Below are positions 1 through 64,000 of a stretch of 64,000 bases of DNA, piece after piece; the first letter of the stretch is position 1, and every line of letters begins with the position of its first letter. The DNA is from Tabrizicola thermarum (lineage in GTDB: Bacteria; Pseudomonadota; Alphaproteobacteria; Rhodobacterales; Rhodobacteraceae), in assembly GCF_003574395.1 (NCBI RefSeq), contig NZ_KZ984537.1, positions 67,665 to 131,664 of the forward strand. The letters run 5' to 3'. The notes under the pieces are model-generated. The model ran no database searches, was not told the origin of the DNA, and was given only the letters and a program-made list of their open reading frames with translations. The position numbers were made by a program, and so were the translations under genes.

Positions 1-439
1 CAAGCTGACCGAGACGACCAAGCGGATGATCGGCTCGCCCTCGTATTTCCAGCGGTTCGGGCGGCCGCAGAAGATCGACGATCTGAACGACCACAAGCTG
101 CTGCACTATTCGAATCAGGCCAACGGCAATGTCTGGAAGATCACCGCGCCCTCGGGTGAAAAGCGGCAGGTGCGCTCGGTCGGATGGCTGACGGTGAACG
201 ACGGGCAAAGCCTGCTGAACGCGGCGATCTCGGGCCTTGGCATCGCCTATCTGCCGTCGTTCCTTTATGCCGACGCCATGCGTCAGGGCCTGGTCGAAGA
301 GGCGATTCCCGGGCTGCCGACCGAAGTGCTGGGGATCTATGCGGTCTATCCGCCGGGCCGGTTCACCCAGCCGAAGGTCCGCGCCTTCATCGACTTCCTC
401 GCGCGGCGCTATGCCGACAAGGGTCCCGACAACTGGTGA
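1..439 (+). CDS. LysR-family transcriptional regulator, C-terminal part (5' end outside window)
   Basis: The reading frame is open from base 2, so the gene begins before the window. About 145 residues are visible and they read as the end of a LysR effector-binding domain: a VNDGQSLLNAAISGLGIAYLPSF segment (the conserved 'G.GIA.LP.F' signature), then a VYPPGRFTQPKVRAFIDFL tail typical of LysR C-termini. The helix-turn-helix is not present in the window, so the regulated genes cannot be inferred. It ends in TGA and faces the convergent OmpA-domain gene 54 bp away. The family call is secure; the target is unknown. Confidence 0.85.
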   Translation, partial: KLTETTKRMIGSPSYFQRFGRPQKIDDLNDHKLLHYSNQANGNVWKITAPSGEKRQVRSVGWLTVNDGQSLLNAAISGLGIAYLPSFLYADAMRQGLVEEAIPGLPTEVLGIYAVYPPGRFTQPKVRAFIDFLARRYADKGPDNW

Positions 440-493
440 TCCGCTCCGTCAGGTTCCGGAACTGCTGACGGCCAATTGTCCCCCTCTCGGTCG

Positions 494-1450
494 TCAACGG
501 GTCGAAGTGACAACCACTTCGACCCGCCTGTTTTTCTGCCGACCCTCTTCGGTCCGGTTCGTGGCGCGCGGTGCCAGAAAGCCCACGCCCTTTGCGATCA
601 CCCGGGCGGGGTCCGCACCGTGGGTCTTGATCAGCGCCTCGGCCACTGCTTCGGCGCGGCGTTGCGACAGGGCGATGTTCCCGGCCAGGCTGCCCGAAGC
701 ATCGGTATGTCCGACCAGCGCCACGGTGCCGTCGGGATTGGCCTTCAGCCAGGCCGCCACGGCGGCAAGCGAGGCATAGTCGCCCTCGGCCAGGCTGGCC
801 GAGCCACTGGCAAAGACCAGATCGTCCAGCACCGCGACGCCGACCTGATCCAGCGCCTGCCCGATCCCGCTGGCCCCTGGCACAGTGGCGGCGGCGATCG
901 GGGCGACGACTTCGTCGGGAAGGTCGATCTCGGTCGCGGGTGTGCCGGCGGTCGGCGCGGTGGTCAGCGGGGCCTCTGTGACCCGGGTGATCTGGACATA
1001 GCCTGCACTTCGGCTGCGGCTGACCAGGATCGAGACGGCCTCCTTGCCCTTGACGGCGGACAGAAAGCGGTAATCGGACAGATCGACATGCATGTCCGGC
1101 TCGGGCATCACCTCGGTGCCGAAGCGGAAGTCAAAGCCGCCGCAATTGCGGGAGTCGCATTCGAACACGATCTCGTAGCCCGCCGCCGTCACCTGGTCAC
1201 GCAGGGGGGCAAGCAGGGCCAGCGTCGTCGCGCCCTCACTGCCAAGCCGGTAGGCGCGCTGGTCCAGCGCCCCTTCGACCACGCGCGAGGGCACGGTCGA
1301 GCCGTCGAAGGCGGCGACCGGCAGGGCATAGCTGCCCGGCACCTCGCGGCGGCTCTCCTCGCCCAGCACTTGGGCCGGAAGGTCCAGCGTCAGCGCGACG
1401 ACCGGCGTCGCCAGCATCTGCATCAGAACAAGGAAGATGGCCTTCGGCAC
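494..1450 (-). CDS. OmpA-family outer-membrane/periplasmic protein
   Basis: 318 residues. The first 19 or so (MPKAIFLVLMQMLATPVVA) look like a Sec signal peptide. A central region of about 190 residues has no motif I recognise. The OmpA C-terminal peptidoglycan-binding domain spans roughly residues 208-318: FASGSASL, then GHTDASG with the conserved Asp, LSQRRAEAV with the conserved Arg, and the closing NRRVEVVV. The protein probably anchors the envelope to peptidoglycan. It lacks the long beta-barrel of OmpA itself, so it is an OmpA-domain protein rather than a porin. It is convergent with the LysR gene and 19 bp from the GNAT gene behind it. Confidence 0.85.
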   Translation of the reverse strand: MPKAIFLVLMQMLATPVVALTLDLPAQVLGEESRREVPGSYALPVAAFDGSTVPSRVVEGALDQRAYRLGSEGATTLALLAPLRDQVTAAGYEIVFECDSRNCGGFDFRFGTEVMPEPDMHVDLSDYRFLSAVKGKEAVSILVSRSRSAGYVQITRVTEAPLTTAPTAGTPATEIDLPDEVVAPIAAATVPGASGIGQALDQVGVAVLDDLVFASGSASLAEGDYASLAAVAAWLKANPDGTVALVGHTDASGSLAGNIALSQRRAEAVAEALIKTHGADPARVIAKGVGFLAPRATNRTEEGRQKNRRVEVVVTSTR

Positions 1451-1469
1451 TGCCCGTCGCTTTCCGCGA

Positions 1470-2180
1470 TCATTTCATTCGATAGTGATACTGTCCCACA
1501 ACCCGCATGCCAAGGCGATCATACAGCGCACGGGCAGCGGCGTTCTGCCGGGTGACGACCAGCGACAGCCGGGTGGCGCCTTCGGAGGCGGCCCAGTTGG
1601 CCGCCGCGTGCAGCAGCGTCCGCCCCGCGCCCCTGCGGCGCTGTTCGGGGCGGACCTCAAGCGCGTGGAGCATCGCCTCGGACCCGTGGCAGGCGACAAA
1701 GGCCACCCCGGCGGGGCGGTCGCCCGTCCGGGCCAGAAGCACGGCCTTCGGCCCCTGCACCCGATCCATCACCGCGATCCGGGCCGGCCCGATGCCGCCC
1801 TCGGCCCAGATCGCGCGGGCGATCTCCAGCGGCGGCCAGTGCGGAAAGGCGGCAAGCGGGGGCAGATCGGCGGTCAACGCCGCGACCGGCGCGGCATAGG
1901 CCACCACCGGGTCGATCACGCGCCAGCCGCGACGGCCAAGGGCGGCGTCCAGCGCCGCGTCGGCCTCGCGCACCAGCATCAGCGGCTCGGCCATCGCGGC
2001 CTCGGCGGCGTCCAGTTCGGCCTCGGCAAAGGGGCCGTCGCAACTGGCGGCCGAGACCCGCTTGCCGCCCCCCGCGCCCTCGCGCAGTGTGAAGGGGCCA
2101 AGACGGCGCGTGCCGGCCGGGGGCCAGGTCGCCTCCATCACTTCAGCCAGAAGAGCCGGGGCCAGCGACTCGGGGATCAT
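1470..2180 (-). CDS. GNAT-family N-acetyltransferase
   Basis: 236 residues. The acetyl-CoA binding motif A lies at about residues 174-190: LEVRPEQRRRGAGRTLL, the R-x-x-G-x-G/A pyrophosphate loop. It is followed by the usual N-x-x-A-x-x-L-Y-x-x-L-G-M motif B (QNAAARALYDRLGM). The N-terminal 120 residues are less conserved and may be a degenerate second GNAT fold. The ATG start overlaps the stop of the upstream cinA-like gene by 4 bp, so the two are translationally coupled. The acceptor substrate cannot be told from sequence. Confidence 0.85.
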   Translation of the reverse strand: MIPESLAPALLAEVMEATWPPAGTRRLGPFTLREGAGGGKRVSAASCDGPFAEAELDAAEAAMAEPLMLVREADAALDAALGRRGWRVIDPVVAYAAPVAALTADLPPLAAFPHWPPLEIARAIWAEGGIGPARIAVMDRVQGPKAVLLARTGDRPAGVAFVACHGSEAMLHALEVRPEQRRRGAGRTLLHAAANWAASEGATRLSLVVTRQNAAARALYDRLGMRVVGQYHYRMK

Positions 2181-2896
2181 CCGAAGAGCCGCGTCAGTCG
2201 GACCATGGCTGCGTCAAGACGACCGGGATCCGTGCCGCGGATCACCAGGTTGGTCCCATGCGCGCCGTTCTGGATGAAGGGGTAGGACCCCATCGACAGG
2301 TCGGGAAACTCTGCCGCCAGCGCGCCGAACTCGGCGGCGATCTCGCCTTCGCCCCGGTTCACGCGCAAGGACTGCGACAGAAGCGGCGGGCCTCCGGTCA
2401 GCTTGGGCAGGACGCTGGCGACCATCGCCTCGAAGATCTTCGGGACGCCCGCCATCACATGCACATTGCCGATGGTAAAGCCCGGAGCGGTCGAGACCGG
2501 ATTGTCGATCAGCGTCGCGCCCTCCGGGATGCGGGCCATGCGCTGCCGCGCCTCGTTGAAGGGCAGGCCCGCCCGGTCGTAATGCGCCTGAAGCAGCGCC
2601 ATCGCATCGGCGCGGTGGCCGATCGCGGCGCCCATCGCTTCGGCGACGGCATCGGCGGTGATGTCGTCATGGGTCGGACCGATCCCGCCGGAGGTGAAGA
2701 CATGGGTGTACTTGCCGGACAGGGCGCGGACGGCCTCGACGATCTCGGCGTGGACATCGCCGACGATGCGGGCCTCGCGCAGGGCGATGCCGATGCGGGT
2801 CAGCTCCTGGGCCAGGAAATGCAGGTTCGAATCACGGGTGCGGCCTGACAGGATTTCGTCGCCGATCACCAGAATTGCGGCTGTCGGGTTGGACAT
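2177..2896 (-). CDS. CinA-like molybdopterin-binding domain protein
   Basis: 239 residues from the ATG at 2896, chosen because the residues after it (MSNPTAAILVIGDEILSG) are the standard start of the family and GGAGA lies 8 bp upstream; an in-frame ATG 75 bp further upstream encodes low-complexity residues. The MoCF_biosynth/MoaB-like domain carries IGDEILSG (11-18) and SGGIGPTHDD (69-78). The protein is the stand-alone CinA N-terminal domain; the nicotinamide-nucleotide amidase (CinA-C) domain is absent. Related proteins are annotated as competence/damage-inducible CinA or pyrophosphatases, but the role here is not established. It is divergent from map. Confidence 0.85.
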   Translation of the reverse strand: MSNPTAAILVIGDEILSGRTRDSNLHFLAQELTRIGIALREARIVGDVHAEIVEAVRALSGKYTHVFTSGGIGPTHDDITADAVAEAMGAAIGHRADAMALLQAHYDRAGLPFNEARQRMARIPEGATLIDNPVSTAPGFTIGNVHVMAGVPKIFEAMVASVLPKLTGGPPLLSQSLRVNRGEGEIAAEFGALAAEFPDLSMGSYPFIQNGAHGTNLVIRGTDPGRLDAAMVRLTRLFG

Positions 2897-3011
2897 GGCG
2901 GTCTCCGCACGGGGTTGATGGGTCGGGTATAGCCCCCGGGCGCGCCGTTTCAAACCCCGGCCTCTGGCCATTTCCGCACAGGATTATTATGTAGATCGCA
3001 GGAGAGCCGAA

Positions 3012-3821
3012 TTGGACCACATCCGCGCCCGCATCACCAAGGACGGTATCCGCATCTACGAGGATGCGGACTTTGCGGGCATGCGCAAGGCCGGTCGAGT
3101 CGCGGCCGAGATCCTCGACGCCGTGGCGCCTCTGGTGGTTCCGGGCACGACGACGGCTGCCATCGACGACTTCATCACCGAGGAAATCCGGCGGCGTGGC
3201 GTGACCTCGGCCACCATCGGCTACAAGGGCTACAAGCACGCCTCCTGCATCAGCGTGAACCATGTCGTCTGCCACGGGATTCCGGGGCCGAAGGTGCTCA
3301 TGGACGGCGATATCCTGAACGTCGATGTCACGGTGATCGTGGACGGCTGGTATGGCGACACCAGCCGCATGTATGTGGCAGGCCAGCTGGCACGCAAGGC
3401 GGAGCGGCTGATCGAGGTCACGCATGAGGGCCTGATGCGCGGGATTGCGGCGGTGAAGCCGGGCAATACCTTCGGCGACATCGGTCATGCGATCCAGTCC
3501 TATGTCGAGGCGCAGCGGATGAGCGTGGTGCGCGACTTCTGCGGCCACGGCCTCGGCCGGGTGTTCCATGCGCCCCCGAACGTGCTGCACTATGGCCGCG
3601 CGGGCTCGGGTCCGGTGCTGGAGGAAGGCATGTTCTTCACCATCGAGCCGATGGTGAACCTGGGCCGGCCCGAGACGAAGGTGCTTGCCGACGACTGGAC
3701 GGCGGTGACGCGGGACAAGTCGCTGTCGGCGCAGTTCGAACATTCGGTGGGCGTCACGGCCACGGGCTGCGAGATCTTCACCTTGTCGCCCGCCGGCAAG
3801 TTCCACCCGACCTGGGGGTAA
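3012..3821 (+). CDS. map: Methionine aminopeptidase type I
   Basis: 269 residues, a normal length for type Ia MetAP. It removes the initiator methionine from nascent proteins in the cytoplasm. All five metal ligands are visible: D105 (NVDV), D116 (GDTS), H179 (CGHGLG), E212 (FTIEPM) and E243 (QFEHS). The start is a TTG at 3012; it is supported by AGGAGAG about 5 bp upstream and by the absence of a better in-frame ATG. The TTCGAA double palindrome follows the stop directly. Transcribed alone and divergently from the cinA-like gene. Confidence 0.95.
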   Translation: MDHIRARITKDGIRIYEDADFAGMRKAGRVAAEILDAVAPLVVPGTTTAAIDDFITEEIRRRGVTSATIGYKGYKHASCISVNHVVCHGIPGPKVLMDGDILNVDVTVIVDGWYGDTSRMYVAGQLARKAERLIEVTHEGLMRGIAAVKPGNTFGDIGHAIQSYVEAQRMSVVRDFCGHGLGRVFHAPPNVLHYGRAGSGPVLEEGMFFTIEPMVNLGRPETKVLADDWTAVTRDKSLSAQFEHSVGVTATGCEIFTLSPAGKFHPTWG

Positions 3822-3827
3822 GGGGCC

Positions 3828-3870
3828 AAAATCCTTCGAAGGATTTTGCAAATTTCTTCGAAGAAATTTG
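3828..3870. repeat. TTCGAA double palindrome, copy 1 (likely bidirectional terminator)
   Basis: Two adjacent perfect palindromes: 3828-3847 (20 bp, arms AAAATCC, centre TTCGAA) and 3849-3870 (22 bp, arms CAAATTTC, centre TTCGAA). It starts 6 bp after the map stop and ends 5 bp before the stop of the facing molybdopterin-protein gene, so it sits between convergent genes. Each unit would form a hairpin in RNA from either strand, with A- and T-rich arms. Two further copies occur in this window (7757 and 26587). Confidence 0.85.
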
Positions 3871-3875
3871 GGACC

Positions 3876-4640
3876 TCAGATCCCCGCGTACCACTCATAG
3901 CCTCGGTCGGCCCAATAGCTGCCGTTGCCCGAACCCAGCGCGGCAAGATTGTCCACCAGTTCGATGGTATGGACATATTTCGCCATCTTGTAGCCCAGCT
4001 GACGTTCCACCCGCAGCCGCAATGGCGCGCCGTTGGCCACCGGCAGGGGTGCCCCGTTCATGCCGTAGGCGAGGATCGTCTGGGGATGGAAGGCGTCGAT
4101 CAGGTCGATGCTTTCGTAATAGAACACCTCTCCCGACAGGCTGCGTTCGATGGCATCGAAGCACTGGAACACGGCATAACGTGCGGCCAGCCTCGGCTGT
4201 GCCAGCTTCAGCACCGTGCCCAGCGGAACGCCCTGCCATTTGGCGATGCAACTCCAGCCCTCGACGCAATCGTGCCGGGTGATCTGCGTGCGCGAGGGCA
4301 GCGCGGTCAGGTTCGCCAGCGACAGGCTTTGCGGGCGGTCGACCAGTCCGGTCACGGTCAGCCGGTAGTCCCGGAATCCCGTGCCCGCCATGCGCCGATA
4401 CTCCGCCCCGTCCGGGTTCACCGACCCGTTCGGGCGCTGCCCCTGGCGGATGTCGGCCTCCGAGAACTCGGGCGCAAGCCGGTCGCCGATTACCGCGCGC
4501 TGGGCGGCGCGGGTCAGGCCCTCGTGGCTGGCGAACAGATTGCGCAAGGCGCTGTCGCGGTCGGTCGCGCTGTCGAACACCTTGCAGCCGGACAGGGCGA
4601 GGGCGGCAGAGCCGAGGAGCAGTTTGCGGCGGTCAAGCAT
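3876..4640 (-). CDS. Tat-exported sulfite-oxidase-family molybdopterin oxidoreductase (possible lipoprotein)
   Basis: 254 residues. The N-terminus has a twin-arginine stretch (DRRKLLLG, residues 3-10) and then a lipobox-like LSGC with the Cys at 19, so export by Tat followed by lipid anchoring is possible. The oxidoreductase_molyb core has the Moco-ligating cysteine C125 in HDCVEGWS, followed by WQGVPL, as in MsrP/sulfite oxidases. The partner gene just upstream encodes a b-type membrane cytochrome and overlaps by 8 bp. That partner is not the MsrQ type, so I do not call this MsrP. The electron donor or acceptor substrate is unknown. Confidence 0.85.
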   Translation of the reverse strand: MLDRRKLLLGSAALALSGCKVFDSATDRDSALRNLFASHEGLTRAAQRAVIGDRLAPEFSEADIRQGQRPNGSVNPDGAEYRRMAGTGFRDYRLTVTGLVDRPQSLSLANLTALPSRTQITRHDCVEGWSCIAKWQGVPLGTVLKLAQPRLAARYAVFQCFDAIERSLSGEVFYYESIDLIDAFHPQTILAYGMNGAPLPVANGAPLRLRVERQLGYKMAKYVHTIELVDNLAALGSGNGSYWADRGYEWYAGI

Positions 4641-5424
4641 CCTTGCCTTCCTCCGTGCGATACCAGCCGGTCAGGATCGACCGCATCTCGTTCAGGGGGC
4701 CCGCCAGCAGGATCATCGCCATGTGGACGGCGAAGAAGCCCACCAGCGCGACCATGGTCAGGAAATGGATCGTCCGCGCGGTCTGGCGGCCCTGGAACAG
4801 GTCCGGAAGCCAGGGCGCGGCGGCGTTGAAGCCGGGGGACATGGAAAGCCCGGTCAGGATCATCAGCGGCAGCGCCACGAACAGGACCGAGGCATAGGCC
4901 AGCTTTTGCAGCACGGTGTACTCGGCCGAGAGATGAAACCGCAGGCGCGCGTGGTCGGCGATGTCGCGGGGCAGGGCGCGCAGGTCGGCCCGGGTCGGGA
5001 GCAGCTGGCGCAGGTGCCCGTTCAGCGCCGACGCCGCCAGCCAGACCGCCATCGTGCCCACCAGCACCCAGGCAAAGAAGAAATGGATCACCCGGCCCGT
5101 CGCAAGGCTCGGCTTCGACGGGATCGTCAGCGCCGCCAGGAAGGCCCGCGCCTCGCCGTTCGATGCGCCCAGAAACCCCGTGGTGTCGAACTCGGCCCCG
5201 AAAACCCGCGTCACGCCACGCAAGGCCCCGTCCTTCTCGACCGCGTCGATCGTCAGGATGGCGTTGTCATAGTCGAACCCCGCCTCCTTGCCGATATGCA
5301 GGCTGGGATGCGCGTTGAAAATCTGCAACCCGGTCAGCATCAGGAAGAACAGGCTGACGGCCCAGAGCCAATGCGTGATCCGGGTCGGAAGGCGCTGGCG
5401 GTAGACAAGCGGTCCTTGCGGCAT
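4633..5424 (-). CDS. Cytochrome b561/b-type membrane subunit partnering the molybdopterin protein
   Basis: 263 residues with four hydrophobic segments: WLWAVSLFFLMLTGLQIF, the segment after GRVIHFFF, one starting YASVLFVALPLMILTG, and HFLTMVALVGFFAVHMAMILL. Histidines placed as heme ligands occur at the helix starts (H18 in RITHW, then VIHFF, RTIHF and AVHMA), the pattern of the cytochrome b/Ni-Fe-hydrogenase b-subunit family. A roughly 60-residue soluble loop (about residues 40-105) separates helices 1 and 2. Probably passes electrons between the quinone pool and the periplasmic molybdopterin protein. AGAGGGATC precedes the ATG. Divergent from accD. Confidence 0.8.
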   Translation of the reverse strand: MPQGPLVYRQRLPTRITHWLWAVSLFFLMLTGLQIFNAHPSLHIGKEAGFDYDNAILTIDAVEKDGALRGVTRVFGAEFDTTGFLGASNGEARAFLAALTIPSKPSLATGRVIHFFFAWVLVGTMAVWLAASALNGHLRQLLPTRADLRALPRDIADHARLRFHLSAEYTVLQKLAYASVLFVALPLMILTGLSMSPGFNAAAPWLPDLFQGRQTARTIHFLTMVALVGFFAVHMAMILLAGPLNEMRSILTGWYRTEEGKDA

Positions 5425-5564
5425 GGCGATCCCTCTTCTCTCTGCCCGGAAGCAACGGGCCGCCGACGCAGAAGTTTCACCCGGGCGTGCGATCCTGCGC
5501 TGATTGCATTTCCGCCCGGTGGGGCTTATCTCGGGAAGCTGACCGAAGGGGCTAATGGCACGGC

Positions 5565-6485
5565 ATGAACTGGATCACCAACTACGTCCGCCCGAAGATC
5601 AACTCGCTGTTCTCGCGCCGCGAGGTGCCCGAGAACCTTTGGACGAAGTGCCCCGAATGCGGGACGATGCTGTTCCACCGCGAGCTGGCGGCGAACCTGA
5701 ACGTCTGCGGCACCTGCGATCATCACATGACGATCAGCCCGCGCGAACGCTTTGACGCGCTGTTCGACGGCGGCATCTATACCGAGGTGAAGGTGCCCGA
5801 GGCCCTGGTCGATCCGCTGAATTTCCGCGACCAGAAGAAATACACCGACCGCCTCAAGGCCGCCCAGAAGGCCAGTGGCCAGAAGGACGCGATGCTGGTG
5901 GCCGAGGGCGAGATCAACCGCACCCCCATCGTCGCCGCCGCGCAGGACTTCAGCTTCATGGCCGGGTCCATGGGCATGTATGTCGGCAACGCCATCATCG
6001 CGGCGGCCGAACGGGCAGTGAAACTGAAGCGCCCGCTGGTGCTCTTTTCGGCCAGCGGCGGGGCGCGGATGCAGGAGGGGATGCTGTCCCTGATGCAGAT
6101 GCCGCGCACGACCGTGGCGGTGCAGATGCTGAAAGAGGCGGGGCAGCCCTATATCGTCGTCCTGACCCACCCGACGACGGGCGGGGTCACGGCCAGCTAT
6201 GCCATGCTGGGCGATATCCAGATCGCCGAACCCAACGCCCAGATCGGCTTTGCGGGCGCGCGTGTCATCGAACAGACCATCCGCGAAAAGCTCCCCGAAG
6301 GCTTTCAGCGCGCCGAATACCTGCTGGACCACGGGATGCTTGACCGCGTCGTGCACCGCAAGGCGATGAAGGAAGAGCTGGTGACGTTGATCCGCATGCT
6401 GACCGGCCAGCCCCCGGCGATCAAGGGCGACCTGCCCTCGCCGGCCGAGCCGAAGGCGCCGAGGCCCGCGGAACCCAAAGCGTGA
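5565..6485 (+). CDS. accD: Acetyl-CoA carboxylase carboxyltransferase subunit beta
   Basis: 306 residues. Carries the carboxyltransferase beta half of acetyl-CoA carboxylase, which makes malonyl-CoA for fatty-acid synthesis. An N-terminal zinc ribbon is visible with C29 and C32 (CPEC) and C48 and C51 (CGTC). The crotonase-fold core includes [12 protein letters not shown] and the [17 protein letters not shown] segment. The last 20 or so residues are a low-complexity Pro/Ala/Lys tail. Start ATG at 5565; the stop overlaps the GTG start of folC by 4 bp, an accD-folC operon found in many bacteria. AccA is not in the window. Confidence 0.96.
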
Positions 6486-7753
6486 CGACACCGTCTGACG
6501 TCATCCTCGACCGGATGATGACGCTGCATCCCAAGGTCATCGACCTGACCCTGGCGCGCGTCGAGCGGCTGCTGGCGGCCCTTGGCAACCCGGAACGCTC
6601 GCTTCCGCCGGTCGTCCACATCGCCGGAACGAATGGCAAGGGCTCGACCCAGGCGATGATCCGCGCGGGGCTTGAAGCGGGCGGCGACCGCGTCCACGCC
6701 TACACCTCGCCGCATCTTGCGCGCTTTCACGAACGCATCCGGCTGGCGGGCGAACTCATCTCGGAACCCGCGCTGACCGCGCTTCTGGACGAATGCGTCA
6801 CGGCGAACGGGCCGGACGAGATCACCTTCTTCGAAATCACCACCTGCGCGGCCTTCCTGGCCTTTGCCCGCGTTCCCGCCGACTGGACGCTGCTGGAGGT
6901 TGGTCTGGGCGGCCGGCTGGACGCGACGAATGTGGTGGAAAGGCCCCGGCTGACGATCATCACCCCGGTCAGCATGGACCACGAAGCCTATCTCGGCGAC
7001 ACCATCGCCAAGATCGCCGGTGAAAAGGCCGGGATCATCAAGCGTGGCGTGCCGGTCATCGTCGGGCCGCAGCATCCCGACGGGCTGGCGGTGATCGAGG
7101 CGAAGGCGGCCGCGATGGGCGCTCCGCTCCGGGTTTTCGGCCAGCACTGGACCGTCTGGGAGGAACGCGGGCGGCTGGTCTATCAGGACGAGAACGGGCT
7201 TCTCGACCTGCCCCTGCCGAACCTGCCCGGCCCGCATCAGGTGCAGAACGCCGGCGCAGCCATCGCGGCCCTGCGGCTTCTGGGCCGGGACGAGGCGGCT
7301 TGCGAGGCGGCGGTGACCCGCGCCTTCTGGCCTGCCCGGATGCAGCGCCTGCGGCAGGGGCCGCTGGTGGACCTTGCCCCTCGGGTGGAACTCTGGCTTG
7401 ACGGCGGCCACAACCCGGCGGGGGGCGAGGCGGTGGCCGCAACGCTGGCCCGGATGCCGCGGCGCGAGACGCATCTGATCTGCGGGATGCTGAACACCAA
7501 GGACGTGACCGGATACATGCGCCCGCTGGCCCCGCAGGTGACGCAGCTGCACGCCGTGTCGATCCCGGGCGAGAAGAACACGCTGCCCGCCGAAGCCACC
7601 CGCGATGCCGCCCGCGCGGTCGGGATCGAGGCGGTCGCTGCGGGGTCCGTGGCCGAGGCTCTGGCCGACATTGCCGCCCGCACGCCCGAGGCACGGGTGC
7701 TGATCTGCGGCTCGCTCTATTTGGCGGGGACCGTTCTCCGCGAGAACGGGTAG
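6482..7753 (+). CDS. folC: Bifunctional folylpolyglutamate synthase / dihydrofolate synthase
   Basis: 423 residues. Mur-ligase-type ATP enzyme that adds glutamate to dihydropteroate or folates in the cytoplasm. The P-loop is GTNGKGS (residues 49-55), followed by [12 protein letters not shown] and the central [14 protein letters not shown] motif. The C-terminal Mur domain contains [12 protein letters not shown]. The start is GTG at 6482, inside the accD stop (GTGA overlap), so translation is coupled to accD. The second TTCGAA double palindrome follows the stop. Confidence 0.95.
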
Positions 7754-7756
7754 CCC

Positions 7757-7800
7757 AAAATCCTTCGAAGGATTTTGCAAAAGTTTTCGAAAACTTTTGC
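7757..7800. repeat. TTCGAA double palindrome, copy 2 (likely bidirectional terminator)
   Basis: First unit 7757-7776 is identical to copy 1 (arms AAAATCC around TTCGAA). Second unit 7777-7800 has different arms (GCAAAAGTT / AACTTTTGC) but remains a perfect 24-bp palindrome around TTCGAA. Lies between the convergent ends of folC and the tetR gene, 3 bp after one stop and 8 bp from the other. Confidence 0.85.
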
Positions 7801-7808
7801 GCCCAACC

Positions 7809-8435
7809 TCAGCCGTTCACCCCATAGCGCGCCAGGAACATGTCCACCGCGCCGTGCACAGTGCGATGCGCCAGGTCCGGCGTGATCGTCTCGGCCATGC
7901 CGAAGATCAGCTTCTCGTGGATCGTCGCCTTGCACAGCTGCGCGAACTGGTCGGCGGCAAGGTCCAGGTCGTCGATCCGCAAGGCGCCCGACTGCACATG
8001 GCAGCCCAGGTGATGGACCAGCCGCTGATGGATCAGCCCCGGCCCGAAGTCGTAGAACTGCCGTCCAAGCCCCGGAAACCGTTCGCCTTCTCCGACCACG
8101 ATGCGGAACATCCTTTGCCCGAAGTCCGACAGCAGGAAGGCGACGATCCGTTCCGCCGCGATGGTCAGCGCCACCCGCACCGGGACGTCGCCTTCCACCA
8201 TCGCCTCGGCCTCTTCGGTCTGGCGGTGGCATTCGCAGCGCGCGACTTCCAGGAACAGAAGCTGCTTGTCGGGGAAATAGGCATAGATCGTCGCCTTCGA
8301 CACGCCCGCCTCGCGCGCGATGTCATCGACCGAGGCGCGCTCGAACCCGTCGCGCATGAAGATCTTCCTGGCGCCTTCCAGCACCTGGTCGAACTTCCTG
8401 CCGCGCCTGACCCCGTGATCGTGGATTGCGTTCAT
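7809..8435 (-). CDS. TetR/AcrR-family transcriptional regulator
   Basis: 208 residues from the ATG at 8435. The N-terminal HTH is clear at about residues 33-57: ASVDDIAREAGVSKATIYAYF, a textbook TetR recognition region ending in the 'YAYFPDK' signature. The C-terminal ligand domain resembles the TetR_C (AefR-like) group with FGQRMFRIVVGEGERFP. The start was placed at MNAIHDHG because the in-frame extension upstream does not resemble a TetR N-terminus. A 60-bp gap separates it from the small exported-peptide gene on the same strand, so both are probably read from the operator-rich region at 8681-8757. Confidence 0.88.
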   Translation of the reverse strand: MNAIHDHGVRRGRKFDQVLEGARKIFMRDGFERASVDDIAREAGVSKATIYAYFPDKQLLFLEVARCECHRQTEEAEAMVEGDVPVRVALTIAAERIVAFLLSDFGQRMFRIVVGEGERFPGLGRQFYDFGPGLIHQRLVHHLGCHVQSGALRIDDLDLAADQFAQLCKATIHEKLIFGMAETITPDLAHRTVHGAVDMFLARYGVNG

Positions 8436-8494
8436 CGGTCCCCCCGGACCGGACCATAGATCATCGCGGTCGGGCGCGGCAAGCAAAGCGAAGG

Positions 8495-8668
8495 TCACTC
8501 GGCCGGCTGGCAGGTGGTGCTGGTCACAGGGGCGACGCAGCCTTTGGTCGAACTTGTGACCGGGTCGGACGGGAAGGTCAGCGTCGGCAACAGGATGCTC
8601 AGCGACTGCGCGGCAACGGGCGCCGCAAGCGACAGAGAGGCGACAAGAACAAGGGTGATGCGTTTCAT
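8495..8668 (-). CDS. Small exported peptide with two cysteines, unknown function
   Basis: 57 residues from the ATG at 8668, which has GGAG 7 bp upstream; an ATG 12 bp earlier lies before that ribosome site. The first 22 residues (MKRITLVLVASLSLAAPVAA plus QS) are a clear Sec signal peptide with an AxA cleavage motif. The mature part is only about 35 residues, rich in Ser/Thr/Pro, with two Cys (KGCVAP and TTCQP) that could form one disulfide outside the cytoplasm. I do not recognise a family. It sits between tetR and three TetR-like operator repeats, so it is probably controlled by that regulator. Confidence 0.6.
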   Translation of the reverse strand: MKRITLVLVASLSLAAPVAAQSLSILLPTLTFPSDPVTSSTKGCVAPVTSTTCQPAE

Positions 8669-8680
8669 TCCGATCTCCAT

Positions 8681-8757
8681 TCTGAACCGCTCGGTTCAGA
8701 TTTTCATCTAAACTTCGCGGTTCAGTTTTGCAAGCCAATTTTGAACTTGTCAGTTCA
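8681..8757. promoter_or_regulatory. Three inverted repeats with TGAAC half-sites, candidate TetR operators
   Basis: Site 1 (8681-8700) is TCTGAACCG-CT-CGGTTCAGA, nine-base perfect arms. Site 2 (8710-8728) is imperfect, with outer arms AAACT/AGTTT and one intact GGTTCAG half. Site 3 (8742-8757) is TGAACT-TGTC-AGTTCA. Centres lie about 28 and 31 bp apart, close to three helical turns, so dimers would bind one face of the DNA. The sites lie upstream of the exported-peptide gene and tetR (minus strand) and 40-120 bp before mbfA (plus strand). Confidence 0.65.
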
Positions 8758-8792
8758 GTTTATCGCATTGCGCAGGCCGTTACCGCTGCTAG

Positions 8793-8809
8793 ATTAGAAT
8801 GATTCCAGA
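8793..8809 (+). promoter_or_regulatory. Irr/ICE-like box in front of mbfA
   Basis: ATTAGAATGATTCCAGA matches the published Irr 'iron control element' pattern TTTAGAA-N3-TTCTAAA at 11 of 14 defined positions. In related alphaproteobacteria mbfA is repressed by Irr when iron is low. The box ends 3 bp before the GAGG ribosome site of the TTG start at 8823 and overlaps the unused ATG at 8799. Match judged by eye; binding is inferred. Confidence 0.5.
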
Positions 8810-8822
8810 AACGAGGCCCGCC

Positions 8823-9800
8823 TTGCTATCCTCCCTGACCTTCCGCCGCCGCTTTGCCGACCTGTCCGAACAAGAGGTTCTGGCGCTGGCGATTTCCTCG
8901 GAAGAGGACGACGCCCGCATCTATCGCAGCTTTGCCGAACGCCTGCGCAAGGACTTTCCGGCCTCGGCGGCGGTCTTCGACGGCATGGCGGTCGAGGAAG
9001 ACGGCCACCGTCAGCGCCTGATCGACCTGCACCGGGCGCGGTTCGGTGAGGTGATCCCCCTTATCCGGCGCGAACACGTTGCAGGCTTCTACGCGCGCCG
9101 TCCCGTCTGGCTGTCGCAGAACCTTTCGCTGGAGACGATGCGCGGCGAGGCGGCGACGATGGAGAAGACGGCGCATGACTTCTACGTCCGCGCTGCCGCC
9201 CGCACCCAGGATGCCGCGACACGCAAGCTTCTGGGCGATCTGGCAGCCGCCGAAGCCGGGCATGAACGCCATGCCCAGCGGCTGGAGGAAAAGCACCTTT
9301 CGCCGGATGCCCGCAGCGACGAGGACCAGACCGCCAAGCGTCAGTTCATCCTGACCTGGGTCCAGCCGGGCCTTGCGGGCCTGATGGACGGCTCGGTCTC
9401 CACCCTCGCGCCGATCTTCGCGACCGCCTTTGCGACGCAGAACACCTGGACGACTTTCCTCGTCGGCTCGGCCGCATCGGTCGGTGCCGGGATCTCGATG
9501 GGCTTCACCGAGGCCGCGCATGACGATGGCGTCCTCTCGGGCCGGGGGTCGCCTTTGAAGCGCGGCATCGCCTCGGGCGTGATGACGACGATCGGCGGCC
9601 TTGGCCACGCGCTGCCCTACCTGATCCCCGATTTCTGGACCGCCACGACAATCGCGATGATCGTCGTCTTCGTCGAGCTCTGGGCCATCGCCTGGATCCA
9701 GAACCGCTACATGGAAACCCCGTTCGTCCGCGCGGCCTTGCAGGTCGTGCTTGGCGGTGCTCTGGTGTTTGCCGCAGGGGTGCTGATCGGGGGCGGCTGA
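8823..9800 (+). CDS. mbfA: Membrane-bound ferritin/VIT1-type iron exporter (MbfA)
   Basis: 325 residues from a TTG start at 8823, preferred over the ATG at 8799 because GAGG lies 6 bp before the TTG, the ATG has no ribosome site, and the residues from LSSLTFRRRF onward match the usual family N-terminus. The N-terminal ferritin/rubrerythrin-like helices carry metal ligands in SSEEDDARIY, AVEEDGHRQ, EKTAHDFY and AEAGHERH. The C-terminal half is a VIT1/CCC1 domain with VQPGLAGLMDGSVSTLAP and several membrane helices. The family exports iron in rhizobia under Irr control. Its stop overlaps the nitroreductase start by 1 bp. Confidence 0.88.
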   Translation: MLSSLTFRRRFADLSEQEVLALAISSEEDDARIYRSFAERLRKDFPASAAVFDGMAVEEDGHRQRLIDLHRARFGEVIPLIRREHVAGFYARRPVWLSQNLSLETMRGEAATMEKTAHDFYVRAAARTQDAATRKLLGDLAAAEAGHERHAQRLEEKHLSPDARSDEDQTAKRQFILTWVQPGLAGLMDGSVSTLAPIFATAFATQNTWTTFLVGSAASVGAGISMGFTEAAHDDGVLSGRGSPLKRGIASGVMTTIGGLGHALPYLIPDFWTATTIAMIVVFVELWAIAWIQNRYMETPFVRAALQVVLGGALVFAAGVLIGGG

Positions 9801-10495
9801 TGTATCGCAAGGGTGAGGTCCGGTATCAGGCGCTGCCACTGCCGGACCGCGTCCAGCGGGACGATGCCGGCGCGCTGGCGGCAGCGACCGAGTTCCTGGC
9901 CTACATGAAGAAGCGCCATTCCGTGCGCGACTATTCCACCCGTCCGGTGCCCGAAGCGGTGATCGCGGCCTGCATCGCAGCGGCGGGCACGGCGCCCTCG
10001 GGGGCGAACCATCAGCCTTGGCATTTCGTGGCGATCAGCGACCCGGCGATGAAGGCCCGCATCCGTGAAGGCGCCGAGGAGGAAGAGCGCGCCTTCTATT
10101 CCGGCGGCGCGGGCGACGAATGGCTGGCCGCGCTGGAGCCGATCGGCACCGGCGTGTCGAAGCCGCACCTGACCGATGCGCCCTGGCTGATCGTGGTCTT
10201 TGCACAGCGCTACGGGATGACGACGGACGGGACGCGCTACAAGAACTACTATGTCCCGGAAAGCGTCGGCATCGCCACGGGCATGCTGATTACCGCGATC
10301 CACCACGCCGGGCTGGTCTGCCTGGAACACACGCCGAACCCGATGAAGTTCCTCGGGCCGCTGTGCGGGCGACCAGACCATGAAAAGCCGGTGATGATCC
10401 TGCCGGTCGGCTATCCCGCAGAGACCGCCACCGTGCCGGAAGTCGCCAAGCGGAAAAAGCCTCTGGATCAGATTCTCACGGTATTCCGCGCCTGA
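9800..10495 (+). CDS. Nitroreductase-family FMN oxidoreductase (iodotyrosine-deiodinase-like)
   Basis: 231 residues. The N-terminal FMN-binding motif RHSVRDYS (about residues 39-46) and the APSGANHQPWHF segment are diagnostic of the nitroreductase fold and closest in style to the bacterial IYD-like branch. A later VPESVGIATGMLITAIHHAGL helix is also typical. It probably transfers electrons from NAD(P)H to a small organic acceptor; the substrate is not identifiable. The ATG shares one base with the mbfA stop (TGATG) and has no strong ribosome site of its own, so it is coupled to mbfA. Confidence 0.85.
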   Translation: MYRKGEVRYQALPLPDRVQRDDAGALAAATEFLAYMKKRHSVRDYSTRPVPEAVIAACIAAAGTAPSGANHQPWHFVAISDPAMKARIREGAEEEERAFYSGGAGDEWLAALEPIGTGVSKPHLTDAPWLIVVFAQRYGMTTDGTRYKNYYVPESVGIATGMLITAIHHAGLVCLEHTPNPMKFLGPLCGRPDHEKPVMILPVGYPAETATVPEVAKRKKPLDQILTVFRA

Positions 10496-10514
10496 CCCGG
10501 GCCCGGCGCGGCCC

Positions 10515-10550
10515 CGTGCGTTTCCCGTGCGTTTCCCGTGCCTTCCCCGT
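10515..10550. repeat. 11-bp tandem repeat, about three copies
   Basis: The unit CGTGCGTTTCC occurs twice exactly (10515-10525, 10526-10536) and a third degenerate copy CGTGCCTTCCC follows, then CGT. It lies in the 56-bp gap between the convergent ends of the nitroreductase and PP2C genes. Probably polymerase slippage; no function is evident. Confidence 0.7.
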
Positions 10551-10551
10551 C

Positions 10552-11628
10552 TCAGGCAAGCGCCGCAAAGCGCCGGGGCGTGACGGTCACCTGGGGCGCA
10601 GCCTCCGCGGCCTGGTCCGGGTCTGGCGCGGCCTCGGGCAGCGGGGCGTCGAACGCGTCTGAGCCGGACGCCGGCAGGCCGACCGTCGCCGCGACCTCGT
10701 CGACGACCAGGGCCGGGGTCTTTTCCTCGGGCGGGACCGCGATCAGATCGGGCTCGCTCACCACCTTGGTCAGACCGCGTGGCCGGGCCACCGCCACCGA
10801 AGTCCCGCCCTCGCGGGCCGGTTTGGCGCGCACCGAGGCGTCGTTCACCTTGATGATCGTGAAGCTGATGTTGTCCTGATCCGGATCGTCCAGCTTGTGG
10901 ACCTCTTCCAGCAGCCGCTCGGCGATCTCGGTCGATCGCGACTTGCGGTACTTTGTCAGCACCTTCGTGATCTGCGCGTCGGTCAGGAACTGAAGCCCGT
11001 CGGACGAACAGATGACGATGTCCCCGGCCTTCAGATCGACCGGCTGGGTCGGGCAGTCGATCTTGGCGATCTTCGCGCCCATCAGCACCGAGACGAGGCA
11101 ATTCCGGTCGGGATGGTTCGCAGCCGTCTCCGCGTCCAGCAGACCGGACTGCACCATGAAGTCGATCTGCGGCCCCATCGAATGGTCCTGGTTCAGCTGC
11201 GTCAGCTTGCCGTCCCGGAACAGGAACAGGGGCGAATCGCCGATCGAGACCCACCACAGCCGGTTCTCGACCAGGGCCGGGACCACCAGCGTTGCCCCCA
11301 TGCCCTCGGTCTCGGGGTGGTTCATGGTGTGGTTGCGCAACGTCTGGTTGGCGAATTCCGCCACATTGCGAAGGATCTCGGGGGCGCGGCGCTCGAACGC
11401 CTCGACATCGGCGAATTGAAACTTCAGCTCGGAATAGACTTCGGTCAGGACGATCTTCGAGGCGACATCCCCGGCGGCATGGCCCCCCATGCCATCGGCC
11501 AGCACCACGAAACCCGCTTCGGCGCCGACAGGAAAATCCGCGGTGATCGCGTCTTCCTGGTAGTCGCGCGCGCCCTGGCTGATCCCGGAGGCGACGTCGT
11601 AACGCGGTTCACGCGATCGCCATATCAT
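10552..11628 (-). CDS. PP2C-family serine/threonine protein phosphatase
   Basis: 358 residues. The N-terminal 250 form a PPM/PP2C domain with the metal-binding motifs in order: a QGARDYQEDA start, VLADGMGGHAAGD (D44, G45), SIGDSPLFLF (D131), CSSDGLQFL and DDPDQDNISF. The last 90 or so residues are Pro/Ala/Glu-rich and probably disordered. It would remove phosphate from Ser/Thr placed by the kinase encoded two genes upstream. Its ATG lies 20 bp inside the FHA gene, so the three genes form one unit (kinase, FHA, phosphatase) with coupled translation. Confidence 0.92.
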   Translation of the reverse strand: MIWRSREPRYDVASGISQGARDYQEDAITADFPVGAEAGFVVLADGMGGHAAGDVASKIVLTEVYSELKFQFADVEAFERRAPEILRNVAEFANQTLRNHTMNHPETEGMGATLVVPALVENRLWWVSIGDSPLFLFRDGKLTQLNQDHSMGPQIDFMVQSGLLDAETAANHPDRNCLVSVLMGAKIAKIDCPTQPVDLKAGDIVICSSDGLQFLTDAQITKVLTKYRKSRSTEIAERLLEEVHKLDDPDQDNISFTIIKVNDASVRAKPAREGGTSVAVARPRGLTKVVSEPDLIAVPPEEKTPALVVDEVAATVGLPASGSDAFDAPLPEAAPDPDQAAEAAPQVTVTPRRFAALA

Positions 11629-12457
11629 GCCCGTCTCCCTCCGCCTCGTACGACGACCAGTTGAACTCCGGTGTACACAGCACTTTCAGGATCAGGGTGG
11701 TCTCGCCAATCTGGATCTCGTCGCCGTCCTTGGCGGGTTCGGTCGACAGAAGCGGGCGGCCATTCAGACGGACAAGGTTCGACTTGCCACCATGGCCGAT
11801 ATGGAATTCGTGGGTCTGCGGGTCGTAGGCGATCGCCGCGTGGTTATGGCGCGAAATCGCCATGTCGCCATAGTCCAGCGATATGGTCTGGTCCAAGCCG
11901 CGCCCGATCTGCGAGACTCCCTGCGACAGGGCGAAAGAGGCGCCTTTTCCGGGGCCGTCCTTCACGATCAGCCACCCGGCCGGGAACATCACATAGCCCT
12001 TCCCCTGTGCCGGGGGCGCGGCGACGGGCAGGGTCTCGGCGCCTTCGAAAAGCGGAACGACGGCGGCAGGCTGTGCCTCGAAGCCAAGCACACGGGTCTT
12101 GGTCCGGGTCGCGCGGCGCGGAGAGGCCCCGACCGAGCCTTCGTCGGCCGGGCCGACAGCGGCCTTCGGGGCTTGCTCCTCAAGGTCCCAGATGCTGCGC
12201 GCCGGGGGGGGTACGCCTTCCGGCAGCGGCGCCTTGGCCTTGACCACACGGCTGGGGCGGGGGACCTGCACCTCTTGCCGAACCTCGGGCTCGGGCTCGG
12301 GCGCCGGGGCAGGGGCAGCTGCTGCCAGAGCCTCGCGCAGGCGTTTCACTTCCAGTTCTGCCAGGGCGGCAAGGACCGGATCGGGACCAGCTTCGATCGT
12401 GCCAGCCGCCGTACCCGCCTCGTCTTTCTCGCCGAAGATAGAGCGAAGGAACTTCAC
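11609..12457 (-). CDS. FHA-domain phosphothreonine-binding protein
   Basis: 282 residues from a GTG at 12457 with GGGAGAG about 8 bp upstream. A Pro/Ala/Glu-rich linker occupies residues 20-150. The FHA domain is at about 165-265 and shows the core signatures: IGRGLDQTISL (Gly-Arg loop), AISRHNHAAI (Ser-Arg-His) and SNLVRLNGRPL (Asn-x-x-x-x-N-G). FHA domains bind phosphothreonine, so this is the likely reader of the neighbouring kinase. It lies 37 bp after the kinase gene and overlaps the PP2C gene by 20 bp. Confidence 0.92.
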   Translation of the reverse strand: MKFLRSIFGEKDEAGTAAGTIEAGPDPVLAALAELEVKRLREALAAAAPAPAPEPEPEVRQEVQVPRPSRVVKAKAPLPEGVPPPARSIWDLEEQAPKAAVGPADEGSVGASPRRATRTKTRVLGFEAQPAAVVPLFEGAETLPVAAPPAQGKGYVMFPAGWLIVKDGPGKGASFALSQGVSQIGRGLDQTISLDYGDMAISRHNHAAIAYDPQTHEFHIGHGGKSNLVRLNGRPLLSTEPAKDGDEIQIGETTLILKVLCTPEFNWSSYEAEGDGHDMAIA

Positions 12458-12494
12458 GATGATCTCTCCCAGTCAGAATTTTCGCTTTCGCGGA

Positions 12495-14117
12495 TTATCC
12501 GGCAACCCCCAGCCGGAACCCCGCATCGATTGTACTCGTACCACGCCGGACGACAAAACCGTAGGTTGAAACTCCGCGCGCAGACTCGCGCCTGAGTATA
12601 TCACCAAGCGCCGATTCGGTGCCAATCGGCTCACCCGAGGCCGCATAGACCAGCAGCACGTCCCCAACCTGCAGCGTGGTGTCGGCACCATCGGGGACCG
12701 TCGCCACCACCGTCATCGTGCCGGTGGCAGTCTGGATCGACTCGAAGGCCAGCCCGTTCGGCAGCCGCACCACGTTGACCACGGGAAGCTGCTCTCCGCC
12801 CAAAGGCGCGTCGGCCGCCGCGACACGGGCCTCCGCCTGGCCCGCTCTGTCGTCGGACTTGCTCACCAATGCCGGCAGCGCCAGAAGACCGACCAGAAGC
12901 AGGGTTGCAGCGGCGGCCATGGTCAGCATGTCCTTCGGGCTTTGCAGCGCACCGCCGGGTCGTTCTGTCGGGGCCGGGATCGCGGCGGCGACGGCGGGTT
13001 CCGAAGGTGCCACGGCAGGCGCTTCGGGCAGGTCCGGCGCGGTCGCAACCGGCGCGTCGTCGGCCGGGGCAAAGGCCGTTGCGGCAGGTGCAGCCGTTGC
13101 GGGCGCGGCCACCGCGGGGGCGAGGTCGGCCGGTGCGGCCTTTGCAGCCAGCGGGATCACGGCCGCGGGCCTGGCCGCGGGCAGGGTTCCGCCCAGCATC
13201 GCACGCCATTCCTCGACCGATTGCAGCCGGTCGCGCGGGAAGATCGCCATCGCCTTGTCGATCGCGCGCAGGAACTCGACCGGGTAGCCCCGGAACCGGC
13301 CTGCCAGCGGGCGCAGTGGATCGCCTTCGCGCCCGGCGATCGCCGACAGGCGCTCCTGCGAGGTCTTGGGCGTCTCGCCGGTGATGAGATGATAGAAGCT
13401 GGCGCCCAGGGCATACAGATCGCTGCACGGGGCCTGCTTGCTGCCGCTGACGTAGAATTCCTGCGGCGAATAGCCGTCCTTCACCACGCGCAGGCCCGAA
13501 ACCGCCCGGCTTTTCCGGGTCACTTCCTTGCGCGAGGCGCCGAAGTCGATCAGCACCGGCTGACCCTTCGCCACATCGACGATCATGTTGTCGGGCGAGA
13601 TGTCGCGGTGCAGCAGTCCGTGCCCATGCACATGGCCGACCGCGTCCAGCATGGTGTGCAGATGGGCGATGATCTCTTTCGGGGTCAGCGGAGGCGCGCT
13701 GCCCTCGACCGTCTGCAATAGGTCGTAGCCCTTGATGTAGTCCATCGCCATATAGGCGGTCTCGTTGCATTCGAAGACCTGATGGACCTTGACGATGTTC
13801 GGATGATTCAGCTGCGACAGCGTCACCGCTTCCTGGACGAAGTGGCGGACGGCCGCACGGAAATCGTCGGTGTGCGCCCGCGACCGCGCCCCGACCGCAT
13901 TGCCGATCCGGCGGCAGTAGGCGCTGGGAAAGCATTCCTTGATGACAACCGTGCGATCCAGCGAGTCGGTGGCGAGATAGACGAACCCGAACCCGCCGCT
14001 GTTGACGAAGGAGGTGATGGTGTACTGACCGGACATCAGCCGGGTGCCAACCGCCAGCTCGTCACTGCTGGGTCCTGCGTCGCCTGACTCGAACTTTCGC
14101 GCGGCAGCAGTCATCAT
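12495..14117 (-). CDS. Hanks-type Ser/Thr protein kinase with one TM helix and a PDZ-like C-terminal domain
   Basis: 540 residues from the ATG at 14117 (the ATG at 14114 is equally possible). Kinase motifs: glycine loop NSGGFGFVYLA, VVIKE lysine (about K60), HRDISPDNM catalytic loop and IDFGASRK (DFG). An Ala/Pro-rich linker of about 90 residues follows, then a TM helix at about 397-418 (MAAAATLLLVGLLALPAL). The last 120 residues, outside the membrane, include a VVNVVRLPNGL...LQVGDVLLVYAASGEPI stretch that resembles a degenerate PDZ domain. It probably phosphorylates cytoplasmic partners in response to an envelope signal. First gene of the kinase-FHA-PP2C operon. Confidence 0.9.
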   Translation of the reverse strand: MMTAAARKFESGDAGPSSDELAVGTRLMSGQYTITSFVNSGGFGFVYLATDSLDRTVVIKECFPSAYCRRIGNAVGARSRAHTDDFRAAVRHFVQEAVTLSQLNHPNIVKVHQVFECNETAYMAMDYIKGYDLLQTVEGSAPPLTPKEIIAHLHTMLDAVGHVHGHGLLHRDISPDNMIVDVAKGQPVLIDFGASRKEVTRKSRAVSGLRVVKDGYSPQEFYVSGSKQAPCSDLYALGASFYHLITGETPKTSQERLSAIAGREGDPLRPLAGRFRGYPVEFLRAIDKAMAIFPRDRLQSVEEWRAMLGGTLPAARPAAVIPLAAKAAPADLAPAVAAPATAAPAATAFAPADDAPVATAPDLPEAPAVAPSEPAVAAAIPAPTERPGGALQSPKDMLTMAAAATLLLVGLLALPALVSKSDDRAGQAEARVAAADAPLGGEQLPVVNVVRLPNGLAFESIQTATGTMTVVATVPDGADTTLQVGDVLLVYAASGEPIGTESALGDILRRESARGVSTYGFVVRRGTSTIDAGFRLGVAG

Positions 14118-14508
14118 CCTACCTGTTCTGCCGAACCCCGCATTCCCCCCCCTGGAAACGCATCGCGGCATCCCTCAGGTCTAGCCAAGGACTTGGGCCA
14201 AAACGTGAAGCCGTTTCGTTCGTTTTTCGCCACAATCGATCAACCAAACGATGCATAAAATACGATGATGAAACCACTTGCATCGGCATTTTCCCCCATA
14301 AGTTGCGCAGTTAACCACGCCGGGCGCATCCCGTGGTCCGCAGGGCGCAACAATGACCTTCGGTGCAGCTGCCCCGCTTTTGCCACATCGCGCCCGGGGT
14401 CAGGCCGGAGATGCGACCGGCCGGATGCGCCCTGGCAACGGCCTTGCGGCGGCCGATTCCCGACGGTCGGGCTTGCCCTTTCCGCCCCTGCATGACACCA
14501 GTGCAGCC
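14118..14508. other. Intergenic region between divergent kinase and AEC transporter genes
   Basis: 391 bp without a supported gene. The middle (about 14200-14310) is much more AT-rich than the surroundings and must hold promoters for both the kinase operon and the AEC transporter. CGATG occurs three times within 30 bp near 14250-14270. I could not place a convincing -35/-10 pair. The GC-rich part (14320-14508) has open frames on both strands, but none resembles a protein. Confidence 0.6.
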
Positions 14509-15444
14509 ATGCTGTCGATACTTCTGAAGACCCTGCCGTTCTTCGCCGTGATCGGGGTCGGCTACATTGCCGGGCGCACCCGGTTCTTCTCGGAAGAGGC
14601 GACGGCCTATCTGACCCGTTTCGTCTTCTACTTCGCGCTTTCCGCGATGCTGTTCGGCTTTGCCGCCAACCTCGACCTTGCCGCCATCTTCTCCTGGCCC
14701 TTCGTCTTTGCCTACCTTCTTGCAACGACCGTCGTCTGGCTGATCGTCGCCACCGTCGCCCTGGCCCGCCGCACCAGCGCCGAAGAAGCGGTGTTCGAGG
14801 CGCATACCGGGGTGATCGGCAACGTGGGCTTCCTTGGCATCCCGATGCTGGCGCTTCTCCTCGGGCCGCAGGCGGTGGGGCCGGTGCTCCTGGTCCTGGC
14901 GGTCGACCTGATCGTCTTCTCCTCGATCCTGACCATGGTCATCACCGGCCTTCGCGCAGGGCGGGTCAGCATGCAGACCTTCGGCGTCCTTGCCATCGGG
15001 CTGGCGAAGAACCCGATGATCGTCTCGGTCGTGCTCGGCATCGCCTGGGGCGCGACGGGGCTGGCTCTGCCGGGCCCGGTGGCCGAGTTCATGACGCTGC
15101 TTGGTGCCGCCGCCACCCCCTGCGCGCTGTTCGCCATCGGCGCCTCGCTGTCGGGCCGGTCTGCGGAACGGCTGGAAGTCGCGGCCTGGCTGTCCTTCGC
15201 CAAGCTGGTCCTGCACCCCGCCGCCGTGGCCGGGGCCTGCTGGCTGTTCGGCGTCACCGGCTATCCGGCGGGGGTGATGATCGCCGCCGCAGCCTTGCCC
15301 GTCGCCGGCAACGTCTTCATCCTGGCGCAGCACTACCGCGTTGCGCCGCAACGGGTTTCCACCGCGATCCTGCTATCGACCGCCGCCTCGGTGCTGACGG
15401 TGACAGCCGTGATCGCGCTGCTCAGTCAGGGGGGCTACATATGA
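14509..15444 (+). CDS. AEC-family (auxin efflux carrier-like) transporter
   Basis: 311 residues from the ATG at 14509; the open frame upstream of it is low-complexity. About ten hydrophobic segments, starting LLKTLPFFAVIGVGYIAGRT and including GVIGNVGFLGIPML, a typical Mem_trans/AEC signature, and a PVAGNVFILAQHY segment near the C-terminus that the family also shares. Substrates in bacteria are usually small carboxylates such as malonate or malate; none can be assigned here. The stop overlaps fghA by 4 bp (ATGA). Confidence 0.85.
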   Translation: MLSILLKTLPFFAVIGVGYIAGRTRFFSEEATAYLTRFVFYFALSAMLFGFAANLDLAAIFSWPFVFAYLLATTVVWLIVATVALARRTSAEEAVFEAHTGVIGNVGFLGIPMLALLLGPQAVGPVLLVLAVDLIVFSSILTMVITGLRAGRVSMQTFGVLAIGLAKNPMIVSVVLGIAWGATGLALPGPVAEFMTLLGAAATPCALFAIGASLSGRSAERLEVAAWLSFAKLVLHPAAVAGACWLFGVTGYPAGVMIAAAALPVAGNVFILAQHYRVAPQRVSTAILLSTAASVLTVTAVIALLSQGGYI

Positions 15445-16271
15445 AAACCGTGTCCGAGAACCGGGCCTTCGGCGGCGTCCAGGGCGTCTATACCCATGCC
15501 TCGATCGCCTGCGCCTGCGACATGACCTTCGGCCTCTTCCTGCCCGCCCAGGCCGAGGATGGCCCTGTGCCGCTGCTCTGGTTCCTCTCTGGCCTGACCT
15601 GCACGCATGAAAACGCGATGGTGAAGGCCGGCGCACAGCGCTGGGCGGCCGAGGCAGGCATCGCGCTGGTCTTTCCCGACACCTCCCCGCGCGGCGAAGG
15701 GGTGGCGAACGACCCGGACTTCGCGCTGGGGCAGGGTGCGGGCTTCTACGTCAACGCCACCCGGAAACCCTGGGCCCCGCATTTCCGCATGTGGGACTAT
15801 GTGACCGACGAACTGCCGCGCCTTCTCTTCAACGCCTTCCCGCTGGCCGAAGAGGTGCAGGGGATCACCGGCCATTCCATGGGCGGCCACGGTGCGCTGA
15901 CCATCGCCATGAGCTTTCCGGGCCGTTTCAGATCCGCCTCGGCCTTCGCGCCGATCTGCCACCCGACGGTCAGCGACTGGGGCCGTCCGCAGTTTTCTGC
16001 CTATCTCGGACCCGACGAGTCGTCCTGGGCGGCGCATGATGCCACCTTGCTGATGCGGCGCCGGGGATTCGACGGGCCGCTGCTGGTCGATCAGGGGACG
16101 TCCGACCAGTTCCTCGACAAGCTCCGCCCCGAGGCGCTGGCCGAAGCGATGGTCTCGGCGCGGCAGGGGGGGACGTTCCGGATGCAGAAGGGCTATGACC
16201 ACAGCTATTTCTTCGTCTCGACCTTCATGGAGGACCATGTGTCCTTCCATGCCCAGGCCTTCCTGGGCTAG
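15441..16271 (+). CDS. fghA: S-formylglutathione hydrolase
   Basis: 276 residues, normal for the family. Esterase-D/FGH alpha/beta hydrolase that splits S-formylglutathione to formate and glutathione in formaldehyde detoxification. Seen: FLSGLTCTHEN near residue 50 (oxyanion region), the nucleophile elbow TGHSMGGHG with S146, the acid in LLVDQGTSDQFL, and the histidine in GYDHSYFF. The glutathione-dependent formaldehyde dehydrogenase is not in the window. The start overlaps the AEC transporter stop. Confidence 0.93.
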   Translation: MKTVSENRAFGGVQGVYTHASIACACDMTFGLFLPAQAEDGPVPLLWFLSGLTCTHENAMVKAGAQRWAAEAGIALVFPDTSPRGEGVANDPDFALGQGAGFYVNATRKPWAPHFRMWDYVTDELPRLLFNAFPLAEEVQGITGHSMGGHGALTIAMSFPGRFRSASAFAPICHPTVSDWGRPQFSAYLGPDESSWAAHDATLLMRRRGFDGPLLVDQGTSDQFLDKLRPEALAEAMVSARQGGTFRMQKGYDHSYFFVSTFMEDHVSFHAQAFLG

Positions 16272-16734
16272 CGCCGTCCTGATCGCGCTGTCGGTCGCGC
16301 TGGCACCGCCGCTTGCGGCAGGGCCGGCCGACTCGGTCCTGTCGGCGGTCAATGCGGCGCGGGCCAGGGCGGGCTGCGGGCCGCTCAGGCCCAACCCGAA
16401 GCTAATGGCGGCGGCGCGGTCCCATGCAAGGGCGATGGCCGAGCAGGATTTCTTCGCTCATGCCGGCAAGGATGGCAGCCGCTTCTCCAGCCGGATCAGG
16501 CGGCAGGGTTACGACTACCGCGCGGCGGCGGAAAACATCGCGGCGGGGCAGACATCGGCGGGCGAGGTGGTGCGGAGCTGGCTGAAAAGCCCCGGGCATC
16601 GCCGCAACATGCTGGACTGCACGATGCAGGAGACCGGAATCGCCCTTGTCCATCAGCCCGACGACCGCCCCCTGCGCGGCCAGCGGGCCCCCTTGCGCTA
16701 CTACTGGGTTCAGATCTTCGCCGCACCCGGCTAG
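16237..16734 (+). CDS. Secreted CAP-domain (SCP-like) protein
   Basis: 165 residues from the ATG at 16237, preceded by GGAGG; an ATG at 16249 is possible. The start lies 35 bp inside fghA in another frame. An N-terminal signal peptide (WASAVLIALSVALAPPLAA) precedes a compact CAP domain: VNAARARAGCGPLRPNPKLMAAARSHA, AEQDFFAHAGKDG, AAENIAAG and the SWLKSPGHRRNMLD signature. Bacterial CAP proteins are exported and mostly uncharacterised. Two Cys in the mature part (about the GCGPL and DCTMQ positions) could be bonded. Confidence 0.85.
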   Translation: MCPSMPRPSWASAVLIALSVALAPPLAAGPADSVLSAVNAARARAGCGPLRPNPKLMAAARSHARAMAEQDFFAHAGKDGSRFSSRIRRQGYDYRAAAENIAAGQTSAGEVVRSWLKSPGHRRNMLDCTMQETGIALVHQPDDRPLRGQRAPLRYYWVQIFAAPG

Positions 16735-17025
16735 GCAGATCGGGCTGTCCGCGCAGGGACATATCTGCGACCGTCGTCTTTTCCATGACTTGGCTGCGGA
16801 CTTCCGGCATTGGCAAACTCCGGCCCGAAGCGGACCATCGTGGATCCGGGCTTTGCACAGGACTGCGTTCCACGGGGGGTCCTCATCCGGTCCGTGCAGG
16901 GCGGACTTTCCCCTTTGCCGGGCATCGGCGCGGGGCGAGCCCGCGGAAGCGCATCGCAGGGCTCTGACGTCGGGGCTGCCGCCAGCGGCCTCTCGACGGC
17001 CTCCTGCCCCGAACCGGCCCGGCGC
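16735..17025. other. Non-coding stretch before the IS30 remnant
   Basis: About 290 bp with open frames on both strands but no motif, ribosome site or homolog-like segment that I can support. Together with the adjoining transposase fossil and the 73 bp after it, it makes the largest gene-free interval of the window (16735-17347). It may be older mobile-element debris, but nothing in it is recognisable. Confidence 0.5.
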
Positions 17026-17274
17026 CCGAAGCTCGACATCTGGTCTTGCGACCCCCACGCCTTCCGGCAGCGCGGGGCGAACGAGACCACCAACGGGCCT
17101 CTTGCGCCAGTTCCTGCCCTGGGGCGCGGGCCTGTCGGCCCGTTCCCGGCGCGACCCCGACCACATCGCCGGGCTCCTGAACGACAGGCCCGGAAAGGCA
17201 TTCGGCTACAGACCCCCGCCGAAGCCTTCGCCAAGGAAATTGTCAGGATGCGTTGCAGTTGGAACTTTGGTTGA
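17026..17274 (+). pseudogene. IS30-family transposase fragment, frameshifted
   Basis: Residues read SCDPHAFRQRGANETTNG up to 17097, then the frame must shift by one base to read LLRQFLPWGAGLSARSRRD and IAGLLNDRPGKAFGY up to about 17209, then shift again to read TPAEAFAKE before a TGA at 17274. Put together this matches the C-terminus of IS30 transposases (CDPH..WQRG.NENTNGLLRQFLPKG...LN.RPRK..G..TPAE), including the last catalytic acid. No N-terminal half and no terminal inverted repeats were found, so it is a decayed remnant. Confidence 0.8.
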
Positions 17275-17347
17275 CCAAACCCTAACGCCCACAGCCAAGC
17301 CCTTGATTCCAAACGCCCGAGGAAACTGACCACGCGCGGCGCAGCCC

Positions 17348-18667
17348 TCAGAAGAACCCCCGCGGGATCAGCCGGTGCTCCCAGGCGTCCCGCTCCAGCT
17401 CCTCCCGGAAATCCGGGTGCGCGATCGAAATCAAGGCCCGCGCCCTCTCTGCGATCGACCGCCCCTTCAGGTTCACCATCCCGTATTCGGTGACCACATA
17501 CATCATGTCCGTCCGGGGCGTCGTCACCACGTTGCCCCGGGTCAGCGCCGTCACGATCCGGCTCCGCCGCTCCCCCTTCTTCTCGTAGGTCGAGGCGAGG
17601 CACATGAAGCTTTTCCCGCCCCGCGACCCATAGGCCCCCCGCACGAACTGCAACTGCCCCCCCGTGCCCGAGATATGCCGGAACCCGTCCGTCTCTGATG
17701 CCGCCTGGCCTTGCAGGTCGATCTGGGTCGTATTGTTGATCGACACCACCTTGTCGTTCCGCATGATGTTGTGGGGAAGGTTCGTATAGTCGACCGGGTG
17801 AAACTCCACTTCCGGGTTGCGGTCGATGAAGTCGTACAGATACTGCGCCCCCAGCGCGAAGGTGCAGACCATCTTCCCCGGATTCAGCTGCTTCCGCGCC
17901 CCGGTGACCCGCCCGGCCCGGTAAAGGTCCACGATCCCGTCCGTCATCATCTCGGTGTGGATGCCAAGGTCCGAAACCGGGCTCTCCGCCAACAGGGAAC
18001 ACACCGCGTTCGGCATCCCCCCGATCCCGATCTGAAGACAGGACCCATCCTCCACCTCCGCCGCGATCAGCCGGGCGACGGCCTTGTCGACCTCGGTCGC
18101 GGGGGCCTTCGGCAACTCGGCCATCGGGCGGTCATAGCCTTGGATGATGTAGTCCACCTCAGACACATGCGCCCCGGTCCCTTCGCCCATCACATAGGGC
18201 AGCGTCGGGGTCTCCTCGACGATCACCACGCGCCCGCGTTCGACCAGGGCCCGCATCCACAGCGTATTCGGGCCGAAGTTGAAGAAGCCTTGCGCATCCA
18301 TCGGCGCGGTCTTGAAGACCACGATGTCCGGCGGGTCGATGAAGCGGCGGTAGTAGTCGGGGACCTCGCCCAGGTTCACCGGCAGGTAATGCGCCATCCC
18401 GGCATCATGCTTGCGGCGGTCGTAGCCGGAGAAGTGGGTCGAGAACCAGTGGACATGTCGCGCCTCGGGGTCCGCTTCCAGCACCGCGCGGGGGCGGGCG
18501 GTGAGGACGGAGCGGAACCGCAGGTTCGTCACCTCGCCCAGCCGCGCCGCCAAGGCCTCGTCGAAGACATCGGGCTGGCCCAGCACCGCGCCGTAGTCCA
18601 GCCACATGCCCGACCGGACCAGCCCCGCCGCCTCTTCGGCCGTGATCCGCCTTGCTGCCTTGGCCAT
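17348..18667 (-). CDS. Acetyl-CoA hydrolase/CoA-transferase family protein
   Basis: 439 residues. Class I CoA-transferase of the butyryl-CoA:acetate / 4-hydroxybutyrate CoA-transferase group. Visible: LQIGIGGMPNAVC, GIHTEMMTDGIVDL with the likely catalytic Glu, SGTGGQLQFVRGAYGSRGGKSFM, and the C-terminal VTEYGMVNLKGRSIAERA signature followed by HPDFREEL. It moves CoA between short-chain acids, or hydrolyses acyl-CoA; substrate choice cannot be read. A strong GGGGGAG precedes the ATG. It is read after the Hint-domain gene on the same strand, 76 bp apart, probably independently. Confidence 0.88.
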   Translation of the reverse strand: MAKAARRITAEEAAGLVRSGMWLDYGAVLGQPDVFDEALAARLGEVTNLRFRSVLTARPRAVLEADPEARHVHWFSTHFSGYDRRKHDAGMAHYLPVNLGEVPDYYRRFIDPPDIVVFKTAPMDAQGFFNFGPNTLWMRALVERGRVVIVEETPTLPYVMGEGTGAHVSEVDYIIQGYDRPMAELPKAPATEVDKAVARLIAAEVEDGSCLQIGIGGMPNAVCSLLAESPVSDLGIHTEMMTDGIVDLYRAGRVTGARKQLNPGKMVCTFALGAQYLYDFIDRNPEVEFHPVDYTNLPHNIMRNDKVVSINNTTQIDLQGQAASETDGFRHISGTGGQLQFVRGAYGSRGGKSFMCLASTYEKKGERRSRIVTALTRGNVVTTPRTDMMYVVTEYGMVNLKGRSIAERARALISIAHPDFREELERDAWEHRLIPRGFF

Positions 18668-18743
18668 CGTCTCCCCCCTGGTCCCGAGCCGTATCAGGAC
18701 TCTGCATTCTTTCTGAGGTTATCGGCGCAATTGGGGGCCGAGG

Positions 18744-19820
18744 CTAGACAAAGCTCATCCGGTTCTTGTCGTGGCGGGCGATCAGGCGCGCGACGCGGGT
18801 ATCGCGCACCACCTTGCAGGCCGGACGGGCCACCGCGTCGATCAGGCCGGGGAACAGCGTCTCTATCTCGTCCAGAGCTTCCGGACCCATGGCATGACGC
18901 GCCTCCGGTCCGGTCAGCAGCGTCTCGCTGGGTGCGCCTTCGGCAAAGATGATCTCGTGCCGGTCGGTCAGCAGGTGAAAATAGTCCACCGATCTGCCGG
19001 TATCCTCGACCGAGGCCCCGGTCAGGCCCAGGAGCTTGATGGCGGGCACCAGAACCTCTTTCGTGCCGAACATCCGTTCGACCACCGGGCTGCAAAGCAG
19101 CATGCGGTGCTGGCGCGACACCAGGAGGTCGCGCCGCGGCAGACCCCGGCCAAGCGCCCCCCGCGCAAGGCGCACGGGTGCCAGCGTGCCCCGCGCCGCA
19201 GCCCGGCTGCACCCGATCCAGCGAATGGGTTGGGCGCCGTTGTCCCGCGTGGTCACAAGGTCGCCCGGGCGCAGATCCTCGATCGGCCTTTCGCCGTCCG
19301 GGGTAAGGATGTGCGTGCCGCGGACGTAGCAGATCAGGTAGTTCCACGTCTCGCGGATGGCGTTCATGCCGGTGAAGGTGTTGCCGTTCAGGCTGTCCAG
19401 CGTCAGCGAGCGGATCGGCTTGGCCTCCATCGCCGTCTGGTCGGCATTCAGAGAGAATTCCGGTGCCCAGTAGGTATTGCCCGCCGTATCCTGGAAGATG
19501 ACGGCCGTGATCGTTGCCGTGGTGCCATCCAGATAGGTGATGGTCGCGTTGTAGATCGCCGTGCCGTCGAAGGTCTGCAGCGGCCCGCCGTTGATGCGGA
19601 ACGTGTCGTTCGACAGCGAATTGTTCATGTCGTAGACATTGGCCGTGCCGCCGTTGAACGCCCCCGGGGTCAGGACGGCAGCGGTGTTCAGCAGCGGGGT
19701 TCCGGGCGCGCCGAAGGTCAGCCCGACCAGCGCCGAGGCATTTTCCGCGACCTGATTGCCTTCCGTCGGGTCGATGGAGGGGCGCACGCCCAACTGAAAG
19801 ACGTTGAAAGTTGTCGGCAT
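18744..19820 (-). CDS. Hint-domain (Hedgehog/intein-like) protein
   Basis: 358 residues. No signal peptide. An N-terminal region of about 150 residues is rich in Thr, Asn, Gly and Ala and looks like a beta-structured repeat region, as in other Rhodobacterales proteins of this type. The Hint domain starts with C164 in ICYVRGTHILTPDGERPIEDLRPGDLVTT, then RWIGCSRAA, RDLLVSRQHRML and AIKLLG with the usual spacing. Hint domains self-cleave or splice; here the C-terminal half (about 150 residues) remains after the domain. Biological role unknown. The upstream 230 bp contain GTCAC/GTGAC repeats but no clear promoter. Confidence 0.8.
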   Translation of the reverse strand: MPTTFNVFQLGVRPSIDPTEGNQVAENASALVGLTFGAPGTPLLNTAAVLTPGAFNGGTANVYDMNNSLSNDTFRINGGPLQTFDGTAIYNATITYLDGTTATITAVIFQDTAGNTYWAPEFSLNADQTAMEAKPIRSLTLDSLNGNTFTGMNAIRETWNYLICYVRGTHILTPDGERPIEDLRPGDLVTTRDNGAQPIRWIGCSRAAARGTLAPVRLARGALGRGLPRRDLLVSRQHRMLLCSPVVERMFGTKEVLVPAIKLLGLTGASVEDTGRSVDYFHLLTDRHEIIFAEGAPSETLLTGPEARHAMGPEALDEIETLFPGLIDAVARPACKVVRDTRVARLIARHDKNRMSFV

Positions 19821-20054
19821 TTGAACCTGCCCCGCACCAAGCTGTCACTGTTACCCTGTGACTGTGACGTAAATTTCTGGTTGAAAAAAGGAAAGACTTG
19901 GACTGCACGCGAAAGAACGCGCTGGTTGGTGTCGGGGCCAAAGGGGCGAAACCTCGGGCCGGGCGACCGAGGTGAAACGGTGACGTCGGTCTGGTCGGCC
20001 CGGGGCCCAGTCAAGCGGGGGACTGATCCCGGGGGCCAATGGTCGGCGGCCCGG

Positions 20055-21230
20055 TCAGATCACCTGCGCGATGGCGGCGGCCAGAACCGGGACCGTCTGC
20101 GCGTTCAGCCCCGCGATGTTGATGCGGCTGTCGCCGACCATGTAGATGCCGTGTTCCTCGCGCAGCCGGTTCACCTGGGCCTCGGTCAGGCCCAGCCGGC
20201 TGAACATGCCGCGGTGCGATGCGACAAAGTCGAAGCGGTCCGAGTTGGTGGCGCGGCGGAGTTCATCGGCCAGCTGCTTGCGCAGGCCCAGCATGTTCTG
20301 GCGGACTTCCTCCAGTTCCTGCTTCCACGCGGCGGTCAGGCCCGCGTCCTCCAGGATCATCGTCACCAGCCGCGCGCCGTGGTCGGGGGGGAAGCTGTAG
20401 TTCTGCCGGTTCAGGAAGTTCAGGTTGCCTTGCACCACGGCTTTGCGGTCAGGCGAAGTGAGGGCGATCAGGATGCCGGTCCGTTCGCGGTAGATGCCGA
20501 AGTTCTTGGAACAACTGGCGGCAATCAGCACTTCGGGAAAGGCCGCCGCGATCTTGCGCGTCGCCGCCGCATCTTCCTCAAGCCCGTCGCCGAAGCCCTG
20601 ATAGGCCAGATCGACGAAGGGCACGGCCCCTTTCCGTTGCAAAAGCGCGATCACCTGATCCCACTGTCCCGCATCAAGGTTCGCGCCCGTCGGGTTGTGG
20701 CAGCAGCCGTGCAGCAGCACCGCATCGCCCGCAGCCACGCCTTCGAGGTCGGCCATCAGGCCCGCAAAGTCGATGCCCGAGGTGGCGGAGTCGAAATAGC
20801 GATACTCGACCCCGGTCATCCCGAGGTATTTCACGATCGAGGGATGGTTCGGCCAGGTCGGCGCCGACATCCAGACGCGGGCCTTGGGATTGGCCATGCG
20901 GATCAGCTCCAGCGCCTGCCGGATCGCGCCGGTGCCGCCGGGGGTCGCCACGGACGCCGCCCGGTCAGCGTGGCCGTCACCCAGGATCATGTTCACCAGG
21001 GCTGCGTTGTAGGCCGGTTCGCCCGCAAGGCCGGTGTAGGTCTTGGTGGTCTCCGTCTCCCACAGCTGCCTTTCCGCCGCCTTCACCGCGCGCATCACCG
21101 GGGTCAGGCCGTTTGCGTCCTTGTAGACGCCGACGCCAAGGTCGATCTTCGTGGTCCGCGGGTCCTCGCGGAACATGGCGATGAGTTGCAGGATCTTGTC
21201 CTGCGGCTGGGGGTTCAGGGTTTCAAGCAT
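20055..21230 (-). CDS. Aromatic/aspartate aminotransferase (class I, PLP)
   Basis: 391 residues from the ATG at 21230, where MLETLNPQPQDKILQLIAMF gives the standard start; the upstream extension is spurious. PLP-enzyme motifs: DLGVGVYKD, the HGCCHNPTG segment with the conserved Asn-Pro-Thr-Gly, PFVDLAYQGFG, and the Schiff-base lysine at about K242 in SCSKNFGIYRERTG. SDRFDFVASHRGMFSRLGL and SRINIAGL complete the substrate site. Length and motifs fit AspC/TyrB-type enzymes; the exact substrate is not certain. It follows the sulfurtransferase gene by 63 bp on the same strand, so the two may form an operon in cysteine/aromatic amino-acid transamination. Confidence 0.9.
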   Translation of the reverse strand: MLETLNPQPQDKILQLIAMFREDPRTTKIDLGVGVYKDANGLTPVMRAVKAAERQLWETETTKTYTGLAGEPAYNAALVNMILGDGHADRAASVATPGGTGAIRQALELIRMANPKARVWMSAPTWPNHPSIVKYLGMTGVEYRYFDSATSGIDFAGLMADLEGVAAGDAVLLHGCCHNPTGANLDAGQWDQVIALLQRKGAVPFVDLAYQGFGDGLEEDAAATRKIAAAFPEVLIAASCSKNFGIYRERTGILIALTSPDRKAVVQGNLNFLNRQNYSFPPDHGARLVTMILEDAGLTAAWKQELEEVRQNMLGLRKQLADELRRATNSDRFDFVASHRGMFSRLGLTEAQVNRLREEHGIYMVGDSRINIAGLNAQTVPVLAAAIAQVI

Positions 21231-21293
21231 GGGATTTCCCGGGGTTCTGGACGCCAGCCCAGTGCCACAAGCCGGAACGCTCGGCAAGGACCG

Positions 21294-22157
21294 TCAGGGG
21301 CCGGTGGCCACCCGCAGATCCTCATACATGCCCCATTCGGCCCAGGACCCGTCATAAAGCGCATGGTTCCGGTGGCCGATCCGTTCCAGCGCGAGCGACA
21401 GGATCGCCGCCGTCACGCCGGACCCGCAGGTGGTGATCGCGGGCTTCTTCAGGTCGATCCCCGCAGCCTCGAAGACCCCGCGCAGCGCGTCGGGGGATTT
21501 CATCGTGCCGTCGGGGTTCAGCACCTCCGGGAAGGGCAGGTTCTTCGATCCCGGGATATGCCCGGACCGCAGGCCCGCACGCGGCTCTGGTGCCTCACCG
21601 CGGAAGCGGGGGGCAGAGCGGGCGTCGATGATCTCGGCCTCGCCCAGCTTGGCGGCATGGGCAACTTGCGTCACGTCCTTCACCAGATGGTTCTGCCGGC
21701 TGACAGTCATGTGCCGGTCGCGGATCACCGGGGGCATGTCCTCGACCTCGCGCCCCTCGGCCTGCCATTTGGGGAAACCGCCGTCGAGAACGGCCACATC
21801 CGTCTTGCCCATCAGGCGGAAGGTCCACCAGACCCGCGCGGCGGAGAAGATCCCCGCGCCGTCGTAGACCACCACCTGATGCCCGTCGCCCACGCCCATC
21901 GCCCGCATCCGGGAGATGAACTTCTCGGGCGGGGGGGCCATGTGGGGGAGAGAGGAGCGCTGGTCGGAAATCTCGTCGATGTCGAAGAACCGCGCGCCGG
22001 GGATATGGGCGGCGGCATATTCGGCCTTGGCGTCCCGGTTCTGGGCCGGCAGGTACCAGCTGGCGTCCAGCACACGCAGGTCGGGGTCGCGCAGGTGTCT
22101 GGCCAGCCAGTCGGTCGAGACCAGCGTCCTGGGGTCATCCTGCGGCGATGGGGTCAT
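21294..22157 (-). CDS. sseA: 3-mercaptopyruvate sulfurtransferase
   Basis: 287 residues with two rhodanese domains. The first (residues 10-130) is inactive and structural; the second carries the catalytic loop with C244 in TCGSGVTA, the CGSGVTA form typical of mercaptopyruvate sulfurtransferase rather than thiosulfate rhodanese (CRxGxx). It moves sulfur from 3-mercaptopyruvate to thiol acceptors. It shares a strand with the aminotransferase 63 bp downstream, which could supply mercaptopyruvate from cysteine. GGGAGG precedes the ATG. Confidence 0.92.
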   Translation of the reverse strand: MTPSPQDDPRTLVSTDWLARHLRDPDLRVLDASWYLPAQNRDAKAEYAAAHIPGARFFDIDEISDQRSSLPHMAPPPEKFISRMRAMGVGDGHQVVVYDGAGIFSAARVWWTFRLMGKTDVAVLDGGFPKWQAEGREVEDMPPVIRDRHMTVSRQNHLVKDVTQVAHAAKLGEAEIIDARSAPRFRGEAPEPRAGLRSGHIPGSKNLPFPEVLNPDGTMKSPDALRGVFEAAGIDLKKPAITTCGSGVTAAILSLALERIGHRNHALYDGSWAEWGMYEDLRVATGP

Positions 22158-22247
22158 TTGGGCCTCCCGGGGTTGACCCGGATATATGCATCGCTGCGGG
22201 ACCCTTGCAAGCGGCGCGGGGACAGAGCGCCCCCGCGCCTTTGGCTG

Positions 22248-22529
22248 TTACTTGACCAGAGCCTTCTTCACCATTCCTGCGATCACGGTGAGGATCGCGC
22301 CGCCGATACCGCCGCCGCCGATGGCCTGGGCCAGCGCGCCGATGTCGAGGTTCGACAGGTCAATCCCCGCGCCGCCGCCGGCCATCATGTTGGTCAGAAG
22401 ACCGCCGAGAAGGCCGCCGACACCGCCCACGACCGAGTTGCCCGCCGTGCCGAGGCTGAGGTTCTTCGCCCCCGCGCCGGCTGCGTTGCCGCCGATCAGA
22501 CCCGCGATGATCTGGATGACAAGTTCCAT
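22248..22529 (-). CDS. Small Gly-rich hydrophobic protein, unknown function
   Basis: 93 residues from the ATG at 22529. The sequence is strongly biased to Gly, Ala, Leu and Ile, with repeated G-x-x-G/GGxGG runs (GGVGGLLGGLLTNMMAGGGAG and GGGGIGGAIL) between two short hydrophobic ends, MELVIQIIAGLIGG and ILTVIAGMVKKALVK. It ends in a basic KKALVK. It could be a small membrane or membrane-active peptide. I recognise no family. The ATG is preceded by a weak GGGAG at about 13 bp. It is downstream of smpB, 133 bp away on the same strand. Confidence 0.55.
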   Translation of the reverse strand: MELVIQIIAGLIGGNAAGAGAKNLSLGTAGNSVVGGVGGLLGGLLTNMMAGGGAGIDLSNLDIGALAQAIGGGGIGGAILTVIAGMVKKALVK

Positions 22530-22662
22530 TACCCGTAACTCCCACTTTCCGCCGGTTCCCGTGACCGGGTTTGCCCGGCCTATCCCCCGGACTTGCTGTC
22601 CGGCATGGGAAAGTCTGACAGACTGACGCAGGTCGGGCAAGAAATGTCGTAAAAGTGCAAGT

Positions 22663-23142
22663 TCAGCCGCGGCTGTTCTGTTTCAGCAGCCGGGCCTTGT
22701 CGCGTTCCCAGTCGCGCCTGGCGCTGGTCTCGCGCTTGTCGGCCAGCTTCTTGCCCTTGGCGATCCCCAGTTTCAGTTTCACGATGCCGCGGTCGTTGAA
22801 ATACATCTTCATCGGCACGATGGTCATGCCCTCACGCCCCACCGCAGACCAAAGCCGCGACAGTTCCTTCTTCGAAACCAGAAGCTTGCGCCGCCGCCGT
22901 TCCTCGTGCCCGAAGGTCCTGGCCTGAAGATAGGGGGCGATGTAGCTGTTGATCAGCCACAGCTCGCCGCCCTCGACCGAGGCATAGCTTTCCGCGATGT
23001 TCGCGCCGCCCTGGCGCAGGCTTTTCACCTCGGAGCCCAAAAGCACGATGCCGGCCTCGAGGTCGCTTTCGATATGGTAATCGAAACGCGCGCGCCGGTT
23101 CTCGGCGATCAGCTTGGAGTTCGGATCGGACTTTGCCACCAT
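22663..23142 (-). CDS. smpB: SsrA-binding protein
   Basis: 159 residues, normal for SmpB. It works with tmRNA to rescue stalled ribosomes. Visible: the OB-fold start [28 protein letters not shown], the [14 protein letters not shown] segment, and the C-terminal basic tail [19 protein letters not shown] that enters the ribosome. Divergent from the ion-channel gene with a 49-bp gap. No tmRNA gene was seen in the window. Confidence 0.96.
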
Positions 23143-23191
23143 GATCGCGGTGAGATAAGCCTTGGCGCAGGCTTAGTCCAGAAGGGGCGAC

Positions 23192-23632
23192 ATGTTCGGA
23201 CAGATTGCCTTGGGGTCGGTTCTGCTGATCCTCAACATCCTGGTCATGGCCAGCGCGGCCCTGATCCTGGAAGTCGGGTTCCGCCGGGTCCATCCCTGGC
23301 TGCTGCGGCCGCCGCAGCGACTGAAGCTGTTGGCGATGCTGGTCGCGGTCGGTCTATGGGTGCTGGTGGTGGTGACGGCGGGTGTCTGGATCTGGGCCTT
23401 TGCGATGTTCACGCTGGGGGCCTTCGCCAGCCTGGAGGAGGCCACCTATTTCGCGCTGGTCGCATTTACCACGCTGGGCCTCGGCGATGTGGTGCCGCCG
23501 GAGGACTGGCGCATTCTTGCGGCCATGGCTGCGGTGAACGGGTTTCTCAGCTTTGGCCTGCTGACCGCGCTTCTGGTCGAGGCGCTGCGCCAGGTCCGGT
23601 TGACGCAGCTTGAGGCGCGGCACAAGGACTGA
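23192..23632 (+). CDS. Two-pore-helix ion channel-like protein (potassium channel superfamily)
   Basis: 146 residues with three to four hydrophobic segments: an extra N-terminal helix (ALGSVLLILNILVMASAALIL), a second around LLAMLVAVGLWVLVVVTAGVW, a pore region EEATYFALVAFTTLGLGDVVPP, and a last helix ILAAMAAVNGFLSFGLLTALL. The pore motif TTLGLGD (residues 93-99) is the selectivity-filter signature T-x-x-G-[YFL]-G-D of the Ion_trans_2 family, with Leu in the third position. No cytoplasmic RCK or cyclic-nucleotide domain follows, so gating is unknown. Its stop lies 6 bp from that of the convergent transglycosylase gene. Confidence 0.8.
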   Translation: MFGQIALGSVLLILNILVMASAALILEVGFRRVHPWLLRPPQRLKLLAMLVAVGLWVLVVVTAGVWIWAFAMFTLGAFASLEEATYFALVAFTTLGLGDVVPPEDWRILAAMAAVNGFLSFGLLTALLVEALRQVRLTQLEARHKD

Positions 23633-23638
23633 TCCGCC

Positions 23639-25573
23639 TTACCCTTTCAACTCGCTGGTGATCCGAACCGGCCCGGCCGCGCCCTTCAGCTTGGCGCGGT
23701 AGATCACCACGCCTTCGGCCACCCGCATCACATAGGTCCGCGTTTCGGCGAAGGGGATCGTCTCGACCCAGTCCACGACATCCACGTCGGGACGCCTCGG
23801 GTCGCCGAATTCGGTGATCCAGCGGCGCGGGCGGCCCGGCCCGGCATTGTAGCCCGAGGCGATCAGCGCGATCGAGGGGCCGAACTCGGCCGCCATTTCG
23901 GCCAGATAGGCCGAGCCCATCGTCACGTTGTAGGCCGGGTCCGAGGTCAGCTTGCCTGCGTCGAACGTCTTGCCGAGCTTTTCGGCCATGTGCTTCGCGG
24001 TCCCCGGCAGGACCTGCATCAGCCCGCGCGCATCGGCCGAGGACCGGGCGGTGGGGTCGAATTCGCTTTCCCGCCGGGCGATGGACAGGGCCAGCGCGCG
24101 GCTGATCTTCAACTCGTCCGGCACGAATTCGGGGACCGGGTAATAGGCATGCGGCAGGATCAGCCCGCGTTCGGCGGCCTGCTTTGCGATCAGGAGTGCC
24201 ATGTTCGGGTCGCCCCAGGCCAGCGCCATGTCGGCCATCTGGGCAAGTCCCGTCGCGTCCTGGCTTTCGCCAAGGTGCAGAAGGAAGCGCCTGGCCAGGC
24301 TGCGGTCGCCGGCCTTGCGCAGAAGCTCGGCCGCGGCCAGAACGGAGGACCGGGCGAACCCGGCGCTGCGCCAGTCCGGGGTGGCAGGCCGGGCGAGAAG
24401 GCTTGCGTCCAGCGACAGCCCCAGCCGTTCGGCAGCCAGAAGCCCGTAGAAGGCCGTCTGATGCCTTGCCGCCGCCCGGTAGCTGGCGCTGCCGTCCCGC
24501 CCCGCCGCCTCTTCTGCGCGGCCGATCCAGTAGTGCGCCCGCGCCACGCTGATCGGCGTCGAAACCCCGGCGAGGAGATGCTGGAAATGCCTTTCGGCTG
24601 TCGCCGGATCGTTCAGCCGCCGCAGCGCAATGAAGCCCGCCAGAAACTCCAGATCGGCATAGGCCGAGGCACCGCTGTCGGTTGGCAAATGGTGGTTCGC
24701 GGCGACCCGGTACGCCTCTTTCGCGCGGCCCTGCCGCATCAGCCAGCGCGCCAGAAGCGCCCGGCGTTCGGCCCAGGCCTGCGGGCGGCCGAGGCTTTCA
24801 GCGGATTTCGAACGCTCGAGGATCAGCTCGGTCGCCTCGTCGTACAGATCCTTCTTCATTCGCCAGATGAACCGGTCATAGGCCAGGCCCGGATCGCCCG
24901 CGCGTTTTTTCGGCACCGCCTCGATCAGGCCGGTGACACCCTTGCCCTGTTCTTGCAGCGCGATCCGCGCGCGGGCCAGGGCCTGAAGATCCTCGGGCAC
25001 GCGCGACAGCATCCGCGTCGCCTCTTTCGTCCGGCCCTCCCACAGGAGAGTGTCCAGGCGCAGTTCATGGACGAAACCCACCGCTTCGGGCGCAAGGCCG
25101 ATCATCTCGGCTTCCTGCTCGGGCGAGAAGGCAAGCCTGGACCAGGCCCGCATCGCCTCGGTCTCGGCCTCTGCCGCCCGGCCCTGTGCCTGAAGCGCGC
25201 GGACATAGGCGATGGCACCGCGCCCGGTCACGGGCAGACCGGCCTCGAACCAGGCGATGATGCGGGCCGGATCGGTCGAGCGCGCGACGGCCTCTTCGCC
25301 CTTTTCGCGCAAGAGCGGCAGGCCCGGCCAGTCCGGGCGACGGGCGAGGAAATCCTCGTACTCTCCCAGCCGCCCGTCTCCTGCCCGCAGACGCTGCCAG
25401 TCGATCACGTCCCGTCCGACGCCCGAGGGTGCCACGGCCAGCGCGCCGTTCCAATCCTTGCCAGCGGCCAGCTGCAAGGCCGTCCGCATCGCCTCTGTCG
25501 TATCTGCTGTCGCCGGAAGCGTCTGGAGGCCAAGGGCCAGGACCAGCGCCCGGATCATTGTTCTGCTGCTCAT
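23639..25573 (-). CDS. Soluble lytic murein transglycosylase (SLT family)
   Basis: 644 residues from the ATG at 25573, which gives a signal peptide ([22 protein letters not shown]). A long helical superhelix of TPR/Slt70-like repeats fills residues 40-470. The C-terminal catalytic SLT domain starts near residue 480: [32 protein letters not shown] with the catalytic Glu in RRESEF, then [14 protein letters not shown] and [14 protein letters not shown]. It cleaves peptidoglycan glycan strands in the periplasm. Divergent from dapA. Confidence 0.92.
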
Positions 25574-25707
25574 GCCGCCGAATCTGCCTGACGCGGCGCC
25601 GGTGGACAACCCACACTTGCGTCAGCGCGCAAGACTTGGCTTTGGGTCTGCCAGCCGCTAAGAGGAACCCGATTTCGGGCAATCCCGCCCATGAGAGGAG
25701 AAGCGTC

Positions 25708-26580
25708 ATGATCAGAGGGTCCCTTCCTGCCCTGGTGACGCCGTTCAAGAACGGCGAGCTGGATCTGGTGACGCTGAAGAAACTCGTGGACTGGCACATC
25801 GCCGAGGGCAGCCACGGGATCGTGCCGGTGGGGACGACGGGCGAAAGCCCGACGCTGAGCCACGCGGAACACCAGAGGGTGATCGAAGAGGTCGTGGCGG
25901 CCGTCGCAGGCCGCGTCCCGGTGATCGCGGGCGCCGGGTCGAACAACACCGTGGAAGGCATCAGCCTGATCCGCCATGCCGAGAAGGTCGGGGCGGATGC
26001 GGCTCTGGTGGTGACACCCTATTACAACAAGCCGACGCAGGCCGGCCTGATCGCGCATTACACCGCGCTGCACGATTGCTGCCAGCTGCCGATCATCATC
26101 TACAACATTCCCGGCCGGTCGGTGATCGACATGACGCCCGAAACGATGGGTCAGCTTGCGAAACTGCCCCGGATCATCGGCGTCAAGGACGCCACAGGCA
26201 AGATCGAACGCGTGAGCCAGCAGCGTGCCGCCTGCGGGGCGGATTTCATCCAGCTTTCGGGCGAGGATGCGACCGCGCTGGGCTTCAACGCGCATGGCGG
26301 GGTGGGCTGCATCAGCGTCACCGCCAACGTCGCCCCGCGTCTGTGCGCGGAGTTTCAGGAGGCGACCCTGCGCGGCGATTACGCCAAGGCGCTGGAGTAT
26401 CAGGACAAGCTGATGCCGCTGCACGAGGCGATCTTCATCGAGCCCGGTCTTGTGGGGGCGAAGTATGGCCTGTCGCTGCTCGGTCTCTGTTCGGAAGAGG
26501 TCCGCCTGCCATTGGTAGGCCTGACCGACGGCACCAAGGCCCGGATCAAGGCCGCGATGAAGCACGCCGGGCTGATCTGA
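25708..26580 (+). CDS. dapA: 4-hydroxy-tetrahydrodipicolinate synthase
   Basis: 290 residues from the ATG at 25708, with GAGAGGAGAAG just upstream; further in-frame upstream sequence is not DapA-like. It condenses pyruvate with aspartate semialdehyde in lysine/diaminopimelate synthesis. Seen: [12 protein letters not shown] with T43/T44, [16 protein letters not shown] with Y132, IGVKDATG with the Schiff-base K160, and LSGEDATAL. The motifs are those of a genuine DapA and not of the related deaminases or aldolases. asd, which makes its substrate, is also in the window at 37784-38806. A TTCGAA repeat and terminator follow. Confidence 0.95.
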
Positions 26581-26586
26581 GGCGCC

Positions 26587-26630
26587 AAATTCCTTCGAAG
26601 GAATTTGCAAATCTTTTCGAAAAGATTTGC
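26587..26630. repeat. TTCGAA double palindrome, copy 3
   Basis: First unit 26587-26606 (AAATTCC-TTCGAA-GGAATTT) and second unit 26607-26630 (GCAAATCTT-TTCGAA-like centre-AAGATTTGC) are both perfect palindromes. Arms differ from copies 1 and 2 but pair within each unit. Starts 6 bp after the dapA stop. The genes on both sides run rightwards here, unlike the convergent setting of copies 1 and 2. Confidence 0.85.
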
Positions 26631-26660
26631 GCCCCGTCCGACCGGCGGGGCGCTTGTCAT
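26629..26660 (+). terminator. Rho-independent terminator after dapA
   Basis: An 8-bp GC stem, GCGCCCCG (26629-26636) with CGGGGCGC (26646-26653), encloses a 9-base loop and is followed by TTGTCATTT. It lies directly behind the TTCGAA repeat and separates dapA from the proline-racemase-family gene. Confidence 0.65.
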
Positions 26661-26688
26661 TTCCGCGCAGCCCGAGCAAGGTCCGCCC

Positions 26689-27717
26689 ATGCGCAGCACC
26701 AGGAGCATCCATGTCATCTCTGCCCATGCCGAGGGCGAGGTCGGTGACGTGATCGTCGGTGGCGTCGCCCCTCCGCCCGGCGCGACGCTGTGGGAAATGC
26801 GCGAGTCGCTCTGGCGCGACCAGACCCTGCGGAACTTCGTCCTGAACGAACCGCGCGGCGGAGTGTTCCGGCATGTGAACCTGCTGGTCCCGCCCAAGAA
26901 CCCCCGCGCGCAGATGGGTTTCATCATCATGGAGCCCGAGGACAACCCGCCGATGTCGGGGTCCAACTCGATTTGCGTGGCGACCGTGCTGCTGGACAGC
27001 GGGATCCTGCCCATGACCGAACCCGTGACCGAGATCACGCTGGAGGCCCCCGGCGGCCTTGTCACTGTCCGCGCCGATTGCCGCGACGGCAAGGCGCAGC
27101 GCATCCACGTCCGAAACCTGCCGTCCTTTGTCGACCGGCTGGGCGTGCCGCTGGACGTGCCGGGGGTGGGCCGCCTGACGGTGGACACGGCCTATGGGGC
27201 CGACAGTTTCGTCGTGGTGGACGCCCGGGGGCTGGGATTCCGCCACGCGCCCGAGGAGGCCCATGCGATGGCCAAGCTGGGCGTGCAGATCACGAGGGCC
27301 GCCGATGAGCAGCTCGGCTTCCACCATCCTGAAAACCCGGATTGGCGGCATTTCTCCTTCTGTCTTTTCGCCGGTCCGCTGGTCCGCGTCGCGGATGGAT
27401 GGGAGACGCAGCACGCCGTCTCGATCCGCCCCGGCAAGATCGACCGCTCGCCCACCGGGACGGCGGTTTCCGCCCGGCTGGCGATCCTGGCGGCACGGGG
27501 GCAGATGGCACCGGGTGAGGTGCTGCGGGCGCGCTCTCTGATCGGCGGCCAGTTCGAAGGGCGGATCGTCGGGGCCGCAAAGGTGGGCGATCTTGCTGCG
27601 ATCCTGCCCGAAATCTCGGGCCGCGCCTGGATCACCGGGACTCATCAGCACATGCTGGACCCCGCCGATCCCTGGCCCGAGGGCTATCGGCTGTCCGACA
27701 CCTGGGGTGCGCGATGA
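26689..27717 (+). CDS. Proline racemase-superfamily protein with Ser/Thr at the two catalytic positions
   Basis: 342 residues from the ATG at 26689. The fold is that of proline racemase, 4-hydroxyproline epimerase and trans-3-hydroxyproline dehydratase: [16 protein letters not shown] at the start, [10 protein letters not shown], and the closing [19 protein letters not shown]. The first catalytic position, Cys in racemases (MCGH), is S90 here (PMSGSNSIC); the second, Cys in DRSPCGT, is T256 (DRSPTGT). Thiol-based racemisation is therefore unlikely; a dehydratase or other role is possible. The downstream DMT transporter may import its substrate. Confidence 0.8.
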
Positions 27718-27787
27718 TGTTCGTCTGCCCCTTCGGTCCGTCCTTGAAGCCAGCCGACGCGTGCCCGAAGGGCCTGGGGAGGGCAGC

Positions 27788-28639
27788 TTGGCCTTGACCC
27801 AAAACCAGCGCGGCGCGCTTTACATGACAGCGTCGATGGCAGGCTTTGCAGTCGAGGATGTCTTCGTGAAAGCCGCCGCACAGACCTTGCCGCTGGGTCA
27901 GGTCCTGATGACCATCGGGCTGAGCGGGATGCTCGTCTTTGCCGCAATGGCCGTCCGGCAGGGCGAGACCCCGCTGCCCCCTGCCTTCCTGTCGCGACCC
28001 ATGCTGATCCGCTGCGGGTTCGAGATCACCGGGCGGCTGTTCTATGGCCTCGCGATCACCCTGACGGCGCTGTCCACGACCTCGGCCATTCTACAGGCGA
28101 CGCCCCTTGTCGTCGTCGCCGGGGCCGCGCTGGTCTTTGGCGAAAGAGTCAGCCTGGGCCGCTGGCTGGCCGTGCTGGCGGGCTTCTTGGGCGTGCTTGT
28201 GATCCTGCGACCAGGGTCGGATTTCTCGGCGCTGTCGTTGCTGGCCGTCGTGGGTCTTCTGGGCTTTGCGGGCCGGGACCTCGCGACCCGGGCTGCACCC
28301 AAGGGGCTGTCGAACCGGCAGCTCGGCGCGCTGGGCTTCGCGATGCTGGCGGTGGCAGGGGCGATCCTGCTGGTCATCAACGGGGGGGCGCGGTTGCCCT
28401 CGGGTGCCGCCTGGGCCTGTCTGACGGGGGGCACGGTGTTCGGCATGTCGGGCTACCACGCGCTGACCTATGCCATGCGGACAGGAGAGGTGGGGGCCGT
28501 CACGCCGTTCCGCTATACGCGGCTGGTCTTCGCGATGGTGCTGGCGATGGTTCTGTTCGGCGAACGGCCCGACCTTGCCACCTGGATCGGTGCCGGGCTT
28601 GTCGTGGGCTCGGGTCTCTTTGCGCTGACGCGAAAGTAG
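27788..28639 (+). CDS. DMT-superfamily (EamA) transporter
   Basis: 283 residues from a TTG at 27788; GGGGAGGG lies 5 bp upstream, and a second TTG at 27794 is possible. The first ATG comes 12 codons later with no ribosome site. Ten hydrophobic helices in two repeated EamA halves: YMTASMAGFAVEDVFVKAAAQ and ALSTTSAILQATPLVVVAGAALVFGERVSLGRW in the first, and GYHALTYAMRTGEVGAVTPFRYTRLVFAMVLAMVLFGERP in the second. Such transporters move metabolites across the inner membrane. The stop codon TAG is the start of a palindromic repeat. Confidence 0.82.
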   Translation: MALTQNQRGALYMTASMAGFAVEDVFVKAAAQTLPLGQVLMTIGLSGMLVFAAMAVRQGETPLPPAFLSRPMLIRCGFEITGRLFYGLAITLTALSTTSAILQATPLVVVAGAALVFGERVSLGRWLAVLAGFLGVLVILRPGSDFSALSLLAVVGLLGFAGRDLATRAAPKGLSNRQLGALGFAMLAVAGAILLVINGGARLPSGAAWACLTGGTVFGMSGYHALTYAMRTGEVGAVTPFRYTRLVFAMVLAMVLFGERPDLATWIGAGLVVGSGLFALTRK

Positions 28640-28662
28640 GGTGGGCGATATCGCCCACCCTG
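28637..28662. repeat. GTAGGGTGGGC palindromic repeat, copy A
   Basis: A perfect 24-bp palindrome (28638-28661) with arms AGGGTGGGCG / CGCCCACCCT around ATAT. Its first bases supply the TAG stop of the DMT transporter gene. It lies between convergent genes (the fadB-like gene ends at 28673). Copy B at 52974 is nearly identical. Confidence 0.85.
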
Positions 28663-28672
28663 CCCGACGTCC

Positions 28673-30862
28673 CTAGGCTGCGGCTCTTTCGCCGCCGAAG
28701 CGGCCGTAGAAGGTCTGACCCGTCTCGGCCATCTCGCGCAGCAGCGCCGGAGCGTGGAAGCGCGGCCCGAACTGGGCGGTCAGGCCGCGGCAGATCTCTA
28801 CGGCCCGCCCCGCTCCGATCATGTCCAGCCACGAGAACGGTCCGCCCGACCAGGGCGCAAAGCCCCAGCCGAGGATCGCGCCCACATCGCCCTCACGGAT
28901 GTCGGTCAGGACGCCGTCCTCCAGCGCCCGCACCGCCTCCAGCACCTGGGCGAACAGAAGCCGATGCTGCACGTCCGCCAGCGAGGGCTGCATCTTGTCC
29001 AGCGGATACTTGCGCGCAAGGCCCTCCCACAGACCCAGCCGCTCGCCCTTGTCGGAATAGGCGTAGAACCCGGCATTGGCCTTCCTGCCCAGCCGGCCCT
29101 GGTCGGCCATCCAGAACAGCACATGGTCCACCGCCTCGTCCGGGTAGTCCTTGCCCATCGCGGCCTTGGTCGCCTTGGCGATCTTCACGCCAAGGTCGAT
29201 CGAGGTCTCGTCCACCAGTTGCAGCGGGCCCAGCGGCATCCCCACCAGCTTTGCCGCATTCTCGATCAGCGCCGGTTCCACACCTTCGGCCACCATGCGG
29301 ATGCCTTCGTTGATGTAGGGGATGATGCAGCGGTTGGCGTAGAAGAACCGCGCGTCGTTGACGACGATGGGGGTCTTGCGGATCTGGCGGACGAAATCCA
29401 GCGCCTTGGCTACGGCGCGCTCGCCGGTCGCCTTGCCGCGGATGATCTCGACCAGGTTCATCTTGTCCACCGGGCTAAAGAAGTGGATGCCGATGAACTG
29501 TTCCGGGCGCGCGCTGGCCTTCGCAAGGCCGGTGATCGGCAGGGTCGAGGTGTTGGTGGCGTAGATGCACTCCGGTCCCACCGCGGCCTCGACCTTCGCT
29601 GTCACCTCGGCCTTGACCTTCGGGTCCTCGAAGACCGCTTCCACGACCAGATCGGCACCTGCCAGCGCGGCGTAATCGGTGGTGGCGGTGATCCGGCCCA
29701 GCACTTCGGCCTTCTTCTCTGCTGTAACCTTGCCGCGCTTCATGCCCTTGTCCAGCAGCCCCTCGGAATGCGCGCGGCCCCGATCCGCCGCCTCTTGCGT
29801 GGCGTCGATCAGGACGACCTCGATCCCGGCATTGGCACTGACATAGGCGATCCCTGCGCCCATCATGCCCGCCCCGATCACGCCCAGCTTCTTCACGGAC
29901 TGATCCGCGACCTTCGGCCGGTTCGCGCCCTTCTCCAGCGCCTCCTTGTTGATGAACAGGCTGCGGATCATCGCCGAGGAGGAGGGGTTCATCAGCACGG
30001 ATGTGAAATGCCGCGCTTCGATCTTCAGGGCGGTGTCGAAGGGCACCAGCGCACCCTCATAGACCGCCGCCAACAAGGCCTTGGCCGCCGGATAGACGCC
30101 CATCGTCTTGGCGTGGACCATGGCAGAAGCTCCGACAAAGGTCTGGAACCCCGCCGGGTGATAGGGCGCGCCGCCGGGCATCTTGTAGCCCTTGGCGTCC
30201 CAGGGTTTCACAAGGTCGGCATCCGTGGCCGAGAGCACCCATTCCTTTGCCCGCGCCAGCAGGTCCTCGGGCGCCACGACCTCGTCGATCAGACCCGCGC
30301 CCTTGGCCTCTTTCGGCGAGACGAGCTTGCCCTCCAGCAGGAAGGGGGCCGCCATCATCGCGCCCAGCTTGCGCGACAGCCGGGTGGTGCCGCCCGCGCC
30401 GGGGAAGATGCCGACCATGATCTCGGGCAGGCCGATCTTTGCCTTGGGGTTGTCAGCCGCGATGATGCGGTGGCAGGCGAGCGGCAGTTCCAGCCCGATC
30501 CCCAGCGCCGTGCCGGGCAGAGCCGCGACGATGGGCTTGCCGCCTTTCAATGTCTTCGGGTCCATCCCCGCGCGTTCGATCTTGCGCAGGACCTGGTGCA
30601 TCTGCATCACGCCGTCAAAGATCGCCTGCGCGCCCCCGGCCCGCATCCGGGCGATGACGTTCAGGTCCATCCCCCCGGCAAAATCCTTCTTTCCGCTGGT
30701 GAGGATGATCCCCTTGATGCCTGCATCGGCCAGAGCCTTGTCGATCAGGTCGGACAGAAGACCGAAAGCCTCGGTCGACATCACGTTCATCGACTTGGAT
30801 TTGACATCCCAGGTGATCGTGGCGACGCCCTCGGCGTCTGTGGTCATGGTGAAGTCGGTCAT
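28673..30862 (-). CDS. fadB: Multifunctional fatty-acid oxidation protein (enoyl-CoA hydratase / 3-hydroxyacyl-CoA dehydrogenase, FadB-like)
   Basis: 729 residues. The N-terminal crotonase domain (about 1-190) has the oxyanion-hole segments KDFAGGMDLN and ALPGTALGIGLELPLAC. The 3-hydroxyacyl-CoA dehydrogenase part starts near residue 325 with the NAD-binding KLGVIGAGMMGAGIA, then IGIHFFSPVDKMNLVEI and the NRCIIPYINEG segment, and ends with GWGFAPWSGGPFSWLD. It carries out the hydration and second oxidation steps of beta-oxidation. The ATG overlaps the stop of the dicupin gene by 4 bp, tying it to the cupin block. The thiolase partner is 2.5 kb upstream. Confidence 0.93.
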   Translation of the reverse strand: MTDFTMTTDAEGVATITWDVKSKSMNVMSTEAFGLLSDLIDKALADAGIKGIILTSGKKDFAGGMDLNVIARMRAGGAQAIFDGVMQMHQVLRKIERAGMDPKTLKGGKPIVAALPGTALGIGLELPLACHRIIAADNPKAKIGLPEIMVGIFPGAGGTTRLSRKLGAMMAAPFLLEGKLVSPKEAKGAGLIDEVVAPEDLLARAKEWVLSATDADLVKPWDAKGYKMPGGAPYHPAGFQTFVGASAMVHAKTMGVYPAAKALLAAVYEGALVPFDTALKIEARHFTSVLMNPSSSAMIRSLFINKEALEKGANRPKVADQSVKKLGVIGAGMMGAGIAYVSANAGIEVVLIDATQEAADRGRAHSEGLLDKGMKRGKVTAEKKAEVLGRITATTDYAALAGADLVVEAVFEDPKVKAEVTAKVEAAVGPECIYATNTSTLPITGLAKASARPEQFIGIHFFSPVDKMNLVEIIRGKATGERAVAKALDFVRQIRKTPIVVNDARFFYANRCIIPYINEGIRMVAEGVEPALIENAAKLVGMPLGPLQLVDETSIDLGVKIAKATKAAMGKDYPDEAVDHVLFWMADQGRLGRKANAGFYAYSDKGERLGLWEGLARKYPLDKMQPSLADVQHRLLFAQVLEAVRALEDGVLTDIREGDVGAILGWGFAPWSGGPFSWLDMIGAGRAVEICRGLTAQFGPRFHAPALLREMAETGQTFYGRFGGERAAA

Positions 30863-31827
30863 GGTGCTCTCCTGACAGGATATTCAGTGCCGTCACGCCG
30901 CAGGTAGCGCCTGGTAGCGCCGTCCTTGTGGGTGACAAGATCGTGGTCTGTGTAGTGGACAACATCGCGCTGCAGCCGCGTGCCAATCACCAGATACCGC
31001 ACTCGGCTGTCCGAGCGGTTGTCGATCCGGTGGCCGATGGGAAGGTTTGCAGGCCAGCACAGCGTATCGCCGGGGCCGATGGAGGTCTCGCGATCCTCGA
31101 CCAGAACGGCCTGGCCTTCCAGCATGTAGACCATCTCATCCTCGGCCTCGTGCCAATGACGGTGACCGGAGCTTGAGCCAGGGGGAAGCTCTTCCAGGAA
31201 CGCGCCGAACTGGGTCAGACCGCCTGGGTCAGAGAGCAGGCAATAGCCATAGGGGCCGGGGCCCGGGCCGGTGATCGGGTGGGTCGGGTTGTCGGTGGCC
31301 CAGGCGCTCTCGCTGGCGCGCAGGACGTTGGGACGCGGGGAGCCGGCAAAGGCGGTTCCCCAGGGCTTGGGAAGGTTGAGCAGCTCGGCAGGCAGGTCGC
31401 CGGATTTCAGGACCGCGCCATCCGCCGCCTCGATCCGCCATGTGGTCGCTTCGTTGATCTGTCGGCGGCCGTCGTCGGGATAGGTGCAGATGTCGCCCTT
31501 GCACCGCGACCCGACGATCAGCCAGACCGCGGGCACGTCGCCCCGGTTCGTCAGGTGATGGCCGTTCGGATCGCCATGCCGCCAGGCGCAGGAATCGCCG
31601 GGGAAAAGGTCGCGCATCCCGTGGTCGTCGTGCAGGGTTGCCGTCCCGGAAAGGAGATAGAGGAATTCGTCCTCGGCCGAATGCCAGTGCCGCTGGCTGG
31701 ACCAGACCCCGGGAGCAAGCGTCTCAAGATAGGCCCCGAACTGGGTCAACCGGCCCGCGACCGACAGGCGCAGGCTGCGCAGACCGTGTTCGCCGCTGAT
31801 CGGTGCAAGGGCGGGGTCGACAATCAT
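30859..31827 (-). CDS. Dicupin protein, unknown function
   Basis: 322 residues with two cupin domains. Domain 1 (about 25-115): LTQFGAYLETL, the metal-site RHWHSAEDEF and GHHLTNRG. Domain 2 (about 205-290): LTQFGAFLEEL, RHWHEAEDEM and GHRIDNRS. Each keeps the 2-His-Glu and final His ligands, so both could bind a metal. After each cupin comes a tail with a D-x-x-x-Y/W pattern (TYPDDGRR and HYTDHDL). Substrate unknown. Last of four NTF2/cupin genes; its ATG overlaps the NTF2-like gene ahead by 4 bp and its stop overlaps fadB by 4 bp. Confidence 0.85.
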   Translation of the reverse strand: MIVDPALAPISGEHGLRSLRLSVAGRLTQFGAYLETLAPGVWSSQRHWHSAEDEFLYLLSGTATLHDDHGMRDLFPGDSCAWRHGDPNGHHLTNRGDVPAVWLIVGSRCKGDICTYPDDGRRQINEATTWRIEAADGAVLKSGDLPAELLNLPKPWGTAFAGSPRPNVLRASESAWATDNPTHPITGPGPGPYGYCLLSDPGGLTQFGAFLEELPPGSSSGHRHWHEAEDEMVYMLEGQAVLVEDRETSIGPGDTLCWPANLPIGHRIDNRSDSRVRYLVIGTRLQRDVVHYTDHDLVTHKDGATRRYLRRDGTEYPVRRAP

Positions 31828-32285
31828 TGCGCGACCCGCAGCGGAAGCCCGCGTTCGACATGGCCAAAGAGATCCGCGTCCGTCATCGGCCAGTGCCCCG
31901 CTGTCACGGCGGGATACTGCGCCTCGGAAAACAGCCAGTCTTCTCCGCGACGGACCAGAGTGTGGCTGGAGCTGTGCGGATAGGCAATCGGTGCGCCGTC
32001 GATCAGCATATGGGTATGGTGCCAGCCCTCGATCCGGTCGCGGGAGACATAATCGGCTGCCCGTGCGACCCGTTCGTAATGCGTCACCCCTCGCGCCTTC
32101 AGGCCCTGCGACAGCGCGTCGAAGGTCGGACGCAATTCGGCGCGGGTCGACACCAGGAGATCGGCCGTTGCGGTGTGCACCAGATAGGGCAGGTCGATCA
32201 TCGCGGCATAGCGGTCGAAATCGCCCGTCAGAACGGCGTCAGACACCACATTCAAGGCAGTCTGGTAGATCGTCAGCGGGTTCAT
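31824..32285 (-). CDS. NTF2-like (SnoaL-type) protein b
   Basis: 153 residues from the ATG at 32285. The pattern of a small cone-shaped NTF2-like alpha+beta fold is recognisable: an N-terminal helix pair (NVVSDAVLTGDFDRYAAMIDLPYLVHTATADLLVSTRAEL), then strands in YVSRDRIEGWHHTHMLIDG and SHTLVRRGEDWLFSEAQYP. It has no lipid-anchor or signal. Proteins of this fold are enzymes or ligand binders; the role here is unknown. Overlaps cupin 1 by 4 bp at its start and the dicupin by 4 bp at its stop. Resembles the other NTF2-like gene of the block only in fold. Confidence 0.7.
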   Translation of the reverse strand: MNPLTIYQTALNVVSDAVLTGDFDRYAAMIDLPYLVHTATADLLVSTRAELRPTFDALSQGLKARGVTHYERVARAADYVSRDRIEGWHHTHMLIDGAPIAYPHSSSHTLVRRGEDWLFSEAQYPAVTAGHWPMTDADLFGHVERGLPLRVAQ

Positions 32286-32752
32286 CGCGGCCCCGTCCAG
32301 TCGCTGCCGTCCTTGTAGGTGAACCGGGCCTTTCCGCCCTCGATCTCGACCCGCAGGTCCACATCCGAATAGGTCGCCACCTCGCGCGGGGCCTTGGTGC
32401 CCACAACCAGGAACCGCGCGACCTTGTCGCTGCGGTTGATGAAATGGTGCCCGTCGGTGGACCCGGCCGGAAAGGCCGCACAATCGCCCGGCCGCATCAC
32501 GGTTTCGCCCGCGTCCTGGACCAGGGTGCATTCGCCCTCGGTCACCATCACGAACTCGTCTTCGTTCAGGTGCCAGTGCCGCAAGGACGACAGCGCCCCG
32601 GGTTCCAGGGTTACCAGGTTCACCCCGAACTGGGTCAGCCCCCCGGCATCGCCCAGCCGGAGCGATGACCGGCCCTTCATCATGCTGGCGTAGGGTTCGG
32701 GATAGATCGAACCGGTTTTCACCGGCACTTTGGCAGGATCAATCACGGGCAT
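32282..32752 (-). CDS. Cupin-domain protein, unknown function
   Basis: 156 residues, one cupin: GLTQFGVNLVTLEPGALSS, RHWHLNEDEF (two His and Glu ligands), GHHFINRS (last His), then a tail ATYSDVDLRVEIEGGKARFTYKDG. The cupin and tail are close to both halves of the dicupin encoded downstream, so the three arose from one ancestor. No transmembrane or export signal. The stop overlaps the ATG of NTF2-like gene b by 4 bp; the gap to NTF2-like gene a ahead is 48 bp. Confidence 0.85.
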   Translation of the reverse strand: MPVIDPAKVPVKTGSIYPEPYASMMKGRSSLRLGDAGGLTQFGVNLVTLEPGALSSLRHWHLNEDEFVMVTEGECTLVQDAGETVMRPGDCAAFPAGSTDGHHFINRSDKVARFLVVGTKAPREVATYSDVDLRVEIEGGKARFTYKDGSDWTGPR

Positions 32753-32800
32753 CGGGTCCTCCGTCCGGTTGGGCTGCGCCCCGCCGGGGACGTCCCGGCG

Positions 32801-33229
32801 TCAGGCGGACATGGCAAGCGCCGCGAACTGCTGATCGAGTTCCGGCATCGACATCAGCGTGTAGTCTACCATCTCGGCCCGCGGGCCGAGACTGGTCTGG
32901 CGGCAATAGTAGATCACCGAGGATTTGCGGGTCTCTTCGACCGGATAGGCCAGTTCGTGCCAGTCGATCCAGACCCGGAAACGACCGCCGCGCGGCAGTT
33001 CGACTGCGTTCACCTGCGGGCGCAGCGACACCACGCCCCGCTCCAGCAGCGCGGTTCGCAGAAAGTCGAAGACCAGATAGGCGTCGAACGGCGTGTTCAG
33101 CACCATGCACCGTGATTGCAGGTAGATCGGCAAGGGATAGATGTACGAGGCAACCAGTTCCTCGATCTGCCCGCTCAGCAGCAGCTCTCCGCGAGAGCGC
33201 AGCTGAGCGGTCAGTTCCGAATACTCCAT
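32801..33229 (-). CDS. NTF2-like protein a, unknown function
   Basis: 142 residues from the ATG at 33229, where AAGGGA is 7 bp upstream; an in-frame GTG at 33262 is a less likely start. An NTF2-like/SnoaL fold is suggested by its length, the helix-rich start (LTAQLRSRGELLLSGQIEELVASYIYPLPIYL), the repeated strand pattern (VNAVELPRGGRFRVWIDWHELAYPV) and the C-terminal VDYTLMSM strand. No catalytic residues could be named. First gene of the NTF2-cupin-NTF2-dicupin-fadB run; a 156-bp gap to the thiolase gene ahead could hold a promoter. Confidence 0.65.
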   Translation of the reverse strand: MEYSELTAQLRSRGELLLSGQIEELVASYIYPLPIYLQSRCMVLNTPFDAYLVFDFLRTALLERGVVSLRPQVNAVELPRGGRFRVWIDWHELAYPVEETRKSSVIYYCRQTSLGPRAEMVDYTLMSMPELDQQFAALAMSA

Positions 33230-33385
33230 CGAAGGTCCCTTCTGGAAAATGCGAAGAAGCACTCATCATGGGAGAATCACCTCTGCCGCGGCGTAGGTTG
33301 GCGACAGGCGACGGGCCGAAAGCGACATCAACGCAGCATCGCATTATCTGCATTCCGGCACCGTAACCCCTTTCGCCCATGGCGC

Positions 33386-34597
33386 TCAGACTCTCTCGAT
33401 GATCGTGGCTGCGCCCATTCCGCTTGCGATGCACAAGGTGGCAAGGCCAATCGCCTTGTCCTGCCGCTCCAGCTCATCCAGGAGGGTGCCGATGATGATG
33501 GCCCCGGTCGCCCCCAGCGGGTGCCCCATGGCGATCGAGCCACCGTTGACGTTGACCAGTGCCGGATCGACGTCGAAGGCCTGCTGAAAGCGCAAAACCA
33601 CGGATGCGAAGGCCTCGTTCACCTCGAACAGGTCGATATCGCCGATCTGCAGGCCGGAGTCCTTCAGGATCTTCTGCGTCGCCGGAACCGGGCCGGTCAG
33701 CATGATCGTGGGATCGGTGCCGACCTTCGCCGTGGCGCGGATGCGGGCGCGCGGCTTCAGCCCATGCGCGCGGCCGAACTCGGCGCTGCCGATCAGGACG
33801 GCCGCCGCCCCGTCCACGATGCCGCTGGAGTTGCCCGCGTGGTGGATGTGGTTGATCTTCTCGAGGTGCGGATACTTCATGATCGCGACCTTGTCGAAGC
33901 CGGGCATCACCTCGCCCATCTCCTTGAAGGCCGGTTTCAGCGCGCCAAGCGCCTGCATGTCGGTGCCGGGGCGCATGTATTCGTCGCGGTCCAGGATGGT
34001 CAGCCCGTTCTGATCCTTGATCGTCAGGACGGATTTCGCGAACCGTCCTTCCTCCCACGCCCGCGCCGCGCGGCGCTGCGATTCCACCGCCAGGGCGTCG
34101 GCCTGGTCGCGGGTAAAGCCGAATTCGGTGGCGATGATGTCGGCGCTGATGCCCTGAGGGACAAAGTAGGTCTTCATGGCCAGCGTCGGATCGACGGCAA
34201 TCGCCGCCCCGTCCGAGCCCATGGGGACGCGCCCCATCATCTCGACCCCGCCGGCGATATAGGCATGACCCGCCCCGCCCTTCACCTGGTTCGCCGCCAG
34301 GTTCACCGCCTCCATCCCGCTGGCGCAGAAGCGGTTGATCGCCAGGCCCGGGATGCGCTCGTCCAGATCCGAGGCCAGCACCGCCGACCGTGCGAGGCAG
34401 CCGCCCTGTTCGCCGACCTGGGTGACGTTGCCCCAGATCACGTCCTCGACGGCGTGGCCTTCCAGCCCGTTCCGCTCCTTCACTGCGTTCAGCACCTTGG
34501 CCGACAGCGCGACCGAGGTCAGTTCGTGCAAGCTGCCGTCGGGGCGGCCCTTGCCGCGGGGGCTGCGGACGGCGTCGTAGATGAAGGCATCGGTCAT
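33386..34597 (-). CDS. fadA: Acetyl-CoA C-acyltransferase (3-ketoacyl-CoA thiolase)
   Basis: 403 residues. Thiolase with the acylated cysteine at C91 in NRFCASGMEA, and the general-base pair in MGHPLGATGA and LCIASGMGAA near the C-terminus. It cleaves 3-ketoacyl-CoA to acetyl-CoA. GST and acyl-CoA dehydrogenase genes precede it on the same strand (9 bp and about 700 bp), and the MerR gene starts the set. The fadB partner lies behind the cupin block. Confidence 0.93.
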   Translation of the reverse strand: MTDAFIYDAVRSPRGKGRPDGSLHELTSVALSAKVLNAVKERNGLEGHAVEDVIWGNVTQVGEQGGCLARSAVLASDLDERIPGLAINRFCASGMEAVNLAANQVKGGAGHAYIAGGVEMMGRVPMGSDGAAIAVDPTLAMKTYFVPQGISADIIATEFGFTRDQADALAVESQRRAARAWEEGRFAKSVLTIKDQNGLTILDRDEYMRPGTDMQALGALKPAFKEMGEVMPGFDKVAIMKYPHLEKINHIHHAGNSSGIVDGAAAVLIGSAEFGRAHGLKPRARIRATAKVGTDPTIMLTGPVPATQKILKDSGLQIGDIDLFEVNEAFASVVLRFQQAFDVDPALVNVNGGSIAMGHPLGATGAIIIGTLLDELERQDKAIGLATLCIASGMGAATIIERV

Positions 34598-34606
34598 GGT
34601 GGTCTC

Positions 34607-35230
34607 CTATGCGGGGAAGGCCCGCGTCAGCAGGTCGTAGGGGTGTTTCCAGCCGGGCAGCGCACTGATGCGGTCCAGCCAGCGGTCGATGTGCGGCCAG
34701 TCCTTGCGGTCAAAGCCGAAGGGCTCGGGGTAATAGAGGTAGCCGCAGGCCGACAGGTCGGCGATGGTGACGGCGTCTCCGGCGATCCAGGTGCGGTTGT
34801 CAAGGTGGTCGTTCAGCACCGTATAGGCGGCCTTGAGGCGGCCTTGCAGGAAGGGGATCACCGCCTCGGGTCGCTTTTCGGGAGGCAGGAAGTTCATCAG
34901 GAAGCGCGTGGTGCCGATCTGGGTCGAAAGCTTGTGGTTGTCCCAGAACAGCCAGCGCAGCACCTCGCGCCGTTCGGCGGCAGACCGCCCGCCCAGCTTG
35001 CCGGTCTTGGAGGAGATGTAGTCAAGGATCACCCCCGACTGGGTCAGCGTCAGGTCGCCGTCGATCAGCACCGGGACCTCGCCCATCTCGTTGATCGCCT
35101 TGAACTCCGGGCTGCGCGCTTCACCCTTGAAGAAGTCGACGAAGATCGGCTCCCACTCAAGGTCGGCCATCTCCAGCGCGAGGGCGCATTTGTAGGCGTT
35201 GCCGCTTTCGCCGAAGGAATAGAGCTTCAT
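34607..35230 (-). CDS. Glutathione S-transferase family protein
   Basis: 207 residues from the ATG at 35230 (MKLYSFGESGNAYKCALALEM), where the thioredoxin-like N-terminal domain begins. It has the cis-Pro motif (EVPVLIDGD) followed by LTQSGVILDYI, and the all-helical C-terminal domain with AGDAVTIADLSACGYLYYPE. It has Ser at the position usual for beta/other GSTs (about S8). Probably conjugates or isomerises a thiol-reactive intermediate, or simply protects against one, in this beta-oxidation operon. GGGAGAG upstream. Between fadA and the acyl-CoA dehydrogenase genes. Confidence 0.82.
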   Translation of the reverse strand: MKLYSFGESGNAYKCALALEMADLEWEPIFVDFFKGEARSPEFKAINEMGEVPVLIDGDLTLTQSGVILDYISSKTGKLGGRSAAERREVLRWLFWDNHKLSTQIGTTRFLMNFLPPEKRPEAVIPFLQGRLKAAYTVLNDHLDNRTWIAGDAVTIADLSACGYLYYPEPFGFDRKDWPHIDRWLDRISALPGWKHPYDLLTRAFPA

Positions 35231-35254
35231 CGCCGGTCTCTCCCGTGACAGGTC

Positions 35255-35277
35255 GGGCGGGCCTTGGCGGCCCACCC
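35255..35277. repeat. Degenerate GTAGGGTGGGC-like palindrome, copy C
   Basis: Arms GGGCGGGCC (35255-35263) and GGCCCACCC (35269-35277) pair except at one position and share the CCCACCC half with copies A and B. It sits in the 60-bp gap between two genes on the same strand. Weak match, kept for comparison. Confidence 0.4.
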
Positions 35278-35290
35278 TTCGGGCAAAAGC

Positions 35291-37066
35291 CTAGAACGCC
35301 TCGGCGGCCAGCGCCATCACCGGATCGGCCCCGCTTTCGATGCGGGAAAGATGCATGGAACAGGCGGGCAGCTGGCGGGCCATGTAAAAGCGGCCGGTGG
35401 CGATCTTCGCCTCGTAGAAGTCGCGGTCGGCGGCCCCTGCGTCCAGCGCGTCGTACGCGGCCTTGGCCATCCGGGTCCACATCAGGCCCAGGCAGACATG
35501 GCCCATCATGTGCATGAAGTCATAGGACCCGGCCAGCGCCGCATTGGGGTTCTTCATGCCGTTCTGCATGAAGAACATGCCCGCCTGCTGCAACTGCTTC
35601 GACGCGGTCTTCAAGGCCTCCACGAAGCCCTTCATCCGCTCGTCGCCCTCATGCGCCTTGCACTCGGCCTTCACCATTTCAAAGAAGGCCATCACATGCT
35701 TGCCGCCGTCCTGCGCGAGCTTCCGGCCCACCAGATCCAGCGCCTGGATGCCGTTGGCGCCTTCGTAGATCATGGCGATCCGGGCGTCGCGGGCGAACTG
35801 CGACATGCCCCATTCCTCGATATAGCCATGCCCGCCAAAGACCTGCTGGGCCTGCACTGCCATCTCGAAGCCCTTGTCGGTCTGGAACCCCTTCAGCACC
35901 GGGATCATCAGGCTGACCAGCCCTTCGACCGCGGCGTCGCCCGTGCGGGTATAGCGGTCTATCAGCGTCGCGCCCCAGTAGGTCAGCGCGCGGGCGCCCT
36001 CGATGAAGCTCTTCTGCTCCATCAGGTTGCGGCGGATGTCGGGATGCACGATCAAAGGGTCGGCCGGGCCGTTCGGGTTCTTCGCCCCCGTCACGTCGCG
36101 GCCTTGCAGCCGGTCCTTCGCATAGGCCAGCGCGTTCTGATAGGCGGCCTCGGCCACCGCATAGCCTTGCAGCGCCACGCCCAGCCGCGCCTCGTTCATC
36201 ATCGTGAACATGGCGCGCATGCCCTTGTGGAGTTCACCCAGCAAATACCCCGTCGCCCCGTCGTAGTTCATCACGCAGGTCGCGTTGCCGTGGATGCCCA
36301 TCTTGTGCTCGACCTTGCCCACGGACACCGCGTTCCGGTCGCCCAGCGAGCCATCCTCGTTCACCAGAAACTTCGGCACGATGAAAAGGCTGATCCCCTT
36401 CGTCCCCTCGCCGCCGCCCGGGGCCTTGGCCAGCACCAGATGAACGATGTTCTCGGCCATGTCGTGATCCCCGGCCGAGATGAAGATCTTCTGCCCGGTG
36501 ATCTTGTAGGACCCGTCCGCCTGCGGCTCGGCCCTGGTGCGCAACAGGCCAAGGTCGGTCCCGCAATGCGGCTCGGTCAGGTTCATCGTGCCGGTCCATT
36601 CGCAGGTCACAAGCTTCGGCAGCCATTTCGCCTTCTGTTCCTCGGTCCCGTGGACCAGGATCGCCGAATAGGCGCCATGGGTCAGGCCCTGATACATGTT
36701 GAAGGCCATGTTGGCCGAGACAAACGTCTCGTTCACCGCCGTGTGCATGAGGTAAGGCAGGCCCTGCCCGCCGTATTCGGGGGCCGCGTCCAGCGACATC
36801 CAGCCGCCCTCGCGCAGCGTCTTGAACGCCTCCTTGAAACCCTTGGGGGTGCGGACGATGCCGTTCTCCAGCGCGCAGCCCTCGACATCGCCCACAACGT
36901 TCAGAGGCGTCAGAATGTCCTGGGCCACTTTCGCGGCCTCGTCGAACACAGCCTCGGTGAAGCTTCTGTCCAGATCGGCGTAGCCGGGAATATCGGCTTC
37001 GGAGACCTTCAGAACGTCGTGCAGCAGGAACTGCATGTCCTTCACGGGTGCGGTGTAGCTGGGCAT
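35291..37066 (-). CDS. Acyl-CoA dehydrogenase (FadE-like)
   Basis: 591 residues from the ATG at 37066, with GAGGAGAG directly upstream; a longer open frame ahead of it does not match. Flavoprotein that makes the trans-2 double bond in acyl-CoA. Seen: [23 protein letters not shown] and GQKIFISAG (FAD/substrate regions), the [30 protein letters not shown] stretch, and [17 protein letters not shown] with the Glu position of the catalytic base typical of the long C-terminal type. The extra C-terminal domain (about 460-591) is usual for this branch. Located between GST and MerR genes. Confidence 0.9.
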
Positions 37067-37128
37067 TCTTCTCTCCTCTTCCCTGTCATGTGCCGCGCCG
37101 CGGGGGGCGCGGGTCGATCGGTGTCGCG

Positions 37129-37530
37129 TCAGGCGGCCTGCGGTGACGCAAGCCCCTTCGCCTCGGCCTTGGCCAGTTCGGCCTTCAGCTCGGCAATTGC
37201 CACGTCCAGCTCGGCGCGCTGGGCCTCCATCACCCGCAGCCGTTCGCGGGCGATCTCGCAGGCGCGCCGGTTCTGCGCCGTGTTGCCGCTGTCGCGGTCG
37301 TAGAGGTCCAGCGTCTGCCGGATGTCCTCCAGGCTGAAACCGAACCGCTTGCCACGCAGGATCAGCGCCAGTCGAGCCCGGTCGCGCCGGGTGAACAGCC
37401 GCCGTGTCCCGATGCGGATCGGGGTCAGCAATTCCTTGGCCTCGTAGAACCGCAGCGTGCGCGGGGTCACGCCGTAGGCCTCGCACGTCTGCCGGATCGT
37501 CATCACGTCACTTGGAACTTGGGTCGTCAT
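37129..37530 (-). CDS. MerR-family regulator, LiuR/PsrA-type
   Basis: 133 residues from the ATG at 37530; ATGs at 37545 and 37503 are possible. The N-terminal winged HTH ([26 protein letters not shown]) and [28 protein letters not shown] are MerR family. The C-terminal half is a coiled-coil dimer helix ([26 protein letters not shown]) with no Cys pattern of metal sensors, so it likely senses an acyl-CoA or similar. The gene heads the beta-oxidation set, and a TTGACGTTAACGTCA palindrome lies 72 bp upstream. Confidence 0.85.
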
Positions 37531-37601
37531 GGTCACACTCGTCATTGGGAAGCATTGCTGCGGGGGCAGATGCAAACCCGAACCGATGAATACCAGAGCA
37601 G

Positions 37602-37616
37602 TTGACGTTAACGTCA
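37602..37616. promoter_or_regulatory. Palindromic operator in front of merR (LiuR-type)
   Basis: TTGACGTTAACGTCA contains the perfect 14-bp palindrome TGACGTTAACGTCA (37603-37616). This fits the reported LiuR-type MerR operator (TTGACGTTAACGTCAA) of alphaproteobacterial fatty/amino-acid oxidation regulons. Further TGACGT-like half-sites follow at 37619-37630 and 37643-37655. Autoregulation by the adjoining MerR is an inference. Confidence 0.65.
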
Positions 37617-37726
37617 CTGTGACGTCACGTCAGAGCGGCACATGACGTGAAGTCAGCGCTCTGCGGTCAACCTTGTGATTGAGAGCGCAGGAACTTCGGT
37701 GGCGGACCGAGAAGGCCGAATGAAGA

Positions 37727-37762
37727 ATGAAAAAGGGCCCCGGCCCTGGACCGAGACCCTTT
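37727..37762 (-). terminator. Rho-independent terminator after asd
   Basis: On the minus strand the RNA can form a 12-bp stem (AAAGGGTCTCGG with CCGGGGCCCTTT, two G-U pairs) around a 7-base loop, followed by a run of U. It starts about 22 bp after the asd stop, at 37732-37762 plus the U tail. Confidence 0.8.
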
Positions 37763-37783
37763 CAAGGCCATGTGGGGAAACCC

Positions 37784-38806
37784 TCAGCCCTTCTTCAGGA
37801 CCTTCGATCCCAGCAGTTCGGCGATCTGCACCGCGTTCAGCGCCGCGCCCTTGCGCAGGTTGTCGGACACGCACCACAGGCTCAGCCCGTTGTCGATGGT
37901 CGAATCCTGCCGCACCCGGCTGACGTAGGTCGCATATTCGCCCACGCATTCGATCGGCGTGATGTAGCCACCGGGCTCGCGCTTGTCGATCAGCATCACG
38001 CCTGGCGCCTCGCGCAGGATGTCCTGCGCCTCTTGCCAGTCGAGGAACTCCTCGAACTCGATGTTGATCGCCTCGGAATGGCCGACGAAGACCGGCACCC
38101 GCACGCAGGTCGCGGTGACCTTGATCTTCGGATCGAGGATCTTCTTCGTCTCGGCCACCATCTTCCATTCTTCCTTGGTCTCGCCCGAGTCCAGGAAGAC
38201 GTCGATCTGCGGGATCACGTTGAAGGCGATCTGCTTTTGGAACTTCTTTGCCGGAACCTCGTCGACCGGATTGTAGATCGATTTGGTCTGGTTCCACAGC
38301 TCGTCCATCCCTTCCTTCCCGGCACCGGAAACGGACTGATAGGTCGCCACCACGACGCGCTTGATCTTTGCGCGATCGTGCAGCGGCTTCAGCGCCACCA
38401 CCATCTGCGCGGTGGAACAGTTGGGGTTGGCGATGATGTTCCGGTTCTTGTAGCCGTGGATGGCGTCGGCGTTCACTTCCGGCACGATCAGCGGAATGTC
38501 CGGGTCGTAGCGATAGAGCGACGAGTTGTCGATCACCACGCAGCCCGCAGCCGCAGCCTTGGGCGCATAGACCTTGGTCGCCTCGGATCCCACGGCGAAA
38601 AGCGCGATGTCCCAGCCGGTGAAGTCGAACGTGTCCAGGTCCCTGGTCTTCAGGGTCTTGTCGCCAAAGCTGACTTCGGTGCCCAGAGATTTGCGCGACG
38701 CCAGCGCGGCGATCTCATCGACCGGGAACTCGCGCTCGGCGAGGATGTTCAGCATTTCGCGGCCCACGTTGCCCGTGGCACCCGCGACGACGACCTTGTA
38801 GCCCAT
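37784..38806 (-). CDS. asd: Aspartate-semialdehyde dehydrogenase
   Basis: 340 residues. NADPH enzyme of lysine, threonine and methionine synthesis that makes aspartate semialdehyde. The N-terminal Rossmann motif is VVAGATGNVG; the catalytic cysteine is C130 in ANPNCSTAQ; the EVPAKKFQKQIAFNVIPQID and RVPVFVGHSEAIN segments complete the active site. A strong terminator follows. Single-gene transcript by its spacing. Confidence 0.95.
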   Translation of the reverse strand: MGYKVVVAGATGNVGREMLNILAEREFPVDEIAALASRKSLGTEVSFGDKTLKTRDLDTFDFTGWDIALFAVGSEATKVYAPKAAAAGCVVIDNSSLYRYDPDIPLIVPEVNADAIHGYKNRNIIANPNCSTAQMVVALKPLHDRAKIKRVVVATYQSVSGAGKEGMDELWNQTKSIYNPVDEVPAKKFQKQIAFNVIPQIDVFLDSGETKEEWKMVAETKKILDPKIKVTATCVRVPVFVGHSEAINIEFEEFLDWQEAQDILREAPGVMLIDKREPGGYITPIECVGEYATYVSRVRQDSTIDNGLSLWCVSDNLRKGAALNAVQIAELLGSKVLKKG

Positions 38807-38896
38807 CGGGGTTCTCCTCTGACCGTCCCGAAGGTGGGACGCGTGGCTGTTAGCCTATGGGTCGCGCGGGGGGAAGCGGATTCGACGGGGTCGGCC

Positions 38897-40066
38897 TCAG
38901 TCGGTCCGGTCCTGTGACAGCAGGTAGACGGCCAGACCCACGGCGGTGGTGATCGCAAAGAACAGGAACACCGCCTGATACGGCGCGGCGGGTGGCACGG
39001 GCGCGGTCGCGGCGTGGATGCGGCCGGTCAGGATCTGGGCGATGCCGATGGGCGCAATGCCGAAAAGGTTCAGCAGCGTCACGCCCCGTCCCATGAGATG
39101 CGGTGGGAAGAACGCCCGGCCATGGGCGATGACCATCGGAAAACTCGCCCCGAAGAACCCGGCCGCCACCAGAAGCGCCGTCGCCACCCAGGGCGCTGCG
39201 GCGGCGAACCACCAAAGACCCGCAAGACAGGCCAGCGTCACCGCATTGCCGCCGAAGATCACCCATTTCCGGGTGCCAAGCCAGCGGTCCAGCGGGCCGT
39301 AGGCGAAGTTGCCCGCCACCATCGCCAGCCCGATCCAGAGACCGACCCGCCCGATCTCCAGCGGGTCCGCCCCATGCACATCCGCGAAATACGGTCCCAC
39401 CCACAACCCGCGCAGCCCGGCGATCGGGGTGTAGCAGACCACCATCATCGCCAGGATCGGCCAGATCGCCGGGATGCGCAACAGGTCCAGAAGCGAGCCA
39501 TCCCGCGCCGTCTCCAGCCGTTCGGGATCGCGCACGAGGATCAGGATCGCCAGAGCCACCGCCCCGGTGATCGCCGCCAGCCCCAGCACCGTCTCGCGCC
39601 AGCCGAAGGCCTCGACTGCCGCCGACAGGGGCAGCGAGGAGGCCACGTTGCCCAGCGAGCCCACGCCGATGGTGATCCCGGCCAACGTGCCGAAGACCGC
39701 AGGCGAAAACTGGCGGGCGAAGATGAAGTAGCTGGCCATCAGCACCGGCGCGCAGCCGATGCCGATCAGCGCCATCGCCAGCTTGATCTGGAACGCCCCG
39801 GTCGCCTGCGCGAACAGAAGCGCTCCGCCGGCCCCGACGGCCAGCAGGACGCCCGAGGTCAGCCGCGGTCCGATCCGGTCGAGGCTTGACCCGATGGGGA
39901 CCTGCATCGCGGCAAAGGCCAGAAACCACCAGCCCGAGGCCGAGGCGAGGTCGGCCGCCGTCAGGCCCAGGTCGGCTTTCAGCACGGGCGTCAGCACCGC
40001 GAGGAAAGCGCGGTAGAACTGGCTCAGGACATAGGCAAGGATCAGGGCGGCAATGCCGACGCGCAT
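38897..40066 (-). CDS. MFS transporter
   Basis: 389 residues from the ATG at 40066. Twelve hydrophobic helices of a major facilitator: the first MRVGIAALILAYVLSQFYRAFLAVLTPVLKADL, the motif-A-like PIGSSLDRIGPRLTSGVLLAV loop between helices 2 and 3, and a long cytoplasmic middle loop. It belongs to a general sugar/organic-acid/drug branch I cannot narrow further. Divergent from the DUF4424 gene. AAAGG precedes the start. Confidence 0.85.
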   Translation of the reverse strand: MRVGIAALILAYVLSQFYRAFLAVLTPVLKADLGLTAADLASASGWWFLAFAAMQVPIGSSLDRIGPRLTSGVLLAVGAGGALLFAQATGAFQIKLAMALIGIGCAPVLMASYFIFARQFSPAVFGTLAGITIGVGSLGNVASSLPLSAAVEAFGWRETVLGLAAITGAVALAILILVRDPERLETARDGSLLDLLRIPAIWPILAMMVVCYTPIAGLRGLWVGPYFADVHGADPLEIGRVGLWIGLAMVAGNFAYGPLDRWLGTRKWVIFGGNAVTLACLAGLWWFAAAAPWVATALLVAAGFFGASFPMVIAHGRAFFPPHLMGRGVTLLNLFGIAPIGIAQILTGRIHAATAPVPPAAPYQAVFLFFAITTAVGLAVYLLSQDRTD

Positions 40067-40231
40067 GGCGGAGCCTTTCGGGAACCGACGCCTTGTCGCA
40101 AGCGCCACGGGCGGGTGCAAGGCCGATTTCTGCGCAGAACCCGGTCGGAAGTTTGCGCAGACTCCCTCTCCGCCCCCTTGCGGTAGCGCGGTCTCGCGCG
40201 TCAGATACCGTCATTCGTCCCGGAGGTTTCG

Positions 40232-41278
40232 ATGCGCCTGACCCTTGTCCCCCTGCTTTTCCTTGCCGCGCCCGCCCTTGCCAACGACGGGTTCGGCGGC
40301 CTCTCCGCCACCGGCCTGACCTTCGACCAGACCGACGCCGTCGCGATGGAGGAAGAGCGGCTGTTCATCTCGATCGACAGGGTCGCCGTCGACTATGTCT
40401 TTCGCAACCTGACCGACCGGGACGTGACCGGCGAGGTCATCTTCCCGCTGCCGCCGGTGGGCGTCTGGTCCGGCTACGAGGCGATGATGAACCTGCCCGA
40501 GGATCTGACGCAGGAGGATCTCGTCGGTTTCACCGCTACGGTGGACGGCAAGCCCGTCAGCGTGGAGATCGACCGCATCGCCGTGGTCGAGGAGGGCTTC
40601 GACGAAGAGAACCCGCCATCCAGGCAATACGACAACCCCGGACGCGACGTGACCGCCGATCTGGAGCGGCTGGGCATCCCGCTGACGCTGGATTACATGG
40701 CGGTGCGCAAGGTGCTGCTGTCGTTGCCCGAGGAGAAGCGCAAGGAAGTCGAGGCGCTTGGTCTGGCCGAATATTACGACGGCGATCCCGCGCAGGATGT
40801 CCCGCCCGATGTCTGGGGGACCTGGGCGATCGTCACCCGCTACCACTGGACGCAGACCTTCCCGGCCGGGAAGACCCTGTCGGTCAGTCACAGCTATACC
40901 AACCGCCCGCCCGGGGGGCTGTTCTACTGGTCCGATCCGCCCGAGGAGTACCAGACCGATCTGGTCAACCAGTACTGCATCGACCCGGGCACTTCGAAAG
41001 CTCTGGCGAAGGCGCTGAAGAACCCTGAAGGCGACGAGTTCGGCCATTACGGCACGGCTTGGAACATCTCTTACGTCCTGCGGACCGCGAACAGCTGGGC
41101 CGGCCCCATCGGCCGCTTCACCCTGACGCTCGACAAGGGCGACCCGAGGAACGTGATCTCGCTCTGCGCCGAAGGGGTCAGGAAGACCGACCCCACCACC
41201 TTTGTCATCGAGAAGAAGGACTACACCCCCGACCGCGATCTCGAGGTGCTGATCGTCCAGCCGATGAACCCGAATTAA
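40232..41278 (+). CDS. DUF4424-family periplasmic protein
   Basis: 348 residues. Signal peptide MRLTLVPLLFLAAPALA, then NDGFGGLSATGLTFDQTDAVAMEEERLFISIDRVAVDYVFRNLT, which is the family's conserved start. A long beta-rich body follows with no catalytic motif that I recognise. Widespread in alphaproteobacteria, function unknown. It stands alone between two minus-strand MFS genes; 9 bp separate its stop from that of the second MFS gene. Confidence 0.85.
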   Translation: MRLTLVPLLFLAAPALANDGFGGLSATGLTFDQTDAVAMEEERLFISIDRVAVDYVFRNLTDRDVTGEVIFPLPPVGVWSGYEAMMNLPEDLTQEDLVGFTATVDGKPVSVEIDRIAVVEEGFDEENPPSRQYDNPGRDVTADLERLGIPLTLDYMAVRKVLLSLPEEKRKEVEALGLAEYYDGDPAQDVPPDVWGTWAIVTRYHWTQTFPAGKTLSVSHSYTNRPPGGLFYWSDPPEEYQTDLVNQYCIDPGTSKALAKALKNPEGDEFGHYGTAWNISYVLRTANSWAGPIGRFTLTLDKGDPRNVISLCAEGVRKTDPTTFVIEKKDYTPDRDLEVLIVQPMNPN

Positions 41279-41287
41279 GGCCGACGG

Positions 41288-42529
41288 TCACGCCGCCTGC
41301 GCCACCATCTGCCGTTCCCGGATCGGCAGGTGGACCAGCGCGCTGAACGCGCCCACGCCCACGCCGATCCACCAGACCAACGTGTAATCGCCGTTCAGGT
41401 CATACATCCGACCACCCAGCCAGACCCCCAGGAACCCTCCGATCTGGTGGCTCAGGAAGACCACGCCGTATAGCGTGCCCATGTAGCGGATGCCATAGAT
41501 ATGCGCGACCAGGCCGCTGGTCAGCGGAACCGTGGCCAGCCACAGCGACCCCATCACCGCCGAGAAGACCAGCACGCTGACCGGCGTGATCGGCAGCAGG
41601 ATGAACAGCGCCGCCGCGATGGTCCGGCCCACATAGATCCCGAACAACAGGTATTTCTTCGTGTACCGCTTGCCCAGCCACCCCGCCGTCAAGGTCCCCG
41701 CGATGTTGAAGAGGCCAATCACCGCAATCGACACCGCCCCCAGCGCCGAGGTCGTGGTGACGCCGATGTTCGACAGCATGGACCCCGCGTCGATGGGCGA
41801 GCACAGCTCGGTCACGAAGGCCGGGAAATGCGCGGTGATGAAGGCCAGCTGATAGCCGCAGGAAAAGAAGCCCAGGAAGATCAGCGTGTAGGACGGGTCC
41901 TTGAAGGCCCGGATCAGCACGGTGCCCAGGCTTTCCTCCAGCTCCTGCTTCGTGGCCATCTGCGGGCTGCGCAGGAACGGCAGCGCGGCCAGCGTCGTCA
42001 GGATCACCATGGCGAAGATCAGGAACACCGTCTGCCAGCTGTAGCTCTGCAACAGCCACTCCGCCGTCGGAGCGCCGAAGACCTGCCCCGCCGATCCCGC
42101 CGCCGTCGCGATCCCCAGCGCCATCGACCGGTTCTCGGCGCTTGCCGCGCGCCCGACGATGGCCAGGATAACCCCGAACCCGGTTCCGGCGATGCCGAAG
42201 CCGACCAGGATCGCCAGAAACTGATGCTGTCCCGGCGTCACCGCATGGGCCGAGAGCACCAGCCCCGCCGAATACAGGATCGCCCCGGTGACGATCGCCC
42301 GCCGGTCGCCGAACCGTTCCGCCATCGCCCCGAACAGCGGCTGGCCGATACCCCAGGCCAGGTTCTGGATCGCGATGGCCAGAGAGAAATCCGCCCGCAG
42401 CCAGCCGAACTCGGTCGCGATCGGGATCTGGAACACCCCGAAACTGGCCCGGATCGCGAATGAGATCATCAGGACCAGGCAACCGGCAATCAGGACGGGA
42501 GTGACGAGGGGGGCTTTTGCTGACTGCAT
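41288..42529 (-). CDS. MFS transporter (oxalate/monocarboxylate-type)
   Basis: 413 residues with twelve hydrophobic helices: LIAGCLVLMISFAIRASFGVFQIPIATEFGW at the start, GIGQPLFGAMAERFGDRRAIVTGAI (motif A), a helix VGFGIAGTGFGVILAIVGRAA, and a second-half LFNIAGTLTAGWLGKRYTKKYLL. The N-terminal pattern is closest in style to the oxalate:formate/monocarboxylate MFS branch. Convergent with DUF4424; substrate not assigned. Confidence 0.82.
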   Translation of the reverse strand: MQSAKAPLVTPVLIAGCLVLMISFAIRASFGVFQIPIATEFGWLRADFSLAIAIQNLAWGIGQPLFGAMAERFGDRRAIVTGAILYSAGLVLSAHAVTPGQHQFLAILVGFGIAGTGFGVILAIVGRAASAENRSMALGIATAAGSAGQVFGAPTAEWLLQSYSWQTVFLIFAMVILTTLAALPFLRSPQMATKQELEESLGTVLIRAFKDPSYTLIFLGFFSCGYQLAFITAHFPAFVTELCSPIDAGSMLSNIGVTTTSALGAVSIAVIGLFNIAGTLTAGWLGKRYTKKYLLFGIYVGRTIAAALFILLPITPVSVLVFSAVMGSLWLATVPLTSGLVAHIYGIRYMGTLYGVVFLSHQIGGFLGVWLGGRMYDLNGDYTLVWWIGVGVGAFSALVHLPIRERQMVAQAA

Positions 42530-42873
42530 CCTGCTGGCCTTTGCCGCTACCGGCGCGGACCCTGCGCCCGCACCCGTGCAGCGTCAACCGCGAACTTGTG
42601 ACCGTTACACCGCGCCCGGCACGGGCCGGAAACTCCAGCGAATCAGCAGCAGCGCCCTTTGCGGTATCCCCGGCGAAGGCTTCGACACAAGGGCCGACCG
42701 ACAAGCGGCAGAAGGCCCTCCTTGACCGGATTCCCTGCCTGGTGATCCGGCACGAGACGAGCCTTTCCCTCGGCTCGTCCCCACCTTGTCCTGACGGACT
42801 GCTTTGCCTGCGCCAGGCGTCTCGTCACAAGGACCCCGGCGAACAGAAGCCGCAGGCGCTCGACGCGCGGTCG
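42530..42873. other. Intergenic region between MFS and ABC-ATPase genes
   Basis: 344 bp with no supported gene. A hairpin with 8-bp arms, GACGAGCC (42756-42763) and GGCTCGTC (42772-42779), lies about 95 bp beyond the end of the ABC-ATPase gene, but it has no U run on either strand. The upstream end must hold the promoter of the MFS gene; no clear -35/-10 was found. Confidence 0.5.
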
Positions 42874-43923
<1,050 letters not shown>

Positions 43924-43941
43924 GGGTTTTCCTCCCCCCGT

Positions 43942-44727
43942 TCAAACCTGTTCCGGAAAGCGCCAGCTTTCCGCTTCCGCTGCGATCTTCGCCGCGATGT
44001 CCTTGATCGTCGGGGCCTGCGCCCCCAGTGCGTCCAAAGTCGTGCGCGCCGTGGTCGATGTGACGGACAGCGCGCCCATCACCCGCCCCTGACGCGAGAG
44101 AATCGGCACGGCGCAGCAGATGATTCCCGCCTCGTGCTCTTCCCGGTCCCAGGCATGGCCACGTTTCCGAATCGCCTCCAGCTCCTCCAGCAGCGCCTCG
44201 CGGCTGGCAAGCGTGTGGGGCGTGAAGCGGTAAAAGGACTGGCGGGCGAGCGCCGCCTCCAGCGCCTCGGGCGGCAGGAACGCGAGCATCGCCTTGCCCA
44301 CCCCGGTGCAATAGGCCGGGCCGACCTTGCCGGCCTGGGCGAACATCTCGACAGGCCGGGCGGCGTTGCGCTTGTCCACATAGAGGACCTGGCCGAGATC
44401 AAGCTGGGCAAGGTGGATCGTCTCGCCGGTTTCGCGTGCCAGTTCATCAAGATAGGGCCGCGCTATGGGGGCGAGCGAGGATTGCGACCAGGCCGCGTGG
44501 GCCAGCCGGACAAGCCGGACGCCAAGCGCATAGGTCCCCGTATCTGGGTCCAGGATCAGCATCCCCTGATGCGTCAGGGTCTGCAAAAGGCGGTAGAGTG
44601 TGGCCTTGGGGTAGGCCGATTGCGCCAGAAGGTCGGAAAAGCGCACCGGGCGGCCATGGCTGGCCACCATGTCCAGGACATCCAGCGCCTTGCCCACCGT
44701 GCCGTCGGCATTTCCCTCTGCCCCCAT
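43942..44727 (-). CDS. IclR-family transcriptional regulator
   Basis: 261 residues from the ATG at 44727 preceded by GGGGAGGGG. The N-terminal winged HTH reads KALDVLDMVASHGRPVRFSDLLAQSAYPKATLYRLLQTL. The C-terminal effector domain contains YCTGVGKAMLAFLPPE and REEHEAGIICCAVPI, typical of IclR. It presumably controls the facing sugar-transport operon, whose promoter and a GTTTCA-N5-TGAAAC repeat lie in the 105-bp gap. Ligand unknown, probably a sugar or its acid. Confidence 0.9.
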   Translation of the reverse strand: MGAEGNADGTVGKALDVLDMVASHGRPVRFSDLLAQSAYPKATLYRLLQTLTHQGMLILDPDTGTYALGVRLVRLAHAAWSQSSLAPIARPYLDELARETGETIHLAQLDLGQVLYVDKRNAARPVEMFAQAGKVGPAYCTGVGKAMLAFLPPEALEAALARQSFYRFTPHTLASREALLEELEAIRKRGHAWDREEHEAGIICCAVPILSRQGRVMGALSVTSTTARTTLDALGAQAPTIKDIAAKIAAEAESWRFPEQV

Positions 44728-44751
44728 CGTCCCCTCCCCGGAACGTCGTTG

Positions 44752-44780
44752 TTGACAGGATAGACGATAGCCGACATAGT
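44752..44780 (+). promoter_or_regulatory. Sigma-70-type promoter for the sugar transport operon
   Basis: TTGACA at 44752-44757 and CATAGT at 44775-44780 are separated by 17 bp. The start of transcription would be near 44787, about 45 bp before the solute-binding protein ATG. The -35 is perfect; the -10 matches 4 of 6. Confidence 0.65.
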
Positions 44781-44799
44781 TTTCAATATTCAAGACTTA

Positions 44800-44816
44800 G
44801 TTTCAAATAGTGAAAC
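44800..44816. promoter_or_regulatory. Inverted repeat, candidate IclR operator
   Basis: GTTTCA-AATAG-TGAAAC, perfect 6-base arms. Just downstream of the predicted transcription start of the binding-protein gene, where bound repressor would block the polymerase. A related TAGTTTTCAATA lies 21 bp upstream (44777) as a near direct repeat. Confidence 0.55.
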
Positions 44817-44832
44817 CGAACGGGAGGAAACC

Positions 44833-46086
44833 ATGGTTCACAAACTGACGGGCGCTGTGACGCTCGGGGCAGCGCTCATGCTGTCCACTTCGGCCTTCGC
44901 GCAGGACAAGCGCGTCGTCACCTGGAACGCGGACTACGACCCGATTCCGCTGGCCGCCGCCGAAGCCCTGATCGCCGATTTCGAGGCCGCGAACCCCGAC
45001 ATCGACGTTCAGATGACCAACTTCGACCACGAAGCCTACAAGAACGCGATCCGCAACTTCCTGACCGCGAACCCGCCCGACCTGGCCAACTGGTATGCGG
45101 CCAACCGGATGCGGCCGTTCGTGGAAGCCGGGCTGTTTGCCGACATCTCGGACGTGTGGGAACAGAACGGGCTGAAGGACTCGCTGTCGTCCTCGGTGCT
45201 GTCGTCCACCATCGACGGCAAGCAGTATGCGATCCCCTACACCTACTATCAGTGGGGCATCTACTACAACCGTGACGCCTACAAGGCGGCGGGGGTCGAG
45301 GTGCCGGGGCCGGAAGGCGTGACCTGGGATCAGTTCCTGGCCAACTGCGAGAAGTTCAAGGCCGCAGGCATCGACTGCGTGACCACGGGCTCGTCGGCGC
45401 TGTGGCCGGTGGCAGGGATCTTCGACTACATCTCGATGCGCACCAACGGCTACCAGTTCCACAGCGATCTGGCGGCGGGCAAGATCAGCTGGACCTCGCC
45501 GGAAGTGGCGGCGGTGTTCGACAACTTCGGCAAGCTGCAACCCTACGTCACCGCGAACCACGCCGCGATCGACTGGCAGGATGCGGCGGCGCTTCTGGTG
45601 CAGGGGAAGGCTGCGAACTACGTGATGGGCAACTTCGCCGTCGGCGTCTTCAAGGAAGGCGGGATGACGAACGACAACCTGGGCTTCATGGTGTTCCCGG
45701 AGATCACCTCCGGCATCCCGCGGGCCGAGGAAGCGCCGACCGACACGATCCACCTGACTTCGGGCGCGAAGAACCCCGAGGATGCGAAGAAGTTCCTGGC
45801 CTACATGGCCAGCGCCGAAGCGCAGTCCAAGTGGAACACCGCCGTGGGCCAGCTGCCGACCAACAAGAACGCGACCGTTCCGGCGGATGACCCGTTCCTG
45901 GTGGCCGGGTTCGAGGCGCTGTCCACCGCGACGGGCGGCATCGCCCAGTTCTGGGACCGCGACGCGGATGCCGAATATGCCAAGGTCGGCATGGAAGGCT
46001 TCCAGCAGTTCCTGGTGCAGCCCGACCAGCGCGAGGCGATCCTGGCGCGGCTGGAGCAGGCCCGTCTGCGCCTCTATCCGCAGTGA
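44833..46086 (+). CDS. Sugar ABC transporter extracellular solute-binding protein
   Basis: 417 residues. Signal peptide of 23 residues ending SAFA-QD, then a family-1 binding-protein body: DFEAANPDIDVQMTNFDHEAYKNAIRNFL, PPDLANWYAANRMRPF, GKQYAIPYTYYQWGIYYNRDAYKAAGV and, in the C-lobe, PEDAKKFLAYMASAEAQSKWNTAVGQLPTNKN. It captures the sugar in the periplasm. GGGAGGAAACC precedes the ATG. First gene of the operon; a strong hairpin follows. Confidence 0.93.
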   Translation: MVHKLTGAVTLGAALMLSTSAFAQDKRVVTWNADYDPIPLAAAEALIADFEAANPDIDVQMTNFDHEAYKNAIRNFLTANPPDLANWYAANRMRPFVEAGLFADISDVWEQNGLKDSLSSSVLSSTIDGKQYAIPYTYYQWGIYYNRDAYKAAGVEVPGPEGVTWDQFLANCEKFKAAGIDCVTTGSSALWPVAGIFDYISMRTNGYQFHSDLAAGKISWTSPEVAAVFDNFGKLQPYVTANHAAIDWQDAAALLVQGKAANYVMGNFAVGVFKEGGMTNDNLGFMVFPEITSGIPRAEEAPTDTIHLTSGAKNPEDAKKFLAYMASAEAQSKWNTAVGQLPTNKNATVPADDPFLVAGFEALSTATGGIAQFWDRDADAEYAKVGMEGFQQFLVQPDQREAILARLEQARLRLYPQ

Positions 46087-46094
46087 TCTGACGT

Positions 46095-46130
46095 GGCGCC
46101 CTCCGTTCGCGGGGGGCGCCTTTTCGTTTT
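46095..46130 (+). terminator. Hairpin with T-run after the binding-protein gene
   Basis: A 10-bp stem (GGCGCCCTCC 46095-46104 with GGGGGGCGCC 46111-46120, one G-U pair) and a 6-base loop are followed by TTTTCGTTTT. Such hairpins between a binding protein and its permeases usually give partial termination and protect the upstream message, so more binding protein than permease is made. Confidence 0.85.
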
Positions 46131-46142
46131 CCGGGGGGAGAC

Positions 46143-47060
46143 ATGGCAGAGGCAGCTTCGACACGACGGCGCTGGACGCAAAGAACGGTTGCCCCTTGGC
46201 TGTTCCTGGCCCCGGGGCTGGCGATGTTCACGGTCTATGTGCTGTGGCCCATCGTCGAAAGCGTGACGCTGTCGTTCTACGACTGGAACGGGCTTTACGA
46301 CCGGGACGGCAACTTCACCGGCCGCTTCGTCGGCATGGGGAACTACCGGGAACTGATGAGCGACCCGGCCTTCACCACCAGCCTGTGGAACAACCTGAAA
46401 TGGCTGGTCCTTTACATGCTGGCGCTGCCCGCGGGGCTGTTCATCGCGATCTTCCTGAACCAGACCGTCCGGGGCATCCGTCTTTACAAGTCCCTGTTCT
46501 TCTTTCCCTTCGTCATCAGCCAGGTTGTCGTCGGCCTGATCTTCAGCTGGTTCTACGCGCCGAACTTCGGGCTGTTCTACAAGCTGATCGAATCCATCAC
46601 CGGGCAGGGGGTTGCCGTCCTTGCCGACCCGGACCTTGTGACCTACGGCATCATCGCCGCAGGCCTCTGGCCGCAGATCGCCTATGTGATGATCCTCTAC
46701 CTGACCGGCCTGAACAACGTCGCCCCCGACCAGATCGAGGCGGCACGGCTGGACGGGGCCAAGGGCTGGCGGATGCTTTGGTATGTGGTGCTGCCGCAGC
46801 TTCGGCCCGCCACCTTCATCGCAGTGATCGTCACGGTGATCGGCGCGCTGCGGTCCTTCGACCTGGTGTCGATCATGACGAACGGCGGGCCGTTCGGGTC
46901 GTCCCGTGTGCTGTCCTACTACATGTTCGAGATGGCGCTCGGCGAATACGGCTTCCGCATGGGCTATGGCGCGGCGATTGCCGTCGTCCTGTTCCTCATC
47001 ATGATGGTCTTCATCTCGGGCTTCATCTGGAAGATGTGGCGCGACGAGAGGGAGCGCTGA
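46143..47060 (+). CDS. Sugar ABC transporter permease, MalF-like
   Basis: 305 residues, six hydrophobic segments. The EAA-loop motif contacting the ATPase is EAARLDGAKGWRMLWYVVLPQLRP (about residues 199-222). A cytoplasmic N-terminus with basic residues precedes the first helix, APWLFLAPGLAMFTVYVLWPIVESV. Partner of the MalG-like permease one base downstream and of the UgpC-type ATPase. GGGGGGAG precedes the ATG. Confidence 0.92.
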   Translation: MAEAASTRRRWTQRTVAPWLFLAPGLAMFTVYVLWPIVESVTLSFYDWNGLYDRDGNFTGRFVGMGNYRELMSDPAFTTSLWNNLKWLVLYMLALPAGLFIAIFLNQTVRGIRLYKSLFFFPFVISQVVVGLIFSWFYAPNFGLFYKLIESITGQGVAVLADPDLVTYGIIAAGLWPQIAYVMILYLTGLNNVAPDQIEAARLDGAKGWRMLWYVVLPQLRPATFIAVIVTVIGALRSFDLVSIMTNGGPFGSSRVLSYYMFEMALGEYGFRMGYGAAIAVVLFLIMMVFISGFIWKMWRDERER

Positions 47061-47061
47061 G

Positions 47062-47907
47062 ATGTTTCCGCGTCCGATCCAGAAATCCTCGCCCGTCGCG
47101 CAGTGGGTCTACACCATCGCCCTGCCCGTGGCGCTGATCCTGTGGCTGTTCCCGCTTCTCGGTGTCGCCCTCACCTCGCTGCGGCCGGCCTCGGACCTGG
47201 CGCAGGGGAACTACTTCGGGATGCCCTCCGGCATCGCGTGGGAGAACTACGTCTTCATCTTCACCCAGACGCCCATCGGCCAGTACATGGTGAACTCGCT
47301 GTGGGTGACGATCCCCACGGTGATCGGCGCGGTCAGCCTGTCGCTGATGACCGGGTTCGCGCTGGCGGTCTACGGGTTCCGGGCGAACATCCTGGTGTTC
47401 TTCATGTTCGTGGCGGGGAACTTCGTGCCGTTCCAGATCCTGATGGTCCCGGTCCGCGACATGACGCTGAATTTGGGCATGTACAACACCTGGTACGGTT
47501 TGGCGCTGTTCCACATCGCGTTCCAGACCGGGTTCTGCACGCTCTTCATGCGCAACTTCATCAAGGCCCTGCCCTTCGAACTGATCGAGGCCGCCCGGGT
47601 GGAAGGCGTCAGCGAATGGCGTATCTTCTGGTTCATCGTCCTGCCCCTGATGCGGCCTGCCATCGCGGCGCTGTCGGTGCTGGTCTTCACCTTCATCTGG
47701 AACGATTTCTTCTGGGCCACGGTGCTGACGCAGGGCGTGGAAAGCCAGCCGATCACCGCGGGGCTGTCCAGCCTCAACGGCCAGTGGATCGCGCAATGGC
47801 ATCTGGTCAGCGCCGGATCGATCCTGGCCGCCCTGCCGCCTGTCGCGATGTTCTTCCTGATGCAGAAGCATTTCATCGCCGGCCTGACGCTGGGGGCGGT
47901 GAAATGA
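47062..47907 (+). CDS. Sugar ABC transporter permease, MalG-like
   Basis: 281 residues, six hydrophobic segments. EAA-loop EAARVEGVSEWRIFWFIVLPLMRPA (about 177-201), preceded by MRNFIKALPFELI as in MalG-type permeases. The start ATG lies one base after the stop of the MalF-like gene. The 73-bp gap behind it before the SDR gene is the largest break in the operon apart from the attenuator. Confidence 0.92.
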   Translation: MFPRPIQKSSPVAQWVYTIALPVALILWLFPLLGVALTSLRPASDLAQGNYFGMPSGIAWENYVFIFTQTPIGQYMVNSLWVTIPTVIGAVSLSLMTGFALAVYGFRANILVFFMFVAGNFVPFQILMVPVRDMTLNLGMYNTWYGLALFHIAFQTGFCTLFMRNFIKALPFELIEAARVEGVSEWRIFWFIVLPLMRPAIAALSVLVFTFIWNDFFWATVLTQGVESQPITAGLSSLNGQWIAQWHLVSAGSILAALPPVAMFFLMQKHFIAGLTLGAVK

Positions 47908-47980
47908 GCGCCAGACCCTGGCCTTCGCCCTTGCCCCCCGCCAAGGTCGCGCGGGATAGCGCAGGAGCGGGACGACAGCC

Positions 47981-48736
47981 ATGATCTTCGAGGACCTGAA
48001 GGGACAATCCGTCTTCATCACCGGCGGCGGGTCGGGCATCGGCGCGGCCCTGACCGAGGCCTTCCTGCGCCAGGGCGCCAAGGTGGCCTTCTGCCAGCGG
48101 TCGGACGCGACGCCGTTCTGCGACGCGATGGAGGCCGCCACCGGCAACCGGCCCCTGTTCCTGCCCTGCGACATCTCTGTCACCGACCAGTTGCAACTGA
48201 CGCTGGCGACGGCCGCAAAGGTGCACGGGGACATCACCGTCCTGGTGAACAATGCCGCGAACGACCAGCGGCACGAGACGCTGAAAACCGATCAGGCCTT
48301 CTGGGACTGGTCGATGGCGGTGAACCTGCGGTCGTATTTCTTTGCCTGCCAGTCGGTGATTCCGGGGATGAAGGCGGCGGGCAGCGGGTCGATCATCAAC
48401 TTCTCCTCGATCAGCTTCATGATGGCCGACAAGGGCTATGCCGCCTACATCACCGCCAATGCCGGGATCGTCGGGCTGACCCGGACCCTGGCGCGCGAGT
48501 TCGGCCCCGATCGCATCCGCGTCAACGCCATCGCGCCCGGCTGGGTGCTGACCGAACGGCAGAAAGAGCTTTGGGTCACGCCCGAGGCCCTGTCCGCCCA
48601 TCTGGCCCGCCAGTGTCTGCCCGATCCGATCCAGCCCGAGGACATGGCGGGCGCGGTCCTGTTCCTGGCCTCGAACGCCTCGCGCATGATGACCTCGCAG
48701 ACCCTGGTGCTGGACGGAGGGTTCATCTCGTCATGA
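47981..48736 (+). CDS. SDR-family oxidoreductase, probable sugar dehydrogenase, with Asn replacing the catalytic Lys
   Basis: 251 residues. NAD-binding FITGGGSGIGAAL (residues 12-24), the VNNAA motif, the catalytic Ser (S143) and Tyr (Y156). The usual Y-x-x-x-K is Y-I-T-A-N, so Lys is replaced by N160, confirmed in the codons (tac atc acc gcc aat). The rest (VNAIAPGWVLTERQKELW, DGG near the end) is normal. By context it likely oxidises galactose or a related aldose as the first step of the oxidative route. Its stop overlaps dgoK by 4 bp. Confidence 0.85.
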   Translation: MIFEDLKGQSVFITGGGSGIGAALTEAFLRQGAKVAFCQRSDATPFCDAMEAATGNRPLFLPCDISVTDQLQLTLATAAKVHGDITVLVNNAANDQRHETLKTDQAFWDWSMAVNLRSYFFACQSVIPGMKAAGSGSIINFSSISFMMADKGYAAYITANAGIVGLTRTLAREFGPDRIRVNAIAPGWVLTERQKELWVTPEALSAHLARQCLPDPIQPEDMAGAVLFLASNASRMMTSQTLVLDGGFISS

Positions 48737-49644
48737 CCGAAACCGAGACGCCCGACTGGATCGCCGTCGACTGGGGCACGTCGAACCTGCGCGCCTTTGC
48801 CATGTCGGCGGATGGGCGTGTGCTGGCCGAGGCGTCGTCGGACGACGGCATGGGGAAACTGACGCGCGACGGATTCGAGCCCGCTCTGCTGCGCCTGATC
48901 GGCCTCTGGCTGGAGGGCCGGCCGCCGGTCATCGCCTGCGGCATGGTGGGCAGCCGTCAGGGCTGGTGCGAGGCGCCCTATCGGGCCGTGCCCTGCACTC
49001 CGCTTGATCCGGCCGCGCTGGTCATGGCGCCGACGACCGATCCGCGGCTGCGGGTCAGCATCGCGCCGGGGCTGAAGCAGATCCAGCCCGCCGACGTAAT
49101 GCGCGGCGAGGAAACCCAGATTGCCGGGGCGCTGCACCTGATGCCGGGCTATGACGGTGTGCTGTGCCTGCCCGGAACCCATTCCAAATGGGTGCACATC
49201 AGCGCGGGCGAGGTGGTCAGTTTCCAGACCTTCATGACCGGCGAGATGTTCGCGCTGCTGTCCGAATCCTCGGTCCTGCGGCATGGAATGCAGGGTGGGG
49301 GCTGGGACGATGCGGCCTTCGATGGGGCCGTGGCAGATGCGTTGTCGCGGCCGGAACGGCTGGGCGCGCGGCTGTTCTCCCTGCGTGCCGAGGGGCTGAT
49401 CGCGGGGCTGTCGGCGGCGGCAGCGCGGGCACGGCTGTCGGGCCTTCTGATCGGGACGGAACTCGCGGCAGCCCGGCCCTACTGGCTGGGCCAGCGCGTG
49501 ACGCTGATCGGGGCCGAGACCCTGTCGGCGGCCTATGCCCGCGCGCTGGCGGCGCAGGGCGTGGCCGCACAGCGCCTGCCCGCCACCGACTGCACTCTGG
49601 CCGGGCTTGCCTCGCTGATCCGGCAGACCGAGAGGACCAGATGA
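48733..49644 (+). CDS. dgoK: 2-dehydro-3-deoxygalactonokinase
   Basis: 303 residues from the ATG at 48733. Sugar-kinase motifs of the DgoK family: [15 protein letters not shown] at the N-terminus, [29 protein letters not shown] and [16 protein letters not shown]. It phosphorylates 2-dehydro-3-deoxygalactonate (KDGal). Overlaps the SDR gene by 4 bp at its start and dgoA by 4 bp at its stop. Confidence 0.93.
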
Positions 49645-50246
49645 CCCATCGCAACCTGATCGCCATCCTGCGCGGGATTACCCCGCCCGAGGCCGCCGAC
49701 GCCGCGCGCGCTCTGGTCGCGGCCGGGATCACCCGGATCGAGGTGCCGTTGAACTCGCCCGATCCGTTCGCGTCCATCGCGGCGATGGTGGCCGCCGTGC
49801 CGGGGGCCGAGATCGGCGCGGGGACGGTGCTGACGGTCGAGGAGGTCGCCCGTGTCAAGGCGGCGGGGGGGACGCTCGTGGTGTCTCCGAACGCGGATGT
49901 CGAGGTGATCCGGGCGACGGTGGCGGCGGGCATGGCCTCCTGGCCGGGGGTGATGACGCCGACCGAGTGTTTCGCGGCGATCAGGGCGGGGGCCACGGGG
50001 CTGAAGCTGTTCCCCGGCAGTCTGATCGGGCCCGAAGGTCTGAAGGCGATCCGCGCAGTGCTGCCGAAGGACCTGCCGGTCTATGCCGTGGGCGGGGCGG
50101 GGCCGGCGAACTTTGCCGACTGGGCGAAGGCGGGGGCGCAGGGGTTCGGGATCGGGACGGCGCTTTATACGCCGGGCCTGTCCACCGCCGAGATCGCCTC
50201 ACGCGCCAAGGCCATCGTCGCGGCCTATGACGAGGTCTTCGCATGA
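49641..50246 (+). CDS. dgoA: 2-dehydro-3-deoxy-6-phosphogalactonate aldolase
   Basis: 201 residues from the ATG at 49641. KDPG/KDPGal aldolase fold: [13 protein letters not shown], the Glu of RIEVPLNSP (E34), [11 protein letters not shown] and the Schiff-base K122 in [14 protein letters not shown]. The residues PLNSPDP favour the galactonate branch (KDPGal) over KDPG aldolases, and the dgoK neighbour supports it. Gives pyruvate and glyceraldehyde 3-phosphate. Overlaps both neighbours by 4 bp. Confidence 0.92.
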
Positions 50247-51079
50247 TCTTCGATGCACGCCCGTGCGAATTGGGCGAGGGGCCGCTCTGGCACCCGGTTC
50301 GTGAACAACTGTTCTGGTTCGACATCCTGAACCGGACTCTTCATTCGCAATCCCGGTCCTGGACCTTCGCGGACTATGTCTCTGCGGCGGGCTGGATCAG
50401 TGCGGACGAGCTGCTGGTGGCCTGCGAGACCGGTCTCTTCCGGCTGAACCTGTCCTCTGGCGAGCGGTCCCCGGTGGCAAAGGCTGGCACGCCGGACACC
50501 CGGTCGAACGATGGCCGCGCGGATCGGCAGGGCGGGTTCTGGTTCGGGACGATGGGGAAAAGGGCCCAGAAGGGCGCAGGCGCGATCTGGCGCTGGTATC
50601 GGGGCGAGCTGCGCCAGCTGTTTCCCGGCATCACCATCCCGAACGCGATCTGCTTCACGCCGGACGGCCGGGCCGCGCATTTCGCCGATACGGCGACGGG
50701 CAAGGTGATGAAGGTCGCGCTGGACGCGGCGGGCTGGCCGGTGGGTGAGCCCGAGGTCTGGCTGGATCTGGAGCGCGCAGGGCTGAACCCGGACGGCGCG
50801 GTGATCGACGCCGAGGGGCGGTTCTGGAACGCGCAATGGGGCGCCGGGCGCGTGGCATGCTACGCGCCGGACGGGGCGTTTCTCAGCGCCATCGAGACGC
50901 CGGGCGCGCCGCAATCGTCCTGCCCGGCCTTCGGCGGACCGGACCTCTCGACGCTCTACGTCACCACCGCCCTGGAACACATGGACGCCAAGGCGCGGGT
51001 GCGGCACCCGGCCTCCGGCCAGCTTTTCGCCTTCCCCGGCGCGGGGAAAGGCCTTCCAGAACCGCAGGTCACCCTATGA
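50243..51079 (+). CDS. SMP-30/gluconolactonase family sugar lactonase
   Basis: 278 residues. Six-bladed beta-propeller of the regucalcin family. Metal ligands: the Glu of [11 protein letters not shown] (E11), the Asn in [12 protein letters not shown], and the Asp in [18 protein letters not shown]. It opens the lactone formed by the dehydrogenase, here probably galactono-lactone. Overlaps dgoA and the GH42 gene by 4 bp each. Confidence 0.9.
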
Positions 51080-52977
51080 AACGCACGCTTGGCGTCTGTT
51101 ACTACCCCGAACATTGGCCCGAGGCGCAATGGGCCGAGGATGCCGCCCGCATGGCGCGGCTGGGCCTGACCTGGGTCCGCATCGGCGAGTTCGCCTGGAG
51201 CCGGATGGAGCCCGAGCCGGGCCGCCATGACTGGGGCTGGCTGGACCGGGCGATCGAGACGCTGGGCAAGCGCGGGCTCAAGGTGGTGCTGGGCACGCCC
51301 ACGGCCACCCCGCCGCGCTGGATGCTGGAGCGGCACCCGGACATGCTGGCGGTGGACCGGGAGGGGCGCGCGCGCGGCTTCGGCTCGCGGCGGCACTACG
51401 ATTTCTCGCATCCGGGCTATCGGGCGGAATGCGCGCGGATCGTGACGGCACTGGCGGAACGCTATGGCCGGAACCCCCATGTGGCGGCCTGGCAGACCGA
51501 CAACGAATATGCCTGCCATTCGACGACGCTCAGCTATTCCGAGGCGGCAAAAGTGGCCTTCCAGGACTGGCTGGCGCAGAAATACCAGTCCCCCGACGCC
51601 TTGAACCGGGCCTGGGGCAACGTGTTCTGGTCGATGGAATACCGCGATTTCCGCGAGGTCGGCCTGCCGAACCTGACGGTCACGGAACCGAACCCGAGCC
51701 ATGTGATGGACTTCCGACGCTTTTCCAGCGATCAGGTGGTCAGCTTCAACCGGCTTCAGGTCGAGATCATCCGCCGCCACTCTGACGCGCCGATTGCCCA
51801 CAACTACATGGGTGCGGTGACAGAGTTCGATCACTTCAAGGTCGGCGCCGATCTGGATATCGCAAGCTGGGACAGCTATCCCCTGGGCTTCCTGTCGGAC
51901 CGGATCCCGGCAGAGCCCGAGCACAAGCGGCGCTTCGTGCGGCAGGGCGACCCGGATTTCCAGGCCTTCCACCATGACCTTTACCGCGCCGTGGGGCGGG
52001 GCCGCTGGTGGATCATGGAACAGCAGCCGGGCCCGGTGAACTGGGCGCCCTGGAACCCCGACCCGCTGCCCGGCATGGCCCGACTCTGGGCCTGGGAGGC
52101 CTTCGCCCATGGCGCCGAGGCGGTCTGCTATTTCCGCTGGCGGCAGGCGCCCTTCGCGCAGGAACAGATGCATGCGGGACTGCTGCGCCCCGACAGCGCC
52201 CCGGCGCAGGCCTTCGGCGAGGTCGAGCAGGTGGCGCGCGAGCTGGCCGCGATGCCGGACGCGGGCACGGCCAGGGCGGATGTCGCGCTGGTGTTCGACT
52301 ACGAATCGGACTGGGCCTGGGAGATCCAGCCGCAGGGGCGCAGCTTCAGCTATTTCTGGCTGGTGTTCCACATCTACAGGGGGCTTCGGCGGCTGGGGCT
52401 GAACGTGGACATTCTGCCCCCCGATGCGGCGGACCTGTCGGGTTATCGGCTGGTGCTGGCGCCGGGGCTGTTCAGCCTGTCGGACAAGCTGAAGGCGGCG
52501 CTGGCGGCCTTCCAGGGCACCGCGATCCTGGGGCCGCGGACCAATTCGAAGACTGCGGATTTCTCGATCCCGGTGCCCTTGCCGCCTGCCCTGCCGGGGC
52601 TGGAGGCGGTGGTCGCGCGGGTGGAAAGCCTGCCCCCCGATGTGCCGGTGCCGCTGGCGCAAGGCGGCGCGCTGGTGAACTGGCGCGAGAAGCTCGAGGG
52701 CAATGCACAGACAGTCGAAGAGGCCGAGGACGGCTGGCCGGCGCTGGTCGCGGCGGGGAAGCTACACTATCTGGGCGGTTGGCCGGACGAGGTGGCGCTG
52801 ACCCGCATCCTGCAACGCGCCTGCGCGGCGGAAGGGATCGAGACCGATCCGCTGCCCGAAGGGCTGCGCCGCAGGGACACTGCGACGCACCGCTTCCTGT
52901 TCAACTACAACCCGGTTCCGGCGGAATGGGGCGGGGTCACGATCCCTCCAGCCGGGGTGTTGTGGACGACAAAGTAG
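51076..52977 (+). CDS. Beta-galactosidase, GH42
   Basis: 633 residues from the ATG at 51076. TIM-barrel A domain starts with GVCYYPEHWPEAQWAEDAARM; the acid/base is E144 in QTDNEYACH and the nucleophile E315 in WWIMEQQPGPVNW. The trimerisation domain (about 390-590) and a short C-terminal domain follow. No signal peptide, so it hydrolyses imported beta-galactosides in the cytoplasm and feeds galactose to the oxidative pathway. Overlaps the lactonase gene by 4 bp; its TAG stop lies inside repeat copy B. Confidence 0.93.
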   Translation: MKRTLGVCYYPEHWPEAQWAEDAARMARLGLTWVRIGEFAWSRMEPEPGRHDWGWLDRAIETLGKRGLKVVLGTPTATPPRWMLERHPDMLAVDREGRARGFGSRRHYDFSHPGYRAECARIVTALAERYGRNPHVAAWQTDNEYACHSTTLSYSEAAKVAFQDWLAQKYQSPDALNRAWGNVFWSMEYRDFREVGLPNLTVTEPNPSHVMDFRRFSSDQVVSFNRLQVEIIRRHSDAPIAHNYMGAVTEFDHFKVGADLDIASWDSYPLGFLSDRIPAEPEHKRRFVRQGDPDFQAFHHDLYRAVGRGRWWIMEQQPGPVNWAPWNPDPLPGMARLWAWEAFAHGAEAVCYFRWRQAPFAQEQMHAGLLRPDSAPAQAFGEVEQVARELAAMPDAGTARADVALVFDYESDWAWEIQPQGRSFSYFWLVFHIYRGLRRLGLNVDILPPDAADLSGYRLVLAPGLFSLSDKLKAALAAFQGTAILGPRTNSKTADFSIPVPLPPALPGLEAVVARVESLPPDVPVPLAQGGALVNWREKLEGNAQTVEEAEDGWPALVAAGKLHYLGGWPDEVALTRILQRACAAEGIETDPLPEGLRRRDTATHRFLFNYNPVPAEWGGVTIPPAGVLWTTK

Positions 52978-53001
52978 GGTGGGCGGTATCGCCCACCCTA
53001 C
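52974..53001. repeat. GTAGGGTGGGC palindromic repeat, copy B
   Basis: Perfect 12-base arms GTAGGGTGGGCG / CGCCCACCCTAC around GTAT, 28 bp. The TAG of the first arm is the stop codon of the GH42 gene. It lies between convergent gene ends (the GH13 gene ends 8 bp further on). Confidence 0.85.
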
Positions 53002-53009
53002 GCTGAAGG

Positions 53010-54620
53010 TCAGTCCTGCACCGTCACAGTTCCGATCACCGGCAGGAAGGCCGCCGCGTTCGGGCCAAGGGTCAGCCGGTCACCTTGCAGGACTGCGTGA
53101 AGCGACGGCCCGGTGGGTGCGCCGACGCCCGACACGGTCACCGACAAGGCCACCGGCGAGAGATTGAAGAGGCAGAGCAGCGCGCCTTCGCCCTCGCCCC
53201 GGACAAAGCCGAGGACCGGCTCACGCAGGTCGAGGAAGCGCGTCCTTCCGGCCCTGAGCGCCGATGATCCTTTGCGGAAGGCCAGCGCCGCGCGGTAGTG
53301 TTCCAGCACCGAGCCCTGCGCGCCCGTCTGCCCGGCGACATGGCGGGCGGCCTGCTCCGCCTTCACCGGCAGCCAGGGCTTGCCGGTCGTGAAGCCCGCG
53401 TTGGGCGAGGCGTCCCAGACCATCGGTGTGCGGGTGTTGTCGCGGCCGATGGGCTCGGGCCAGAAGTTGATGCCCTGCGGGTCGGTCAACTCCTCGAAAT
53501 CGAGGGGCGTGTCGGTCTGGCCCAGTTCCTCGCCCTGCCAGAGGCAGATCGAGCCCTCGAAGGACAGCAGCAGCGAAGCTGCCTGTTTCGCCAGATCCTC
53601 GGTGCTGGTGGCGTGGCTGGCCCAGCGGGTCGCATGGCGGACGACATCGTGGTTGGAAAAGGCCCACATCGGCCAGCCGTCGGGCGCGCCCTTGAAGAAG
53701 CCCTCGATCCGGTCGCGGAAGAAGGTGGCGGAATAGTCATAGCCCATCAGTTCGAAGGAATAGCACTGATGCAGCCGCCCCGGCGCGGTGTATTCGCCCA
53801 TCATGCGGATCGCGTGGTGGCTTTCGCCCATCTCGCCCACGCTCGCCGCGCCGTATTCGTCCAGCAGCCTGCGGATGCGTTCCAGCCAGGCCAGGTTCTC
53901 GGGCTGGTTCTTGTCGAACAGGTGATACTGCATCCCGTAGGGGTTGCCCTCGGGTTCCGCCTTGACCCGATAGTCGGCGGAATTGTCGCGCAGAAGCAGG
54001 TCGTGGAAGAAATAGTTGACGGTATCGAAGCGGAAGCCGTCCACCCCGCGTTCCAGCCAGAAGCGCATCGCCGAAAGCGCCCAGTCCTGGACGGCGCGGT
54101 TGTGGTAGTTGAGGTCGGGCTGCGCCGCCAGGAAATTGTGCAGGTAATACTGCTTGCGCCGCGCGTCCCAGGCCCAGGCGGGCCCGCCGAAAACCGACAG
54201 CCAGTTGCAGGGCGGGGTGCCGTCATGCCGGGGATCGGCCCAGACATACCAGTCGGCCCTTGGGTTCACCCGGTCCTTGCGGCTTTCGACGAAAAAGGGG
54301 TGCTGGTCCGAAGTGTGGCTCAGGACCTGGTCGATGATGACCTTCAGCCCCAGATCATGCGCGCGCGCCACCAGCGCGTCGAAATCGGCCAGGGTGCCGA
54401 AGACCGGATCGACATCGCAGTAGTCGCTGACGTCATAGCCCATGTCCTTCATCGGGCTGCGGAAGAAGGGCGAGAGCCAGACCGCGTCCACCCCCAACGC
54501 GGCCAGATGATCCAGCCTGCGGGTGATGCCCGGCAGGTCGCCCACCCCGTCGCCGTTGGAATCCTGGAACGACCGGGGATAGACCTGATAGGTCACGGCG
54601 CCACGCCACCAGTCGGACAT
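53010..54620 (-). CDS. Alpha-glucosidase, GH13
   Basis: 536 residues from the ATG at 54620 with GGAGGG upstream. TIM barrel with the four GH13 regions: YQVYPRSFQDSNGDGVGDLPGI at the start, DQVLSHTSDQHPFF, GFRFDTVNYF with nucleophile D199, SVGEMGE with acid/base E263, and FSNHDVVRH with D325. The family hydrolyses alpha-1,4- or 1,6-linked glucosides; no signal peptide, so cytoplasmic. On the opposite strand to the galactoside operon, so it has its own promoter and may serve a separate alpha-glucoside intake. Confidence 0.9.
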   Translation of the reverse strand: MSDWWRGAVTYQVYPRSFQDSNGDGVGDLPGITRRLDHLAALGVDAVWLSPFFRSPMKDMGYDVSDYCDVDPVFGTLADFDALVARAHDLGLKVIIDQVLSHTSDQHPFFVESRKDRVNPRADWYVWADPRHDGTPPCNWLSVFGGPAWAWDARRKQYYLHNFLAAQPDLNYHNRAVQDWALSAMRFWLERGVDGFRFDTVNYFFHDLLLRDNSADYRVKAEPEGNPYGMQYHLFDKNQPENLAWLERIRRLLDEYGAASVGEMGESHHAIRMMGEYTAPGRLHQCYSFELMGYDYSATFFRDRIEGFFKGAPDGWPMWAFSNHDVVRHATRWASHATSTEDLAKQAASLLLSFEGSICLWQGEELGQTDTPLDFEELTDPQGINFWPEPIGRDNTRTPMVWDASPNAGFTTGKPWLPVKAEQAARHVAGQTGAQGSVLEHYRAALAFRKGSSALRAGRTRFLDLREPVLGFVRGEGEGALLCLFNLSPVALSVTVSGVGAPTGPSLHAVLQGDRLTLGPNAAAFLPVIGTVTVQD

Positions 54621-54714
54621 CGAACCCTCCTTCGCCCCGTTCACCGCGCCATACCCGGGCTTCAGGCGGAAAGGAAGCCGCCAAAGCTGTTGCAGCCGGA
54701 ACCTGCCTCGGGCC

Positions 54715-56330
<1,616 letters not shown>

Positions 56331-56384
56331 GCCTTGGCCGCCGGGCAGGGCAACCGCCCGCCGGACGGCCGCAGCGCCCCCGTT

Positions 56385-56579
56385 TCAGCGTGCGGCGTCG
56401 CTGACTTGCCGGGTCGCCGATTTCAGCCGCAGGGCAAAGCCCTTCTGGCCCGCGACCATCGTCCGTCCGGTGGTCTGACGCGCGGTCGCACGGGCGACCA
56501 CCCGGCCGTCGCTTGCATCGCCCACGGTTTCCAGGATCGACAGGATCCAGCGGCGCTTGGTCTTCATCTGGATGATCAT
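56385..56579 (-). CDS. Small basic protein, unknown function
   Basis: 64 residues from the ATG at 56579, chosen because GGGGAAG lies 3 bp upstream; the ATG at 56591 would add four residues. The frame opens with KTKRRWILSILETVGDASDG and is rich in Arg, Ala and Thr, with no Cys or hydrophobic segment. It lies in the 360-bp space between the Lrp and pgeF genes. A short conserved-looking start (TKRRW) is the main argument that it is real. Confidence 0.4.
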   Translation of the reverse strand: MIIQMKTKRRWILSILETVGDASDGRVVARATARQTTGRTMVAGQKGFALRLKSATRQVSDAAR

Positions 56580-56690
56580 CGGCTTCCCCATCGCATGCCA
56601 ATCGATTGAGGAAAGTCTGGCGGGCGATTGCGGCGGTGTTGGGGAAGAACCTTGCTGCAATCCGATCATTTCAGCCCCCGCCTTGCCACA

Positions 56691-57449
56691 TCAAAGTCTA
56701 ATTGTGGAAATCAACCTGCCGTAGTCTGCCTCTCCCGCATGGGTTGTGCGGCGGAAGGAATAGAAACGGTCGGGATCGCGATAGGTGCAATGGCCGGTCC
56801 ATTCGGCATGACCTACCCCGGCCTCGCGCAGACGGTATAGACCGTAGCCCGGCAGATCGAACAGCAGCCGGTCGCCGGGGCCGTTGGCGAAGAACCGGGT
56901 GCTCGCCTCGTCCTCGGCGCGGAAGCGGTCGAAGAACTCGGGGCCGACCTCATAGGCGGCCTGGCTGATCGTCGGGCCGATGACGGCGGTGATCCGCGAC
57001 CGTCGCGCGCCCAGGGTCTCCATCGCCTCCAGTGTCGCCTCAAGCACGCCATCGACCGCCCCGCGCCATCCCGCATGAGCCGCCCCGATCACGCCCGCCT
57101 CCGGGTCGGCGAACAGCACCGGCTGGCAATCCGCCGTCAGCACCGCCAGCAGCAGGCCCGGCGTCGCCGTGACCAGCGCATCGGCCTCGGGCCGGATCGC
57201 CAGCGGCCCGGTGACCGGCAGCGCCCGGGCGGAATGGACCTGATGCACCGTCACCAGCGCTTCGGGGCCCAACCCCATCGCCTCGGCCACCCGGGCCCGG
57301 TTGATCGCGACGATCTCGGTCTGGTCCGATGAGCCCGTGCCGCAGTTCAGCCCGGCGAAAATGCCCGAAGAGGCCCCACCCCGGCGCGTGAAAAAGCCGT
57401 GCCGGGCCGGAAGGGCCTCCGAGGTGATGATATCCAGCGTCGATTGCAT
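56691..57449 (-). CDS. pgeF: Peptidoglycan editing factor (laccase-domain, YfiH/PgeF family)
   Basis: 252 residues. Seen: HGFFTRRGGASSGIFAGLNCG at the start, VHQVHSA (first His), LTADCQPVLFAD (Cys) and GAAHAGWRGAVDGVLEATLEAM (His), the zinc/copper site of the DUF152 fold, and the C-terminal SFRRTTHAGEADYGRL. The family hydrolyses misincorporated residues in peptidoglycan precursors, or purine nucleosides in other organisms. It overlaps the midA-like gene by 1 bp, in the lgt-midA-pgeF order. Confidence 0.92.
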   Translation of the reverse strand: MQSTLDIITSEALPARHGFFTRRGGASSGIFAGLNCGTGSSDQTEIVAINRARVAEAMGLGPEALVTVHQVHSARALPVTGPLAIRPEADALVTATPGLLLAVLTADCQPVLFADPEAGVIGAAHAGWRGAVDGVLEATLEAMETLGARRSRITAVIGPTISQAAYEVGPEFFDRFRAEDEASTRFFANGPGDRLLFDLPGYGLYRLREAGVGHAEWTGHCTYRDPDRFYSFRRTTHAGEADYGRLISTIRL

Positions 57450-58501
57450 CAGGTGAATCCGGGTGGCGGCGGGGCGCCGGCCGAGGTGATCGCCAGCACC
57501 TTGAACAGCGAACCCATTTCTTCGGGATGGGTCAAGCGGCGATGCGCGGCCCGGTGGCTTTCCAGGCGCTCGCCGCTCAGACCCTGCGCCAGCCGCTCGG
57601 CCCGGGCGTCGATCCCCAGGCGGGTCAGCACTGCGCCCTGGCTGTCATAGGCGAAGGCTGGGGCCAAGGCGGCCAGCGGCTCGAAATCGACATGCGCCGT
57701 CAGGTCGGCTTCGCCGGGATGCGCCAGCGGATCGTCGAAGGCATGCTGTCGCAGCGCCTGCAAGGTGTCGCCCTGCGACCGCCAGCCGCCGTAGTCGATC
57801 CAGTAGGCCACCCCGCCATGCCGGGCCAGCCTTTGCGCTGCGACGGCAACGGCAAGGCGGGCCGGAAGATTGTCCTCGACCAGCACCCCGTCCCGGGCCT
57901 CGCGGAAGGCTGGCGTCCGGGGAACCTGGGGCAGCCCTGCGGACAAGCCGAAGGCAAGAGCGTCGTCGCGCAGTCCGACCAGCCGCTCGTGCCAGCCGTC
58001 TGGCCCGCGCTGAAACTGGCGGATCGGGAGGGCATCAAGAAATTCGTTCGCCACGAGGAACAGCGGGCGCTCGGGCAGATCGTCGATCCGGTCCAGCCAG
58101 AGCGGCGCATGACCTGACAGGGTCTCGCCCTGCACCCTGCGAAGGGCGGGCGAGGCTTCGATCAGCGTGATCCGCGCCCCCGCATGGAACCCCGGCACCC
58201 CCCGCGTTGCGCGCAGGATGTCGGCCATCAGCGTCCCCCGGCCGGGACCCGCCTCGGCCAGCGTGAACGGGGCGGGCGCGCCCCGGTCCAGCCAGGCCTG
58301 CGCCAGAGCAAGCCCCAGAAGCTCGCCGAACATCTGGCTGATCTCCGGGGCGGTGGTGAAATCTCCTGCCACGCCAAAGGGATCGCGCGTCGTGTAATAG
58401 CCGTGGACGGGGTGCAGCAGACATTCTGCCATGTAGTCTGACACCGTGATCGGCCCCGTCTCACGGATGCGCTCGATCAGAAGTCGGGCGAGGGGGGTCA
58501 T
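57449..58501 (-). CDS. Class I SAM methyltransferase of the MidA/NDUFAF7 family
   Basis: 350 residues from the ATG at 58501, 4 bp inside the lgt end. Signature of COG1565: [46 protein letters not shown], the SAM motif [16 protein letters not shown] and [14 protein letters not shown]. The mitochondrial relative NDUFAF7 methylates an arginine in complex I; the bacterial substrate is not known. Third gene-order partner of lgt and pgeF. Confidence 0.9.
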
Positions 58502-59367
58502 CTTTCCCGGGCGCGCAGGACGAAGAACAGGCCCACGACGATCATCGGCAGCGACAGCAGCTGGCCCATGGTCAGCCCCCAGCCGCCCCAATGCAGCGCC
58601 AGCCCCACCGGGTTGCCCTCGCTCACGAACTGCGCATCCGGCTGGCGTACGAATTCGACCAGGAACCGGGCGATGCCGTAGCCCGTCAGGAACACCCCCA
58701 TCAGCGCACCGGGCCGCCGGAACCAGCCCCGGCGGAACGCCAGCCAGAACAGGACAAGCGCCAGCAGAAGCCCCTCCAGCGCCGCCTGATACAGCTGGCT
58801 CGGGTGCCGGGCGCAAAGTCCGATCACCCCGGGACAGGTCTGCGCCGCCGCGCCGGGGAAGATCACGCCCCAGGGCAGGTCGGTCGGACGACCCCAAAGC
58901 TCGGCGTTGATGAAATTGGCGATGCGCCCCAGCATCAGCCCGACCGGGGCCGCAACCGCCAGCAGGTCCCCCATCGGCAGCAACGGGATCCTTTCGCGGC
59001 GGCAGAACCAGATCGCGGCGATGACCACACCGGCGAACCCGCCGTGAAAGGACATGCCGCCCTCCCAGACCTTTACGATCTGCAAGGGATCGGCCAGATA
59101 TGTGGGAAGGTCGTAGAACAGCACATAGCCCAGCCGTCCCCCCAGGATCACGCCCAGGATGATCCAGGTCAGCAGCCGCTCCACCTGTTCCGCGGTCAGC
59201 GGCGGCTCGCCCACCCAAAGCCGGGGGGTGCGGATGGCCTTCAACACGATCCACCAGCCGAACAGGATGCCGACGATATAGGCCAGCGCATACCAGCGCA
59301 GCGCGATCTCGTGGCCGAACAGCTCAAAGGAAACCAGGTTCGGCGATATGTCGGGAAACGGGATCAT
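58498..59367 (-). CDS. lgt: Prolipoprotein diacylglyceryl transferase
   Basis: 289 residues with about seven membrane segments. Family signatures: [11 protein letters not shown] (76-86), GGMSFHGG (103-110) and [21 protein letters not shown] (147-167), the active-site loop. It attaches the diacylglyceryl group to the lipobox cysteine of lipoproteins in the inner membrane. Overlaps the methyltransferase by 4 bp, so the three genes form an operon. Confidence 0.95.
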
Positions 59368-59494
59368 GTCGGCCCTCTGCGGTTTGTCCGCTTGTCGCGT
59401 CGGGGGCCGGTGAAGTCAACCGGCGGCGACATCGCAGCGCCTTGCCCTGCTGCCGGGGCGGGGCCATATAGGGAAAGCGATCAGGAGGTGTCCG

Positions 59495-59749
59495 ATGCAG
59501 ACCCGCAACAAGTTCTTCGACGACATGAGCCAGCTCATGACCAATGCGATGGGCGTGGCCCAGGGCGCCAAGACCGAGGCCGAGACCGCGATGAAAAGCT
59601 GGATCGACCGCTGGATGGCCGACCGCGATTTCGTGACGCGCGAGGAATTCGACGCCGCGCGGGCGATGGCCCAGAAGGCCCGCGAGGAAAACGCGGCTCT
59701 CGAGGCCCGGATCGCCGCACTCGAGGCGGCGCTGGCCAAGAAGAAGTGA
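59495..59749 (+). CDS. ubiK: Ubiquinone-synthesis accessory factor UbiK family
   Basis: 84 residues with AGGAGGTG directly upstream. A helix-rich N-terminus (NKFFDDMSQLMTNAMGVAQGAKTEAETAMKSWIDRWMA) precedes VTREEFDAARAMAQKAREENAALEARIAALEAALAKKK, a strongly charged coiled coil. This is the BMFP/UbiK layout that helps the aerobic ubiquinone-synthesis complex. Divergent from lgt. Confidence 0.85.
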   Translation: MQTRNKFFDDMSQLMTNAMGVAQGAKTEAETAMKSWIDRWMADRDFVTREEFDAARAMAQKAREENAALEARIAALEAALAKKK

Positions 59750-59828
59750 CGCAGCCTCGGGCGCGGCGCGGACCTCATCCCGCCCCACCCGCGACGAGCC
59801 GCCGAAAGCGCACGACATGCAGCGCCAG

Positions 59829-60587
59829 TCAGGCCCGGATCAGCCGGAACGCCGCCGAGGCGCCCCACCCGGCCAGCGCGGCCAGCACCAGCGACAAGAG
59901 CCCGTAAAGCAGCGGCTGCTGCTGCGCGAGATTGAAGATCCAGCGTTCCAGCCCTTCCTTGCGAACGCCGATGATCCGCTCCTGGCTGGCGATCACATGC
60001 TTGTTGCGCAGAAGGAACAGACGCACCTTGTATTCGCCCTCGGTCAGGTTCGAAGGCAGGACGATGTCGGTGCGGAACAGCGTCTCTTCCGTCAGCTCGA
60101 CCTTGCCCTCAAGAATCCGATAGCGGCCCTCGTTCGTCCGCACCCGCAACAGCGCCAGGATGAACTCTCCCGCCTTGTCGGCCTCGCCGGAAATGCCGAT
60201 CGCGCGGATCACCCTCTCGATGGTGATGCCGTAGCGCAGGTTGTCGGTGTCCGACAGGATGTGCTTCAACGGCCCGCTGGTGGCTACGGCGTAAAAGCTG
60301 GGCGCGCTGTCGACATGGACCGCGGCGGTGTTCACCCAGATCCCTGCGACCCGGCCCTTGCGCCGCACCGACACCGGGGTCGACGGCCCCTCGACGGTGA
60401 CGATCACTTCCAGCGGTCCGCCTTCGGGCGGCGGAGCATCGCGTTTGACCGCGCCGTAGATCAGGATTTCCGATCCGTCGAAATCGGCGGTGATCGACAC
60501 GCGGTTCTGGCTCATCCCGGCGACGATCGCCTCCTGCGCGGCGGCAGGGAACGCAAGCAGCATGGCCAGGACAGCTGCGCGGATCAC
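59829..60587 (-). CDS. TIGR02186 family membrane protein
   Basis: 252 residues. Signal peptide (MIRAAVLAMLLAFPAAAQ), then a beta-rich periplasmic part with ITADFDGSEILIYGAVKRDAPPPEGGPLEVIVTVEGPS, and one C-terminal membrane helix (QPLLYGLLSLVLAALAGWGASAAFRL). A conserved alphaproteobacterial family of unknown function. Overlaps the TauE/SafE gene by 4 bp, a regular pairing that suggests a common role. Confidence 0.85.
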   Translation of the reverse strand: MIRAAVLAMLLAFPAAAQEAIVAGMSQNRVSITADFDGSEILIYGAVKRDAPPPEGGPLEVIVTVEGPSTPVSVRRKGRVAGIWVNTAAVHVDSAPSFYAVATSGPLKHILSDTDNLRYGITIERVIRAIGISGEADKAGEFILALLRVRTNEGRYRILEGKVELTEETLFRTDIVLPSNLTEGEYKVRLFLLRNKHVIASQERIIGVRKEGLERWIFNLAQQQPLLYGLLSLVLAALAGWGASAAFRLIRA

Positions 60588-61501
60588 GGCAGGGCCCCGG
60601 TGACAGAATAAAGCTCGCTCGGCGTGACCAGCAGGTCGACGGCGATGCGGATGGCCACGGTCAGCACCAGAAGCGACAGGAGGATCCGCAACTGCTCGGC
60701 CTTCAGCCGCACGCCGACGCGGGTGCCGATCTGCGCGCCGACCACGCCTCCCAGGATCAGCAGCAGCGCCAGCATCATGTCGACGGTCTGGCTGTTCACC
60801 GCATGCATCACCGTGGTGAAACCGGTCACGAAGATGATCTGGAACAGCGAGGTGCCGATCACCACCTTGGTCGGCATCCCCAGCAGGTAGATCATCGCGG
60901 GCACCAGGATGAACCCGCCGCCGACCCCCATGATCGCCGACAGGAACCCCACGGCCGCCCCGATCAGGATCGGGGGGATGACGCTGATGTAAAGCCCGCT
61001 GGCCCGGAACTTCATCTTGAACGGCAGCCCATGCACCCAGGAATGGACATGCGCCCGGCGGACCGGTGCGCCGGTCTTGCGCGATCGCAGCAGGCTCCGC
61101 AGGCTTTCCTGGAACATCATCGCGCCGATCAGGCCCAGGAACAGCACATAGGACAGCTGGACGAACAGGTCGATCTGCCCTAGCCGCGTCATGATCCCGA
61201 AGACCCAGACCCCGATGGCCGAGCCGATGATGCCCCCGGCCAGCAGCACCCAGCCCATGGCGAAGTCCACGCCCTTGCGCCTCAGCTGCGCCAGCACGCC
61301 CGAGATCGACGAGGCGACCACCTGGTTCGCGCCCGTGGCCACGGCGACGGCGGGCGGGACGCCGATGAAGAACAGCAAGGGCGTGATGAGGAACCCGCCG
61401 CCCACGCCGAACATGCCCGACAGGAACCCCACGATCCCGCCCAGCCCCAGGATGAGGAAGGCATTGACCGAAACCTCGGCGATGGGGAGGTAGAGCTGCA
61501 T
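60584..61501 (-). CDS. TauE/SafE-family permease
   Basis: 305 residues, about eight membrane helices in two repeats. The conserved glycine motif appears twice: GMFGVGGGFLITPLLFFIGVPPAVAVATGANQ in the first half and GVGGGFILVPAMIYLLGMPTKVVIGTSLFQI in the second. The family moves sulfite, sulfonates or related anions outward or inward. The TIGR02186 gene lies downstream with a 4-bp overlap. Confidence 0.88.
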   Translation of the reverse strand: MQLYLPIAEVSVNAFLILGLGGIVGFLSGMFGVGGGFLITPLLFFIGVPPAVAVATGANQVVASSISGVLAQLRRKGVDFAMGWVLLAGGIIGSAIGVWVFGIMTRLGQIDLFVQLSYVLFLGLIGAMMFQESLRSLLRSRKTGAPVRRAHVHSWVHGLPFKMKFRASGLYISVIPPILIGAAVGFLSAIMGVGGGFILVPAMIYLLGMPTKVVIGTSLFQIIFVTGFTTVMHAVNSQTVDMMLALLLILGGVVGAQIGTRVGVRLKAEQLRILLSLLVLTVAIRIAVDLLVTPSELYSVTGALP

Positions 61502-61600
61502 CTGGGGCGGCTATCGGTCCAAGAAGCGAGGCAGGGGCAAAGCGACGGGATGTTCAAAGGGTTGCGCGGCTTTGCCGGCGAAGTCAAACGCCCCGATGTC

Positions 61601-62404
61601 TCAATGCCGTGAGCGCAGGAATTCCCTCAGGATGCGTTCCAGTTTTGCCGCACCCAGGGGCGCCATGGCCTTGGTGTGCTCGTGGCTGATCCTTTCGTCC
61701 GACATGCCGGCGGCCATGTTGGTGATGGTGGAAATCGCCGCGACCCTCAGCCCCAGGAACCGCGCCAGGATCACCTCGGGCACGGTGGACATGCCGACTG
61801 CATCGCCGCCCAGCAGCTTCAGCATCCTGATCTCTGCCGGGGTCTCGAAGGACGGGCCGGAATACCAGCAATAGACGCCTTCCGGCAGGTCGATCCCTTC
61901 GGAGGTCGCGGCGGCCTTCAGGGCTGCGCGGAGGCCGGGGTCGTGGGCATCGGTCATCGGCACGAAACGCGCATCGGTCTTCTCGCCGATCAGCGGGTTC
62001 AGGCCGGAAAAGTTGATGTGGTCGGACAGAAGCATGACGCTCCCCGGCGGGATGTCGGGGCGCATCGACCCCGCCGCATTGGTCAGGATCAGGCTTTCCG
62101 CGCCGAGCGCCTTCAGCACCTGCAAGGGCAAGAGCATCGCACGCGGATTGCCGCTTTCATAATAGTGCTCGCGCGCGCCGAAGACCGCGACGCGGACACC
62201 CTCCAGCCTGCCGATGTGGAGGTTCGGATTGTGGCCCGAGACGCCGACATGCGGAAAGCCGGGCAGGTCGGCGTAGGGAATGGCAACGCCATCCACCGCA
62301 TGGGCCAGATGGCCGAGGCCCGACCCCAGGATAAGGCCCAGAGCCACGGGTTCGTCCCCGGCGCGGTCGCGGATCAGGCGGGCAAGGGTTTCGGCATCGG
62401 ACAT
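61601..62404 (-). CDS. Purine-nucleoside phosphorylase, trimeric (class I)
   Basis: 267 residues. Motifs: LGLILGSGLGHLA (phosphate loop), HNPNLHIGRLEG, LTNAAGSMRPDIPPGSVMLLSDHINFSGLNPLIG, YCWYSGPSFETPAEIRM with the Glu for the base, and GMSTVPEVILARFLGLRVAAISTITNMAAG. The pattern is that of the low-mass trimeric PNP, which splits purine nucleosides to base and ribose 1-phosphate. It follows the nucleoside-type permeases by 98 bp. Confidence 0.92.
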   Translation of the reverse strand: MSDAETLARLIRDRAGDEPVALGLILGSGLGHLAHAVDGVAIPYADLPGFPHVGVSGHNPNLHIGRLEGVRVAVFGAREHYYESGNPRAMLLPLQVLKALGAESLILTNAAGSMRPDIPPGSVMLLSDHINFSGLNPLIGEKTDARFVPMTDAHDPGLRAALKAAATSEGIDLPEGVYCWYSGPSFETPAEIRMLKLLGGDAVGMSTVPEVILARFLGLRVAAISTITNMAAGMSDERISHEHTKAMAPLGAAKLERILREFLRSRH

Positions 62405-62502
62405 CGGGTCGCCTCTGGCTGGCCGGAGAAGCGGAGGGTTTCACACCCCCCGCACCCCCCGTGGGATATTTGCGGAAGAGAAAGACGATTTTCGTCGAAG
62501 TG

Positions 62503-63474
62503 TCAGCGTTCCTTCACATAGGGTTCGCCGCCCGCGCGGGGCGGGATCGCCTTGCCGATGAAGCCGGCCAGCACGATGACGGTCAGGATGTAGGGCAGGG
62601 CCTCGATGAAGGACACCGGCACCTTCACCCGCACGATCCCTTCCACAATGTCCGGCCGTGTCGCCAGCGCCTGGAAGAATCCGAACAGCAGGCAGGCCCA
62701 CATCGCCTGCACCGGGCGCCACTTGGCGAAGATCAGCGCGGCAAGGGCGATGTAGCCGCGACCCGCCGTCATCTCCTTGCCGAAGCCCGCCTGAAGGGCT
62801 GTCGCCATATAGGCACCGGCAAGGCCGCAGAGGACGCCCGTCACCATCACCGCCGAAAAGCGCAGGCCCGCCACGCTGACCCCCGCCGTATCGACCGCCG
62901 CCGGGTTTTCCCCCACCGCGCGCAGCCGCAGGCCATAGCGGGTGCGGTAAAGCACCCACCAGGTCAGCGCGACGATGGCGAAGGCCATGTAGACCAGCAC
63001 CGAATGGCCCGAGATCACCTCGGCGTAAAGCGGGCCGATCAACGGCACCGGGCGCAGGGCCTCGGCGAAGGGCAGGGTCAGCTCGCCGAACCGCGCCGCT
63101 CCGGTCAGCGGCGGCGTGCGCCCGCCCTGGCCGAACAGCGCCTGCGCCGTCAGCACCGTCAGCCCCGAGGCCAGGAAGTTCAGCGCCACCCCAGCGATCA
63201 GCTGGTTGCCGCGGAAGGTGATCGACGTGACCCCATGGATCAGCGCAAAGATCAGCGACCCGCCGATCCCCGCCAGCGCGCCCAACCAGGCGCTGCCGGT
63301 GTAGAAGGCCACCGCGCCCGCGCACATCGCGGCCACCAGCATCTTGCCTTCCAGCCCGATGTCGAAGACGCCAGACCGTTCCGAGTAAAGCCCGGCCAGA
63401 CAGGCCAGCAGAAGCGGTGTGGCCAGCCGCAGGGTGGAATCGAGCAGTTGCAGCAGCGTTGCGTAATCCATCAC
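62503..63474 (-). CDS. ABC transporter permease, nucleoside (BmpC/NupQ-like)
   Basis: 323 residues, about nine hydrophobic segments. Family signatures: LATPLLLACLAGLYSERSGVFDIGLEGKMLVAA at the start and AVGENPAAVDTAGVSVAGLRF before the last helices, typical of the BPD_transp_2 family used for nucleosides and riboses. Pairs with the permease ahead, which it overlaps by 4 bp. The downstream PNP supports nucleoside import. Confidence 0.9.
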   Translation of the reverse strand: MMDYATLLQLLDSTLRLATPLLLACLAGLYSERSGVFDIGLEGKMLVAAMCAGAVAFYTGSAWLGALAGIGGSLIFALIHGVTSITFRGNQLIAGVALNFLASGLTVLTAQALFGQGGRTPPLTGAARFGELTLPFAEALRPVPLIGPLYAEVISGHSVLVYMAFAIVALTWWVLYRTRYGLRLRAVGENPAAVDTAGVSVAGLRFSAVMVTGVLCGLAGAYMATALQAGFGKEMTAGRGYIALAALIFAKWRPVQAMWACLLFGFFQALATRPDIVEGIVRVKVPVSFIEALPYILTVIVLAGFIGKAIPPRAGGEPYVKER

Positions 63475-64000
63475 GCGGCCTCCAGTCTGGACGTGCGGAA
63501 AAGGGCGAAGATGCGCACCAGAAGCATCCGCACCATCATGTCCAGCGCTCCGGTGAACAGGATCACCAGACCCTGCACCACGGTGCGCAACTCGATCGGG
63601 ATCTTGGTCCAGAGGCCCAGCTCGGCCCCGCCCTGGAACAGGAAGCCGAACAGCAGTGCCGCCAGCACGACCCCGATGGGATGGTTCCGCCCCATCAGCG
63701 CCACCGCGATGCCGATGAACCCCGCGCCCGAGGCCGAGTTGCCCAGCAGGCGTTCGGCTTCACCCATCACGTTGTTGATCGCCATCAGCCCGGCAAGTCC
63801 CCCGGAAATCAGCATGGCGATCATGATGATCTTGGTCGGATTGATCCCCGCATAGCGCGCCGCCGGTTCCGACTTGCCGAAGGCGCGGATCTGGTAGCCC
63901 AGCCGCGTGCGCCACAACAGAAGCCAGACCACCACCGCCATCGCCAGCGCGATGAAGAAGGTGACGTTGGCCGGCACGCCGGACGTGAAGATCAGGTTCA
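63471..64000 (-). CDS. ABC transporter permease, nucleoside type, partial (5' end outside window)
   Basis: The frame is open through the right edge, with 176 residues visible (…NLIFTSGVPANVTFFIALAM… to the stop). It has the BPD_transp_2 signature with IRAFGKSEPAARYAGINPTKIIMIAM, and further membrane helices (LISGGLAGLMAIN and GFIGIAVALMGRNHPIGVVLAALLFGFLFQGG). Partner of the BmpC-type permease, overlapping it by 4 bp. The ATPase and binding protein should lie to the right. Confidence 0.88.
   Translation of the reverse strand, partial: NLIFTSGVPANVTFFIALAMAVVVWLLLWRTRLGYQIRAFGKSEPAARYAGINPTKIIMIAMLISGGLAGLMAINNVMGEAERLLGNSASGAGFIGIAVALMGRNHPIGVVLAALLFGFLFQGGAELGLWTKIPIELRTVVQGLVILFTGALDMMVRMLLVRIFALFRTSRLEAA

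Follow-up and report, generated by a model that had tools for sequence, protein, structure and literature searches.

A modular accessory slot between thiolase and fadB in the main beta-oxidation operon of Rhodobacteraceae

Introduction

The cupin and NTF2 folds often serve as ligand-binding domains, and they have been recruited for acid-base chemistry beside a carbonyl, as in ketosteroid isomerase, the SnoaL and RemF cyclases and the cupins that cleave beta-diketones. The polyketide-cluster cyclases RemF (cupin) and SnoaL (NTF2) have unrelated folds and do comparable work on beta-keto thioesters. In fatty-acid degradation, thiolase and FadB form a complex in other bacteria. PDB 3i7d, a crystal structure of a protein closely related to the single cupin described here and taken to be SPO2919 of Ruegeria pomeroyi DSS-3, still awaits a function. 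It is labelled 'sugar phosphate isomerase', a label that found no support in this analysis, and no text on SPO2918-SPO2921 or 3I7D was found in the literature searched.

Beta-oxidation is textbook biochemistry, yet the large family Rhodobacteraceae keeps an unnamed, apparently coupled and rapidly exchanged component in its main operon for this pathway. Here, we describe this component starting from a 64,000-nucleotide stretch of Tabrizicola thermarum DNA (the window). No description of the slot that harbors it was found in the literature searched.

Results

Locus layout and coupling to fadB

All genes considered here lie on the minus strand of the window. The upstream border of the slot is a thiolase (33386-34597; acetyl-CoA C-acetyltransferase of the PRK08242 type, NF006090 with 678 bits for a cut-off of 514) and its downstream border is a fadB/fadJ-type multifunctional beta-oxidation enzyme of 729 aa (28673-30862). 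The first-pass annotation had placed an alternation of NTF2-like and cupin genes between them on the same strand, and the coordinates as well as the domain and fold evidence bear this out. In order, the four slot genes are NTF2-like 'a' (P0001, group N2, 142 aa, 32801-33229), the single metallo-cupin C1 (P0002, 156 aa, 32282-32752), NTF2-like 'b' (P0003, group N1, 153 aa, 31824-32285), and a double cupin (P0004, 322 aa, 30859-31827). A glutathione S-transferase (GST)-like gene (34607-35275, GST_N 1.6e-17) is located 9 bp upstream of the thiolase, preceded by a FadE-like acyl-CoA dehydrogenase gene (35291-37486, Acyl-CoA_dh_C 6.5e-38). The latter coordinates are those of the longest ORF; its first dehydrogenase domain begins at residue 218, and translation probably starts further downstream. 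The best NCBIfam match of fadB was the FadJ model (5.8e-167), under that model's cut-off. Because a search of the genome identified it as the sole full-length FadB, and because fadB was present (E 1e-80) in 147 of 149 genomes sampled one per genus of Rhodobacteraceae, the family of the window, the operon holding the slot is the main beta-oxidation operon and no special one.

The four genes had also been described as translationally coupled to fadB through 4-bp overlaps. Three such overlaps are exact, namely single cupin/NTF2b (32282-32285), NTF2b/double cupin (31824-31827), and double cupin/fadB (30859-30862), but NTF2a is overlapped on neither side, with 48 bp to the cupin and 156 bp to the thiolase; a longer GTG start is possible at 33262. 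Across the family, an overlap of exactly 4 bp between the start of fadB and the slot ORF before it was seen in 23 of 82 loci, and no gap is present in 33 of 82. Judged from sequence, the last slot module often appears to be coupled to fadB in this way. Located just upstream of fadB, with variable sequences and folds known for binding ligands, the modules could be sensors, with pockets for an intermediate of beta-oxidation and a feedback on how the operon is expressed or translated. We consider this very unlikely, as Pfam and NCBIfam matched no DNA- or RNA-binding domain in the four slot proteins and a simple consensus scan of 33000-33500 recognized no promoter- or terminator-like site. The Pfam and NCBIfam scans also revealed no crotonase or reductase domain in these genes, which distinguishes them from the known beta-oxidation accessory enzymes (crotonase-fold isomerases and dienoyl-CoA reductases). 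Phage or defence genes were rejected as candidates, since the four window proteins matched 0 families in PHROGs or the PADLOC models.

Cupins and NTF2-like proteins

Cupin_2 (PF07883, curated cut-off 27.2 bits) matched the single cupin with 67.9 bits (6.3e-19) and the double cupin, over two stretches, with 106.9 bits (4.1e-31). A metal motif of the form RHWH....E plus GHH/GHR (3His-1Glu) is found in P0002 (HWH....E and GHH) and in each half of P0004. In an alignment of 45 slot cupins, H59, E66, and H102 are invariant and H61 reaches at least 90%; the slot cupins appear to retain their predicted metal sites. P0002 matched PDB 3i7d_A over residues 1-154, nearly the whole protein (E 2.1e-55), and RemF (3ht1) was a weak match of P0002 (E 0.04) and P0004 (E 0.0012). 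Sliding identity along P0004 revealed that residues 1 to ~165 resemble sister double cupins, while residues ~180-322 resemble C2, a cupin that stands alone in sister genomes. One row (L107c2), read in a wrong frame, aligned mostly with the N-terminal half, and its effect falls chiefly on the low C2 values of that half. The double cupin of the window is a chimera, recombined from two modules present in sister genomes.

The AlphaFold models of P0003 and P0001 had mean pLDDT values of 87.5 and 89.5, and the best Foldseek matches of both were NTF2/ketosteroid-isomerase folds (best E 6e-8 and 2e-6). In Pfam, P0003 reached SnoaL_3 with 14.4 bits for a cut-off of 22 (E 0.048) and P0001 matched no family; a PDB sequence search with P0003 gave no match. 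The models support an NTF2 fold for both proteins, invisible or marginal in Pfam. Some NTF2 slot members weakly matched SnoaL_3, DUF4440, or DUF6841. N1 and N2 are homologous (hhalign 96.5%, E 8e-10), and identities within N1 have a median of 22%, near saturation. Only D22, P33, P103, and W117 reach 90% among 30 N1 proteins, D22 being the sole polar one, and among 14 N2 proteins only P32 does, with no polar residue. So few conserved polar residues would be more in keeping with binding proteins than with a single enzyme family. A second N1 set (n = 16) had an invariant T68, with D12 and R72 reaching 90%; given these residues, N1 may still have a shared polar site.

The thiolase-fadB junction across the family

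Of the 147 genomes with fadB, 140 were examined and seven were dropped (fadB incomplete, located at the end of a contig, or absent from the listing). Thiolase was directly upstream of fadB in all 140 genera. The gap between them was empty in 53 genera, held a cupin only in 34, an NTF2 only in 31, both in 17, and other content in five. Cupin and/or NTF2-like domains thus occur in 82 of the 140 gaps, in 16 arrangements that include single genes, duplicates, fusions, and mixtures. Seen the other way, 82 of the 87 longer gaps hold members of the two folds and five hold neither (L151, L185, L244 with 213 bp and no ORF, L246, and L249). The gaps of two genera are filled by a Fic/Doc-family gene and a NADAR-domain gene, and no recombinase was recognized among the few untyped gap ORFs looked at. 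Two filled gaps (L191 and L179) also contain an antisense ORF of ~100 aa.

Profiles trained on slot ORFs, which in a leave-one-out test recovered every NTF2 member (44 of 44, E of at most 1e-3), had 0 matches (E 1e-4) elsewhere within the same 6-kb stretches. The thiolase-fadB junction exceeds 250 bp in 86 of 140 loci, compared with 11 of 126 for the GST-thiolase junction (a GST gene lies upstream of thiolase in 126 of 140 loci). The FadE-GST interval is also longer than 250 bp in 104 of 121 loci, its content having been scanned for cupin and NTF2 only. The thiolase-fadB junction in Rhodobacteraceae is a modular accessory slot at a fixed position, whose recognizable content is almost only metallo-cupins and NTF2-like proteins, or which is empty. 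Because the same two domain kinds fill it in 82 of 140 genera, chance is excluded as the source of the content of the window. Being empty in 53 genera, the slot is not required for beta-oxidation itself.

A link of these genes to beta-oxidation had been proposed on first reading, and their relatives do lie mostly beside genes of this pathway. Of 51 places with a match of the NTF2b type (N1), 44 were inside the thiolase-fadB gap (1 undecided); the counts were 10 of 13 for the NTF2a type (N2; 1 undecided) and 61 of 76 for cupins with at least 83 bits. From GTDB species, 78 of the best 80 cupin relatives were between thiolase and fadB, where the blank slot of locus L352 is due to an ORF filter that missed its cupin; the other two follow thiolase on contigs that showed no start of fadB beyond the cupin. 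Rhodobacter capsulatus SP108 (L321) is one species whose slot contains a single cupin. In Alphaproteobacteria outside the family (40 of 42 fadB genomes fetched, 2 dropped as partial; 2 of 40 without a thiolase within 5 kb), a cupin was present in 4 of 38 thiolase-fadB pairs and an NTF2 in 0 of 38, and a further non-family relative (L270) lies between acyl-CoA-dehydrogenase-like and thiolase-like genes. Only 5 of the 53 empty-slot genera have a strong off-slot cupin relative. The 20 neighbours scanned around off-slot cupins belong mostly to unrelated families (BI-1 three times, CobO, lactate/malate dehydrogenase, and PNPase twice each, RmuC, and others), and a plasmid search returned 17 records with little annotation, every relative having less than 60% identity. 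A common functional theme around off-slot cupins was rejected, these neighbours and the annotated plasmid regions (including glycerol genes) being mostly unrelated.

Turnover and constraint of slot modules

Mapped on the thiolase tree, the slot state required 71 changes vs 68.5 +/- 2.9 with shuffled labels, and a GC label 34 vs 47 +/- 3; slot content had no detectable signal on this tree. In Mantel comparisons of matched genomes, cupin and thiolase correlated at 0.09 and N1 and thiolase at -0.07, with values of 0.61 and 0.68 for thiolase and FadE. Cupins correlated weakly with the flanking FadE (0.21, 14/500) and GST (0.17, 26/500), as did the C1 subset with GST (0.19, 17/500). These comparisons, based on a one-gene tree, genus-level sampling and, for N1, identities near saturation, indicate that slot modules are exchanged at a higher rate than the genes on either side. 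The modules also recombine among themselves, as in the double cupin of the window. Within the genus of the window (32 genomes, 29 slots read, loci of limited length), sister genomes mix modules and at least 10 slot arrangements were observed; the stretch before fadB was partly unrecognized in L090, L102, and L112, and no N2 was detected in L086 or L094.

The first-pass annotation had suggested that the four genes, as a block, may extend beta-oxidation to an unusual acyl substrate or handle a side product. Taken literally, this means a four-gene block for one unusual substrate. Although such a block would be linked to the operon in the family and in relatives, its modules come and go separately, both in the 140 genera (34 cupin-only, 31 NTF2-only, and 17 mixed) and in the arrangements within the genus, and one conserved block was rejected. 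As the genome has no full-length FadB other than that of this operon, we regard a substrate-extending block as highly improbable.

Rough Nei-Gojobori estimates, made at high GC, gave a median dN/dS of 0.14 for C1 vs 0.12 for fadB. The sets had identity floors to the window for C1 (>75%), N1 (>50%), and the N-terminal half of the double cupin (>55%) and none for N2, fadB, and thiolase, so C1 looks somewhat more conserved than it is. The cupins appear to be about as constrained as fadB, and the NTF2s seem to evolve fast.

The absence of phylogenetic signal and the decoupling from the flanks could also reflect a tolerant landing site, where small genes unrelated to beta-oxidation are swapped by homologous recombination via conserved flanks (e.g., by gene transfer agents) and ride on fadB transcription. 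The Fic/Doc-family and NADAR-domain genes indicate that unrelated genes can land, and the first 60 bp of fadB were slightly more alike where cupins were alike (0.19, 7/200). However, the first 150 bp gave 0.08 (48/200) and the 3' end of thiolase was not more alike (-0.06 and -0.07). A neutral site should gather many gene kinds, whereas 82 of 87 longer gaps hold two folds only, the NTF2 groups are seldom found outside the slot, and C1 is about as constrained as fadB. We therefore judge a neutral site to be decidedly unlikely. As to swap tracts that extend into the flanks, none was seen at the thiolase 3' end, and there were slight trends at the first 60 bp of fadB and at the 5' part of thiolase, away from the slot (0.18, 5/200).

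Alternatively, the slot proteins could be non-catalytic partners in a thiolase/FadB complex, small dimers or barrels that attach to FadB or thiolase and tune the assembly, stability, or activity of the complex, their loose sequences reflecting co-adaptation at an interface. Overlap coupling to fadB, a position between genes whose enzymes form a complex in other bacteria, and the few conserved polar residues of the NTF2 groups would all fit, and NTF2 folds such as the CaMKII hub, which was among the Foldseek matches, are oligomerisation domains. Yet a scaffold would not need the intact metal site that the cupins keep under strong constraint. Interface partners should co-vary, but co-variation of the slot genes with thiolase, or with the first 66 residues of FadB, is slight, and 53 genera have the same enzymes and no slot protein. 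Partners of this kind seem unlikely to us.

Discussion

The explanation that we favor, tentatively and at somewhat below an even chance, is that the slot genes are accessory modules, dispensable and exchangeable for one another, that act on intermediates of beta-oxidation, an action that we infer and that is tied to acyl-CoA by position alone. The modules would be produced in step with FadB and would act on small molecules common to thiolase and FadB, namely beta-ketoacyl, enoyl, and 3-hydroxyacyl thioesters or side products formed from these. On such a carbonyl compound the cupins would act as metal-dependent enzymes, and the NTF2s would be pocket proteins that do this work or a closely related task, each adapted to the acyl diet of its lineage. 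The replacement of one fold by the other, and the different slot content of different genera, would then be accounted for.

A broader proposal, possible but doubtful, is that Rhodobacteraceae have an accessory layer of fatty-acid oxidation with a dedicated operon slot. There, two unrelated folds, including the N1 family found almost only in the slot, would substitute for each other in one function on intermediates and be renewed by domain shuffling, at a pace that gives even sister genera different versions. A site where two folds naturally replace each other would be a rare setting in which to study non-orthologous replacement. Should the choice of acyl chains depend on the modules, these would be markers and tools for the degradation of lipids, oils, and plastic monomers.

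Among known systems, integron-like and island hot spots share with the slot a fixed site with exchanged content. They differ in that almost only two folds were found in the slot. Among the few untyped slot ORFs looked at, no recombinase was recognized. The polyketide clusters of RemF and SnoaL resemble it in their pairing of folds, but no polyketide synthase was present among the operon genes scanned and the host operon is one of core fatty-acid degradation. The SnoaL-like/ketosteroid-isomerase NTF2 superfamily has the same fold as the models of P0001 and P0003, and some slot members match its families weakly. In contrast to the superfamily, the window proteins score under Pfam cut-offs and the groups are nearly confined to the fadB slot; no strictly invariant catalytic acid or base was evident across the aligned N1 and N2 proteins. 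P0002 also resembles the cupin of 3i7d. SPO2917 is a GST family protein (PMC4334477), which fits the order GST-thiolase-cupin-fadB, and the 3i7d protein is thus probably the same slot gene as P0002. Judged from locus tags rather than from the genome, R. pomeroyi has room for a single cupin, compared with the four slot genes of the window.

Gene order in the window

The minus-strand gene order is acyl-CoA dehydrogenase (FadE), GST-like, thiolase, N2, C1, N1, CC and fadB, N1 and N2 being NTF2-like groups, C1 a single metallo-cupin and CC a double cupin. This order bears out the NTF2-cupin-NTF2-double cupin set that the first-pass annotation had placed between thiolase and fadB, and the 4-bp overlaps it reported are exact at three junctions of the operon. 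Since a search of the window's own genome found a single full-length fadB, this is the main beta-oxidation operon. Both NTF2 proteins are almost undetectable with Pfam; their AlphaFold models are confident and match NTF2/ketosteroid-isomerase folds. Elsewhere in the window, two minus-strand ORFs of 454 and 278 aa (38850-40214 and 40211-41047) overlap by 4 bp and had no Pfam match at E 0.001.

A variable slot in the Rhodobacteraceae

We surveyed one genome per genus with N1, CC, N2 and FadB as queries (149 genomes per query) and took the 6 kb upstream of fadB from 140 family genomes. A same-strand thiolase directly precedes fadB in all 140. The gap between them (the slot) is at most 180 bp in 53 genomes; 82 of the 87 longer gaps carry cupin (C) and/or NTF2 domains and five carry neither. 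Among the 82 filled gaps, 16 arrangements were observed, such as C, N1, N2, N1-N1, N1-C, C-C, N1-C-N1 and N1-N1-C-N1, the window's own being N2-C-N1-C-C. Cupin and NTF2 presence were mutually independent (Fisher p 0.71): 34 slots hold cupin alone, 31 NTF2 alone and 17 both, and 53 hold neither. Slot profiles run over the same 6-kb stretches gave zero matches outside the slot. NTF2 profile membership was robust to leave-one-out (44/44 recovered), and N1 and N2 are homologous to each other.

Two gaps without cupin or NTF2 contain a gene of the Fic/Doc family and its small partner ORF (locus L249) and a NADAR-domain gene followed by more small ORFs (L246). ORFs of approximately 100 aa occupy the gaps of L185 and L151, that of L185 matching no Pfam family; they may represent a third type of slot protein or modules that have decayed. 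The FadE-GST interval of loci L115-L254 is also highly variable (>250 bp in 104/121), and a search there for cupin or NTF2 found none.

Turnover and module shuffling

Slot state required no fewer changes on the thiolase tree (71) than shuffled labels did (68.5 ± 2.9); GC content required 34 versus 47 ± 3, indicating that the tree carries signal for GC. FadE, GST, thiolase and the FadB N-terminus were correlated with one another in pairwise identity (0.44-0.68; 0/200 permutations), whereas cupin identities hardly correlated with those of flanking genes (0.09-0.21) and N1 identities did not (-0.07 to -0.03). Controls restricted to matched genomes gave the same picture with one exception, thiolase and GST being uncorrelated in the smallest set (0.11, 92/500; 26 C1 genomes); weak cupin correlations were left with FadE (0.21, 14/500) and GST (0.17, 26/500). 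In the genus of the window, 28 slot loci together with the window itself show 10 or more arrangements, every one followed by fadB. A live rival reading is that the junction is a tolerant landing site.

Sequence identity shows the double cupin of the window to be a chimera of a sister double cupin and a stand-alone cupin. Its first ~165 residues resemble the double cupins of sister genomes (0.71-0.83 in 30-residue steps as far as residue 150, and 0.61 in the step after that); beyond ~180 it resembles the stand-alone cupin (0.62-0.93, versus 0.33-0.71 to sister C-halves). A stand-alone cupin resembling its C-half was found at the same place in sister genomes.

Exclusivity of the slot families

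Matches lay inside the slot at 44 of 51 places for N1, 10 of 13 for N2 and 61 of 76 for cupins of at least 83 bits. Thiolase and fadB flank 78 of the best 80 cupin relatives in the GTDB collection, among them relatives from Tabrizicola, Gemmobacter, Rhodobacter, Paracoccus, Roseovarius and Actibacterium; the remaining two lie downstream of thiolase, with no fadB start found behind the cupin. Beyond the family, we examined 40 members of the class that have fadB; the thiolase-fadB order is present in 38, of which four hold a cupin and none an NTF2. The class search matched N1 outside the family in 4/237 genomes; cupin relatives are otherwise common (79/240 class genomes at E 1e-12). Most of the off-slot cupin neighbours scanned were unrelated genes, though one such cupin (L270) is flanked by acyl-CoA-dehydrogenase-like and thiolase-like genes. 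Three off-slot relatives (L408, L410, L413) each adjoin a Bax1-I (BI-1) family membrane protein gene, and two (L407, L421) a corrinoid adenosyltransferase gene. By their position, coupling and exclusivity, the modules would belong functionally with thiolase and FadB.

Constraint and possible function

Median within-genus dN/dS was 0.08 for thiolase, 0.12 for fadB, 0.14 for C1, 0.26 for the CC N-half, 0.35 for N1 and 0.55 for N2, with floors of identity to the window (>75% for C1, >50% for N1, >55% for the CC N-half, none for the others) that make C1 look somewhat more conserved. Cupin metal-binding residues are conserved. D22 alone among polar residues reached 90% across 30 N1 proteins (D12, T68 and R72 as well in a smaller set), and none did in N2. 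From these dN/dS values and residue conservation, C1 resembles an enzyme that evolves under ordinary purifying selection, and the slot NTF2s would be fast-evolving pocket or partner proteins. A second live rival holds that slot proteins are non-catalytic partners of the thiolase/FadB complex.

Only 5 of the 53 genomes with empty slots have a strong off-slot cupin relative; the modules are therefore dispensable, which rules out a core step. The most parsimonious reading, we infer, is a lineage-dependent accessory function on beta-oxidation intermediates or by-products, which either fold, cupin or NTF2, could serve and for which the need would be set by a lineage's acyl diet.

Comparison with known proteins

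No published description of this gene arrangement was found in the titles and abstracts of the open-access papers searched. The solved relative of C1 is PDB 3i7d, labeled 'sugar phosphate isomerase', a label for which our analysis saw no support. We take 3i7d to be SPO2919 of Ruegeria pomeroyi. Consistent with this, SPO2917 of this bacterium is a GST (PMC4334477). The structure 3i7d is probably the slot protein of R. pomeroyi.
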